Source: Polytrichum commune
Lineage: Eukaryota > Streptophyta > Polytrichopsida > Polytrichales > Polytrichaceae
Direction of reading: 5' to 3'
Length of the DNA: 64,000 nucleotides
Assembly: GCA_950295325.1 (NCBI GenBank)
Contig: OX485808.1
Location: 41,563,180-41,627,179, forward strand
The notes below the pieces were generated by a model. It worked only from the letters and a program-made list of their open reading frames with translations, did no database searches and was not told the DNA's origin. The position numbers were made by a program, and so were the translations under genes. Below are positions 1 through 64,000 of the stretch, piece after piece. Position 1 is the first letter of the stretch, and each line of letters begins with the position of its first letter.

Positions 1-433
1 TTTGTTGCATAATTTGTATGATTTGTAAGTTTGTTGTGAGTATAGCATGCAAAGCTCCATTGACTGCTGGAGTGGCTCAGTGGACGCACACTGACAATCC
101 CTGCAATAACTTGAAAAGAAACTGCAAGTTCCCTATCTCACATTGGGTCGCAAAATCTAAGCAACTGGATACTCGACCGCTGCGATAGCCAAAGATTTTC
201 TGGATAGACGAAATGTTTCAAATGGACATTCAAACACATTAGCACAACTACATTAACATTCTCTTCCACTTGAAGGCTAAGAGGCAATTGTGCCCTTCTG
301 AACCTCTTATCCACACACTAAGAAGGTTAAATTATCCAGACTCCCATCATGTTGACCATGATCACTTCATTCACCAATTATCAACACATAGATACTCCAA
401 AAAGCATGAATAGGACATGCTTAGAAATCTCAC

Positions 434-1058
434 CTTTTCAACAGTTATGATTCGACCCTCAAGGGTCGAACGATTTAGATACTTTACACAACGGTCCGCA
501 TCGTCACCGCAATCCATAGTTACAAACCCAAAACCTCTAGACTCTCGGGTACGTGGGTCAACCACAAGCCGGCATTCAATCACCTGAAACATGAACAACT
601 TTCAACCTCAAATAATGCTCAAAGGTTGCTTCATCCACATTCTTGTTCACATTGCACATCAACATGTGGGTATAAAGCATCTGACAATACCTTCCCTTCT
701 CGTGAAAAATGCTCTTCCAGGTCTTTCTCCGTGACTCGGGTGGATAGACCAGTCACATACAAGTTGTTTCCGGGATTCAAAGCATCCTCTTTGGAGCTTG
801 CCCTGTCCCTGTTTCCCAAGTCACACCCCACACTATCATCCAGCTATACAGAATTGTGCAGGATTGCATATACAACATACACCCCAACAACCTCACAAAT
901 ACTGGTTGTTCCCAAGCTCAGTTTCAACATAATCACCAAGATAAATGGCTCAGGACTACTACCTCCTCGACGGTGGCGTTCTAGACCTCCTCAAGACTGG
1001 CGTTCGAGACCGTGACCTCCCCCGTGATGAGCGTCTTGGTGACGGAGAATCAGAATAC
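434..1058 (-). CDS. SR45a: SR45a-like RS/RRM splicing factor (partial, 3 internal exons)
   Basis: An RNA-binding serine/arginine-rich protein of the SR45a/transformer-2 type, which in plants acts in the nucleus in pre-mRNA splicing. I see three consecutive exons on the minus strand: 1058-963 (RS-rich, with repeated RS and SP dipeptides and RTP motifs), 808-691 and 583-434. They join in phase through AG/GT borders. The second exon holds RNP2 (NLYVTGLS) and the third holds RNP1 (RGFGFVTM), together making one RRM that ends in GRIITVEK. The spacing and the TRVTEKDLEEHFSREGK segment are typical of plant SR45a. The start codon and first exon(s) were not located and should lie above 1058. The 3' end lies beyond the left window edge. 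Symbol by family resemblance only; a close paralogue is possible. Confidence 0.85.
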
Positions 1059-4000
1059 CTGCATAGCATGGAAACATCACCCAAAAATGCTTCAAAACCT
1101 TGCTCATGTAAGTCAAACACTCATTGTGCTAAGTCACTGTAAAAAGAATTTCCTGAACGCATTGCCTAGTTGACAACATCAAGGGCTGAGGCACACCTGC
1201 TGCTGCGCCTTGGTGGAGAGTCCTGCTCCAGTAACACACAAAATATGCATCACACAGAGCGCATATTAGTACATTCTCCGGGAAGGAAGAGTACTAGGTG
1301 TGATTACTCAGTTGAACATGCTCAATACAGTTACAGCTTTGATGTTATGGTTAGGCATTGATGAAAATCTTATTATAGAAAACCTTCCATGATAGTTGAA
1401 CCATACTCTCCGAACTATCCCTTGTTACACATTCACAAGGGTACTACTTGCAGCATTTGCCAGTTGGAAATTATGTCTTAGACTCTTGGTCTCTGCAACA
1501 TCTCTTGACATGTGGAAGGTCTTTGTGGAACAAACATCAGACTATGTTCTTCCAAGTAGTAATGATGCAGGAGAAGGCCAGCTTATGTGAACATAGACAC
1601 CATCATTAGAAACCACTCAAGGCGGCTTCACATGCGCCAAAAAGACATCAAGGAGTAACACATTAAAGAAAAAACCTCATGACATCTTCTGTAGAGGAGA
1701 AATGTGAGAGCAATGACTTCCACCACTACTAATCCAGTGAACCCTACCAACCAAAATTGAAACAATATGAGTTGCACTTGGACAAAGTGACCCTAATTGA
1801 CGCAAACCTTGACCACAAGAAACATGTATAACCAAGAATCTGAATACCTGCACCAAAATGGTAATATAAGGTTTAACTATATCCTATTTCAAACCAAAGT
1901 TGCAATCAGAGAGGACTACATCATGGTGCCCCTGAACACAGTAAAGCCTGACCAACATAACTCTCGACCATTAGAAAAAATTGTTGTCAAGAATTTACAT
2001 TCTGCATGGCACTGAAGGAAATCATATGATACAAATTCAAGTGACCCCTATAGCAACACATAGTTGCAATCAAAGAACATAAATGTTACACCTGGACACG
2101 GTTCAACACTAACTGACAGAACCTCAACCATAAGAAACAAGGAATCAAAAATCTGCACCACTGTAGGAAATGAAAGTGTACCATGATAATCGCCTTCTGT
2201 GAACACCTCCGGTGCCCACGCCAAAAGTGTCTCCAAGAACTGCAAGTTTGGCAAAAGTAACAGAGATACACTTAGGAAAGCCACGAGTCATGCAAAACGA
2301 ACCCTAAGCTCGCCATAGTTCAAACATTCACAACAGAGGACCTCTGAACGATTGAAGGAGAAAAGTCATCCTTCTATTATCATCCATTTGTGCACTTAGC
2401 ATTCTCTTCTGAACAACTGCTTAGAATACCTGGCAAAGACTATCATTTTAGGAATATAAAAACACGGCTCATTGGACAAAACGTCAACATTCCACATTAT
2501 ACACTTTGGGGTGCAAAACATTGTTGACATAATGCTATGCAAACCCATAATGTAGTTGAAAGCTATAGAGCTTACCAAATGCAATGAAAATCTCAAATTT
2601 TAAAATTTTCATATTTGTAAAATGGAACAAGAATTAGACTTGAGGAATTTTTAATAACTGGTTGAGCTCAGAAACCAAAGAAATTGTCTTCAAGGTGAAA
2701 TTCCTTCACACACTTGACACATTTGCACTTATTGATGCTTCAACTTTTTCTATCAAAGATTCTCAGCAGAAGAATGAAGCCTTTACAAGCAGGCTTTCCA
2801 TTTCTAGGACATGACTACATCTGAAGTTGTCAACAAAAAAACTTCAGGCTTTTTGTCCTCAAAAGTTCATTATTTAACTTCATATTTGTAGTTCAACTGG
2901 ATGTGAAAAAGAAACAAGAAAAATAACTAAAGCTCAGTCATAGGAGTGCACACCACGCTGCAAAGTAAAATTGCAGACAAAAATGTGGTGAATCGAGCTG
3001 CTGGGTCTACTATTGACCGTCAACCTTGAAAATCAGCCTGCAGAAAATTTTCCTAGGTCCCGCAAAGCTCCTCCAACACTGCCAGCACACCAAATTAGCT
3101 CACATCATAACTGTGTGAGCCCTCCCCATAGCACAAGCCACAACTGAATGTCCGTGAACCTCCAGCCCTCCAGAACCAACCTCTAAATACATATATCAAC
3201 AGTATTTTCAAATTGATTTAATCGCACAAAACAATAACATTGAATCACCCCCATCACACATTTGGGTGGCATTTTTTATTTTTCTTTCTGTATTCCATAG
3301 TTACAAAGACATGAAAGGTGGCAATGGTGGCCTAGGTGTTGACTTAACACAGACGAGACTTTAAACCTGCCAAGTATGTATCACCACTAACTCAAAATTA
3401 AGCACTGGTCACTCGCATTTGGAGATAGTGTCCTGACTATGAAAACAGGGAAGACCATGTTAGCAAACCATCTCAACCATATTTCTACAACTGTAACCCT
3501 GAACGCTGACGCCAACTCCCAAAATGCAGGCAGAGAACAAAACAAAGCCTCCGTCACAAGACTGGCTGCTGAAATATGAAATACAAATATCATAGTCCTT
3601 GGCCATGGCATTGTGGTGTATACAAAACCAAAGGCCATGGAGCCGTGGCCAAAAACCACAATGCCATTGCCAATGACTATAAATAGCGTATGGAAAGAAA
3701 TTCAGCCAACAAGACACATCCTCGTAACAAAACTTTGATTGATGTGGACATATACACAGATTCCATCCAGCACATTTTGATTTCCTACTGAGGGAGTCTC
3801 GAGACAATCCTCCATATTGTCTTTTTCGCAACCCACCACGGGAATAAAAGACGTGACGACAGGCTAAAAACTGAAGAATATGTGTACAACATGCCACACA
3901 GGTGGGGTTGAGAGACTTCATGCCTGCCAAGAACTATTCACCGCAAAAAAACACAACATCACGACCGACTACCTGGCACTGAAGAATATGTGCGCAACAT

Positions 4001-4316
4001 CCCACACAAGGATGCAACTCAAAGTCTTGATGACTGCAGAACACACAATGCCATGGCCAACAACCACAACGCCATAGCCAACAAAAACCAAACCCCAATT
4101 CCAAAACACACACGCCACAAACCTACGCGCATGTTGTGCAGAACCACACTACTTATTCCTTCCAGGTGTTTCAAACGATTACAAACACAAGTCGCACGCA
4201 AGAACTATTCCCCCAACAACGACCAATCGGAACCCTAACCGACACAACTACACCGCAAAACCCTAAATACATACCCGAACCTCAAAGAAAGCTTTTGAAA
4301 AGAAAAAAAATACCTT
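1059..4316 (-). other. Probable 5' introns of the SR45a-like gene, no recognised coding exon
   Basis: AT-rich sequence upstream of the RS exon. No ORF here looks like protein. At 3600-4080 there are degenerate local repeats of CCATGG/CCAAC-type words and a repeated GAAGAATATGTG segment (about 3872 and 3979). Plant SR45a genes are known for long, alternatively spliced introns, so this stretch may be intronic, but that is inference. Confidence 0.35.
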
Positions 4317-4640
4317 ATTAACAACGACGGCAGGTATGAAGCCCTAATCTTAAACAAGCACCAAATTCGATAGCAATCAATCGCTCCTCTTCGCTCTTGC
4401 TGCGAATACGATCCGCAACGACAAAGGACACAGGACCAAGTAGACCTCCCAACGGAAGCCGCAAACTCAAAACGCGCGAACCATAGCAGTCGTTCCGACG
4501 GAAAGGGCGCCGGGGGCTGAGGTGACATCTGGACAGCCCGATGTGGATGGAGGGCTGAGATTGATCCAGATGGCAGGCCGTGGTCCCACGAGAAATCATC
4601 TTCTTTGTGGTTCTCATCCATGAAGAATGAGATGCTTCCA
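4317..4640 (-). promoter_or_regulatory. GC-rich block: candidate 5' exon/promoter of the SR45a-like gene
   Basis: This 0.3-kb patch is much richer in GC and CpG than its surroundings. On the minus strand it ends in AATAAG|GTATTT, a plausible splice donor at 4317, and several AAACCCTA-type words lie at 4229-4345. Overlapping ORFs in two frames (4648-4235 and 4641-4318) make the coding frame uncertain, so a 5' UTR exon is the simplest reading. No other gene nearby would need it. Confidence 0.35.
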
Positions 4641-4689
4641 ATAGGCACTTAGGGCCATTTTACAGTCAGCTATGCTAGTGTTATTTGCT

Positions 4690-4930
4690 TCGTTTTTTTT
4701 CTTCCGTTCGCCAACTTCTACCAATTAGATTTGCATCACAAAACTCGTGTTGCATTAGCAAATCTACGATGAAACATATGCGAAAATTGGATTAAAAATT
4801 GGACCTCCCCTAACTGAGTTATAATTATCAAAAGTGCAGGTTTATTGACTTTTTAACTACATACGTAGGTCCTCTCAATTGTGTTCATTAGTGAGTGTAA
4901 AGAAGTTATTAACATTTGTAGACGTAGCCT
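4690..4930 (+). repeat. Dispersed repeat family A, copy 1
   Basis: A segment beginning near CCAACTTCTACCAATTAG and containing GTTGCATTAGCAAATCTACGA. It recurs in diverged form at 5885-6126 and 29335-29590 in the same orientation. A partial copy of the tail (near TTCACTATTGAGTG, AGTCCAATCTCTTT) lies at about 5650-5735. No ORF. Likely an old non-autonomous transposon. Confidence 0.65.
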
Positions 4931-5884
4931 GATTAAGAAAATGAGCCACTTAAGACTTGTCTACCTTAAGGTAAGTGGGTTTTGAACAGACACTTCTCTC
5001 TATGCACCCGCTTCTCTCGTAGGATATGATACGAAACATACAATTAGTGCGAGATGATTGATAAGTTCAAATCATGCTCATAGGCATATGCTTTGCTCAT
5101 AATTTTTGAAGCTCGTATGAACATCCTATCATAGCTCTCTAGCAGCTTGGGCACAAAATAATTAATTTTAAAGGTGCCTTAATTTATGGGAAATTCATTT
5201 CATTGGTCCTCCACCAAAAAAGTAGAAAATACATTTAAGGAGTGCCTAAAATCACAATAATGCAAGTGACATTCACTAGAATCCAACAAAATAGCATCAA
5301 ATAACTTCAACAGTGTCTTCACGTGGCATCAATGTCACTCATGGTCTAAAAATAATACAAGTAGAAGACAAACTTTAGGGTAAGGAATGTTGGTTAAGGG
5401 AGGTGTTTAGGTTAATCATAGCCATCATAGATGAAATTAGAAAAACCATCCATGAATTATGGAATTGACTTGGATAAATATCTAACTTATTTTAAATTAC
5501 TTTATGAATTTGCCCAATTTCAGAGTATTTTTTTTGGAGTGCCTAACTTACTTTCACACTTTAAATAATTATTAAGCATAAAGGTGCCCAAGCTACTAGA
5601 AAGCTACGGTATTCATTGTCAAAGTGAATATTCTTTAAGTTGTTTAATGATCATATAGGTGCCCCAATTTATGTTGACTAATGCATTTAGAATAGTTAAC
5701 ATGTAGTCCAATCTCTTTCCACGTGTGTTTTTTTTTTCATTCTTAGATTCACATCCAATTATAAATCACTTAAATATAGGCGTATGTTTCAAATCATACA
5801 CCGAATTCGGTATATTTGCTTTGGAATCTCGCACTCGATGACAATTGATAAGTTAAGTTACATGGGTGTGATTTGGTTTATTTT

Positions 5885-6126
5885 TTAAAACCTCCAACTT
5901 CTGCCAATCAAAGTATGCATGGAGACTTGTGTTGTATTATCAAATCTACGATCAACAAAAATTGAACTGAAAATCATGCCTCCCATTATTTAGTTATGAC
6001 TATCAAAAGCGCATGTATGTTGATTCTTTAATTGAAGACCTAGGTCCCCCAATCATGTTGGCTATTAAGTCTAAAAATGATTGATAAAATTTGAGCACAT
6101 AGTCCAATCTCTCTTGAACACATGTC
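5885..6126 (+). repeat. Dispersed repeat family A, copy 2
   Basis: Same family as 4690-4930 and 29335-29590: CCAACTTCTGCCAAT, then a TTGTATTATCAAATCTACGA block, and a tail with AGTCCAATCTCT and CACATGTCT. The hAT element at 6135 is inserted directly at the end of this copy, so the hAT insertion is the younger event. Confidence 0.6.
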
Positions 6127-6134
6127 TTGTTGGG

Positions 6135-7711
6135 CAGGCCATAAATTTGACACCCTAGCCAAATTTCCAGGGGACACCCTGCTCCAAATTTTGGGTGTCC
6201 TCATAAATTTCTCTTAAATTTTTTTTTTGTCAAAATAGGTACAATTTTGAAAAATATATAATATCATTTCAAAATTTCAATTAAAAATCAAAAAAATCAC
6301 TACATATCATAACTTGCAATGCAAATCAAACCTACAAGCGGCGGCCTTTCATAGCACACCACTTTACCCATACTTGTTCAAAGTCAATGGCCTCTATGGG
6401 GATTTTTGCCATTGCAACTCTCATTTGTGCTTCCAAAGTCTCTAATACCAAACTACACCGTAAAGTAGATTTAATATGATTTTGAGTAGAAAATCCTCTC
6501 TCACAAGAAGTTGTACTAGCAGGAATTACAAGAACAGCTTGCCACAACTTTGTCATATGAGGATATCTTCCAACATAGTCCAAATTGGAAGAATAAACCA
6601 TCCAAGCTTGGTGCATTTTAAGACCACCACATGAAATATGAAGTGTATCCAAAAAACCTCGAAGCTCTGATTTTAAACCACGCTTATCAAAAAGATTCCC
6701 TCCATTAGTGCAGAAGTGGTCAATGAAACTCTGAAGCCATAAACGAGCATTTCGATGAAGAAGTGTCAAGTATGTTGAAAAACAGACAAGGCTAAATAGC
6801 TTAGCTGCATTGAAGAGCTTCAAATCAGAAAATCGTTGCTACAATGATTCTATCACCTTAACCACATAGGCATGTGCAATCACCTTGCACCCATGGAGGG
6901 TACCATCACCACCAAACTCAATTGCATGAGGCAATGGTGCATAATGCAATATATGTGAATGCACCACTCCTGTAGAGTCTTGAAAATGGATCTCACCACC
7001 TCTAGAAATGTCCAAAAATTGTGCCACAAATTTGGTATCCACACCAAACTCCTCATATTCATACACCAGTGATTCAAAGGGAATTGCTCAAAACAGTTTT
7101 GGTTGAAAAGCAAGAAAAACTCACATTGGTTGGAAGCAAGAAAAAACTCATATTGAGTGGAGGATGTGGAGGCACCACGGTGATAGAAACATTTGCCTCG
7201 CCATGTTCCTAGTTAGTCTCGCTCTCCATTCACCGTCCTAGCTCCCGGTTACAAAGGAAATTGCAAGAGCAAAGTTGAACTTAAGTATGTGAGTGAGTGT
7301 AGGAAGTTCTCCTACTGTTATGGGTTATGATTTCCGGATACTTGAGCTGCACTTTATAGTACTCAAGTAATACATGTCATTTCAATTTCTAGTGTGTCAA
7401 TTGACGTGTGATTTTTTTCTTCACAAGTCACAGTACGTGTCAATTTCTAGAATGTGCGTGTCAATTGACGTGCATTTTTTTTTTGTGAAAGTTTTTGCGT
7501 GTCAAACAAGAAAAACTTGCAAAAACTTTGTCAAACATATACGCTGATAGGCCCTACAAGTACAGGGGACACCCTGAATTTTTTTTGGGTGTAAAAAGGA
7601 CACCCTTGTAGGATTTTTGGGTGTCCTCGGGGACACCCTGTTTGAGATTTGGGTGTCCTAGGACACTCTAGGAAGCAAAATACACCCCTAGGGTGTCAAT
7701 TTTATGCCCTG
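6135..7711. mobile_element. Complete hAT element (non-autonomous) with 8-bp target duplication
   Basis: The ends are CAGGCCATAAATTTGACACC on the left and, in reverse complement, CAGGGCATAAAATTGACACC on the right. They match at 22 of the first 26 positions, and CAGGG-type termini are the hAT signature. The 8-bp sequence TTGTTGGG sits immediately outside both ends (6127-6134 and 7712-7719), as expected for hAT insertion. Multiple GGACACCC/GGGTGTCC words lie just inside the ends, resembling subterminal transposase-binding repeats. Length is 1577 bp. It contains only the C-terminal part of a transposase with stops, so it cannot move by itself. Confidence 0.92.
6332..7066 (-). pseudogene. hAT transposase C-terminal fragment (hATC dimerisation region), with in-frame stops
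   Basis: The minus-strand frame reads through a hAT C-terminal region containing the dimerisation hallmark TTSCERGFSTQNHIKSTLR, found near the C-terminus of Ac/Tam3-type transposases. The same frame continues upstream but is interrupted by TAG at 6839-6841, and again by a TGA just above 7080. No N-terminal BED zinc finger or upstream catalytic region is present. This is a dead remnant lying wholly inside the hAT element. Confidence 0.85.
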
Positions 7712-7719
7712 TTGTTGGG

Positions 7720-8530
7720 TTCCATTCATAGATTTCACCTATCCACACACCACTCGTATATAAGTGTCCAATTCATTGTATATAATTGACTTGTTGAGGA
7801 TCCAACCCTAAAATGCCAACATTCATGCCGAACACCAATGTAACTTGGGTGAGGCTCAAACTAGACTACCAACCCACTCTTTTGCATGCTAAAAACGACT
7901 GCTCTTAATGGTGTTCAACCCAAAATTAGTTGATCTCACAATGTCCACCTATTGGTCCCTTTAATTCTAATGCATACATAAAGTTTCTCTGAGTCTAAAT
8001 TATATGTTCTTTCATGCCACTTTTTGTCAATTTAATATGTATACATATGTTTATTTTAACCTTTTTTTCTTTTTTCCTTTTTTGCCATAGGTGCATTCCA
8101 ATGCACTTGGAACTTTCATACCACCCTTAATGTCGAGGGCAATCCCACCCACTATCATCAACATATTTTATGATCAACCACTTCTATGTGAAAACCAACT
8201 TTGTTCTAGAGATATGAGACAAAAAATACCTTTGTTACAACAAAATTTGAGAAGATACACTTCTTCTTTCTAAAAAATTATGTGATGTGATGGATGTGGA
8301 CCCTCAATAAATAAATTCATGTATGTATATAGAATGTATATATGTGAGAATATGGAGTTCATATGCATATTTTTGATGTGGTCAAAGCTCATTGACCAAA
8401 TGATGAGTGTTTTCCACAATGAGCTTGAACACCAATTTTAAAGCATATTTGGCTGGGGTATTGCTCACACTTGAGAGATAAAAGATTCTTCATACAAAGT
8501 GAGGGGCCCAAAAGACATGACTTGGCTCCA
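7720..8530. other. AT-rich intergenic DNA, nothing recognised
   Basis: No convincing ORF, RNA gene or terminal repeat. The short ORFs present show no family resemblance. Confidence 0.6.
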
Positions 8531-10364
8531 TGAACATAAATTTAATAAAAAGATGGGATCTCTTGGTGTCTTAGGCTAACTCATAGAATTTGTTTCACTC
8601 ATCATTACTTAACAATTTTTGTAATATGTTGTCAACACAAAACTCTCACCAATGTCGTTGTCTTTGGTGGTGGTGGACTTTTCTTTAGCTGTTGTGAGGT
8701 GGAAGAGAGAAAGATGTGGTGATTGTGAGATATGGTGTAGTAGTGTCGAGCGTATGTGGTGTATTTCATGTGCAATCATGTCATGAAGTTCGTTGCGTTG
8801 AGTATTGTCATTCTTTAGGGGCCACCAGTGGTTTGGAGTGACGAAAAATGATTTAAGAGGGCGATACACAATATAGGATTGTGCTCCAAGTAAGCAAAGA
8901 TGACTAAAAGAAAACTTTAATTTTGTTCTCTCTCACAATTGATGTTAAACTACATCCACAAGCAACCTTGCTCAAAATATTGAGGAATTGTCTTAAAAAA
9001 TATCCTAAAGATCATCACAATCCTTAAGCACTAGTCTTTATGCAAAATCACCTTGGCTGAACGTCATAGCTCCAATATGTCATTATGATATTACCTCACA
9101 CTTTGTGCACATCACTTCAAAATGACTTCAACTATCAATAATGTAATATTCTTAACAATACCAAATACGGAGTAACGGGTCCCAAACATTCCCCCTTTCA
9201 TTCCACAATCTAAACTCGTTTTTCTTTAATTTCCTATTTGAGGATTGTGGAGTTTGAGGAGTATGACAATTACATGTTTTTTTAAGTTTCCCTTTGTGTT
9301 GGTAATCAACTTCTTTTGTCCGACTACGGCCTTCTTCTTAGTCTTTGAGATTGAATTGTGTTGTCGAGACTTGTATTATATGACTCTGCATGGGAAGTGT
9401 TATGATTGGTCACTCTTCATGGTTTAAAAATAAATAAAATTCAACTTTTAAGCCAATAATAATAATGATACGATATCATAATATTTTGTTTAACACATGT
9501 TTTGATATTGTTGAGCCAATGCAATACAAGCAATGCAAAACACAAATAAAAATTTCTCTATCATTTGCGTATTGTTAATTGGTTCACCACACAAAGACAG
9601 TTGAGATGCTATTTACTATATATCAATATTATGCTCACCTATGGATTGATAGTCATTTACTACAAAATGTATCCAATCATAGTGAGCCATCGTTAAAAAC
9701 ATTGTTTGTTAATAGTTAAAGTCATTTTGAAGTGATGTCTACAAAGTGCAAGCTAATGTCAAAATGACATATTGTAGTTGCAATATTGGGTTAAGGTGAT
9801 TTTGCATACACTAATTGAGGGGCATTTTGTGATGATCTTAAGGATTTTTTCAAAGATAATTCCTCAATTATTTTGAACAAGGCGACTTGTGGATATAGTT
9901 TGACATCAAGGGCCCAATTTTTTAGAAATCCCAATGAACTGTGATATATATATATATATATATATAATATCTCTTCAACTTTGTCATTTTTATTTTTCTT
10001 TGAGCACAATTTTATATTGTGTATCACCCTCTTAAGCAATTTCTCATCATTCTAAATCGCTTGAGGCCCCTAAGAAAAAACTACATGAGTACCAACACAA
10101 CGGAACAAACTTTGTGACAAAATTACACATGAAGTACACCACATACGCTCCACACTACGACATCATATTTTGTAGTCACTACACCTTTCTCTCTTCCACC
10201 TCACAACAACCAAACAAAAATCCAACATCACAACAACATTGGTTAGAGCTTCGTGTTGATAACATATTACAAAAATCGAGAAATAATGATGAGTGAAAAT
10301 AAAAACTACAAGCGAGAGAGCCCGAGACACTAAGAGATCCCATCCATTTATTACTTTATGTTCA
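8531..10364. repeat. Large imperfect inverted repeat (foldback structure)
   Basis: The left arm (about 8531-9160) and the right arm (about 9691-10364) are inverted copies of each other. Outermost matches pair TGAACATAAA (8531) with TTTATGTTCA (10355-10364). Then GATGGGATCTCTT pairs with AAGAGATCCCATC, and ACATCACTTCAAAATGACTT pairs with AGTCATTTTGAAGTGATGT near the loop side. The spacer is about 530 bp. Arms are diverged and carry a TA microsatellite in the right arm. A transcript across it would fold into a long hairpin. Either a foldback element or two inverted copies of one transposon. Confidence 0.8.
9944..9966. repeat. (TA)n microsatellite
   Basis: A run of alternating TA of about 23 bp inside the right arm of the inverted repeat. 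Confidence 0.95.
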
Positions 10365-10375
10365 TGTACATATAG

Positions 10376-11290
10376 AGAGGTTTGGCCTCATCGTTACGAT
10401 GACGATACTTTCATGGTAACATACATTTTCAGTAACAATGACGATTTTTTCAAGGTAACATGCTATGCCAATGAAGTTGGGTTTATTGACACCTAGTTGC
10501 CATCGACGGTGGTATTTTGAGAACGTTCAGGATAATAAGATAGCTTTTACTTTTATTCAGTAAAAATGTGGCTTTCACTTGAGCAAATCATATTGAATTC
10601 CTTAAAGATAAAGGCCAACTTTTTGGCTCATTTCAAATACCATCATTAAGTCTCTTCCTCACAAGGCATAACTAAAAGCCTAAGAATATAAAACATATGA
10701 GATACATACTATTTTTGGCTTTTCATGCCTTGAATGCTTCTCACAAGGATGAATGAGGGGTTGTTTACATCATGGACCACAAAGTTATCCCATGTCATAG
10801 GGCATTTTTCCTTCCATGGTCACACTTCATGGTAATACTTCCATGGTATGATTTCTTAAAATTGCATTCTTAAAGCCTTTGGGCCCCTGACTAGGTGTGA
10901 ACTGAACGTGGGCCAAAATAAGTAACCATGCACCAGAAAGTGGATGTGTTGATTTTTTCAATAAATGCCTAAAAAGGGAAGTTTTGAGAATTTTCTTGAT
11001 GTTTGACCTTCTCCCCTTCTTTCCTCGAAACTATCAAAAATGTTTGGCATTTTTTAATTTTTTTATCAAAACGACATTTCCATGCCCTGGTTTTTTGACA
11101 TTTGTAGCAAGAGAACTTCTTTTGCCTCTCCCATTGCAAAACTTGTTGGAGCATGACAATAGAGAATGTAGCTTGAAAATAAACATGTCAGGGACCTCAA
11201 GTTCCATAGTCACTTTTACATTTTATTTTTCTTGATGTAAACTGAAGTGGTCCTAGAACGTGTTCAACAACCAATCACATGTTTTAGAGG
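10376..11290. other. Intergenic DNA, nothing recognised
   Basis: No protein-like ORF, RNA gene or paired terminal repeat seen. Confidence 0.55.
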
Positions 11291-11299
11291 AGCAAGGGA

Positions 11300-11530
11300 C
11301 GACTTCACAATCACGATGTAAATCTACGATCGAAGAGAACCGGCAGTTAGTTACAGATGAACCGGTTGAGTTTGAAAAATAACCGGTTGAAGTTCAAGGT
11401 TGCAGGAAAAAAACACCAATCATTTTAGAAGAATCTATGGAATATACCCCAATTTAATAAAGGAAAAGCAAAGGATGTCAACATGTAACCGGTTGGAGTT
11501 GCAAACACTAGGATCTCAACAAATTATGCC
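11300..11530 (+). repeat. Repeat shared with the interior of the piggyBac element
   Basis: Contains AGTTACAGATGAACCGGTTGA and, about 150 bp on, ATGCCCAAAAATCTTCCCA. The same blocks in the same order occur on the minus strand at 44,960-44,730 inside the 11.9-kb piggyBac element. Several ACCGGTT words lie between them. No coding potential. Confidence 0.7.
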
Positions 11531-11609
11531 CAAAAATCTTCCCAATCACTGATGTAAACAACCCTGAGAGGCACGCTCGTATGCAATAATTCCCTCCCTC
11601 CAAACATAA

Positions 11610-12162
11610 GGGCCACTTCACACATGAGCCAAGAGCCGTGACCTTGTAATGGTGAGGACCCTTGGCTCTCATCCAACGGCCGTACCATGGGTGTTGGGAA
11701 AGCCATTTTATGTAGTCTTGGGCTCTCAAGCATCGTGTGAAGTGAGAATGAACCATGTTGCGGGACCATTGCATATTTTGTTGGCGGAAAAAGAGGGGAG
11801 GATTTGGTTTAATATAATATGTCTCCAAGTATATTAATTTAAGATAATTACTTGGTGGTGTTTGTTTGTCCTGAAATCTGTCATGTTGGAAAAAATATTA
11901 AAAAAGTCATGGTCTCCCGGAATTTGCGTCAAGCCCACCTCTTGGAGGTGGGTCTAACGCAAATTCCGGTAGATCATGCACCCTTATCCACAACCAGCCA
12001 TGTAGGACTCCATGTAGACTTTTCATCTACAAAGTTTTCTTTGGCCTTTAGGCCTTCACCTCCTAGTGTGAAGTGAACTTGGATGGTCTCCGCCTTTTCG
12101 ACCAATGAGAGCTCTTACATTGCCGTGTTCAAGGGCCTTCAGCCTTGTGTGTGAAGTGGCCC
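11610..12162. mobile_element. Harbinger-like MITE (TAA target duplication)
   Basis: Starts GGGCCACTTCACACA and ends with its exact inverse TGTGTGAAGTGGCCC. TAA sits directly outside both ends (11607-11609 and 12163-12165), which fits the 3-bp TWA target of PIF/Harbinger elements. It is 553 bp long with no transposase. Related but diverged sequences (GGAGACCGTC..AGTTCACTT and TCTAACGCAAAACTA blocks) lie at about 36,755-37,040 and 54,585-54,890. Confidence 0.75.
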
Positions 12163-12290
12163 TAAGTATGAGGGATGAAAGAGACTAAGGTCAAACCTGA
12201 GTGGAGGAGTGGACCCCACCTATCCCACTCTAGCCTAGTCCGAGGAACCCATATGTCGGAGGAGACTCCAGAACAGGAACAGGCACACGA

Positions 12291-12349
12291 AGAGAGGAAG
12301 AGGAAGGGAAGGAAAGGGAAGGGAAAGGGAAGGGAAAGGGAAGGGAGGG
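12291..12349 (+). repeat. Purine-only (GGGAA)n-type tract upstream of MED23
   Basis: About 59 bp almost entirely of G and A in a GGGAAG/GGAAAG pattern, ending about 140 bp before the MED23 start codon. GA-rich tracts are common in plant core promoters and 5' leaders. Confidence 0.85.
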
Positions 12350-12384
12350 TTTTTCAAGCGTCGAACTAAGTTAAGCTCCCCCCG

Positions 12385-12397
12385 AACCCTAGGGTTT
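12385..12397 (+). promoter_or_regulatory. Telo-box-like palindrome in the MED23 leader
   Basis: AACCCTAGGGTTT, the plant telo-box core in both orientations, about 95 bp upstream of the MED23 ATG. Telo-boxes are typical of promoters and 5' leaders of housekeeping plant genes. Confidence 0.55.
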
Positions 12398-12491
12398 TTG
12401 CAGAGCGATGCCTGATTGAGCCCCCCGATCAGTATTGTGCACGCGAATGTGAATGTGAGCGTGGTGCAGGGCGGCAGGAACATCGGCAGCG

Positions 12492-15400
12492 ATGGAGGTC
12501 AACTCGGGAGGCGTTCAGTCCACAAACAGCATCCGAGTTGCGGTTCAAGACCTGTTCAATGTGTACCTGGGGGTTAGTTAATTTCATCGCATTCCTTAAT
12601 TTTGTCTTGTGTTTATTTGTTTTTTCCTTTTCAAGAATCCAATTGAGCTGAGAAGTTTGGTGAGCCTCACAGTGGAGTGTGCAACGATGGGAAGGCTAGT
12701 GAATTGCATCTTTGAGTCGAGCTGCAGGTAGTGTTTCGTTTTTGTGTTGGTTTGCTTGTTTTGGTTGTGTGAATTTTTATTGTGGGTGGTAACCAGACGT
12801 TTCGGGTGCTTCAGAATGAGCCGATTGTTTGTAAAATAGCGAATTTCAACTAAAAAGCCACCATTTCAAACCGATGGTTTCGTCCAGGAATGTAGATCCC
12901 TGGACATCTATGCGTTGTGCTGCATGAAAAAGAAATAATGTCTCTCTCATATCAACCCCTTCGGTGATTAAGAGTAACACGTCTGTGTAGGGATGGTCTT
13001 CCGTAGAACAATATTTCAGTAAACTGGAGAGTAGACGTGGTTTTCGACCGTGGATCCCAGGTCCTAAGCTGTACAACTTTAAGTTTTGATTGTCTGCTTT
13101 ATAATTTTAACTTTCAACCGATCACTACATGCACGCGTGCAAATGACAAAAAAATTCATCTCTCCACAATTTTGCTCCAATGGTTTCTTCCATCAATGCA
13201 CATCCATAGACATCTATGCGAAGTTGCTGCATAGAAGGAATGTTGTCTTACATCGACCTTTCTGGTGATTAGCAGTATCTCATTTGTTCAGGGACGGTTT
13301 TCCGTAGAACAACATTTCAGTAAACCGAAGACAAGACATGGTTTTCGACCGTGGATCCCTAGTCCTAAGCTGTAAAACTTGAAGTTTGGATTTTCTATCA
13401 CATAATTTTAAACTTTCAAATGATCACTAAATGCACGTGTGAAAACGAAAAGGTTCCAGCACTGAAAGTAAGCAGCATGGAGAATCACATGGTATCTATA
13501 TTGTCCTAGCATACTCCTGAAGAGGAGTTTTGATGGCACAGGTAAGGCACAATTATTCTTTTGTTAAGTCCATAAAGAATGTCACAAAATAAAAAAAAGC
13601 GACATGCTCGGAGTGCTATGTAGCTCAGGAGTCCAGAAGGCCGGAGTTTCTTCATTTTTGATTGCTCACAGGCTTTTTAAATATCAAGCTTGAGGGTGCC
13701 TTGAACTCAGGTTAGGTTGAATGCATTTAAAACTTGCAGTCTCTGCCCGTCTATGTTTCAGCTGATGTCCGGAAGTAACGGGTATATGAGCTAAGCTACA
13801 AATGCCCATGTCGATCCAACTTTCTCTGAATAATCAACAATGAAAAGACGTAGGACACTTCTCTGAGTGAGATGTATTGTAAAGAGAGGGAATAGTGTGC
13901 TGAATACAGTATTTTGGGTGAGGCTCAACTGTAAGTTTACGGATGCTTTTTAACTTATGTGCATTGCCTCCACTGTTGTAACTGTAGTGTTTTACAGAAG
14001 GATGTCTTGCAGTTTTTAAAGTCTCCCACATTGTCCATTTTGCTTTTTCTCATCAGTGACTCAGCTTGCCTTTGGAGAAATTTTACTTTCATCGATGCAG
14101 TTTAGGCCTCCAGAATAGGTAATTCAATATGTTCAAGTATAATATGGCCAGTCTGGGGCAACATAGTGCATACTTGATCAAATTACTTTCTCTTCTCTGT
14201 TTGTGCAGCGGAACTTGAATAGCAAAATTGATGCAAATTCTCGAGAGAATGTGTAAGCATCATCTTTCATATTCTTGTGTTAAAATTGCAAGTGGTTGAT
14301 TGTACAAGTATTTCAACCTCTGAAGCAGTCTAAGTGTATTTTTGTCCACTATTCACCCCACTGTTTCATCCTCTGATTTGTTGTTTGTTCATGCTTTTCA
14401 AATGAGAAAGCCAATTCACTGTTTTTGAGAATGTCTGCTCATACCTTTTCTTTTCATGACCTGTTTTTCCAAACCATGAGTACAACAAAAGAAAAATCAG
14501 TTATCTGTCTGAATTGAAAAGATCATACTTCTATCTTATACATTTTGCCTTGCAGAACATTGGCTGTGCGGAAGCGAGTGGCTGCTGTAAGCAGACCACA
14601 ACCACCAAAAGAAGAACAATTTTCAACAGACTTCTTACAGCTCCAATCTCAGTTTGCGGTGAGGTTCAGGAGCTTTTCATTATGGTAATAAATGTTCAAG
14701 TGGCTAGTGAAGTGATATGTCTTCAAGAATGAACTTCATAGCAACTGTCATCTGTGGCTTTCATTCTCAAAAGCCCATAATGAATCCACTATCGCAGAGT
14801 CACATATCGGGATTAATTGAAGGTATCTCACACAGACACCATTCAAAGTTCACGAGAACACAAGAACACAAGAACACAAGAACACAAATATTGTGTGAGG
14901 GTGAACCATTTGACCACCAAAATTTGGGTCCATCTACAGGCAAATGAGTGAACTTCATAAGGGCAACATCCAGATCAGGTGAAATTTGGCGAGTTATTAA
15001 GATTTAAGATGAGTGTGTGATTCTCAATCCAGTATTAAATCCAGTGTCATGTTAAATCCAGGACTGGAGGTCACTTGCAAAGAGTTGAATTCTATGTCTA
15101 TCTACAGTGAGAGGATAATCTCTATACATTTGACATAATAGTTGTGATTGAAATGCAGGATCAAGAGCAAGGACGGGCAGTGACTGAAGCAGTTGTAGCA
15201 AGTCTATTGGTGCAGTGCAGTAGCCATGCTTTGCAGGCAGACTTTCTCATTACTGCTTTGCAACTACTAGTCAAATTGGGGGTTGTGCGTTGGGATTCAT
15301 TTCTGCCAATTTTACTCCGGGCTGCTGGGACAGCTGAGATGAGTGCACCAGCGCTTTCAAGCAATCAAGGATTGAATAATGTTGGGCAATTGGCGGCCCA

Positions 15401-18400
15401 ACCAACAGGACCTTTGGCACTGTTAATATCAGGAGTTGGAACTCCTGCTGTTTCTACCCCTGCTTCACCTTCACCCTCATCCAATCTTTTGACATCACCT
15501 GCACATGGGAATGTTGCAGCATCTCCCGCCCATTCAAGTGTTGAGTACTCATCCATGAATGCTTCTCAGTTATCTTCCAATGGGGGCATAGCAGGTTCAG
15601 GAGCAAGAGTTGTGAATTGGTTACGACCATTAGTTTGCAGAGTAATGCTTGCTGCCATGGAGGGGGACCTAAAGCCTGTGACATGCATGGAAATTCTTTT
15701 GCAAGTTGTCCAGTGGGTTCAAACATGGGATGCTGATGTGGATACAAAAGAGGAAGATGGCAAGAGTCGGTTGAAAAATCGGAAGCTGGAGTCAAGGATG
15801 TGGCTGCACAGTTGTGTGGAAGTCATCTGGGCTTTGATTGATGAGACCAAGTGTCGTGTACCATTCTATGCGTTGCTGCACGACAGGACTCAGCTACAGG
15901 TCTTGAATATTTACTCTCAAGATAGGATTTATTGTCCATGTAGCTTGCAAATCTATGTTTTACAATTGGAACTTTTTTGGTCTTTTGTATTTGGACTGAC
16001 AGCTGCCATCTTGGTAGCCACTGCATAGTGATTAACTTCCACCATTAAGATTCAATGAAAATTAGGAGATTACTGTAGTTGGAGCCTGCAGCCCAACTTT
16101 GGAGCCTTGTGGGTCTGTAGGGACACAAACTTAGGTTAGGTAAAGGTCTAGAAATTAATTTCGAGGTTGGTATTTGACGTATGAAAGGTCACGATTTGCT
16201 CACCTGCGGGGGTCACTTTAATAAATGATCAAGCTTTGCTGCTGTGACAAATATTGTTAGTGCCCTAAGTAGAAGGTTTCTGATCTTGTCCCTTAAAGCT
16301 TGGATGAATGTCAGCAGTCCCTCCAACTTATGCTACTTTTGCTGATTTTTTTTGCAAGTCACTGATGTTTATAAACTTACAGCACATTCAACAGGGCCTC
16401 CTGTGTCATGGACACCATTTGCAAGTGCTTATGATGATAATTGGACTCATTGTGAGAATTGGGTGTTGAAGCATGCAGGTTGAACGATGGCCGGATGATG
16501 ATGCTCTATTTGCAGTATATCTGGAGGTTCACCGTAGGCGTGACAAAATTGCCCTGCACATGCTGCCATTAGACCAGCATTTGCACTGCCCCACGTTTGC
16601 AACCCTACGAATACCTGCTCTCACTTATCCTGGTACAATGGGCGAGCCTCTTCATGGCGAGGTCTGTTCTCGTGTCTATGTTTAGGCTTGCAGTATAGAA
16701 CACTTTAGTTCTCATGTAGTCAATGTCCTATGACAAGATACTATGACAATGTTTCTTGATTTCAAAGCTTTTGTAATCTGTTGAGTTCATATCCTCCTTT
16801 ATGTCAGTTCAGGTGTTTGCGCAATGCCTAGCGTGAGAAGAGTTGTTATGGAACAAAGTTTTCACCTTAACAAGCGTGGAGGTTCTGTTTATTTGATGAG
16901 GCTGTGTAATCTGCAGGATATTGCAACAATGATTCCAAAGGGTTCAGTAGAGTGGGATAAGGCAATGAGGTGCTTACGACAGGCCCTGCGATCTTGTGTG
17001 TCAACAGACTGGTGGAAACGAGTTCTTGTTCTTGCCCCTCGTTTTAAGAAAGGACCGCAATCCACAGGGGCCAGAACAGGGTCTATATATATTGGTCAGC
17101 CTGCACTTGAGTTTTCGGCAGAAATGACTTGTGATGCAGTGGTTGAGCGAATCATGGAGCTTATGCAGCCATTACCCACTGGTAATTGTCTTTCTGTACC
17201 TTTGAAAGGTGTTTATTTGTTACTCCTCTTATCTCATTCTGCTCTATTATATTAGTATCAGATACTCAAGAGATTGGAACTATCTACACAATTATCTCTT
17301 TTACACTATCATCAAGTGGGTTCTTTCAGACTTTATTCACACTTGCTGTCAGTTATGTGTTAGTGCGAGAATTATCTAAGGAATATGTAACAACAATTTT
17401 TGAGAATATCTGACACTCGGACGTGTTCTTATTTGCAGGCATTGTCAATCCAACAGTCACAGAGGGAGGAAGGTGGCAAGAGTGGTTGATGTTTGCAGAC
17501 CTCTTCTACTTCTTGATGCAAACTGGTTGTCTTGACTTTCTGGAGTTGATTGACAAGCTGGCAGCACGCTTCGCAAACGGAACAGTGATGGCTAGCAACC
17601 ATGTGACTTGGCTATTAGCTCAAGTTTTCCGACTTGAGATAGTTACAACTGCACTTAGCACCGATCCACAGGTGCTTCCATATCGCTAGTGTTTTTTCTT
17701 CAGAGTTGAAGAAAGAATAGTTTGGATTTTGTGTGAATATATTTTACCTTAATGTATTTTTTCTCTTCCAGAATGGACGATATACAATTCGCAGTGTACA
17801 GTGTTCATGAGTTAATTCTTGCACAGGAGGATGACTCGGTTTGGGGGTGTTGTAGGTAGAGACAGCTCGCAAGATCCTTTCCTTGAATATGGCAGAGCGT
17901 TCTGTTGATCCTACAAGAAATGAAACTGCACAAGCATTGCTTCTGGACTTTGTTGGTAGCAGCCAGACACTACGCCTTTGGTCCATAAACCGCAACATGA
18001 TGGAGAATCTCCATGGCAGTCGAGTGCAAGATCACATGCAGAAGGGCAAACTGATAGACGAGTGGTGGAAACATGTTATGAAAGGTGTGATGTGCTTTTT
18101 GGGCGTATCATAATTTGTGACTCCCAACTTATGAAGATAAGATGTTTTTTTTTAAAAGTCTGTTTGCAAACAGGGGTAATACCTACTCTTATCAAGAAAC
18201 TAGCTGACCAGCTTGCTGGGATATGGGCATTAGTAGATTATAATGGGACTTTTTGGTGGGAGTTGATCCCTTCACTTTTCCATAGGGTTAGTTTGCATAC
18301 AAAATCAATAATTACTTTCCACTTGTGGTGCATGCTGGGAGGCAGAGTCTGAATTTGAATGCAGAGCAACCTATTTCGGTTCATTTTGGTCCAATCTCAT

Positions 18401-21400
18401 TTTAGCACCACTTGGCATGCCAAATTGAGTTTGATCTCCAATGAACTGATATAGATTGTTTTTCATTCAAACCTCCATACTATCTCCCGTCATGCACTGA
18501 AAACTTACCAAACATGGAAGGTGTTGTATGCAAAACAACCAACTCCTGACCAAAAGTCATGTTGAGTTAGAGGATAACTCTAGTGTCTCTTTCTCATACT
18601 GTCCATTTTGTTGCAGGTGATCGGGTGCTTGACTATGCTGCACTGGATGAGAAGTCAATGGGAATGGTGTGGGTACTCTCAAATACCATGACTCAGCCCA
18701 TTAGTGAGGCTCTAATGGCATGGTTCAAGTCAAGTGGTGTTGCAGAGATTATGCTGCCAGGAGAGCGGTTATCCATGATCCATGAAACCAGGCCTCTGCC
18801 TATGACTCTACTTTCTGGGCTTTCATTGCACCTCTGTCTGCGCCTCATAAATCAGATTGAGGAGTTAATTTTTGCTGGTCAGGTGTGGATACTCTACCTC
18901 TGCGGTTGTAATGTTTTTGTTCAGTCATCTGAAGATGTCTGAATTCGTTGCAACTACATAAATTTCAACCACATGATCTTTGTCCTCCTGGAGGTGGTTA
19001 GGCATTGCAAGGGTTGGAAATTTGGCATGTTTGGTTTCTAACAAGGGCTGTTCTTTATATATATTCATTCTTGTTCTTGTGATCTTCTCTGCTTTTTGAT
19101 ACCTTGTTCCCTGAGGGTGGTGTTCTCTTGAACTATATGTTAGTCATCTTAGTATGGATTCAACGTCAATATCAGGTTGTGTTTTTCAGGTTTTGACATT
19201 TCAGAGGGTATAATAGGTCTTATTTAACTGCAAATATTGTCACTCGTCACACACTTTTGTCTATTGTGCCAAAATGATAGTGCTCAATTATCTCCTTGGC
19301 ATTGTGATTCACAGGTTGTCCCAAGCATAGCTATGGTTGAGACTTACGTGCGGCTGCTACTTGTTGCTCCTCAGAATCTGTTCCGTCAGCATCTCACTGT
19401 ATGCTTGACTTTGCACCTTTCATTGTTTGAAGTCATTGGGTTCTGTATGACACACACTCTGGGTTATACTTAAATTATCCTCTATAATTAATTTCTAAGA
19501 TAAGTTGAAGGGTGAGATGAACAAGGACCTTGAGTGGCTTCCAAGCATAGAGTAAATGTAGCAAAGAAAGTACTTGTACTTTGCAACAAAAATAAATTTA
19601 GAAACGCCTAGACAAGTCTAAAATTTGTACATAGATGTCATTGCTCCCAGACCTTTTTCTGTCTGCAATCATAAGGTTTGTGATTTTTTAGATGTTTGCA
19701 AAGGCTTGAATAAATACCACCAAAACCCTTGACCTGGGGTTCAGGAACTTCGTAGATTTTGCATTTTGAGGCATGACAACCGATGTGTTATAAGTTGCTG
19801 TGTCAATAGTGAGTTGTAGATTCTAGTTGTTGCCTCACATTCAGTCTTGATTTATGTGATGGCTAATTAGAGAGGGTTTTGTGATGCTGTATTCATGAGA
19901 CCTTTTTAGCTTCTGAAACACATCCATAAAAGTACCTCTGACTGTCTTTATTAAGTGTCAGTTACATTCAAGTACTACACATATTTCTGTTTTGCCACAG
20001 CTGGCGATTGCATCTATATATCCTGGCAAAGCATTGCTCAAATGAAGTTTGAACCTATATTGCAGGGAATGATGCATAGATTTCAAACAGGACTGGCCAA
20101 GCAGGGTGTCACTCTTCTTCTGCTTGAGTTGTTTAATTATCGACTTCTACCCCTATACAGGTGACATATCAAATTCTATGAGATGACGAAGATTTCATTT
20201 CAATGGCTCCTACTCCTGCAATTGTTGGTATAGTTCTAGCGAGATTCAAGACTTCAAAAGCTATGGTAATAAATTGGTGTCTGTAGAGATTGATAGTTGG
20301 GTATCTAAATGGTTTTGCAGGTTTCACAACAAATTAAAGCAACTTATTTTTGACATAGCCAAGATTCTCATCACTGTGAAGGTCAAAAGAGCAGAACACA
20401 GGCTTTTCCGGCTGGCTGAAAACTTGGGGATTAATCTCATCCTAAATCTGAAGGAGGTGATGCTGGTGAAAAAAGAGTTAAAGGTACACAAAGGTGGTTG
20501 TTGTTTATGTTCACAATGACTTTGAGTTTTGCTCCTTTCTGTGTGTATAATATTGTACCTCTCACTGGCTTTTTAGGATAGGAAGAAAACAGTTTTAAGT
20601 GTTTCTATTATTTACAATTGGTCCCATGGGCTTACTTTGTTCAATTTTACATAGGTCTTTTCGAATTGTTGAATACTTATTTCTTGGTAGATCCGGATTA
20701 CATGAAAGAGGGCAAATATCTAGTGGTGATATGAAATTTAGTTGGGGGATTTCTTGCTAACATGAAATATTAAGCATGTGTTATGATCTTGGTATGGCAG
20801 GGTGCAACTACAGAATTTACAGAGACCTTGAATAGAGTAATGGTCTTGAATTTGGCTTTCACAATGAAGACCAGAGGAATAGCAGATTTTGAGCAAATGG
20901 TGATACTTAAGCCAGCACTTGAGCAGATTCTAACGAATAGCCAGCATACTTGGTCTGAGAAGACAATGCGACACTTTCCTCCTCTACTGCGTGACAGTCT
21001 GGTCGGGCGTATTGACAAACGCACTCAAGTTATTCAATCTTGGCAACAGGTACTCTGCCAAATTAGTTGTGGATATGAGTTGTAATCAATTCTAACCTGG
21101 TTGTATTAGATGTAGATATATCAAATGCCTGCATTTAAGCCTATTCGCGCGCGCGCGCGTGTGTATGTTTTTGGTAACGTTGGGAGCCATCTGCTTAACA
21201 TTGAAAATGTTGACCACAGGAGACACAGTTTGTATCTTTAATTTTGAGAGTAATTGGGGTGTGTGCTACAGGTTGAACAAAATGTCATGAACCACTGTCG
21301 TCAAATGTTAGTTACGAGCACAGATTCCTCATACGTGCTTCAATATATCCAACACAGCCTTCCACTACACCGTCAATTCCTCTGTGCAGGTGCCTGGATG

Positions 21401-24400
21401 CTGATGGATGGCCGTCCTGAGAGTATCAATATTGCAAATCTTGTAAGCTCCCATGTGGATAGAGCATGTTAATTGCGCTTCTTATCCAATATCAAATTTC
21501 TGTAGTTATAAAATTTAGGGGAATGTAGTTTATTGCCCAGATTTTGATCCCATGGTATTTGATACTGTATCCAATATGTTATAACTTTTTAAAGAAAACA
21601 ACAATCCGTATATTGTTGGTGTGATTCATAGTAGCTCTAATCCTTGAAACAGTTGAAATACCTTTCTGGATTAAGAGAGCTGCTTCTATGAATGCCTCAG
21701 GGTCGGGCTCTGAAGGAGCTGTCACCAGAGGAGGTGACTAAAAATGTTTATACAATGGTGGATGTGCTCCTTCACAACATCCATGTGCAGCTCCAGCATG
21801 GTCACTCATTGCAGGTATTTGTTTACTGCTCTAAGAAGTGTTTTGAGTCAGAGCCTAATTGTGAAAGTTGGGTGAAACTTTTGGTCCATCCAATTTTTTT
21901 AAAGAGAACTATAGGATTCAAAAAAGCCTTTGACCCATGGGACCTGCCATCATAAATCCTGGATCGGTGTATGCAATTCAAGCATGGCCCACTGATCCTA
22001 GTATGACAAGCTAGAAAGACAGCTTTTATAGCCCGGCCCCACTCTTTTATCATGTTAATTTGAGCCTTAAGAAAATTTGGGTGACTCAATGCATAAGCCC
22101 TCTAACTCACCTTTTAGCCAACTAGCCAACTCACCTGGAGTTTGATCTGAAGATTTTATGAATAACTCTAATGTATTTTAAAATTGATGTGGTCTCATTT
22201 CTGATTGCAGAATTCGCTGCTGACAGCCAGTGCTGGTCTAGCGCACTTCATGTGGAGAGAAGAGCTTCTACCATTTGATATTGTGTTACTAGCTCTTACT
22301 GATCGGGATGATGACACTCATGCTCTGCGTTTGGTGGTACTGCTCCCTCCTGTCTGTCCTCTTGGATGTTTGTTTCCCCTTGCAGGTCATGGTGGAGAGA
22401 GTCCAACCGTTGTCAGCTCACTGCTCCGTCTGGGATATGTCATATGGTCACGTAAAATGCATCATCAATATAAATGATTGTTCTTGTGGATTTAGCATTG
22501 ACATTCTTATTGTGTTGTTTTTCTAATATGGTTTACCTGGTCGTTGACATCTATGAAGTTACTCTCACATCATGTTTGCTTAATTTGTGGACCTTTTCCT
22601 AGGTGGGTTTGCTTTTGGATCGGCCAGAGTTCCAGCAACATGTTCAAACTTACTATGTGCATAGGGGACAGACGGAGCACTGGATGCAGCTTGGGCCATT
22701 TCAGCGCCCCGAACTACCTCAAGCGCTTGGTTCACACCTTGCTGGAAAAGACAGGTGTGAACCCTTTGCACTCTCTGGTGATTGTTGGAGTTAATATATA
22801 CTGATTTTTCAAGCCAAAACACAGACTGGTACATGCAAAAAAAAATAAAATCATACAGAATGACCCCAACATATTTGTTTTTATTCGAAATGGTGTGCCT
22901 ATAGTCATCTGAATACGCATCTGGGAACTGCTCTTTGTGTCATTAGTGCTGCTTAATTATGGTAGGTGTGGATTCATGTCCACTGGCAAAATTTAACGAG
23001 CTTTTCCAGATATACAAGAATCATCCTGTGAGGTTTATATTGATTGTCACTTGGCAACAATCCTGCAGATTTCCTCTATTTTTTGATGACATGTGTCTCC
23101 GAGCACTGCCAGTCATACCCTTGATAATATACCGGCTGATAGAGAATGATGCCACAGAAACTGCGGAGCGTTTGCTTGCTGCATATCATCCGCTTATCTT
23201 TTATCATCCTTCACGCTTTTCTTTTGTACGTGACACTCTTTCTTACTTTTACGGTCATCTCCCAACCAAGCTTGTACTTCGCCTTCTCAGCAGTATGGAC
23301 CTACCAAAGGTATGCACAATCTTCCCTTACAAGTGCAGTTTGTGTTGAAATGTTGCTTTGATTAATGAGGTCGTAAAAGGGGATGATAGTCTGAAGAACC
23401 TTCTTATCTATTATAGGGTGCTGAATATTTCCTCCCGGATTGCAATTGCAGATACCTTTCTCTGAATCTTTTCTGCAGCACATCAAGACAGTCAATGCAG
23501 GAAATAGTCCCTCATATGAGTACTTTCAAAATCTTCTTGCTGGTTTGGTGAACAATGTTATTCCACCTCTGCATGGCAAAGCTGGAATGAGTGCTCCAGC
23601 TGCTGATGGTCTTCCACCATCACGCCTTGGATCAAACAAAGGGCAGGCAACAGCTGCAGCAAATACGGCAGAAGTGAATAAAGCTTTTTACCTTCATCAA
23701 GATCCAGGCTCTTATAATCAATTATTACTTGAAACAGCAGTTGTAGAGCTACTGTCACTCCCACCCCCACCCAACCAAATTGTTGCAATGCTCATTCACA
23801 TTGCAGTAAGACTTCCAACTTCTGTCCCAGCGGGTGCGCCCAAAACCCCATGTTCTCCTTCTACAGGGGGTGGGGAGAACGCGAATGCTCCAGGATTGAA
23901 TCCTTCGTCAGCACAGTCAATACCATCTCCATTAATGATACAAGCATGTGGCCTTCTTTTAGCACAGCTTCCAACTGCTTTTCATGCTGCGATTTACACA
24001 GAGACTGCACGCATCATGAAAAAGGAGTGGTGGTTAACTGATCCAAACAAGCAGTTGGGAGACCTTAATGCTGTCTTTGGGTATTCAACTTGGGACCCAA
24101 GTTGGGGAGTTCAGGACGAAACAGCCACTGTCATAGGTGACTCACTTTCTTCTGAATCTTCTCTTGAATAAACAAAAATGTTGGCTTTTGGTTTTACCTA
24201 CTGCAGGGTTTGGTCTTATCTCTCCTGGTTTTTGTTTTGTCGATGAAATCAAGGTTTTATTACACATGCTAAACAATTTGTTCGAGTCTTCCCATTACCT
24301 CTGGAGATCAGGAGAAGAAAAACTCAAGTCAAGGTTTCACTGTCGGGAATTGATGAAGTCATTGGAAATGCTGTGGAAAGATGGCTTCTGCCATGCAGAA

Positions 24401-26991
24401 TGAGTATTGTGGATGGCCCTTGGTCAAATATCGTGCCGGCCATTTGGCTATTACCACATGTGTGCTTTATTTTCAATGTCATTCTATTTTTTGATTGTGT
24501 TCTTTTGATTGTTTTATATCAAGTATATAACTGAAAACACTTTGGATGTACCTCTCTGGTTTCTTAATTTACGGTTATTAGGTTGCCTTTATCTTCAAGT
24601 GTTGTTTGAACATCAGCACTTAGAAGGATAGTTCTTCTGAATGTTTTATTCTTTACTAGGTTCTCTGCACTTCATACTTTTGATTGCTTGGATTCTGTGT
24701 GCTAATGTATTGATATTGCATCTGGTGATGTTACAGCAAACACTGTGACATTGTTACACACAATGGCCTCACACTTGCCATTTGAATGGCTGGAGGGCAT
24801 GCATACTGTCATCACTTTGCAGAGGCCAATTGGCTCAGTTGTGCATTTGCGATTGGCTTACCGGATAATGGGACCTTTGCTGCCTCGATTGCTTGCTTCA
24901 CGGCCATTATTTGCTAAGGTACTCAAGCGACTTGATCTTAAGGCCTCCCACTAGAGTTGCTTTGGTTTCCCATCCAGTTTCTCAGCAATTATAGTATGAA
25001 GGTTTATTGGGAAAACATTTAATCTGCCGATTTTAAGTTTGACTACAAGGTTCCAGAAACAAAAATAGGACACAAATTCTTTTTTAGACATATTTAAAAC
25101 TAGGTTGTAAATTGGGTGTTTTTCCTGGGGTCTGCAGACACTAGCATTACTCTTCACCATCTTGGCAGATGTATTTGGTCGCAATTCTCAAGCGTCTTCT
25201 GCAACTGAAGCATCTGACATCTCCGACCTAGTTGATTTTCTGTAAGTGAACATTTATCCTTGCTAATCAAATGGCAATTCTCCTGGGACAGGACCTGTAA
25301 ATGGTAAGATATCTGTGAAACGTGTATTGTGCTGGTGTCATTGGCTTGTATTATTTCATAATGATAATCTTTAATCAGGTATCTTAAAACCCCTGTTATA
25401 TTACAACCCCTGTTCTTGAGTGTCAAAATTCTAAAGCTCACCTGGAGGTTTTTGCTTGTATATACAAATGAGTGACACGAGACAGGGCAGACAACTATCT
25501 TACATTTGTCCTGTTGCCAAACATGAAGAGGAATATTCTACCCAAATTCTGGATGTGAGTCATAGATGAAGACGAAAGTCATCCACTAGGATTCAGTTCT
25601 TCGAGAACCTCAGACTTCCAATCACTGTGTTTCTTTATTCCATAAATTTTTTTGGCTTATTGCTTTTAAATAAATCAAGAAAGCTCAGAAGATGCATGTA
25701 AGAAGGTAACTGTGTAGATATATCCTAAAATGATATCCTCTACAACTTTGTAGAGAAGTGCAATGAAATTTGAGCCCGAGAATCTCTCTAGTCGTTGGTT
25801 GTTTGAGATTCTCATTTCCCTTGAGGTTGCGTTGTGCTTCGGCACTCGAGTTGAATTCTGTTTTCTCATGTTTCTGTTTATGGGCACTTTAATCTTTGTT
25901 ACTTGATCACTTCTTGCTCTTGGTCTCGGTTTCCACCCTGTCCCCTCTGGAACACAGCTCTTCCTGGAGTTCAGTGTCCTGGTTATATGTGCATTTCTTT
26001 ATACGATAATAATCATTTGCTCTCCGATTTTGTTTTTGCTGAAGAATCTCAATTTCAGAACTAATGTGGATTATGCTAAATATAGCTTGGAGTGTAGGGT
26101 TTAAACTCCTAGATTGTTGTTGAACTTGCCAATCTCCTTCGTCTACATGAACTTGCTAATCTCCTTACTTCATCTACATGCAACATGCAGTATGTCAAAT
26201 GTAGTACGGCGTGCGAGCATAAAACTTATAGATTGTTGTTGAACTTGCTAATCTCCTTCCTTCATCTACATGCAACATGCAGTATGTCAAATGTAGTACG
26301 GTGTGTGAGCATCAAACTTATAGATTGTTGTTGACCTTGCTAATCTCCTTCCTTTGTCTACAAGCACCATGCAGAATGTCAAGTACAACTTGGCGTGTAG
26401 GGTTTAAGTTCCTAGGTTGTTGAACTTGCTAACCTCCTTCCTTCATCGACATGCACCATGCAGTATGGCAAAATACAACTTGGCGTGTAGGGTTTAAGTT
26501 CCTAGATTGTTGTTGTTGAACTTGCAAATCTCCTTCATCATGTAGGGCTTGAAATCCTACATTGTTGTTGATCTTGTTAATCTCCTCCATCATGTAGGGC
26601 TAAGTTCTAGATTGTTGTTTTTGAACTTGCTAATCTCCTTACTTCATCATGTATGGCTTAAAATCCTAGATTGTTGTTGAACTTCCTAAACTCCTTCCTT
26701 TATTGTGTAGGGTTTAAGTGCCTAGATTGTTGTTGATGAACTTGCTAATTTCCTTAATTCATCCACAGGCACCATGCAGTGATGATGGAGGCGCAAGGTC
26801 CAGGGCAAATGGGGGCCCGGCCAAAACCCGAGACACTTGTGCTTTGTACAAAAGCAGTCGAGAGGCTTCGCCCTGATTTGCAACAGCTGTTCCAACATCT
26901 CAGCCCCGACACGGCTTCCTCCATATACGCGGCCACTCATCCCAAGCTCATCCAGAGACCCTCGTCCTCATCCCTCATGGGTGTCATGTAA
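12492..26991 (+). CDS. MED23: Mediator complex subunit 23 (22 exons, 1577 aa)
   Basis: A tail-module-associated subunit of the nuclear Mediator complex, which couples transcription factors to RNA polymerase II. Exons: 12492-12572, 14209-14252, 14556-14658, 15159-15899, 16479-16661, 16917-17181, 17439-17671, 17856-18084, 18617-18882, 19315-19398, 20066-20160, 20321-20483, 20801-21049, 21272-21442, 21701-21814, 22211-22336, 22603-22754, 23069-23309, 23452-24136, 24737-24918, 25138-25241, 26769-26991. Every junction is GT-AG and in phase, totalling 4734 nt. Plant MED23 landmarks appear in order: DLFNVYLG at the N-terminus, LEVHRRRDKIALHM, DWWKRVLVLAP, WLLAQVFRLE, RPLPMTLLSG, LLPLYRF, TWSEKTMRHFPPLLRD, LLALTDRDDDTHALRL, LLPVIPLIIYRLIENDAT-like and ASSIYAATHPKLIQ at the end. 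Length is close to the roughly 1.6-kaa plant protein. Low-complexity Ser/Ala/Pro inserts occur in exons 4 and 19. No breaks seen; apparently functional. Confidence 0.96.
12868..13450 (+). repeat. Tandem duplication (about 310 bp) inside MED23 intron 1
   Basis: Two diverged direct copies, about 12868-13147 and 13178-13450. Both contain TGGTTTTCGACCGTGGATCC, TTCCGTAGAACAA and a GATCACTA..ATGCACG block in the same order. Intron 1 (12573-14208) is the longest in the gene. An in-frame segment at 12636-12728 within it resembles an exon but does not fit the reading phase and is not part of MED23. Confidence 0.85.
14853..14887 (+). repeat. 9-bp minisatellite in MED23 intron 3
   Basis: Four tandem copies of AGAACACAA between exon 3 and exon 4. 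Confidence 0.9.
21147..21166 (+). repeat. (CG)n(TG)n alternating purine-pyrimidine tract in MED23 intron 13
   Basis: CGCGCGCGCGCG running into TGTGTG. It has Z-DNA potential and stands out in an AT-rich, CpG-poor intron. Confidence 0.85.
26096..26768 (+). repeat. Degenerate minisatellite in the last MED23 intron, seeded from the exon-22 acceptor
   Basis: About nine degenerate units with the core CTAGATTGTTGTTGAACTTGC followed by TAATCTCCTT; length varies from about 55 to 115 bp. The longer units also contain CATGCAACATGCAGTATG. That piece closely mimics the true acceptor and exon-22 start (ATCCACAG|GCACCATGCAGTG at 26761). The array ends exactly at the real splice site, so it appears to have grown by copying the intron/exon border, creating several pseudo-acceptor AGs. 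Confidence 0.85.
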
Positions 26992-27657
26992 TTAACGATC
27001 CCAAGCTTTTTCATCCCATTTCATGGAGACCAACGTAGAACAAATGATGAAAGACAATGAGGTGAAATGTTTTGTAAAGTTGTCTAACTTATGCCGAGAA
27101 ATAGTTCCAGAACATGAGTAAGAAATCATTGACTAGCTTAAGTAGGAAGAGACCGCTATCCAACAGGTTCTGTAAAAATATCCTCACAAGAGCCAAGCTT
27201 GTGTATATGTGGTGTAATATCCATGATTTCTAATTACGCATAAAAGAAAATCCTAGATTGATTGTATATTATCCATGATTCTGCACAAAATATATCATCC
27301 CGAGCTCATCCCGAGACCCTTGCCCTCGTCCCTCACAGGTGTCATGTAATTAACATTCCCAAGTTTTTTTCTTCTTTCCCATTTCAATGCGACCAATGTA
27401 GAACAGATGATGAAAAGCAACGAGGTGAAAGTTGCTTCTCAAAGGTGTCTAAATTATGCTGAGAAATAGTTCCAGAATGTGAGTAAGAAATCAATCACTA
27501 AGTGAAGTAGGAAGAGACCGCCCTCCAATGAGATTCTGTTAAATTTATTCTCACTGGAACCAAGCTTGTGTCTATTGTGTAATATCCATGATTTCTTATT
27601 ACTCATGAAGGAAAAACTTAGTTTGATTTAATATTATTCACGATTCTGCACAAATCA
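26938..27657 (+). repeat. Tandem duplication of the MED23 3' end (two 358-bp units)
   Basis: Unit 1 (26938-27295) holds the last 17 codons, the stop and proximal 3' UTR of MED23. Unit 2 (27296-27657) repeats it with moderate divergence, including CATCCCGAGCTCATCC and GGTGTCATGTAATTAAC, the former C-terminal codons and TAA. Unit 2 lies downstream of the real stop and is non-coding. It may provide an alternative polyadenylation region. Confidence 0.9.
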
Positions 27658-27689
27658 ACTTTAGCATGCGGCTCTTGTAAGGTAAGATG

Positions 27690-28420
27690 GCCTCATTCGG
27701 TTACCTATCTTAATCAGACACCTATCTTGAAGCGTGTGGATCATCAAAGAATGTGACTGGACTATGTTCAAAATCTTGTGAACTATTCTAGGCTGAATAG
27801 TCAACATAATTGGGGGCCTATATGATCCTACAAGAAGAGAATTTCTCACTTTGGTAATAAATGTGATACTCATATGAGCTCTGATAAAAATGAGGAAAAT
27901 GGGTGTGGCCTTGATGTGGACTTGCTAATTATCTTGTTACAATTACGTGTTCAATAGTCCTAGGAGAAGTGGGTGCAGAGCAAGTGGACCTCATGTGGAT
28001 ATACTTCTATATTTTATACTTCACTATGCCATTCATATGAACCAAGTCAACAGATGGAATCCTTTGTAACATACATTACTAAGGTGGATGGTGCTATCTT
28101 AACCAACACCCACACAATAGTTACATATGGATTTTGAGAATTGTCCACCATCTTACTATCATGATGCCATGGTGTTAGATGATCTACCAATAAAATATTG
28201 AATCCTTATAACTTTGGCATACGGAATCCACATAAGACATCCTTTGGTGTGTTGGAGCCCTTGTTAATTGGTAAATGAGAATCCTCAAAAGCTTTCAATG
28301 TTATTATAATAACTATGCTCAGCGCTCAAAGTGATGGTTTCAGCATCATATGGCACTCGAAATGAGGTATTTCAGCATCAAGGAGGTTTTTATGAGGGGT
28401 CCCAATGTGAGATTTGGTGT
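27690..28420. repeat. Old dispersed repeat family B, copy 1
   Basis: Blocks such as GGCCTATATGATC, CATATGAGCTC, TTGATGTGGACTTGCTAA and GCTCAAAGTGATGGTTTCAGCA recur, diverged and partly in a different order, at 32,690-33,330. No ORF survives. The flanking 28,600-28,760 also resembles 31,590-31,760 (TGCTTGAGAAATGA, GTTTGCACTTGA). Confidence 0.6.
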
Positions 28421-29334
28421 TCAAAATGGGGTCACTGGAATGCAGAATAAAACAATCTTGAACCAGAAATCAATGCCTTTAATCGTGGGGAGGAATCTTC
28501 ACGAGGGAGGTGAACCTGAATTGACATGTGCAAATTTTGCTTGAAGTGAGCAAGGGGGAATGGCTTGTGGGAAATGACTTTGCTTGTAATGAGTCAGACC
28601 CCACAACACTTAAATGCTTGAGAAATGAAGGGCAGTTGTGTGCACACACCAAAGAGATCAGTCTTCCTCAAGGCACTTGTTTGCACTTGAACCATGTTGT
28701 TGCAAAATGTTTCACTTTCTCATGATTTGGTTTCCTTGGTTTATTTCATTTCCTTACATGGCATGGGAGAGGGGTCCTATGTAGTGCTAATGGATCAACC
28801 TGTGTGTTAGGGGACCCAATAAACCTACATTGTTATGTGCAATCAGGTTGCTTCTTTACACATGCAAACTACCTTGGGTCAAGATTTGACCACAAAAACT
28901 TACACCTTGGTTTATTATTTTGTATACCACCCACAATAAGAAAGCGTTTCTTATATTTTGTTATTGTGGTAATAAACATTCAAATTGGTGTAGAATGTTG
29001 ATAAATTAGTTGGGGCAATCTAGCATAACATTACTCAACGTTCAACTCTTGTTCCATGGGCGTTCAAAATATAATAGTGAGATGCTTGAAAAGTTGCACC
29101 AGGAGACTCATATTTAGATTGAACTCCCAACATCTCATTGTTATATTTTAAGGGTCCACGTCGTTGAGTAATGTTATGAATTGCACACATCAATATAGAA
29201 AGATCATGAAAGTATGAGACCGACAATGTATAGAAATAAGTGCACGCGAAGGAGCATTTTGATTGCATAATACCTTCATGACCAACAATTTCTTGATGGC
29301 ATTGCTTAAGGTATGTGGGTGTTATTCGGTTTGT

Positions 29335-29590
29335 TTTTCATCTTCTCCAACTTCCACCGATTAGATTCATACAACAAAACTTGTGCTGCATTAGCAAATC
29401 TACAATGAAGCATCATAAAAAATCGGACCTCCCTTATAAGTAATTTGGTCATGATTATTGGAAGAGCATGTTTATTGATTATTTAAATGAATACATAGAT
29501 CCTCCCAATAATGTTCACTATTGAGTGTGGAATAGTTAATAAAATATGAAGATGTGGTCCAATCTCTTTTAAACATGTGTCTTTATGGTG
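29335..29590 (+). repeat. Dispersed repeat family A, copy 3
   Basis: CCAACTTCCACCGATTAG, GCTGCATTAGCAAATCTACA and a tail TGTTCACTATTGAGTGTGGA with GTCCAATCTCTTTTAAACA. Same family and orientation as 4690 and 5885. Confidence 0.65.
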
Positions 29591-29599
29591 TCGTTTTTC

Positions 29600-31980
29600 A
29601 ATCCGCACCGAAGCACACCAATCCAATGTATAGAAGAAAAATATCAAAATTGCACCCGCATGCCTTCAATAGAGAGGCATGTTACTGGCACTCTTTCTAA
29701 AGTGATTATCAAATGCACAACCATGACACTGCCCTAGAATTGAAGTCTAAAAAAAGTAAACATGTTGCATTTTATAAGATATGATACTAACCGCATTGGC
29801 AAGGGTGTCCATGGTAGGTGCTTTCACATTAAATCCTTAGAGCTTGAGGTTTGAAGCATTTTGGAAGATATGTTATACAATAATATTCCGAAGGATTTTT
29901 CAAGACTCAAAATTACTTAGCTGGGAGCTCAGTTTGAATTTGAGTCTCCTCGCACAATTTTTTAAGCATCCGCATGTTATATTTTGAGGACTCACACAAC
30001 AAGAATTGAATACTGAGTAATTTTATGAAACCAACATAAAAGAGAAGGTATGAGGGACCATGAAAGGACCACACCCTACATATGTGTTCTTTCTATGATG
30101 AATTTAGAAGTGAAAACTTTGAAAAATCATGATAATCATAAATTTTGTTGTTTTGCTAGAAACTCATTGTGATTGGTTGGAAGCACAAATACTAAAGACC
30201 AGTGGAAAGTTGTGAGCATAAAATGATCTTGAAGTGATCTTGAAGCAACCAATATGTCAAAATGTCTCGAGATGTGAGCACTTCATGAGGTATACTTGAT
30301 AATTATCTATGGAGTTTTGTGGCAAAGCTTTTGAAGGTGATAGATAATGTCAATAGGTATTCCTGGAACATTAAAGTACAAAGAAAAATTCTAAACAATA
30401 TATTATTTTTCATCAAGATCCTACATAACATTATTCAGATTCATAACAATGTTATGTATCATATAGAATTGAGGATTTTTATATTTCACTTGTCATATTT
30501 TATATGGCATTTATTGTAATTACATGACCCACATTGATTTATGCTCATGTTGAATCATGTGGCCCACAGCAATGAACATTAATAAAAAAACAAATGTTAC
30601 TAGAAGAATAATCAAATATTTAGTGGAGTTGCAAAGAAAATAAAAATGTCATGTTGCTTGTTACTTCATTTAACCCCTAACTTCCCATGCCCAATTTCTC
30701 TGAAATCTACCCAAAATATGTGACTTCAATTTGACCATAGTTGAAGACCTAAAGTTTTTTTTTGACAAATCCAACTGTATATATGTTTATAGGTTAGAGG
30801 TGTCTAATCACATTTCAAATTTTAAGCATTGAAGTTTTGTTATGTAGGAGATTATAATAAGAATGTCAATAGCAATCTTGAGGGGCAACAATTGAAAACT
30901 TAAATTGGGTTGGTTTTTTGACTAAACCTCCACTCATATAATCTCTTAATGACACAATGTTACCCTCATTCAAAAGAGGGGCAATACATCTACTCAACTC
31001 AACTCACAAATCTTGAAACCATTATTTTGTGATTTTTTGGGAAGCTTTGCAATTTGAGGCAACAGTGCCACAATTGCCCACCTTCCACATGGATTTACAC
31101 CCACCAACACATGTCCAACTAAAAATTCCAATGGTAGATGTCTAGGGTATGCTACATTTGAGTGTCATGCAAATTTTTATTTCAATTGGGAATCATAGAA
31201 AACATGTTTAGGATATGTTGCCCCTAAACTGTGGAGGTGACAAAATATCAAGTAGGTTTTTGTGGACAAGATCCACTATAAACTAGTTCAAAGCATACTC
31301 CTATATTTGAATCAATCTAAGAATAGCCAACTTTGTTGAATCGAATTATCCACGTGGCATGACATAGCATTCGGATCTTGAACATGAACAAGTGGAGTGG
31401 TCGAAACCATCTGAACTGGTGTCAAAGGGGTCAGAGCGAATTGTTCACGACCAAATGATGGTCGCATAGGATATTAAGGGTCAACCATGTGAACCACGGA
31501 CCGGTGGGCCACTTGCAGGTGACCTTTGACCAAATGTGGATAGTCGCCCCATAGTAAGTTGTAGAAATATATAATAAATACATTGATCACTACAATACTT
31601 AGATGCTTGAGAAATGACACACGGTTGTGTATACAAATATATAGAGTAGTCAACTTCTTGAAGCAAACCTATTCTTTGTACTACCCATTGCAATCACAAG
31701 TTTGCACTTGAGCATATATGGTTGGGGACTACTCCACTTTTGCCATGATGTTGATTTGTTTTTCATTTTCCTTTGGCTAAATCTTGTTGGCATATGAGAG
31801 GAAGACTATACCATTTTATGATATATAATATCACGTACACTATTGGCGAGTAGTGTAAACTAGGTTGCTAGGTGTAGAAGTGTCACATTTGTTGATTGTC
31901 AACATGACATTATTTGTCACCACATGTAGTTTTTTGAAGTGAATAATTGTTTACAATGTGACATTCAGTGTAGCAAATTG
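29600..31980. other. AT-rich repeat-bearing intergenic DNA, no gene seen
   Basis: No protein-like ORF, RNA gene or clean terminal repeat. Confidence 0.55.
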
Positions 31981-31989
31981 AAGTCTTGA

Positions 31990-32360
31990 GATGATAGTTT
32001 TATGTTTTACTATGGTAGAGGAAGATGCTATTGAGCATATTAATGCCAAGTGTTACAAGTTTACAAATTATAATCTAGTATGCAAGAGAAACTAATATTG
32101 AGCATATTGTAAATGGCGAGTGTCATGTGCTTACATTTCAATATGCAAGAGGAAGATATTATTGAGCATACGAATGCCAAGTGTTGATGCTTACACTTAC
32201 GATTAACTTGATGACTATTGTGTAGCTTAGGTAGTAAGCATACACCTCATTATACTATGGAGCATACTCATTCCAAGATATTAGTAAGCACACCATGGTT
32301 TGTGCACTAAGTTAATATTAGTGATTAATGCCAAATGTCACGTGGAACTTACACTAATGG
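31990..32360 (+). repeat. Dispersed repeat family C, forward copy with internal sub-repeats
   Basis: Contains three or more diverged tandem pieces of the form TATGCAAGAGGAAGAT..ATTGAGCATA..AATGCCAAGTGTTA. An inverted, diverged copy lies at about 59,060-59,380 (ATTTAGTATGCAAGAGGAAAAT on its minus strand). Confidence 0.6.
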
Positions 32361-32630
32361 TCAAGTAGAGGATCATTAGTGTAATCTACACATAGATCTC
32401 GTAATACGGTAAGGTTGGTGACTATTAAATACTATAATAGTGTAGTGCTAAGGAATAGAGTTTTTAGAATGCACTCAAACAACCTTTTGCTACTTGGAAC
32501 TGCAAAATATTTGTAGAACAATCCTCTCCCATAGGACTTGACTTAGAAGTCATCTTGCCAACACCAAGGTCTTCTCAAGTCATGATGTTATGTACCTTTA
32601 TTCTTACACATGAAACAAATTAAAAAAAAA

Positions 32631-32658
32631 AACACACACACACACACACACACACACT
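32631..32658. repeat. (AC)n microsatellite
   Basis: About 14 AC units following a poly-A tract. Confidence 0.95.
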
Positions 32659-32689
32659 TAATAGAGCATGTTATGCTAGAATAATCCCT

Positions 32690-33330
32690 ATGGAATCTTG
32701 TGGAATAAGAATACATGGATTTTAAGAATGTCCACTACCTTCTGTCAAGTTCCTATGGTGGTTTTGGGTCATCTACTAGAAAAACTTTAAAGCCTTATAA
32801 CTTCTCCAAACATTGGTTAAATTAAAATAGAATTTGGTGGATTGGAATCCCATGTCAATTGCTCACAAGGATAATGTATACCCACCACAAGGCAAACAAT
32901 CTTTATTGGTTACTTTTCTTATTAGGACACCTTCATTTGATGGTATGTGGTCTAGTATGGCTCTAAGAACGGACACCACAAAGACATGTGCTAAAAGAGA
33001 TTGGACTACGTGATCAAAACATGATAAACATTCTAAGCTCAATAATCAACATAATCAGAGAGACCTATATGAAGATTTAATAAGCATTGTGTTCATAATT
33101 CACTTTGCTAATACCGAATAGGATTCATATGAGCTCCAAACCTTACGAGGAAATTGGCTACGACCTCAATTTGGACTTGCTAAGCATCTTATAGTAATAG
33201 TGTGTTTCATAGCCTAGCAGAAGTGGATTGGTTGGGAAAAGTAAGCATTGAAGACATTTTAACCTTAATATGATCATTGTATCCACTCATGCTAAGCGCT
33301 TAAAGTGATGGTTTTAGCACCATCTACCTT
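32690..33330. repeat. Old dispersed repeat family B, copy 2
   Basis: Diverged match to 27,690-28,420 with block order changed, including AATAATCAACATAATCAGAGAG, TTTGGACTTGCTAAGCATCTT and GCTTAAAGTGATGGTTTTAGCA. No coding potential. Confidence 0.6.
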
Positions 33331-33399
33331 AGAAGATCAAATCACATAGAAATGCATAGCTATATCAAGTATGAAATTATTATTATTTATTTATTTTTG

Positions 33400-34610
33400 T
33401 CTGGTTTTTTTTTGAGACGAATGAATTACCTTATTTCATTACGGAAAAACCAACAAGGCCACCGGGACCTGGAATGTGGGATTATGTTTTCACGTAAGGT
33501 ACGAGAACACAGTGCTCCGTCAATTATCCTTATGTCTTAATAACATTCCCACATGGTGGATATGATGGTGACATATAGCAAACTTGGAAACCATGTACAA
33601 TGTGGTCCAAGATGACCTTAAACTACCGGATGATAGTGGAAAGATACCCAAACTGAACGGAGTGGTTGGCAATTCGATTCCCGATTGCGAAATCGTCTCT
33701 CTATTTGACAGAAAACTAGTCAAGTCGTCAAGCGTCTCTTGTGTTCCAACAAAGAGAAAACCATGTACAATATTGTATAAGTCACCCCTCCTAAGATGCA
33801 CACAATTAGTCAAGTACATGTGTCAAGTGTTATTCTATTCTTTAAAAAAAATAGAGACAAATAAAACACTTCATTTCATTGCAAATGCCACAGGGAACCA
33901 AGAATGTGGAATGTGGAATCAAGAAATTCCCACACTTAAGAATGTGAAATTCATGTAATCTAGTGCTATTCTATTCTTTTAAAAAATTGAGACAAGTGAA
34001 ACACTTTATTTCATTGCAAAAAAACTAGGAAGGCCACCGGGAACCAAGAATGTGGAGTGTGGAATCAAAGAATTCCCACATTTAAGAATGTGGAATTCAT
34101 GTAACCCACTAACTTTCTACAACACCACCACGATTGCTTCGACAACAAACCCTACGTCTTGATAAGATTCCCACATGGTGGATTATGAGGGTGACAAAAA
34201 GCAAACTTGGGATCGTGTACAATTATTGTAGAAGTTAACCCCCTCTAAGAATAGTACATGTGTCGAGTGTGGAACTACGTTCTTCTTCTTCTTTTTGAAC
34301 TCAAACGAAACACGTTGTTTCATTGCCCCAAAAACCAACAAGGCCATGGGGAATCCGGAATGTGGAACTAGGGTTTCACGTCCGCTATCATACTATATAA
34401 CTCACTAACTTAAGTTACACCACCACCCACAATTGCTTCGTCAATTATCCTTACGTCATAATAAGATTCCCACATGGTGGATAATGACGGTGGCAGATAG
34501 CGGGCTTGAAACCACGTACAATGTTGTATACCTTACCCTCCTCTAACTTAACTTGAAGGTGTGGTACATAATAACATGGGTGAAGAAGTACATGTGTCAA
34601 GCTCATCATG
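33400..34610 (-). repeat. Cluster of four truncated polyadenylated retroposon 3' ends
   Basis: Read on the minus strand, four related pieces end in GCAATGAAATAAAGTGTTT-type sequence followed by an A-rich tail. Tails lie at about 33406, 33842, 33978 and 34290. AATAAA-like signals before an A tract indicate 3' ends of LINE/SINE-type retroposons inserted in the same direction. Each also shares CCCACATGGTGGAT and CACCGGGAACC-type blocks upstream. No reverse transcriptase ORF remains. Confidence 0.6.
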
Positions 34611-34688
34611 ATTCCTTCTACTTTCTACTTCGGTACCTACGGATCCCGTTCGAAAGTGGAGGCTTTTTACACGTCGTTGTCTATATTA

Positions 34689-35479
34689 CCTAGTATTCTT
34701 CGCATACGTTTTCGGGGGGCCTCCTCAAAATCTCTTACGTTGGCTTCACAAGTTCACAAATCCTCCCAAAACTTGTCATTTTGGCTTGGGTGTCTTGTCA
34801 CTTACTAAGTTAACTTAGGGTGACTTTCCATGTAGGCCGCTCACCCATCTGATTCTAGTGTGAATAAGGACAAATCCGTCTGAATGTAGAGGGAAGCTGG
34901 TGGGGTGCCAACTAGCTGCTCCCATCTTCTCCAATCCGGGCCCATTTACTTACCTAGTATTCTCGGCATACGTTTTTGGGTGCCTCCTCAAAAATCCTTA
35001 CGTTGGCTTCACAAGTTCATAAATTCTCCCAAAACTTGTTATTTTGGCTTGGGTGTCTTGTCACCTACTAAGTTAACTTAGGGTAACTTTCCATGTAGGC
35101 CGCTCACCCACCATATTCTAGTGTGAATAAGGACAAATCCCTCCGAATATAGAGGGAAGTTGGTGGGGTGTGAACTAGCTGTTCCCATCTTCTACAATCC
35201 GGGCCCACTTACTTACCTAGTATTCTTCGCATATGTTTTCGAGTGCCTCCTCAAAAATCCTTACGTTGGCTTCACAAGTTCACAAATTCTCCCAAAACTT
35301 GTTATTTTGACTTGGGTATCTTACCATCTACTAAGTTAACTTAGGGTGACTTTCCATGTAGGCCGCTCACTCACTGTATTCTAGTGTGAATAAGGACAAA
35401 TTTGTCTGAATGTAGAGGGAAGCTGGTGGGGTGCCAACTAGCTGCTCCCATCTTCTCCAATTCGGCCCACTTACTAACC
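34689..35479 (+). repeat. 263-bp tandem repeat, three copies
   Basis: Units start at 34689, 34953 and 35216, each with CCTAGTATTCT, CCTTACGTTGGCTTCACAAG, ACTAAGTTAACTTAGGGT, TTTCCATGTAGGCCGCTCAC and a CCCATCTTCT end. Units are highly similar, so the array is relatively young. A short inverted fragment of the same unit (GGCCTACATGGAGACTCACCC) lies at 35,727-35,785. Confidence 0.93.
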
Positions 35480-35537
35480 TCCTTCTCCCCATTATCGAGG
35501 ATGAAGTTCTAGACCAACATTGGTTCTCTTGAATCGG

Positions 35538-35621
35538 TGCACCCACTCAAGAATCTTCAACCGGTCTTAATCTTTCAGATGCGACTGGAACTTCTAGGTT
35601 GAAGATTCTTGAGTGGGTGCA
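35538..35621. repeat. Perfect 25-bp inverted repeat with 34-nt loop (hairpin)
   Basis: 35538-35562 and 35597-35621 are exact reverse complements, with core CACCCACTCAAGAATCTTCA. Size resembles a miRNA-type foldback, but no other support for an RNA gene is visible. Confidence 0.8.
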
Positions 35622-36754
35622 TGAAAGTCTAGCGGTCCATGTTCACAACCCTCCACATTCTAACAAACCGCCAGAATGTGGTTCGATGATGAATTTTGGT
35701 TAACTATATGAGAACACCTTCAACCCACTATGATCTAGAATATAGTGGGCAAGCGGCCTACATGGAGACTCACCCTTCGGCCCACTTAGGGTGTGATTCA
35801 ATGCATCCACCACTTGACTTATAAATAATGTGTAGTGCATGATGTAATTTTTGAAGTTTCGGCCACTTATTACTAAGCGATTGGGATTTTCGCCAATATG
35901 ATAGGTGGTAGCCATTGATGATATGAGGGGGGGATATTACACTGATACACAGATTTGGGCCTTGGGTACGGGTACTCCCGAATGATTACTTGAAGGATAT
36001 GGTTCGAATAAGATCACTTTCATGCATTTACAAGGACACCGAGGATGGCGGTCTTATGAGGATTTGTTAAATGGTTATGTCATTCTAGGGTGCAAGCACG
36101 GTCAAGTGGGCAGCTCTTGATCTTTGCACATGTTTAAGTGAAAGTGATTCAAAACAATATACTAACTTTGAATTCTGTGAAAAAGAAGAAGATCATAAAT
36201 ATTTAATAAAACATATTAATTTACATAATAAAGCAATTCATGTTGACAAAACAATCTCAAGAGAATTCTACATATTGTAGAAGACAATGCAAGTATGTGT
36301 GTGCAAGTGGTGATATTGAGCAAGTAATTGTCAGAATTTTGTTTTTAAAAATGAAAAAATTACATTGAATTGATGTTTTTCTACAAAAATATTTGATAAT
36401 GACCTCAAGTGTATAATGAATTTAAGGAATATGAAAAAAAAACCAAGTTTAAAATAATAAGGTCATGAAATTTACGTGCAAAACCAAATCTAGCCGTTTG
36501 CTTTTGAGTATTACTTGTAGTGATGAGTTTTGAAGATCTCATCTTGGTATTCTACATTTGAGTACTTAACACAACAACGAAGGTCATTATGAGAAAATAT
36601 TCAACTTAAACAACATTTTGCTTTTATTTTCAAGCGTTTGACCAAACAAACTATGATTTAAAGATACCGGAGCATTATTTTGGTCCACTTTACCATGCTT
36701 GCACCCTCTACCACCAAAATAAGTTCATGGAATCCAAGTATGTAATTATAGAGC

Positions 36755-37040
36755 TTAAGGTCGCTTTGTACTAGAGCTTGAGGGCCCTTGGCCTGTGATA
36801 TACAAATTATGTGATTGGTCAAGAAGCCGGAGACCGTCCAAGTTCACTTTAAACTAAACCTTGAAGGCCTGAGGGACCAAACAAATTTGAGTGGATGAAC
36901 AATCTACATGACGTCCTCAATGGCAACAAGTTAATAATGTTTTGTGGTCTACATAAATATTGCAATAGGCCCATCAAGAAGAGATGCATCTAACGCAAAA
37001 CTAGGGGTCCATGGTAATGGAATGAATTGAATTTGATGCT
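36755..37040 (+). mobile_element. Diverged relative of the 11.6-kb Harbinger-like MITE
   Basis: Shares GAGGGCCCTTGG, CCGGAGACCGTCCAAGTTCACTT, a CTACATG..GTCCT block and TCTAACGCAAAACTA, in order, with the reverse complement of 11,610-12,162. Boundaries are approximate. Confidence 0.55.
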
Positions 37041-37065
37041 AATACCAACTTCATGGTCCTTTTAA

Positions 37066-37079
37066 GGGGGGGGGGGGGG
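37066..37079 (+). repeat. Poly-G run (14)
   Basis: Fourteen consecutive G followed by A and four more G, in otherwise AT-rich DNA. Confidence 0.9.
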
Positions 37080-37518
37080 AGGGGAGCTTGAGATGACTTA
37101 GTACTACATTATGAAATAGGGAAGGGAACCTACTTCTACTAGAGTTGTAGAGGGGACACTCCGCCACAAAGTATGCCTCATTTTCCATTGCCTTTTCAAA
37201 ACAAAATTGACATAATCTTTAGTTCCTAAGAGATTGGGTAGTCAACCACTGGCCCATTTCAATTTCAAGTGTAGTAGGCAACAATGACATTGTGTTGGGT
37301 TGGTGTCAATGGTTGATTCAAGTATGATTTGCATTCATAGTTGAGAAATTCCTTGAGGTGAAGATAGTCTAATTTCTTGCATGTTAGGTGGAAGGAGTTC
37401 CACTCTTCAATAAAAAGATGAATTCATTGTTGCCACCAGCATGGATTATGGCATTGCTTCATTTTTGAGTTGGTCTAAGTCTATATGTAATCCCAAAACA
37501 AGAAATACAAGAATTAGA

Positions 37519-37633
37519 GGGTGCACAAGAAATCAAGTGTTGGGAAGGTCACCCATCCACTATTCCGGCTTTAGGCGGCTTAACCTTGAGGTTTCTAGGG
37601 GATCCCGGTTAAGGCATTGGGTTTAAGCCACCC
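37519..37633 (-). pseudogene. 5S-rRNA-like relic
   Basis: On the minus strand the 115-bp segment starts GGGTGG and ends TGCACCC, like the two ends of plant 5S rRNA. It keeps GGATCCC, a degraded box A (GGTTAAGC), a partial intermediate element (GAATAGT) and an intact box C word GGATGGGTGACC in the right order and spacing. The outer stem and middle have many changes, so it is not a functional 5S gene. It is a pseudogene or a 5S-derived SINE head. Confidence 0.75.
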
Positions 37634-37639
37634 TCACTC

Positions 37640-38870
37640 TTTAGCAAGAAAGGCGTGTTTGATAGCATTAAAATGGGATTTCTGGTGGTGTTGGGTTGTC
37701 TGGTTTCCCATTGTGGTAGACCCCATGATGTCTTGTGGGAGACCTCATCATGTACCTAGGATATCACTGTGCTAAATAAGCATTTGGGAACATTGTCGAT
37801 CTCATCCAAATATGTCTCAAGTTTGCCAATGACTATGCCATATGTGTCACTATTAACTTGTACTTTTACATGTATACTATGGTATACATGGCTTTCACAA
37901 CTTGTTGAAAATGATGTGGTATGCTTAAGCATTGGAGGCGTTTCCAAAGTTTGTCACATGAAACCATGTTGAAAGTTGTTTTTTTAAATGAACAAAGCAA
38001 GAATATGGGCATTGACCAGCACATATTTCTTGTTAAATTAAAGTGCCTAATGTAAGGATGTAATCCAAAGTAGATTCGCCTTCCCTATAAAACTTTTAAT
38101 ATTCATTATGTTTTGATTACTATCAAGAATGTTTGAAGTAACAATGAAGAACATAACATTCGTAATATAAAAAGACTTCTTCCCTTATTATCACTTGGAC
38201 ATACTACTAGCATTTTGTAGATACATCCATATGTTGTTTGCAAAAGCTACATCCAAAGACCAATTCAAGTTGACCTTCCTTGTATTTGTGAAAACGGCAT
38301 TCATGATATTTTCTTTACTTGCCGTGTGACATTTTCATGAATACCATGTTATAGGTTTAAGTGAAAGTGATCAAAACTCTACTATCCTTGTGGATGTGAA
38401 ACAATTTGGTTGCCACCCAAGACTTCTCCTTCACATTGGAATATTTTTGTTTCTAATATATATTTCTCACAGATCTTCTATGCTCCATCGTAGTACATAG
38501 CCCGCATTGGACACTCTTGATCAACCAAAACTTGATGAAGCCATGATACATGTTCTTTAAAATGCATGCCTTGATAATTAGCTTGGATTTGAGCTTTCTA
38601 CAAATCATCGGTCTTTGGAGTATTTTTGGCTCATAAAATATCCGGAGATAGATGCTAGTCACCCATAATCTTCACCTTGCTAAGCTCCCTCCCCCCCTTC
38701 CCGGTTTTTTCATGCTCTTCAACTTCATTACAACTCCGTGAGTGAAGTACTTTGAGTAAGTACCGATAAGGTGCTATGAGTGGGGGAGTTTAAGGTATAC
38801 TTAATCAACCTTATAGCCCATTTGCCTAGAGGGACATGGTGACTCACAACACGTCCTCATTGAGCCTCAC
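37640..38870. other. Intergenic DNA, nothing recognised
   Basis: No protein-like ORF or paired repeats found. Confidence 0.5.
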
Positions 38871-38877
38871 ACCATTA

Positions 38878-39273
38878 GAGCAAGCCCAGTGACTTCATGC
38901 ACCATCTGCATCCGGGAACGGAAAGTGGGCTCCATCTGGGATGCAGAAGCATATGCAGGTAAGTCGGCCAGTCATGCCTACAAGACAAAGAATTAATTTA
39001 CCCTAAACTACCCATGTACCGGAAGCCAGGCACTACGAAGTCAGCAACTAGCTTTTCTTATCTGACAAGTACCCTTAATGATGGGCGTCTCATTCAAATA
39101 GCAGACTCCCTGCATAAGTCGACGTTATGCAGGGAGGGCGTCAGTTCCTACTTAAATTTTCATCCGAATTCACAGTTAACAGGGACCACTGTGCCACATA
39201 CCTGGATCTGCATCTGCATCGCGGATGAAAAAGTGCATATGCAGATGCGGATTCAGGACCACTGGGCTTTCCC
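38878..39273. mobile_element. Harbinger-like MITE (TTA target duplication)
   Basis: Ends GAGCAAGCCCAGTG and, inverted, GGGAAAGCCCAGTG. TTA lies directly outside both ends (38875-38877 and 39274-39276). Subterminal CATCTGCAT / ATGCAGATG blocks also pair. A perfect 12-bp inner hairpin (CTCCCTGCATAA at 39106 with TTATGCAGGGAG at 39125) lies mid-element. 396 bp, no ORF. It is a different family from 11,610-12,162. Confidence 0.75.
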
Positions 39274-39279
39274 TTAGAA

Positions 39280-41085
39280 GGTTTTTCAAAGGAGCAGGTA
39301 TCTAGTGGGAGCGGAGGCAAGGTTCAGAGGGCAGAGGATCTCTAATGGCAAAGCGAGGAATAGGCCGTTTGAAGAAGGACATCGGTATTGGAGGAGGAAC
39401 TTATGCAACAAATTAAGTTGCCAATGAAAGGGGTCACGAAGAGCTGAGATTGAGAGCTAAGGAGCAAGGATTGGGAAGCAAGGAGTGGCTAGTAGTGGAG
39501 GAGCTAGGAGTGGGCATCTTCGCAAAATGCCGCCTCCAACTAGTATTGTATGCCTCCCTTTGTGTGTTGTGTGTGTGATAGGAAGGGACTGAAAGTTGAT
39601 GGGTTATCCCTTCACAAAGTTTTGAAAACCAACAGGGAGATTGAATAAAATTCTCAAGTAGAAACTGAGATATTGATTTGGAAAAAAAATTGATTCCCCT
39701 CTCTGAAATCTCATTTGAAGGGGGCAAACCATCAATTTGCACTCCTTTCAAATTATTCAAGAAACATCCTTGATTTGGTGAATGTATGGCTTGTAAGTAT
39801 GGCACAGTAAAGTCACTGTCAAAATTTTAGTAAACCATTTGCGAAAAAATATGGGGTACTTTTAATTCAAGAGAAAGAAAATTTATACAAATTTTGAAAT
39901 TACTATAGTTTGGATGAAATGACCCATACAATATTTATATCTAAAATAGGTTAGGTGAGAAATATAGGTGATACATGATTTTTTTTCTATTGATAAAGTA
40001 AGGTTTGTTATATTTGGAGGAACGAAGAATTTATGTGAGATTTAATGAATGTCTTTGGATTGGATGAGAAGTTACCTCAATTGTATAAAAATCATCGAAT
40101 TTAAATGCTGGCAAGCTTGGAGTGGTCATTGAGAGTTTCAAGATAGTGTTGCAATCATGTACCATTCAAATTTATTTTCATTTATTGTTAATGTATAGTT
40201 CTCATTTTGTTATGGATTAATGCCAATTTATGTCAAAATTCCAATATTTTGATAAATGTCATAATTTACAAACAAAATAGAGTCTATAAAGTAATTTTAT
40301 GGTGTTAATTATATTAACCTATAGGGTCTTAAAAAATACCTCAAAATACCATTTTCCACTAATAGGGTGCCAAATATTCAAGAAATTTAGGTAATAGCCC
40401 ATCTTTAATTAACCCCCGACCACATGTGGTTTACAAAAGTATCTAGCTTGAAATCTCCCAGGGAGTATGGCTCGTGTGTGTGTAAGTATGGCTTGTGCTC
40501 CCATGAGAGCTTTCAAGTTCATAGTTGTAGCCTTCAAGTTTGATATAAATATCAAAGGAGGGGGGAGGATCCAAGACACTATTTTGAAAAATAATAATAA
40601 ATAATAAATAAAAATCATCCCCCCATGATTTTTAAGTTTTCAATCTTAGGTTGGCGACACCACTTTGCACCCACTTCACAAATCCCAATGGGTATGAAAC
40701 GATTCCACTTCATAGATATCTCATAGACATAACATTATTCAGTTGTTATCAACCATTACATACTACTAATATGCAGTGACAATGCTTCACTTGAGTGTAT
40801 CAAGCTGAATCTACTAGTAAGAGATAATAAGCATGGCACAGTGTCAAATAGTATCTGACTTATTCCCAGCCCCACCCAGCCTAGAGTCGTAGCTAGATAA
40901 TGTTATGGATTTTTGAACCTCAATCAAGTTGTGCTTGGATTATAGTGTTCTTGAATTTTGTGTGTGAAGCCAAGGAAATGTTGACATTTCAATTTCAATT
41001 TGCGGCCACTTTTAAGCTTCACACACAGTCCTTGCACCGATTGTGTATTAGGAATACTTTCAAATGTGAGTGATAAGCTCATCAC
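39280..41085. other. AT-rich left flank of the piggyBac element
   Basis: No convincing gene. The 123-codon minus ORF at 39434-39805 shows no family features. Confidence 0.55.
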
Positions 41086-41089
41086 TTAA

Positions 41090-41125
41090 CCCTTAAAAGA
41101 GGTTGCCCCGTTATTGTGGGGGCAA
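41090..41125 (+). repeat. Left terminal inverted repeat and subterminal palindrome of the piggyBac element
   Basis: CCCTTAAAAGAGGTTG directly after TTAA, overlapping a palindrome with 7-bp arms (TTGCCCC 41103-41109, GGGGCAA 41119-41125). Probable transposase binding and cleavage end. Confidence 0.93.
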
Positions 41126-42068
41126 GTAGACGCCCTGTATTTCGCGCACTGGTGCATTTGGGTGCGGATATAGACCGATTCCCTGCACCGAATTTTATGC
41201 AATTTTGTTGGCTTGTGGGCCCCGAAGTGTAGCAGACTTCGGCGAAAGATTCCCACGAAATTGGTCGTGCAGAGAATTATTTGTGAATTTCTAAGTGCCC
41301 GCTGGTGCGGTGGGGTCTGGAAATGGAATACGTATCCATACTGTGTGTATACGGCTTGGGGTGGGGGTGCGCTGATACGGCGGGTGCAAGCGTGGGTGCG
41401 TCCTCTGTGTGCGATGTGGAGTGCGACAGGCAGTCACCCGGTCACTTTGGTAACCGGGGAAACCTGTTTTAGCCTGCAACCACCTTCTGAGGTGACCTCA
41501 TGGGCAAGGAGTGTGTGCCACATGGACGAATGGGGCGCATCCTCTGAAGTGTGGCAGGACATGGGCCCCTGTCCCACGACAGGGGCATCCCAACCGTAAC
41601 TCACAGGCTCCCCGCTGCGGCACGGTGTGTTCCGCTGCGAGGAGTGTGCAAATCCGAGTTCCGAAATTACGGCAATTCTAGTCAGATGTGCGGCATGGAA
41701 CTGTACACATATATAGCAACAATTGCAATTACTTGTCCAAAAATGTTCATACATTCAAAAGCCCGCATACTGTGCGGAAATGTCCAAAATGTGTCTGCGG
41801 GATTGGAGCTCTCAACAACACTCCCACCCAATCCCTATACGAAACCCACCCCCCTGAGAACTATGTACATGATCCACATGATTGTGAAACCAGGTTAGCT
41901 ACAAGTCGGGGAACTAAGTGCGGTCTATGGAAGGAAGGAAATCGACGCTCTGTTCGGGAGTGTAGAAACGGCGGCAACTATCTGTGACGTCCCTCTGGTA
42001 TGCAAATCGCGCTCGTTGTCTCCACGCCATGCCTATCCCTGTTATCGGCAACGAGGACCGTCCGCCGT
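41126..42068. other. Left non-coding part of the piggyBac element
   Basis: GC-richer sequence downstream of the B3 gene. It has short ORFs on both strands with no family features. Probably 3' UTR of the B3 gene and element filler. Confidence 0.5.
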
Positions 42069-43017
42069 TCACACCCTCCTCACCTCGAAGGCCAGCGGAC
42101 CAACCTGCGTGAATTGTACCGTGTCGCCGAGCTTCAATCCGTTGGCGGTGCAGAATCGTGCCCAGCCCTTCGTGAACGAGAAAATCGTCTGCTTGCCAGC
42201 AGTATGCGTGGCTGTCTTCACGGAGCATTGCATCGTCGGGCCGTGTAGGGTGTAAAACACACCATCGAACCCTGCCGCTCCGTGAGTGCGCCAGAACGCT
42301 GTTGGTACATCCTGCGGAAACAGCAAACGATTGAGTCCAGTAATCTTGCGGATGTCCAATCGTGCTTCTCCACGACTCAGCACCGAAGCTGCATGCTGGA
42401 AATACCCTGAACTTCCATACTGTGTGTGCAGATAGAGGAACCAAATAGTACTGTAAATGTGGTAGGGTTTGCACTCACAATTCTGCTGGAGTCAAAATTC
42501 TTCAAGTGCGTCTTCCGAATTGTTTTGCAAAATTGGGGTCGATCGTCACTCTGGACATCGGGGAGCACCTTCGAGTGTCTCCTGTGACCATCGTCATCCT
42601 CGGCAGGCTCGCGCTCACAACCACCCAGCAGCCCGAATTCGACGTCGACCTCCTGTGCCTCCTCGAAGTCTTCGGCAGCGCATCGTTGGTGGTGTGCGAC
42701 CACCAGACGTCGGTCGTCCACGACCTCGAATGTCAGAAACGCTCCGAGGCCAAGATTCTGGTCCAAGACGAACTTCGCCCACCCGCCACCGACGCTCACT
42801 GCCGACCTCCCCGAGCTCACATCAACGAACCTGTGCAGTTTCAGCGGCCACTCCTTCGGCGTGGTGATCGAGGTCACCAGGGCGCATTCCGTTGAGCAAG
42901 GCCAACCTGTCTCCGCTGTGAAGGTAGCAGGAATCTCCTGCGGCATCCCAACCCCATTCGTGAGAATGCACCCAAGGCTGGACCCATCCCCCGATCGGAC
43001 TTCGGGTTCGCTTGCAC
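42069..43017 (-). CDS. Two-B3-domain DNA-binding protein carried by the piggyBac element
   Basis: B3 domains are plant-specific DNA-binding folds (ARF, ABI3/VP1, REM families) acting in the nucleus. Exon 42946-42479 (or from an acceptor at 43017, where no ATG lies between) joins in phase to 42395-42069, giving 264 codons from ATG 42946 with GT-AG borders. Domain 1, about residues 15-90, shows the B3 pattern of a WPLKL strand, GGGWAKFVLDQNLGLGAF and FEVVDDRRLVV. Domain 2, about residues 135-264, shows the sequence FCKTIRKTHL, LLFPQDVPTAFW, LHGPTMQCSV and FTKGWARFCTANGLKLGD, which is a strong B3 match. An acidic linker lies between them. REM-like arrangement. The true 5' end may include exons above 43060. 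A partial second copy lies at 44,099-44,142. Confidence 0.8.
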
Positions 43018-43059
43018 CTACATACGGAAAGGAGCACAAGCTTGGGAGGATCGCGATTT

Positions 43060-43830
43060 CAGGAATTCATACATCCGTCACATACCAGGTAGTGCAGCGA
43101 AGAGGGTGCGAGCAGTGTTAGCGCGAAATACCGGGCGCCCGCTTCGTCAAGCTCGCGCAGCACCTCCAGCGCCAACCATGGATCCGCCATGGCCAGGTAC
43201 GTAAGGATGCTGATAAGGGCTGCAGGTTGTTTGTCCCCGGGGCCCCTTTGCAGCAATCAACTTCGACGTAATCACCTGCGTTATGGTGGAGACACAGAGT
43301 ACCTGCCCAGGGTTAGTGTGATCAAAGTAAGGTGCTGCGACCCGGTTTTGGGAAGCTCTAAGCCATGGTTAACACCGGGGTCGAGGTACTCCTCCAATTG
43401 AGCAGGTGCATTATTACAGAATCGGATCTGGCTTAGGGTCGCCGAGCGTTTCGGGCCACTTCGGCCATCATGGCCTTTTGTATGATGGGCAGAGCATTGA
43501 TGGTGTGTGTGGTAATTATTACGTACCTGGTACAGGCTGGGGGTGCTCGGCGTCACACCATCGTCTTCGGTAAACATCTGAGCTACCTGCCCTGCTACCG
43601 CGAGGATCGGCCCCCAGGAAACACAAAATCTTAGTAAAATTCATCAACAAGTGGCGCACGCCAGGAGCGTGTCTCTTTCGTGTCCTCAATTAAAGCAGGA
43701 GTTGTCATCCTCCTGTTCTCCCTAGGCTCATTCATGTATGGAGTATACCCCACAAACTTCCATCTGTTTGTGCTAAGCGATAGACTGACCATAGGGGAGG
43801 GGACTCCACTAGAGAAGATGGTGGCCACAC
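43060..43830 (-). other. Exon-like segments upstream of the B3 gene
   Basis: Three minus-strand pieces have coding-like composition and end at good donors. One is 43,577-43,530, ending STPSLYQ|GTACGT. One is about 43,470-43,290, containing AQLEEYLDPGVNHGLELPKT and ending at GTACTC. One is about 43,226-43,093, with an acceptor after CCTGCAG, containing DPWLALEVLRELDEAGARYF, and ending at GTATGT. I cannot identify the family or join them in phase to the B3 exon. They may be the 5' exons of that gene or fragments of another captured gene. Confidence 0.4.
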
Positions 43831-44098
43831 CCGATTTCAGAAGTCACTAATTGCGAAATCACCGCTAACACTGCCATCTGTATTGAAGATAATAATTACA
43901 AGTACCGTCTTTAATATCAACACACTCGATCATGTAAGTACTCACATTATGAAGATCCACATGCAATCAGAAGTTATCATTTGCACAGAATGTGCGAAAT
44001 GGGAAACAGATAAATCTCCAATACGGTTCTGTTGATGACATACCTGGGCCTAAATTGAAGCCATTCGAACTCGCCACACTGGAGTATTTCGTCATACC

Positions 44099-44142
44099 TG
44101 TCTCCTGTGACCTTCGTCATCCTCGGCAGGCTCGCGCTCACA
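44099..44142 (-). pseudogene. Partial copy of the B3 gene exon
   Basis: 44 bp identical but for one base to 42576-42619 in the linker of the B3 exon (CEREPAEDD-type sequence). On the minus strand it runs directly into GTATGA, a possible donor. The following sequence includes an exon-like EILQCGEFEWLQFRP piece ending in AG|GTATGTC near 44,045. This points to duplication or recapture of B3 gene material within the element. Confidence 0.65.
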
Positions 44143-44729
44143 GATGACGTCAACAAAACCCTACACCATCCCTGCATTGTTTTCGAGGCCCATTGAAAAT
44201 ATGTGTGGGAATATAATATTAACCATTCATAGCCACGGGGACTTGCTTTCAAGAACGCTCACAAGTCCATTATCTTTTCTCTCAAGAGGGTCAGGAGCAG
44301 TCAAGAACACATATCAATACTTAAACCATCAATAATGGGTGGGAAAAATTGAATATTCATTTCTTTTACAATAATGTACCTAAGATAATATGTTTGACTG
44401 TTCACAGTATTTAATAGCGCTTCAAACAACTTTCCAGACATATGGGCTGATTATATCCAAGGCCATTCGAATCCTGCGGCACACCATATTTTAGCTACTC
44501 ATGTTTCGATCAACTTCTGAGCACAGTGGTTGATGATATGGGTTTCCTTCTTTCAACCAAACTTGTTCTAGCTTTTGAACATTCTTAGCTCCAAAGTTTC
44601 TGAAATTACACAGAGGACAAAAGGTAGCATTCTACAACCATTTGTTCAACAAATAGGGTGGGCACTATAGATCAAAGAGACTGTGATTGCCAGTGTTGGA
44701 ATTTCACCGCACCCTAGCCTCACTGCCGG

Positions 44730-44960
44730 GAAGATTTTTGGGCATCATTGGTCGAAATCGGCGTGTTTTCAAGTCCAACTGGTTACAGGTTGTGATCCTT
44801 CAGTTCTTTACTAATTTGAGGCAAATTCTACAGATTCTCCAAAGACGATAGGTTATTTTCGTGAACTCTTGAACATCAGCAGGTTATTTCTCAAACTCAA
44901 CTGGTTCATCTGTGACTAGCTGTCAGTTCTCCCCGCTCAGTACCTAGGCTACATGCTTGC
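44730..44960 (-). repeat. Inside-element copy of the repeat at 11.3-11.5 kb
   Basis: The minus strand carries GTCACAGATGAACCAGTTGA, then CAACCTGTAACCAGTTGGA and ATGCCCAAAAATCTTCCC, in the same order as 11,300-11,530. Either a repeat inserted into the element or host sequence picked up by it. Confidence 0.7.
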
Positions 44961-45027
44961 AGGTTAGAGGGCATTTTATGCAAAAAAAATGAGTAATTGA
45001 ACTAGGTATTGACCTTCATTGACAAAC

Positions 45028-45160
45028 CTGTATCATCGCAAGTTGTGCAGAGAGAGTTGAAACTTCTGTCTGCATGCCCTGCACTTTGCGTTCGAGTTCC
45101 GAAATTTGAAGCATCTTCCGCTCCTTTGAACGTGCAGCTGATTGGCGGTTGGCCAAAATC
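45028..45160 (-). pseudogene. Captured bZIP exon (group I, VIP1/RF2a-like)
   Basis: A 133-nt open segment with acceptor GATGTAG| at 45161 and donor CAG|GTTTGT at 45028. Its 44 residues begin [15 protein letters not shown], the basic region with the N-x7-R DNA-contact motif and the group-I lysine. They continue into a leucine-zipper start, with ELERKVQ and TLSAQL. The intron positions match those of group-I bZIP genes. I found no N-terminal exon above and no following zipper exon below, so this looks like a single captured exon with its intron borders rather than a whole gene. It could still be spliced into a chimeric transcript. Confidence 0.85.
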
Positions 45161-45661
45161 CTACATCATAACACATCCCATTTGTCAGTTCATTAATCCA
45201 TCACTACATTTTTATGGTTTCTCTTCAACATATAAAACAATCTCCCATTTTCATCAAAGAAGACAATGTGTACCATGTCACTGATTTTCGATCATTCCAC
45301 TTCCCAGACATACTCAATGAGATGACACAATGTAGCATTATATATGAAGGGTCCCACTATTTTAGAACTGTTGAACATAAAATAATGCAGATGTAAGTTC
45401 AAGACAGACCCATACGCACAATTGGGATCAATGAGAGGTATGTGCTTGGCAAACCATGGGCATGCCTTCAGAGTTTAAAAACATAGATCATTACAAGTTT
45501 CATTGCTGCCACTTGGTAACAACGATCTATGGAAAAGGTTCACGTAATCAGACCTCATTGCAACACTCAAGTTTGATGAGAACAATGCTACATACTTGGG
45601 GTGCAACAGAGAAGAAAACAAACCATGTGCACGTCTCCAGATTGTCTTACGTCCTTCACAC

Positions 45662-45714
45662 CGTCCCCTCGTGCATAAGCCGCTCCACCAGGTGGACGTT
45701 GTCCGTCACGCCAA
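45662..45714 (-). other. Small exon-like segment in the element
   Basis: 53 nt between ATTCAG| and |GTGTGA on the minus strand, reading GVTDNVHLVERLMHEGT. Coding-like, but the family is unknown and no partners were found. Low support. Confidence 0.3.
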
Positions 45715-46230
45715 CTGAATGTCCAGGTTGCTCGAGTGATAGTAGATCGTTTCAGATAAAAGAGTGACAACCCGCAGCAAGCACCTGCAAAAATCTCACA
45801 CAATGTGCATACAATTAGAGAATAAACCAATCCCCACAGGTTTCACCAAACAGCGGCCCCAATTTAATCGTCTTGTAAAGAGTGCGAGATGGTCTGCTGG
45901 TATCACATCCATACAACCCGCTCCCGGCCAGGTTGACCTTCACAACCACGCTGGTCTCTTTCGGGATTCGAACGACGTGGCTTACATGTACATTATCTGC
46001 ACAGATATTCCAAGCCCATGGAATGAGTGCTAGGGAGTTATTCACACAGCTAGAGCAGAGACCAATAGCCTTAAAAAATCGTTTTCACAAACCCCATGCC
46101 TGAAGATGCAGCATTTACAATGTTTAGCATTTACAAAATGAGAAGACGGCGTATGTCAGGGTCGCGAGGGTGAGTTCCAAAAATGTATGACAGGGGAAGC
46201 TTGTTTGTTCTCCAAAATAAAGTGGGCCAG

Positions 46231-46480
46231 TCAGTCCACACGCCCCGTGAAGAAGGCCGTCCAGTTGCCACTGGGAGTCCTGAAACGCATCGACGACATT
46301 ATAAAATTCGGCAATTGTTCCCAGACGAGCACAGGTGCCTGTACTCCAACAACTAAGATGGTAGTCAACCTCCTAACCCAGCCTCTACTGCAGATACGAT
46401 TTTTCATGCAAACAGTCTGATGCGGATGACACATCGAATGCCTGCATATGCATTGTTTTCGAGGATACTCAGAGAGATCG
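46231..46480 (-). other. Unidentified minus-strand ORF end within the element
   Basis: Frame ending GNWTAFFTGRVD-stop with a plausible, hydrophobic, aromatic-containing stretch just before it (VQAPVLVWEQLPNFIM). No recognised family and no clear start. It may be a terminal exon of a cargo gene. Confidence 0.25.
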
Positions 46481-46644
46481 ACGGCGGAATTGCGGTGGAG
46501 ATGATTGTCCGCACTGGCTCTTGGCGGAGTCCACGACCACGCCGAGGTCAATTGGCGCTTCGTCGCACATCCGCCGCGAGGCTCCTTCCTGTGACAACAT
46601 CACACTTCTTAGATATGTCAGATTTGCCACAAGCAACCCTCAAA

Positions 46645-49600
46645 CTATAATCTCTCGTGGTGTGCCTGGTAACAGGATTCCGGGCACATCCACTTGTCCC
46701 CACAGGTGGTGCAGAACCACTTTTGCACACGTCCACATATCACACATTGTCGCTTTAATTTGGACCGCCATAGTGTGTGCACAGGGTGAGGGTGTCGATG
46801 TCTACGAGGAAGATGGACTTGCTGTCTTTGGCGGGCCTGTATTGCCTCTGTAGCAAGGTACTTGCCGACGGCGATCTTGAAGGCCAGGTGCGAGGTAACG
46901 GGCAATCCGAGGTCCTCCATTTGCTTGACCCAAGTGACGTAGGAGTTCACCATCGTCTGGTCCACAATGAGGTGAAAAATTTTCACCCACCACTTGTGGC
47001 ACCGAAGCTGCGACGAATAGTTGCCACGGAGCTGATCAGTCACATCGACTCCGCGCATGTACTCGACGTACTGGCGGTGCATGGGTGACGAAGGAACCAC
47101 CAATTGTCCGTGAAGCCCAGGTAATCGTCGAAGCACCTTAGTGTTCGGCTCCCAGGGGGCGGCTGCAGTGCTTAGCAGTGTCACCAGCTTCTTGTCTTGC
47201 CAAGAGACAACGCCCATCTGTCGATGGACGTGATTCCAGATAATCATGGATCCCCTCACAGTGTTGTCAGGTTCCCGGTACAGTCCACCGGGAAGATTCT
47301 TGCTGGTGCGGCGCACAGTACCAGTGGCCCATATTCCCTTGCACATGAGCTCGTGGAAGAGGTTCACACTTGCAAAAAAATTATCGATCACCAAACAGTG
47401 CCCCCGGTTCTCCAGTCCCTTCACCATCCGTTCGACCACATGGTACCCCAAGCCGTGAGGCCCTGCCCCTGTTCCCTCCCCGAAGTACACCTCCATCTGC
47501 CATACGAACCTGCTCTTCGAGCTTGCCAACAACCAAACTTTAATCCCAAACCTTACAGGCTTGTCTGGCATGAATTGCCTAATGAAACAATACCGTCCTT
47601 TGTAGGGGATAACACATTCATCGACAGTTATCTCCCTCTCCAAATTATAAATATCTTTTGAAACGTTAACAAACATTTCAACGAGCCATCTTGTCTTGGC
47701 AATCCTATCAAACAACGGGTCAGACACATCCCTGACTATAGTGTTGTTATCCACTAAATGCAAGCACCGCATGATTTGCTCCCATCTCGAGAGCGTCATG
47801 ATGGACGAGATAAACGGACAATACAAGAAGGGTTGGCTCCGCATCCAGTATTGCCTAACGCTTGGGAGACGTTTACACCCCATGAGTATACAAATCCCCA
47901 ACCACCCCCGGATGTCCGATCGATTCACGTCCTTCCACAACCGTCCACCCTTTGTGCGTGGCAACTCATTTTCCACAGGCGGAAGAACTGCTCTTGCATA
48001 TCTATTGGTCTCAATTACAATTCGATCAATACAGGCATCAGTCCAGTATAAATCAAACACCGCATGTGACAGAGGAATTCCTTCGGGATTAGGGGACTTC
48101 AAACCTGGCGTAGGTCCTGTGAAGTTGTCGCGGGTTCTGACAAAGTCAACACTGGCGGAGTTCCAGGACTCCTTCCTGTAGTATTCTGCAAGCTGGTCAC
48201 TATCCATGTGCACGGGTGTGAATGAATCCGGGGTCATGCACCACCGTTCCAACCCAAGTTGAAAGTTATCAGTTTCATCTAAATTCTCGACATCAAAATC
48301 GGAGTCCGAACTCTCTATGGTATCGCCAAACTCTGGCAGCCACTCGTCGCCACTAGAGTCCGCCGACATCACCCCCATTTCCACACCATCGGCGGAGTGC
48401 ACAGATTTGTTAGAGCACATCATATAATCTGGAAGCCCGAGACTTACCTTTGGAAAAGTGTCCCTGGCAGTCGAGTCCTGCGTACCATCGACCCCCTCAG
48501 TATCGGAGGGGGCATCGTAATCCGTTATGGGGCAGCCTGCTGTTTGTCCGGGCACTACCTGCACATCGATATTTTCAGACACATGCTCTGTTAGCCCAGG
48601 GCCGTTGCCACTCCCTACCTCGCTCGCTGATCCTCCCAAAAGCCCTCCTGCACTCAGTCCTGCGACTGCACCTCCAAACACACCTGCCGAGTCAAGTAGA
48701 GGGCTGAAGCAATGCTGCCTCTTCCACCATCCGCAGCCATGCCCCCCTTCGCTTCCGTATGCGCGTACGTGCGGCCCATCAGCAACTCTAACGCTCTCCT
48801 CGTTCAGGTGGCATTCCGTATCGTACCCCCCCAGGTCACACAACACCATCCTGTTCCCTGTAGCGGCGTGCACACCCTCCCCGATGACATCCCCTTGTGT
48901 CCAAGATGGAGTGTCGCCAGTGTGGAAGGAATGCTCCGAGAGAAATCGATTCGGCACAAGTACAGCCCACCCAGCCCTCCTACAACTCCACTGCACATAC
49001 GTGCCTTGGAAGCGGTCTGGCATAACACCCACCTCAAGAAGCACTGGCCTCTCCAACGATCCGCCTGGATGTGTGGCTCCGAAGCCCGTGTGTTTTGAAA
49101 TAGGCGCTGATGTCCTCCAAGCGTCGTCGAGAAATACTGACTCCCAAAGGTTGACATTTATGGTGTCCATGCTGCCAACGGAATGCTGCCCTTCAGGCGC
49201 GACAAAGTCTTCCAGGCCCTCATACCCTCCGTAATCGGCCAACACCTCGCAGATGGCATCGTCGTTCAGCAATTGTTGTTCATACTCTGCAGCTTGTATC
49301 GCCAAACCCCGCGTGCACACTCCGTCGGTGATGTTAGGGTGGAGTGTTGGAGGCATCCACGCACGAGGCCTCCGAGGCTTGGAACGCACCAATTTACCTT
49401 TTTCCTCCCTGGTATGCTTTCCACTTGCCGCCCGCTGCCCACCTGTGCAGCCACAGCCAGTGTCAGGAGAGCACCAATTACACATTCATACATTCACGAC
49501 CATGGCCACCTGGAGTATGTCTGCAGGAAACTCATTCATGCCTGGAGTATATCAACAACAACTCACCACGTTGGCGCGCCGGCGTCGACTCAGGGGGCGG

Positions 49601-50095
49601 AGGTCCGAACTCGTTTCCAACATCGCTCTGTGGCATGGGGGTCTGCAGCATGGTCGTCAGATCCACCAATCCGCACTCCACTGTGGCCTGCTTCGTCGAT
49701 ACCGATGTCCTTTGAGGTCTTGGCGTAGTCTCCCCCACCCCTGCAAACGCCTTCCCCTGCCGTTCCTTCCTCAGCCGTTTGAAGCTGGTCCTGGCCTGCG
49801 TGAAGCGGGGCTGCGTGCACTGGGCGAGATCGACGTCCTGCGACGCATCCGCTACGTGAACCTGCAGCAACGGAGACGGGGCCACCTGCACAGGCAGTCA
49901 GCAGGAGCACGCAACCAACGACAATGATCTCAGTGTGTGGATGGCATCGTAACCTTACAGACTGTGATTGCTATCTGCTGTGAAACAACTATCTCAGTCA
50001 AGGAAGTGGGTACTTACCTTCTTCGCCCTTGCCTTCCGAGGATGTTTTGGGTTCGGTGCTGGGTCCAAATTCTCCTTGCCACCTTCCTGCTCCAT
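46645..50095 (-). CDS. piggyBac transposase (3 exons, about 1064 aa)
   Basis: A DDE/D cut-and-paste transposase. Exons 50095-50018, 49885-49567 and 49442-46645 join in phase with AG/GT borders. The large ORF that seems to begin at 49485 is preceded by an in-frame TGA, and its first 14 codons are intronic. In the spliced protein, residues 1-133 are basic and Pro-rich, followed by an acidic Asp/Ser-rich region. The DDE_Tnp_1_7 core follows from about residue 585. The catalytic aspartates are conserved: D740 (ITVDECVIPYKGR), D819 (VIDNFFAS), D932 and D935 (GVDVTDQL). The C-terminus (about 1032-1061) has CxxC..CxxC..C..C..HH spacing, the cysteine-rich zinc module that binds piggyBac ends. It is nearly twice the length of the insect enzyme because of the N-terminal extension. 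No stop or frameshift interrupts it. Confidence 0.95.
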
Positions 50096-50099
50096 CCCG

Positions 50100-50550
50100 C
50101 TCGCATACAACCCCCCCTGCAAGGTGCACCATGACGAATCAGTCTAGAAACGTCCCAGGTGCCCCCCAGTGATTTCAGCCACCACAGAGCAAGCTGCGGA
50201 CTGTGTGCACTGAAGGTGCACAGCAAATGCTATAGGGATTGGTAGACACTACCTTGGTCTGCCGAGGCCGTCTCGTCCTCAGTGTTGGACCTCTGCTCTC
50301 CGGAGCCGTGAGAGGAAGGCATACTTCCACCTGCGATATCTCCTGGCCACCAATTTCAATCCGGGAAAGAGTCAGATTGACCATCGGACGCCCATCCCCA
50401 ACAACAAAAATAAAGTGCTCCAATCTCAAGTCTAACACACATGAGTTGACATACCAGACTTTGGTTTCAATGTTTGATAGGTGCAAGATACCCACATTCG
50501 AAATTTGCTCCGGATTAATCGTGAACAAATTATTAGGAACGACATGGAAT
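50100..50550. other. Region upstream of the transposase start
   Basis: The in-frame stop TAG lies upstream of ATG 50095, near 50,140, so the start is well defined. A run of seven C sits just upstream of it. Short ORFs here are not convincing. Presumed promoter and 5' UTR. Confidence 0.45.
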
Positions 50551-51640
50551 CAGCATAGTAAACACCTAGCCGCGTGAAGGGCTTATAATGCAGATGTATC
50601 TTGGTGGCGATAGATTTTGTGGCAGGTCTACTTGTCCTGGACTATAAAACTTGGCAATAGTGTGATCTGGTTAGCAAATCTGCCCAGCAGGTTGGAGCAG
50701 TGACCTGTTTCCTCAAAAAATTCAGAGACATTAGGGAAAAATCATGCCGCGGCACAAATTGAGGACACGGGCAGCATAGTAAACTGCTATCCCTTACACA
50801 GACTTGTGGTAGCACAACACCTGGTCTAGGTTGAAATAACCACAGGAGCATAAAGACCAGAGCGTAAAGCCAGTTTTTATCAACATGCGGTTGCCATTCG
50901 CTTCAGCAGAGTGGATGTGCAGGAAGGTTCCAGATGTTTCAGCCGACATTCAGGTTCACTGAAATACAATGTTGGAGGTACACTAATCCAAACCCTGAAC
51001 TGCTCCACAATGTCTATTTGAAGGCCTCTAAAATGGCCAAAAGACCCTTTGTGGTCATCAAGACCAAGAAGTATGTGCGGCATCAATGAAAAAAAACCCT
51101 CAAGGGAACACCTAATACCCCGGGAGGAATCAGCATAGTAAACATCCAAAACCGTGAAGGGGTTAATAATGCAGATGTGTCTTGGCGGCGATAGATTTTC
51201 AGATGTGTCCTGCTGGCTCAAAAAACTCAGAGCCAGTATGGAAAAATCATGCCGCGGCACAAATTGAGGACACCGGCTCTCACTAAACTGCTATCCCTTA
51301 CACAAACCTGTGTCACCTAAACATCTGGTCTAGGTTGAAATCACCACAGGAGCATAAAGACCAGAGCGTAAAGGCAGTTTTTATAAACATGCGGTTGCCA
51401 ATCGATCCAGCAGAGTGGATGTGCAGGTCGCTCTTGGAAGTCCCAGCCAACATTCAGGTTCACTGAAACACAATGTTTATCGGCACACTAATCCAAACCC
51501 TGAACTGCTCCACGATGTCTTTTTGCAAGTGATTTCCCAAATGGCCGAAAGACCCTTTGTGGTCATCAACACCAGGAAGCATGTGCGGCATCAACGGGAA
51601 AAAAACCCTCAAGGGAACACCTAATACCCCGGGAGGAATC
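50551..51640 (+). repeat. Tandem duplication (580 + 510 bp) inside the piggyBac element
   Basis: Copy 1 is 50551-51130 and copy 2 is 51131-51640. Both start CAGCATAGTAAACA, share AAATCATGCCGCGGCACAAA and CCAGAGCGTAAAG, and end CCTAATACCCCGGGAGGAAT. Copy 2 lacks about 70 bp near its start. No ORF is preserved in the same state in both copies. Confidence 0.9.
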
Positions 51641-51864
51641 ACAACATGTGACAAAGAACCACAGAGTACTCCACAAAGATCCGGCCACATCCCCTTGTAA
51701 ATGTGGATCCTTTAATTCGAATTCTCGGCAACATCCGTTGGCAATGTAGGCCAATAGGGTCGCTCACACCGAGCGAGAATGCACATCGAAATACTATAAG
51801 CGAACAGTTACTCAACGTCGAGACCCGCTAGCCTAACACCAGCAAATTATTGCAACAACAAACC

Positions 51865-52458
51865 CTAAGCAACCACGCACAAATTGGGAGACGGGGCATG
51901 GTGTGTCCAAGTGCAGGAAGACGAACCTGCGGAGTGATGATGGGCGTCGATGGCGCGCGATCCCGCATTTGCACCGGCTGTGACCCTCCCCGGGCCATCC
52001 GCGCGAGGCGCTTCATGCCTCACACCCAGCGTGGGGAAAACGTGCCCACGTAGAAGGCTAGTCACAATTTCGGGGAACCTCCGGCGCTCACACCAACCCA
52101 AAATCCGCGCCGCGTGCCTGTACCAGAGATAGCGGCACCGCTCTTGCACTCCAAATTGTCCTCTCCGATTCCAGCTGCTGGGGCGTGGCTGCGCAAGGAG
52201 TGAGGATGCATCCAGGAGCTGCACCGCCCGTGCCGCGCCGACCTCAGAAACCCCTTGCCTGTTGAACCAATTTCGCAATTCAGACTCCAACAAAATGCGC
52301 TCTGCGCTCGCCGAGTCGCTGCCCCTCTCCATGTATACGCGCCAGAGCGCGGTGTGCCTTCCTTGGATATGCAAGCACGGATCCGCAAACGAGTTTGAAA
52401 ATGGGTGAAGGACAATCCGCCCAAAACAAAACCTGTTGTTGCGAATCCGGGACACCAT
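51865..52458 (-). CDS. Unknown protein at the right end of the element (197 codons)
   Basis: Open frame from ATG 52458 (MVSRIRNNRF) to a stop at 51865, on the same strand as the transposase. The middle (about residues 40-150) looks protein-like and Trp/Arg-rich, with ELRNWFNRQGVSEVGAARAV, RYLWYRHAARILGWCERRRF and EIVTSLLRGHVF. The C-terminal 50 residues look random and may be intronic, with a possible donor CCGCAG|GTTCGT near 51,930. A telo-box lies about 125 bp upstream. Family not recognised. It could be a captured host gene piece or an accessory ORF. Confidence 0.5.
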   Translation of the reverse strand: MVSRIRNNRFCFGRIVLHPFSNSFADPCLHIQGRHTALWRVYMERGSDSASAERILLESELRNWFNRQGVSEVGAARAVQLLDASSLLAQPRPSSWNRRGQFGVQERCRYLWYRHAARILGWCERRRFPEIVTSLLRGHVFPTLGVRHEAPRADGPGRVTAGANAGSRAIDAHHHSAGSSSCTWTHHAPSPNLCVVA

Positions 52459-52581
52459 TTTCCCCCTCAAGGCCAACCCAGTACCACAGACGTGGTCGTC
52501 GCAATCGCAAGCGCCTGTCTATCATGTCCAAATCGCCGGCGCCACGACGTCCTTAGGCCACTCAACAAAAGATGATGATCT

Positions 52582-52597
52582 CCCTAAACCCTAAACC
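52582..52597 (-). promoter_or_regulatory. Double telo-box upstream of the 197-codon ORF
   Basis: CCCTAAACCCTAAACC on the plus strand (GGTTTAGGGTTTAGGG on the minus), 125 bp before ATG 52458. This is a frequent plant promoter element, supporting a minus-strand transcription unit starting near the right end of the element. Confidence 0.5.
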
Positions 52598-52959
52598 TGG
52601 AGTGGAGAAGGTGGAGGGCGAAGCGAAAGCGGGGGAATGCCCTCGCGATTCCTTTGCCACACGAGCGTGTCCTCCCAACGACACTGACCGGACGAGGCGG
52701 TCACCAACGGCCATTTGAAATTACGCCGCGTCACCACGAGGACCGTCCCCGCTCAGCTTCCACGTCTACCGTATTCTGAAGGAATACGTATGCGTACACA
52801 GAAGTCGCACTTATCTCGTCCCCGACATCGCCAGACAGCTCCAAAAATTAGATGGAAAATCCCACAAGTTGCATTTAGGTATTGCCGACATATCCGTAGT
52901 TCGGAGACACGCCAGACTCGGTGAAGATAGGTCATCAGCAAGTGCCTAACCCTGACCGT

Positions 52960-52991
52960 AGGCCATATTGGCCTTCAACCTCTTTTAAGGG
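52960..52991 (-). repeat. Right terminal inverted repeat and subterminal palindrome of the piggyBac element
   Basis: CAACCTCTTTTAAGGG directly before TTAA, the exact inverse of the left end. Just inside lies the AGGCCATATTGGCCT palindrome (52960-52974). Confidence 0.93.
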
Positions 52992-52995
52992 TTAA

Positions 52996-54570
52996 TGTGG
53001 GATTTTAAGAACTGGTTGCAGGGTGGGACGTCAAAATTTCTCAAAAGAGTGTCTCAAACACGAGATCCTGCTTTGAGAAATGCGTTGGATTCCCCCCTTG
53101 AATTTTCAAAATATTTTGAAGGCTCCATTGCATCAATTTGCAGCCCTATTGTACGTTAGTACTCGGGTACAAATACCTCTGCCGAGGTATTGTAGCTTAT
53201 GATGTTGTAATTTTTTCGTACTTAGTTTATGAATGCCTGAATGTTTAGCGTCACAAGCACTCATGTTCTAAGATGTAATTTCTACTTTTGTTCTTGTAGT
53301 CGAAGAGATTTTGCATCCTTTTGTACCACCGAGGCAAGAAAGATAACATGGCCATTCCAATGAACAAGAATGAGCAGCTCATCAAACAAGCTGTGCATGT
53401 TGTGAAAGATGATATTATTTTCAACTACATCTCCAAGAAGGACCAGTTGATGGATTGTGCGGGATTGTGTCCAAGTTGCACTCTAAAACATTGAGCAGAT
53501 GTTGTAGGAGGTAGAGCAAAATTAGACACAATCCATGGCCATAGATGAAGATGAATAACTTGTCAGGAAAAGTGGCTAGGAAGGCTCGTTTGAGTACGTG
53601 AATTTCTCCTTGATTTTTGAAAATTTTAGCATTTCTATGGCACTTTTCACTTAGTGGTGGATGCAATGTTGGCAAGTTGATGGAGTCATTGGACTCCCCT
53701 TCAAGAGCAATGGCACTTCCTATGTACATAGAGACTATTGCTATTGCACATGCATCCACATCCACAACCAACCGGTATTTAAGTGATTCTAGACTTTTGG
53801 ATAGTCTAGAATTATGCATGCCTTGTGTGATAACAAACAAAAACTTATGCAAACACATAATCTCATTGTCGTAAATGCATGTTAATAAGAATAAATTAAT
53901 GAAAACCATGTATGAGGCACAACAATAAAGTTGTGGGATGAAGTCACAATAGTGAGGGGGTTCGGACGATATGTCAACCACCAATAATGTCCGAGATTGG
54001 AAAAAACGTCTGGAATTACCTAAATACTAATTACCCACCCCTCATATGAAAACAAGGAGGTTCTTGTCACAAATGGAGAAATATTTCCTCTTCAAGGCAA
54101 CATAGGATTGTAGTATATGAATACACTTCATTTGCTTTTGTATTTGATTTGAAATGAGAATTAATTTTTTTGAGACTTTTGTTATAAAAGATTGGACGCA
54201 ATTTGGAGTGATGATTACAGGGTGTTGGGCTTTGTTTTGAAATTTATAAACTAAGTTGGTTTCCACGGATTTAGAGTCTTTCAACATGGACTTCATTTAT
54301 TGAAGGTCCCTATATTGGCATGATATTACTTCAAGACCGTGTTGCCAATTCTCAATGAGCTTTTATTTTAAAACAACCTAAGCATTATGCAAAAAATTAA
54401 AAAATATATGTATGATCATTGTTAACCCCCTGTTCATATTTTACTTACATCGAGAGTGTTCATATATTTCATGTTTTAAATCCATAAGTATAGGATGAAA
54501 GTGCGTGTGTAACTAACATCATTTCTCTCCTCACCGCTCACATGATAGCATCCCCCATGTGTAGAGAGGC
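52996..54570. other. Right flank of the piggyBac element, no gene recognised
   Basis: AT-rich. A 187-codon minus ORF (53421-53984) and a short plus ORF (53349-53494) show no domain features and no splice partners. Confidence 0.5.
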
Positions 54571-54574
54571 CCTT

Positions 54575-54890
54575 AGTGTTAGGTGCCCTTCACACTAGAG
54601 GCGAGGACCCATGACCATTTACATCTAAATCCCCTCATTAGTGAAAAATTTCAATGCCATCCCACTCACTTTACACTAGAGGTCGAGGGCCCATGATTAT
54701 TGAAATCCTAAATTTTCCCATCCATGGACAAGGCGGAGACCGTCTCAGTTCACTTTACCGAGGCAGTTTGAGTGGAGGGAAAACCTACAAGGAGTTCAAC
54801 ATGACATGAAACTTGTGTTTCATGGTCTACCTCAAAGAGTGGGTCTAACACAAAACTAAGAGACCATGACAAGTTCAAAATTTCACAATC
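54575..54890 (+). mobile_element. Diverged Harbinger-like MITE relative
   Basis: TTA followed by GGTGCCCTTCACACTAGAGG, then CGGAGACCGTCTCAGTTCACTT and GTGGGTCTAACACAAAACTA blocks in the order seen at 36,755-37,040 and in the reverse complement of 11,610-12,162. End not defined. Confidence 0.5.
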
Positions 54891-55013
54891 CTTGATATAT
54901 AATAACTTAATGTTTGGAAGGGGCCTGCATGAATAGGACCGTGATACAACGAGTATGCCATCTACACTACACTAGAAAGTCCATAATGGGAATGGTTTCA
55001 TAACATCTACGGC

Positions 55014-55033
55014 GGGGGGGGGGGGGGGGGGGG
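55014..55033 (+). repeat. Poly-G run (20)
   Basis: Twenty consecutive G in AT-rich DNA. Confidence 0.9.
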
Positions 55034-58000
55034 ATGTAATTGGTGTTTCACTTAGAAAACGTAGTGACATAAAAGATAGGGCCTCATACAAAGTTTCAAA
55101 GTGATATTTATGAAATCATCAAAAAAATTCATCAAAAAATTCAGGGTATCTAAAATTTACTTTTAAAATATAATAAATATTTTCCAAGAATATTCATTGA
55201 ATATGAAAATTATCCCATGAATATGCACATTACTTCCAAGCCTGAAAATCCTAATCACAGCACATGACCCTTCAAATTACATGGAAGTTAACCCCCATGA
55301 AATTTTCCTATTATATGTTGCTAAATTTGTCATAATGTAAGCCCACTTGACTAATTCAAGATCTTCAAACTAGGTGTCAATATTGCTAAATTTTCTATTC
55401 TCAAGCTCCATTATAATAATCAACATTTTCATCCTCCCCTCCCCCAATACACCTTCCTCTCGGTAGGTGTTGTGAACATTCACTTGTTCATGACCACACA
55501 ACCTTCAGTCTCATGTTTTTGTGGCATGGCCTTTGGACAAGTTTCAAGAACCCTCACAATTTCATGGTCACAGTCGATGGCAATAGTATCAAGTGACCTT
55601 TAGTCCATGTTTGTGTAATTATAGAGTCTCTTCTCGAGATTGATTTTCCGCCTCTTAAACTTTTAGGTCGGTGGTTGTTAAGAATTATCATGTTGAGGAT
55701 CAAATCAATGATTGTTGTGAGCACCCATTTCTTTTTGTATGTGATCACAAATTTTAAACCCAACTCACGGCGAAATTTGTTTCTAAAACCGTATAGCATT
55801 GAGAAAGGCATGCGGCATTTATTCAATAGGTGGCGTGAACATGCTCAATAATCAACAAATTTCATTCATGTCTCAACGCCACAATGGAGTACATCGAATG
55901 AGGGTTTTAATAATTCATTGATTGACCCACAAGCTCGAGGCATGGGTGTAACTATTCTAAGTAGTGGTAACTCTCAATGAGGTGAGGTTGTAAATTTTAA
56001 TGAGTGGTAGTAACTTTCAATAGCACGTTAGAAACTCATAAATTCCCTCAAAACCACATTAAAATGAAACAGCTTCAGAGGTTTCTTTACTACTCCAATT
56101 TTAAAATAGTGTTAATTGAAACCCATGGTCCCTTTTTGTGGAATGAGTTGACTACATAGGATAAGGTAAACCTAGAAATTATGTTTGCGTTTTAACAAGA
56201 GGGACCCGTAAACACTTTTTCATGTTTGACATGCATTAAACTATGAAAGAATCCCCATTTTTTCTTGCATATAGATTGTTTATACCTTCGATGTGGGCTG
56301 AAACTTAATGTGGGTAGAAAATATTGTGGGTCACTATGTTTTATGCGTGGATTGAAAATCAAGAAAGCTTATGCAATAATAAGATTTTAATTTCAATTTT
56401 GAAAATGGTTTATTGAGTTTGACATTGATGTTGTATTTTTCAACTCGAAGTAATTCATGTTCTTGTATGTCAAATTGATTCCATATTCCTAGTTCTAAAC
56501 ATATGATATTGTGGGCTCAAAATTGGCGTAGGTCAAAAAAAGCTACATTGACCGTAGTTATTATGGCATGTCAAAATCATAGTGACCCAAAGTAATATGT
56601 GTAAAGAAACGTAGTTTCTCAAACAACAGCGTAAGAGTAATCTCACATCAAAAATGCATATTTCACATTTTGAAAGTGCATGTATGATGTATGGATTCGC
56701 AACACCATGTTAAGAAATCGGATTAATAACTATCCTCTGCAAATTTATGGCTAATCCATCCCAAATTGATATTAATTCAAGACCTCCAAAGTTGATTCAA
56801 AACAACAACCCCCCTCCCCCCAAACAAACAAAACAAAACAAAAACACACACGTATAACAAGGTTTCCGAACTAGTATACTTTTACCTTATATGTTGCCTC
56901 AAAGGTGGCCATGAATATGGAACCTCCTTTTGCAAACAAGATAATTAACATTGGGTTGAAGTTTGAACCCAAGTTAGTTGAACTTGTCCTTATAGTACAA
57001 TATACGTTATGGTTGATTTATCCACTAACTTAGACGAACCTAGAATTATACTAATATTGTCGCTTCAAAGTCAACGCACCAAACTCATGCTTTGCTTTCC
57101 TTTCGGCATCGTACTTGAAACCGCAAAAGGGGAATAAAGTTGCTTTGTGAGATCTAAAGTATGTATTTTCATTGAGTTGAGATTAGACCTCCAAGAGCCA
57201 TATGTTCTTATGACATTGATTCTATAGTCAAGTCTTTGAGATGTATAAACTAAATTTTATATTAGTCCCAGGGTATACTAGTAAGCCGCATGCCTAGTAC
57301 TTGTAGAGGTTGAATTTAATGATAAGTAAGTTGAAGTGGTCACCGGAAAAACTAAAAGATACTAAAAAGGTTCAAATTGAGCATCTAGAGTGGCTTAGGT
57401 ATGGTAGCTAGGAACCATAGTCTACCAATATGCTTGTCACTATGATCAAGCTATGTCTTGTTTACAATAAATTAAGTATTGTATTTCATGTCGTATGGTA
57501 TTTTATGTCATTGTGGTAACTTATTCAATGACACTTCTAATGAATAAGTTTACAAATAATGTCATTTCAACTTATTTTTTAGTTCATTTTATTGGAAGTC
57601 AACAGAACTAGAGATGAGATTGCACAAGCAAGAACACATACACAAAGGCATATGAACAATGCATGGAGTGAGATGGTCATCCTCACCCCATGCCTTGCCC
57701 TTTATTGCTCATTTTCAACTTGGTTCTCACAAACAATATGGGACAACTCTTCTCCCACTACAACCAGCCTTGTAGGCTTATTGCAAATTTATTCCTTCTA
57801 GTATTACATTTCTATGACTACGAGTAGTCTAATGCTCCACCTTCAACACATCCAAGTGTCAATTATTGAAACAAAGTTTGGTGTATATTGCATCTTAACA
57901 TGTCCATATTGAAATATTGTCATGGATGTTTGAAATTTGGATGACAAATCACTCAGTAAGTAACAATAAATGCAACATTGTAAATCTATAGTGCCCAAAA

Positions 58001-59059
58001 GAAATTTTCAAGGATTGACAAATAATGTTAGATTTACATTTAGTGATGGTGACACTACACAGGTGGTTTACAATTAGTATTGAGGAAGACAAATAGAATT
58101 AATGACATTAAATACAATATTCAATGTAGTGAATAAGGGTCGTGACCACCACTTCAAGTTCTCTCATTGGTCTAAAGATGAGTGGAAGTCCCAAATCACT
58201 TCGCACTAAGTCATCAGAACTTTGATTGACTTTGTCACATGTTGGATGAGATAGTGGCATGGAATCTTTTATAAGTCTTGAGATGGATTACGTTTGGTGG
58301 TCATCAGGGTTTGTGGCGAGATCACCTAAACATGTTGTCTCAAGAAGCACAAAAATGAACCCAACCATCTGGTTTACATTATGTCTTGTGACCAAGATTT
58401 CTATAGGATGATTTGGATTTCTTTTTGCCATGGTCCCGGCAAAGGTTGTAACCATGAGAAATCCTCATTTGGATTTTCAAATGGCCCTTGGTCACTAGTG
58501 TAAACAAGCCCTTTGATGAATTAGTCAAGTCAGAAAGAAGATATTAGAGATTTGGTCAGCTCCACTCACCTTTTCAAAGTTTGTCTCTTATTTGAGGTTG
58601 CCATGTTGGTGTGATCTCTAAACAAGGTAACGTTGAAGCGCCTATTACAAACACTTTGACCACTTCAAACCCTTCACGGGTTCAAAGCAAATCACCCAAA
58701 AATCCAAAAATAGTCAACCCATAAGGAGGCTAATGCACTAGGGTTCATGCAAATTTGATCATCAAGTTGTTTAGATATTGATTCATGCATGTCACAGTGG
58801 GTTGCGATGTAGGTCTTTGAATCTTATCATTAGTATGCATTTTTAAGTATGTAGCTAGTCCCTTAAGAAAATGGATTAAGAAAATAAGTCTCGGACTTGG
58901 GTTACTCGTGGAATTAGGCCACATGGTAGTAAAAATGTTTCTCATTCAACATACACTTTATAATCTACTACTGTAATAGATCTCTTATCCATGTTCATAG
59001 CTTTTAAAGTCATCAAGTGAAAGAGAATTACACCGTTTATGGTATTTAGTGTCACATAC

Positions 59060-59380
59060 GTAATAGTGTCACTTACCCTATTTTGAGGCGTATGCTAGGT
59101 TACATTGATGATTAACAACTTCAGCATAATTATCACCTCATGACACTTGGTGTTCAAGTGCACATACTAATATCTTGGCATGACCATGTTTAATAATGTT
59201 ATGAGGTGCATGTTTATGTTACATAATGCTCTACAAGCTTACTAAAGTGTACACAAATGACAATTGCCATTGGTGTGCTCAAGAACATTTTCCTCTTGCA
59301 TACTAAATTATAAACACATGACACTTGCCATTAGTATGCTCAAAAATATATTTCCTTGTATATTGAAATGCAAGACTTTC
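59060..59380 (-). repeat. Dispersed repeat family C, inverted copy
   Basis: Reverse complement shares AGTATGCAAGAGGAAAAT and AGCATACTAATGGCAAGTGT blocks with 31,990-32,360. Confidence 0.55.
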
Positions 59381-60858
59381 ATCTAACGTATCCCAATGTG
59401 CTACTCTAAATGTCATAATGTATATATTTTTCACTTAAAGAAGATGCGTATGTTGACAAATGGAATCACATTGAAAATTAGCAGGCATGGCACTTTAAAA
59501 CCTCTGGACATCTAATTTAAACCCTTTGCAAATAGTGTATGGGATACTAAATACCATAAAGAGTGTAGTGGTAAGACCCCCCCAATTCCCATAGTGATTG
59601 GAAGTTGACCAATCTTCAAATTTAGTTGAAGGAAATTTTCTTCATACTGTAGATTTCCTCATGATACAAAGATTCAACTCAAATTGCCTCTTTGAGAGTT
59701 ACTTTGGGTGCTGTAACTATCTAAACCTAATTGTGAGCCTTTACTCAAAAAGCATGGGCCTCTATGCTTCTTTTTAAAGCGAATACGTGTGAAGATTAGA
59801 GCTACTTAGGGTTGGACTTTGGACCAACAAATAATCTACACTTTGAATATTTATTAATTTATTCGTATGGTGTTCCAAAACTACATTAAATAGTCATATT
59901 AGTGTAGGCGTCTTAATTAATGCGGCCACTCTAACTTTTTTCTCAAGGTGGAAATAATGTAGGTTCAAGACCCCGGGTTTTCCCCTTAGTCTTCCTTGAA
60001 ACTTTCATCCAACAATTTACATAAAATAAAATAATCACCTTAAATCATAAAAACTGGCATAGAATAATTCTTTCATCCACACCAAAATTGTGGCCCACAC
60101 TAGTAGGACTATTTGTGTGCATGCTAAGATAAGATTTGTTGAACTATCGTTTAAATACCAACAAAGCTCAACAAAAAAAGATGAAGGTCCCATGGGTCAT
60201 GTTACGGTAATGTATTTAAGTAAAACAATTCATATTTTCAAAATCTAAACATTTTGGTCAACTTAGTTCTTCTTGCAGATCCATCATTGCACTTTCAACA
60301 TACCGACATTATAAGAACCCTCAATGATTTCTACAGAAAGGTAATATATGACTCATTCTTTTTTTGATCGATTTTATACAACTGAATGATGAATACATAA
60401 AAAAAATAAAAAATAAAATCATATCAATGTAATCATCTCTTCATACGCAATCCTATCGATGATCTCATTGTAGAATTGAACATGTTGTAGTAGTTCTCAA
60501 ACTCGAGCCTTGACCCTATTTTACTTAAATATTGCTTAAGTGCTCCCAAGGACACCTTATAGATGTAATGACCATCTATGAGAGAAGTTGAAGAGACCAA
60601 GCTTACTTGTGGCTAAAGTAAGCTCTACCAAGTGTAAGTGTGACATTAACGGGACTTTGCCAATGCAATGGGGAGGCGAGAGAATGGTACTACAATGATA
60701 CTCGGCCACATGTGTGGAGGTGGGCTAATTAGTGAAACCTTAATTGCACACAAGCTTGGAGAGCCCTAATTATAAGGGAGTAGTGTTGCTTGCTCGCTTG
60801 CTTGCTCCAATGAGGTAAGTAAGCGAAGTACACCTTTAAATTATAGCAAGAAGCGGGC

Positions 60859-60877
60859 GGGGGGGGGGGGGGGGGGG
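60859..60877 (+). repeat. Poly-G run (19)
   Basis: Nineteen consecutive G, preceded by GCGGGC. Confidence 0.9.
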
Positions 60878-60939
60878 TTGTGAGTGAGAGAGCTAGCCTA
60901 CGTAGTGGGAAATTGTTGGGGGCGTAGTATGAATAATAT

Positions 60940-61080
60940 TGGGGGCTCTTGGGCTTCTCCACGACACCTCATGAGGCTTTTCGCCTTCCGGCGCCCACTA
61001 GCGGAAATATCGCCACTCCACGCCTCGAAGCGATCTCCACCGTCCGTTCGCCTCCATCTACCGAGCCACCTCCCTTGTAC
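60940..61080. promoter_or_regulatory. Isolated GC/CpG-rich patch
   Basis: A 140-bp CpG-rich island (CTTCCGGCGCCC, CCGTCCGTTCGCC) in AT-rich DNA. It could be a promoter or leader of an unseen gene, or a transposon fragment. No ORF supports either reading. Confidence 0.25.
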
Positions 61081-61237
61081 CCTTTAAAGTTTAATTATTA
61101 CGTGGGGTAGGTTCCCGTGTAATAACCATGTCCATTGATGTGGGGGTGGGGTTGGTTACCTGCACCACTCTCGTAATATCCACAAGGATCTTTCAAGGGC
61201 CGGCCTCCTCCGTCGCCTCGCCCGTGGATGAACAAAT

Positions 61238-61276
61238 GGATGGATGGATGGGTGTATGGGTGGATGGATGGATGAC
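61238..61276 (+). repeat. (GGAT)n microsatellite
   Basis: About 39 bp of ATGGATGG-type tetranucleotide repeat with interruptions. Confidence 0.9.
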
Positions 61277-61279
61277 AAT

Positions 61280-64000
61280 TATTCGCTTAGTCGTGAATTA
61301 CGAAAGCCATCAAACTTGTGTATGGGATGTTACACTAATTAACTTGTTTGATTATTGTCGGAGACAAGTGATTCGATTCTCCTCTTTTTCCTCCATCCAA
61401 GGCGATGCCAATTAGTGTCACGGTATTGATTGTTGTCGCGTTTAGTTACTATGCAAGTAGGGGCTCATTCGAGGGCTTGTTTTACACTAGTGACCAATGA
61501 CCGTGACCGTCGTTTACGTATTTCTCTAATTGGTTACAAATTGAGTGGTAGTCTCACTTTGTTTTACACGAGGTCATCAAAACTAGGGGTGACCATTTCA
61601 AAATACGGACGAGAAAGTGATAAGGAAATGATTGTTGAAATACAAATTACCAAAGAAGTGACCGAATTGCCAAACCCATCATGAAGCACTTATCCGAGAG
61701 CCTAATTTCTAACATGATGGCGTCTTTCTCCTTTGCAACTTTGAGTATCACATCATGGTCTAGCATCTTTATGTTTACATTGCCACTATGTGGCGTATAG
61801 ATAGTTACGTAGTTGACATTATGAACCAATTTAGTACATCTTGTAGGACATGATGTGTGTCCAACTTGTGTCCAAATTATATGGGATCTACGTTTCTTTG
61901 AGACACACGCTCTAGACTCTGAGGTGACATTTTAAAGTACAACACCCACATTTTATGTCAATTCAAAAAAAATCGAAACACACTTTGGGGGTGTTGAAGA
62001 AACAACATTCAACTACCAAATGGGTCATAACATAAATCTTTCTGAAATTCCAGTTTTATTTGTATTTTTAAGCTTTCTAATTGGGGAGGATGCAAAATTT
62101 CTTTCCTAGAAGTTCGTGAATGATCACTTCAATCGGGTCTCACAACGTAAATAGAAAAAATATTTTTGAGTTTTCAACAAAAGAGATGTTATAATCTTGC
62201 ATAAACTTGCCATCCATTCAATCAAGTAGCACATACTTCAGATGACTTTCTTATGATGGACTTAGTTGTAAAAACTCACAGTTTTAACATGATGAACACA
62301 ATTCTTCATTTGTTTTAATATGTAGAAACATGATTTGATTGGAATGAATCATCGCCTATCGCATCATAGAGTGGCGTTGAGCGCAACAAACACATGTACC
62401 GAGGGCACTTTGGAGCGATTTGGACAAGAATTTGAGCACTCACTTTATAATCTTTGATCATATGCAAATAGAAGTGTAATATTGTAAAAGAAAAGAAAAA
62501 GAGTCCACAATTATTCTTCCTATTACATGACAAGTCAAACTCTCTATAGATTATGAGGTAGGGAATCATATGCCACACTAATTAGTATGGCATCCTTGAT
62601 AGAATCATGTGTTTTGTTGCCCATTCTATGCTTGCCACCCAAAGATTGCATAATAGATTTTGTAGATCGATGCATAACACTGCATAGCAGGTTGAGCCTT
62701 TTTTGTGGGCCCCAACATGCAAACATTGAGATCCGAGAATAAAACATTGAGATTTGGAAACAAAACATTGAGATCCTTGACAAGCCAGAGCTTTCAATCT
62801 AAATCTAAGTTCAACATAGAGAAATCAACGATGGCTACAACTTAAACAATGTAGTTGAGCATGAAGGTCGTACCCAATATTAGAAAGAGAACCATACTCA
62901 CCTCTTTGTAATGTTTTGTGATGATGATGTTACCACATTAGAGTAAATTAAATGTTTAGTATATCTAACATGATGCTACATGAAGAATAGTTCTCAAATC
63001 CTTGCAGCTTGAAAGTGAGATCACTGTAACAATGACATAACATTGCTAAAAGAGGGGAGAGGTCTCAACTCACCCTTTTGAGTTAACAGGGTTTTAAAAT
63101 GGCATGAATGAGTTGCACTTCTAGGATTCAATTCTCCCCGGGGGAGGGGGGGGTACCACATGGGTATACAAAAGAGTATTTCATGAGATTTTGACTTATT
63201 AAAATATACCATGAAATATGTGTTTGTCCTCCTCCTTCTTTATTATATAAATAAATAAATGTGCATTTTGGGGGAGAGGCAAGTGTACTTTAAGAGCCCC
63301 TGAGTCTTCTCACATGAGGACTTTATTTCATCCAAGTGAACCTTATATCCCCAAAAGTTTGCATGTGTTCAACTTTTTCTGTTGATTTTTTATTGATTTT
63401 TTATTATTTTAAATGTCATCCCCCATCATGCACAATTTGTTCTTTAACCACTTATATTTTGTATATAGATATGAGGCAATTTACAATAGGAGCTCAAAAT
63501 TTTGTATACATAACTGAGACTCTTATGTAGTTTATGATTTGCATGTGTAGTCTTCTTTTTATCATGAAAATTTTACAACTGAAACCATGTCAACTTTGTC
63601 AACTTCACAATGGCATATATTCAACATTATTGAAGGTTTGAAATGTCACGTCAGATTTGATTATTTCGGATGATACGGAAACAAATGGTAGTGTGGATAT
63701 AAGATGATTCTAACTTAAAACATTTATTCTATAAGTGATTTGTTATTTATGTGCCATACATGGTGATGTCAATTTTATATGTCAAGTTTCATAAAATTGT
63801 GATCATGTGATTATGTGCACTTTTTGTATATTTTGATCCTCCATACATTCAAGCAACCCAATTTTGGGACACCTTGAAGTTGAAGCCATGTTATGAATGT
63901 GTGTGAAAAGTCTTTCATAGAATGTTATATCCTATATATATGTATATGTTTCTGTATTGACCTTTCTATAAGAGAATTTCTGTGCCATTTTTTTGTTTGT
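61280..64000. other. AT-rich intergenic DNA to the right edge
   Basis: Nothing recognised beyond a short G-rich run near 63,138-63,152. Small ORFs are without features. Confidence 0.55.

What the first reader, a model, noticed from the sequence alone, without database searches (positions are those of the whole stretch)
41086..52995. Intact 11.9-kb cargo-carrying piggyBac element in a land plant
Seen directly: TTAA on both sides, perfect 16-bp terminal inverted repeats 11.9 kb apart, subterminal palindromes at each end, a composition change at the borders, and an uninterrupted transposase with all catalytic Asp residues. Known: piggyBac is best documented in animals as 2-3 kb single-gene elements, and to my knowledge autonomous copies in land plants are little described. 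Inferred: this is a young, probably mobile giant piggyBac that transports host transcription-factor sequence.
Basis: partly seen in the sequence, partly recalled or inferred. Interest (0 to 1): 0.93.

Follow-up and report, generated by a model that had tools for sequence, protein, structure and literature searches.

The report
Moss piggyBac transposon with own regulator
A moss chromosome carries an intact, recently mobile 11.9-kb piggyBac jumping gene that brings, besides its transposase, a plant-type B3 DNA-binding gene kept as a standing part of most of the transposon family, a two-gene design that I did not find described for piggyBac.

Summary
In detail: window 41,086-52,995 is an 11,910-bp element with TTAA at both ends, perfect 16-bp inverted repeats and an uninterrupted piggyBac transposase ORF (PF13843, E 2e-69). 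The host is most likely a Polytrichales moss (plastid matK). Similar ends occur 49 times in its genome and form 17 facing pairs (0.85-33 kb). A 3.9-kb internally deleted sister matches the window element at 3,764 of 3,765 aligned bases, and its insertion site exists empty, with one TTAA, at three other places. So this lineage moved very recently as a piggyBac.

The "cargo" reading is wrong in an interesting way. The B3 sequence is no passing host fragment but a predicted three-exon, two-B3-domain gene, intact here, matched (not always whole) in 13 of 17 pairs, under purifying selection, with no genome match outside element ends better than E 7e-4. The transposase is a predicted five-exon, 1,119-aa protein; a small conserved ORF overlaps its start. 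B3 shares its tree with the left end, the transposase with the right end. I infer that B3 acts on the element's own DNA (expression or anti-silencing); that function is untested.

The parts
41086..52995 (.). whole piggyBac element, 11,910 bp including the TTAA at each end
41086..41105 (+). left TTAA (41086-41089) and 16-bp TIR CCCTTAAAAGAGGTTG
52976..52995 (-). right 16-bp TIR and TTAA (52992-52995)
52961..52973 (-). right subterminal palindrome GGCCAATATGGCC; the core GCCAAnnTGGCC followed by TACGGT stands in 14 of 14 right ends printed
51865..52332 (-). small upstream ORF ('MERG' after its first residues): ATG at 52332; first 105 codons (to 52018) compared with 10 copies, one of them over 52 codons only: dN/dS 0.17-0.51, one stop in each of two copies; overlaps the transposase start in another frame; function unknown
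51927..52016 (-). predicted transposase exon 1 (ATGAA[G/A]CG start found in the 10 copies printed, GT donor)
50253..50330 (-). predicted transposase exon 2, the least certain: its acceptor AG is not seen in every copy and no clear codon-like pattern
50018..50116 (-). predicted transposase exon 3; runs into exon 4 without the intron, frame kept, in three copies (C3_28.56, C2_24.04, C4_24.1)
49567..49861 (-). predicted transposase exon 4
46645..49442 (-). transposase last exon: N-terminal region with a modelled beta-barrel, DDE_Tnp_1_7 core, Cys-rich end; core dN/dS 0.06-0.12
43086..43190 (-). predicted B3 gene exon 1 (ATG at 43190)
42479..42937 (-). predicted B3 gene exon 2 (rest of first B3 domain, linker, start of second)
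42069..42311 (-). predicted B3 gene exon 3 (rest of second B3 domain, stop at 42069)
42761..50905 (.). stretch missing from the 3.9-kb sister copy at C6:37908946-37912869, which keeps 41086-42760 and 50906-52995, joined by 159 bp of scrambled filler
50546..51641 (.). tandem duplication, copies about 505-580 bp apart, pieces 83-100% identical, inside predicted intron 1

Best explanation
This is a potentially autonomous, recently active member of a multi-copy family of large piggyBac transposons in a moss, most likely of the Polytrichales. SHOWN by sequence: TTAA ends, 16-bp TIRs, an uninterrupted DDE transposase ORF, a near-identical internally deleted sister elsewhere on the contig, and, for that sister, empty sites with one TTAA. 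SHOWN by sequence: most pairs of the family also carry a second, selected gene predicted to make a two-B3-domain protein. INFERRED: the spliced 1,119-aa transposase cuts the element out at TTAA and pastes it elsewhere (known piggyBac chemistry, recalled). INFERRED: the deleted sister arose by interrupted gap repair with slipped, templated filler and was moved by transposase supplied in trans. INFERRED, less sure (about 0.5): the B3 protein binds the element's own left noncoding end, beside which it is encoded, and regulates or de-silences the element, as accessory proteins do in some other plant DNA transposons. The small overlapping ORF probably makes a third protein; its role is not known to me.
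For: Transposase and Asp residues. Recurring facing ends. Different flanks. Empty site with one TTAA at three places. Sister copy 3,764 of 3,765 identical, with filler made of repeats of a motif standing at the right breakpoint. B3 gene open over three phase-0 exons, 268 aa, PF02362 E 1.3e-18 in two stretches. B3 matched in 13 of 17 pairs and beside 3 of 15 unpaired ends; all three exons in 7 other copies of those read. Pairwise dN/dS against the window copy: B3 exons 0.21-0.51; transposase core 0.06-0.12 (9 copies); N-terminal part of the last exon 0.10-0.19 (8 copies; a ninth over 78 codons had saturated dS). B3 and left end share one tree, transposase and right end another, each set rejecting the other's (AU p at most 0.006, 8 copies). 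Relatives of the transposase (to 91%) and of B3 (to 66%) exist in other public sequence.
Against: No transcript, protein or transposition assay. Splice sites are predicted from conservation only; exon 2 of the transposase is weak, and predicted exons 1-4 are less constrained (dN/dS 0.28-0.61, one stop in each of two of nine copies). Other copies are often damaged: one stop in the core in 4 of 9, one stop in a B3 exon in each of two copies. B3 is unmatched in two transposase-bearing pairs (C7:20353423, C2:67124892), so it is not strictly required for persistence. No clear repeated target motif in either end. B3/left-end co-inheritance may be mere physical linkage. The window copy itself has no empty-site paralogue.
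Confidence: 0.85

Rival explanations
1. An ordinary piggyBac that happened to pick up a host B3 transcription-factor fragment and carries it as cargo.
For: B3 domains are typical of plants and one must once have come from a host (recalled). Two weak matches lie outside elements at C1:55.94 Mb.
Against: Same gene matched in 13 of 17 pairs, all three exons in 7 other copies read, purifying selection, no close copy outside element ends.
Confidence: 0.05
2. The B3 protein is a transposition accessory: it binds the left end and helps the transposase to pair the asymmetric ends, rather than acting on expression or silencing.
For: B3 tracks the left end, transposase the right; ends differ beyond the TIR.
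Against: One exchange (C2_62.69) unites a left module with another right module, so there is no tight matching of B3 with transposase; transposase-bearing pairs without a B3 match exist.
Confidence: 0.25
3. The B3 gene is a hitchhiker of use to the moss, and its selection signature reflects host function.
For: The selection signature alone cannot tell whose benefit it is.
Against: No strong match was found outside elements; exon 2 differs by 39-48% of amino acids from the window's in 8 copies, quick change that fits an element-host contest better.
Confidence: 0.1
4. The repeats are a segmental duplication or assembly artefact, not a transposon.
For: Near-identity of two copies on one contig, 3.7 Mb apart; a 69% similar stretch of 262 bp left of two copies.
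Against: Otherwise unrelated flanks, an internal deletion with filler, empty sites with one TTAA.
Confidence: 0.01

Closest known systems
piggyBac superfamily (bat piggyBat, PDB 9c0f; PDB 6x67, recalled as moth piggyBac)
   Same: TTAA target and duplication, short TIRs beginning CCC, DDE_Tnp_1_7 transposase with aligned Asp residues, Cys-rich C-terminus
   Different: transposase-bearing pairs of 7.5-16.7 kb and one of 33.3 kb, transposase predicted from five exons with a long N-terminal extension, a second B3 gene and a small overlapping ORF; host a moss
VANDAL elements with VANC anti-silencing proteins (Arabidopsis; PMC5735166 and PMC10398659, abstracts and outlines seen)
   Same: a plant DNA transposon with an accessory gene whose product binds, or here is expected to bind, noncoding parts of the element
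   Different: other transposase superfamily (recalled); the accessory protein here is a B3 protein and no relation to VANC was tested; no tandem target repeats seen here; anti-silencing not tested
En/Spm (TNPA/TNPD) and MuDR (mudrA/mudrB) two-gene plant transposons (recalled; a passage of PMC9033089 names MuDR, CACTA and PIF/Harbinger as TIR elements with additional coding sequences)
   Same: transposase plus second gene
   Different: unrelated transposase; the second gene is not a B3 protein (recalled)
Teratorn (180-kb piggyBac-herpesvirus fusion of medaka; PMC10175614, listing abstract and passages seen)
   Same: an oversized piggyBac
   Different: about fifteen times smaller; no viral family was reported for five window ORFs, the spliced B3 protein and the small ORF in Pfam, the rest of the element not being scanned

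Membership tests
piggyBac superfamily | TTAA target site, duplicated on insertion | tested here: met
   Independent test: three empty sites of the sister copy hold a single TTAA. TTAA at both ends of 14 of 14 copies read is partly circular, since the search pattern contained TTAA.
piggyBac superfamily | short TIRs beginning 5'-CCC after the TTAA (motif recalled) | tested here: met
   CCCTTAAAAGAGGTTG, perfect 16 bp
piggyBac superfamily | DDE_Tnp_1_7 transposase domain | tested here: met
   PF13843 234.8 bits, cut-off 22.4, E 2.3e-69
piggyBac superfamily | catalytic Asp residues | tested here: met
   aligned to 9c0f and 6x67; positions; that these are the catalytic ones is recalled
piggyBac superfamily | C-terminal cysteine-rich domain | tested here: inconclusive
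   the end CVICGRVQKWFCTTCGDKWMCPESCYQAHH is visible, but only PF13843 was reported at E up to 0.1
piggyBac superfamily | precise excision via TTAA hairpins | not testable with these tools
   needs an excision assay
captured-host-gene (Pack-type) element | gene content varies from copy to copy and has a close host parent | tested here: not met
   same B3 gene matched in 13 of 17 pairs; 39 of 41 matches inside pairs or beside unpaired ends, the other two weak
VANC-type anti-silencing system | accessory protein with clustered target motifs in noncoding ends | tested here: inconclusive
   best 6-mers occur three or more times in 6 of 11 ends, against at most 5 (left) and 4 (right) in 60 shuffles; nothing for 7- and 8-mers
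VANC-type anti-silencing system | loss of DNA methylation over target elements | not testable with these tools
   needs methylome data

The most novel reading that the evidence does not exclude
A piggyBac lineage in mosses has made a plant B3 protein its own sequence-specific anti-silencing or activating factor: B3 and the noncoding left end change quickly as one module, exchangeable against the transposase/right-end module, a system analogous to VANC in VANDAL elements but assembled independently from another transposase superfamily and another DNA-binding domain.
Probability: 0.35. Interest if true: 0.85.

Novelty: new variant of a known kind. Interest (0 to 1): 0.66.

Why it matters
A 2022 review of land-plant transposable elements sorts the TIR elements into six superfamilies and does not name piggyBac (PMC9033089, passages), though other papers list piggyBac for plants without describing an element. 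An intact, recently moved piggyBac in a moss, with empty sites of a sister in hand, gives a candidate native plant piggyBac for study. A plant DNA-binding domain held as a transposon gene, changing fast and inherited with one end, gives a concrete system for asking how a plant transposon deals with host control, testable in mosses.

Tried and rejected

Papers. Searches for piggyBac in plants or mosses, oversized piggyBac, or piggyBac with B3, listings seen only in part: searches (20 of 197; 20 of 234; 20 of 90; 25 of 1,263; 12 of 115; 1 of 1, unrelated; 5 listed, 6 counted), and for transposon-encoded B3 or VANC-like proteins (12 of 1,176), for a Polytrichum commune genome (none). No description of a moss piggyBac or of a piggyBac with B3 was found among what I saw; the library holds open-licence papers only, and the long listings could hide one. 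Against novelty of piggyBac in plants as such: a table in PMC4438587 puts PiggyBac among superfamilies found in all taxonomic groups studied (passage), the abstract of PMC10813416 says piggyBac was isolated from plants, PMC8086355 says PiggyBac-like elements are found in plants (passage), and tables list 1,230 PiggyBac pieces (122 kb) in a fern and one of 75 bp in a grass. The hits of PMC10619864 were the word piggybacking and that of PMC8448359 a reference title.
Full report
What was checked. The reported element is real. Window 41,086-52,995 (11,910 bp) begins and ends with TTAA followed by a perfect 16-bp inverted repeat, stands out in GC from its flanks, and holds an uninterrupted 946-codon transposase ORF on the minus strand that matches PF13843 at E 2.3e-69 and two solved transposases, piggyBat 9c0f and 6x67, with the Asp residues known as catalytic in register.

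Host. The window is G000:C6:41563180-41627179 of a 408-Mb genome in 64 contigs. Its plastid-type matK, on contig C8, is 97% identical to an unnamed protein and, among named ones in the 120 listed of 141, closest to Dawsonia (89%), then Oedipodium (75%). Dawsonia belongs to the Polytrichales (recalled), so I read the host as a moss of that order; the species is not given.

Family. The end 20-mer with at most two mismatches has 49 sites (25 forward, 24 reverse) against 3 for the control. They form 17 facing pairs within 40 kb, of 0.85 to 33.3 kb, and leave 15 sites unpaired. Thirteen of 17 pairs hold a transposase match, 13 of 17 a B3 match, 11 of 17 both; none of the 118 PF13843 rows falls in the other four pairs. 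A 6.5-kb piece of the 33-kb pair holds the transposase and a further ORF; only the transposase part matched the window element, so its size may come from nested insertions.

Recent movement. C6:37908946-37912869 (3,924 bp) keeps the first 1,675 bp (100% identical) and last 2,090 bp (one difference) of the window element; between them stand 159 bp of scrambled repeats of a short motif found at the right breakpoint. Such filler is what interrupted, slipping repair synthesis leaves (recalled). Its flanks joined with one TTAA match C3:27781503-27781906 and C5:45259511-45259914 (both printed as 100%) and C7:22851082-22851480 (99%) across the junction. With 1-kb flanks the C3 site aligns over all 2,004 bases without gaps at 99.8%, the C5 site over 1,418 at 99.7%, the C7 site over 1,199 at 99.7%, and each holds a single TTAA at the junction. 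The window copy's own flanks are single-copy, so the same proof is not available for it. Flanks of 12 copies otherwise share only short or weak repeats, the longest being 262 bp at 69% left of C6_37.9 and C7_20.35 and 144 bp at 88% far right of C4_27.16 and C7_20.35.

The second gene. Aligning the copies shows codon-like change outside the transposase. On the minus strand three exons, 43190-43086, 42937-42479 and 42311-42069, with donor and acceptor sites conserved in most copies, all in phase 0, give an open 268-aa protein with two B3 domains. Of 41 matches to it in the genome, 39 fall in 16 places, 13 inside TIR pairs and 3 beside unpaired ends; the other two are weak. Not every place has the whole gene: C4_27.16 has exon 3 only and the sister copy lacks its 5' part. 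Pairwise dN/dS against the window copy is 0.21-0.51 over its exons, with one stop in C3_28.56 and one in C3_14.6. Its database relatives (66 at E up to 0.001) bear no plant gene name. One contig length, 9,952, occurs in both the transposase and B3 lists (P0010, P0222), a hint, no more, that both lie together elsewhere.

The transposase gene and a third ORF. A conserved ATG, donors and acceptors predict five exons (52016-51927, 50330-50253, 50116-50018, 49861-49567, 49442-46645) and a 1,119-aa protein. In three copies the third intron is absent with the frame kept, which supports the splice prediction there; exon 2 is the least certain. The core has dN/dS 0.06-0.12 in nine comparisons, four of the nine copies having one stop; exons 1-4 have 0.28-0.61, two of nine having one stop. 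Upstream, in another frame, an ORF from 52332 is conserved in ten copies (dN/dS 0.17-0.51; one over 52 codons only; two with a stop).

Modules. For eight copies, transposase and right end support one tree, B3 and left end another. Transposase data reject the B3 and left-end trees (AU p below 1e-47), right-end data too (p 1.6e-6), B3 data reject the transposase and right-end trees (p below 1e-50), and left-end data reject them at p 0.006. The trees differ in the place of one copy, C2:62694345, so one exchange explains it. Co-inheritance of B3 with the left end may be no more than neighbourhood.

How it most likely works. Cut-and-paste at TTAA is carried by the family evidence. That the B3 protein acts on the element is inferred from its constancy, selection, quick change and place. 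Anti-silencing, activation and help in end pairing are not told apart by any result here, and a search for clustered motifs found only a marginal signal.

What is new. piggyBac in plants as such is mentioned in print and pieces are listed in a fern and a grass, but the land-plant review consulted counts six TIR superfamilies without it. Among the listings I saw, no moss piggyBac and no piggyBac with B3 was described. I file it as a new variant of a known kind.

Noticed in passing
L040+L001+L041 (G000:C2:7053057-7063220), about C2:7054196-7060175: A second piggyBac family in the same genome: 564-aa transposase frame, 5,980 bp between TTAA ends with TIRs matching at 15 of 16 bases; five places 98-99.9% identical over the main stretches compared; no B3 match there.
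   Followed up: partly
window 52332-51865, minus: Small ORF in another frame overlapping the transposase start, with a core (QERCRYLWYRHAARILGW) nearly unchanged in the copies aligned; could be a third protein made from the same message.
   Followed up: partly
G000:C3:14616666-14634982 (L014-L016): An 18.3-kb TIR pair with the B3 exons (one stop) but no transposase match; may depend on other copies.
   Followed up: partly
G000:C7:6704738-6738012: A 33.3-kb pair with transposase and B3; an extra ORF in the piece read suggests nested insertions.
   Followed up: partly
G000:C2:62694345-62706802: Copy whose left half (end and B3) and right half (transposase and end) have different relatives: a module exchange.
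   Followed up: yes
left flanks of C6:37908946 and C7:20353423: 262 bp at 69% identity at about the same distance from both elements, and similar last bases before the TTAA: perhaps two insertions into one host repeat family at like places.
   Followed up: no
window 45856-45945: A codon-like substitution pattern at low depth (3.6 copies) outside the genes described.
   Followed up: no
G000:C1:44839401-44840231 and three weaker places: matK-like matches in the large contigs, the C1 one with many stops, perhaps plastid DNA moved to the nucleus.
   Followed up: no
window 50546-51641: Tandem duplication, copies about 505-580 bp apart, inside predicted intron 1, in a stretch little shared by other copies.
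   Followed up: no
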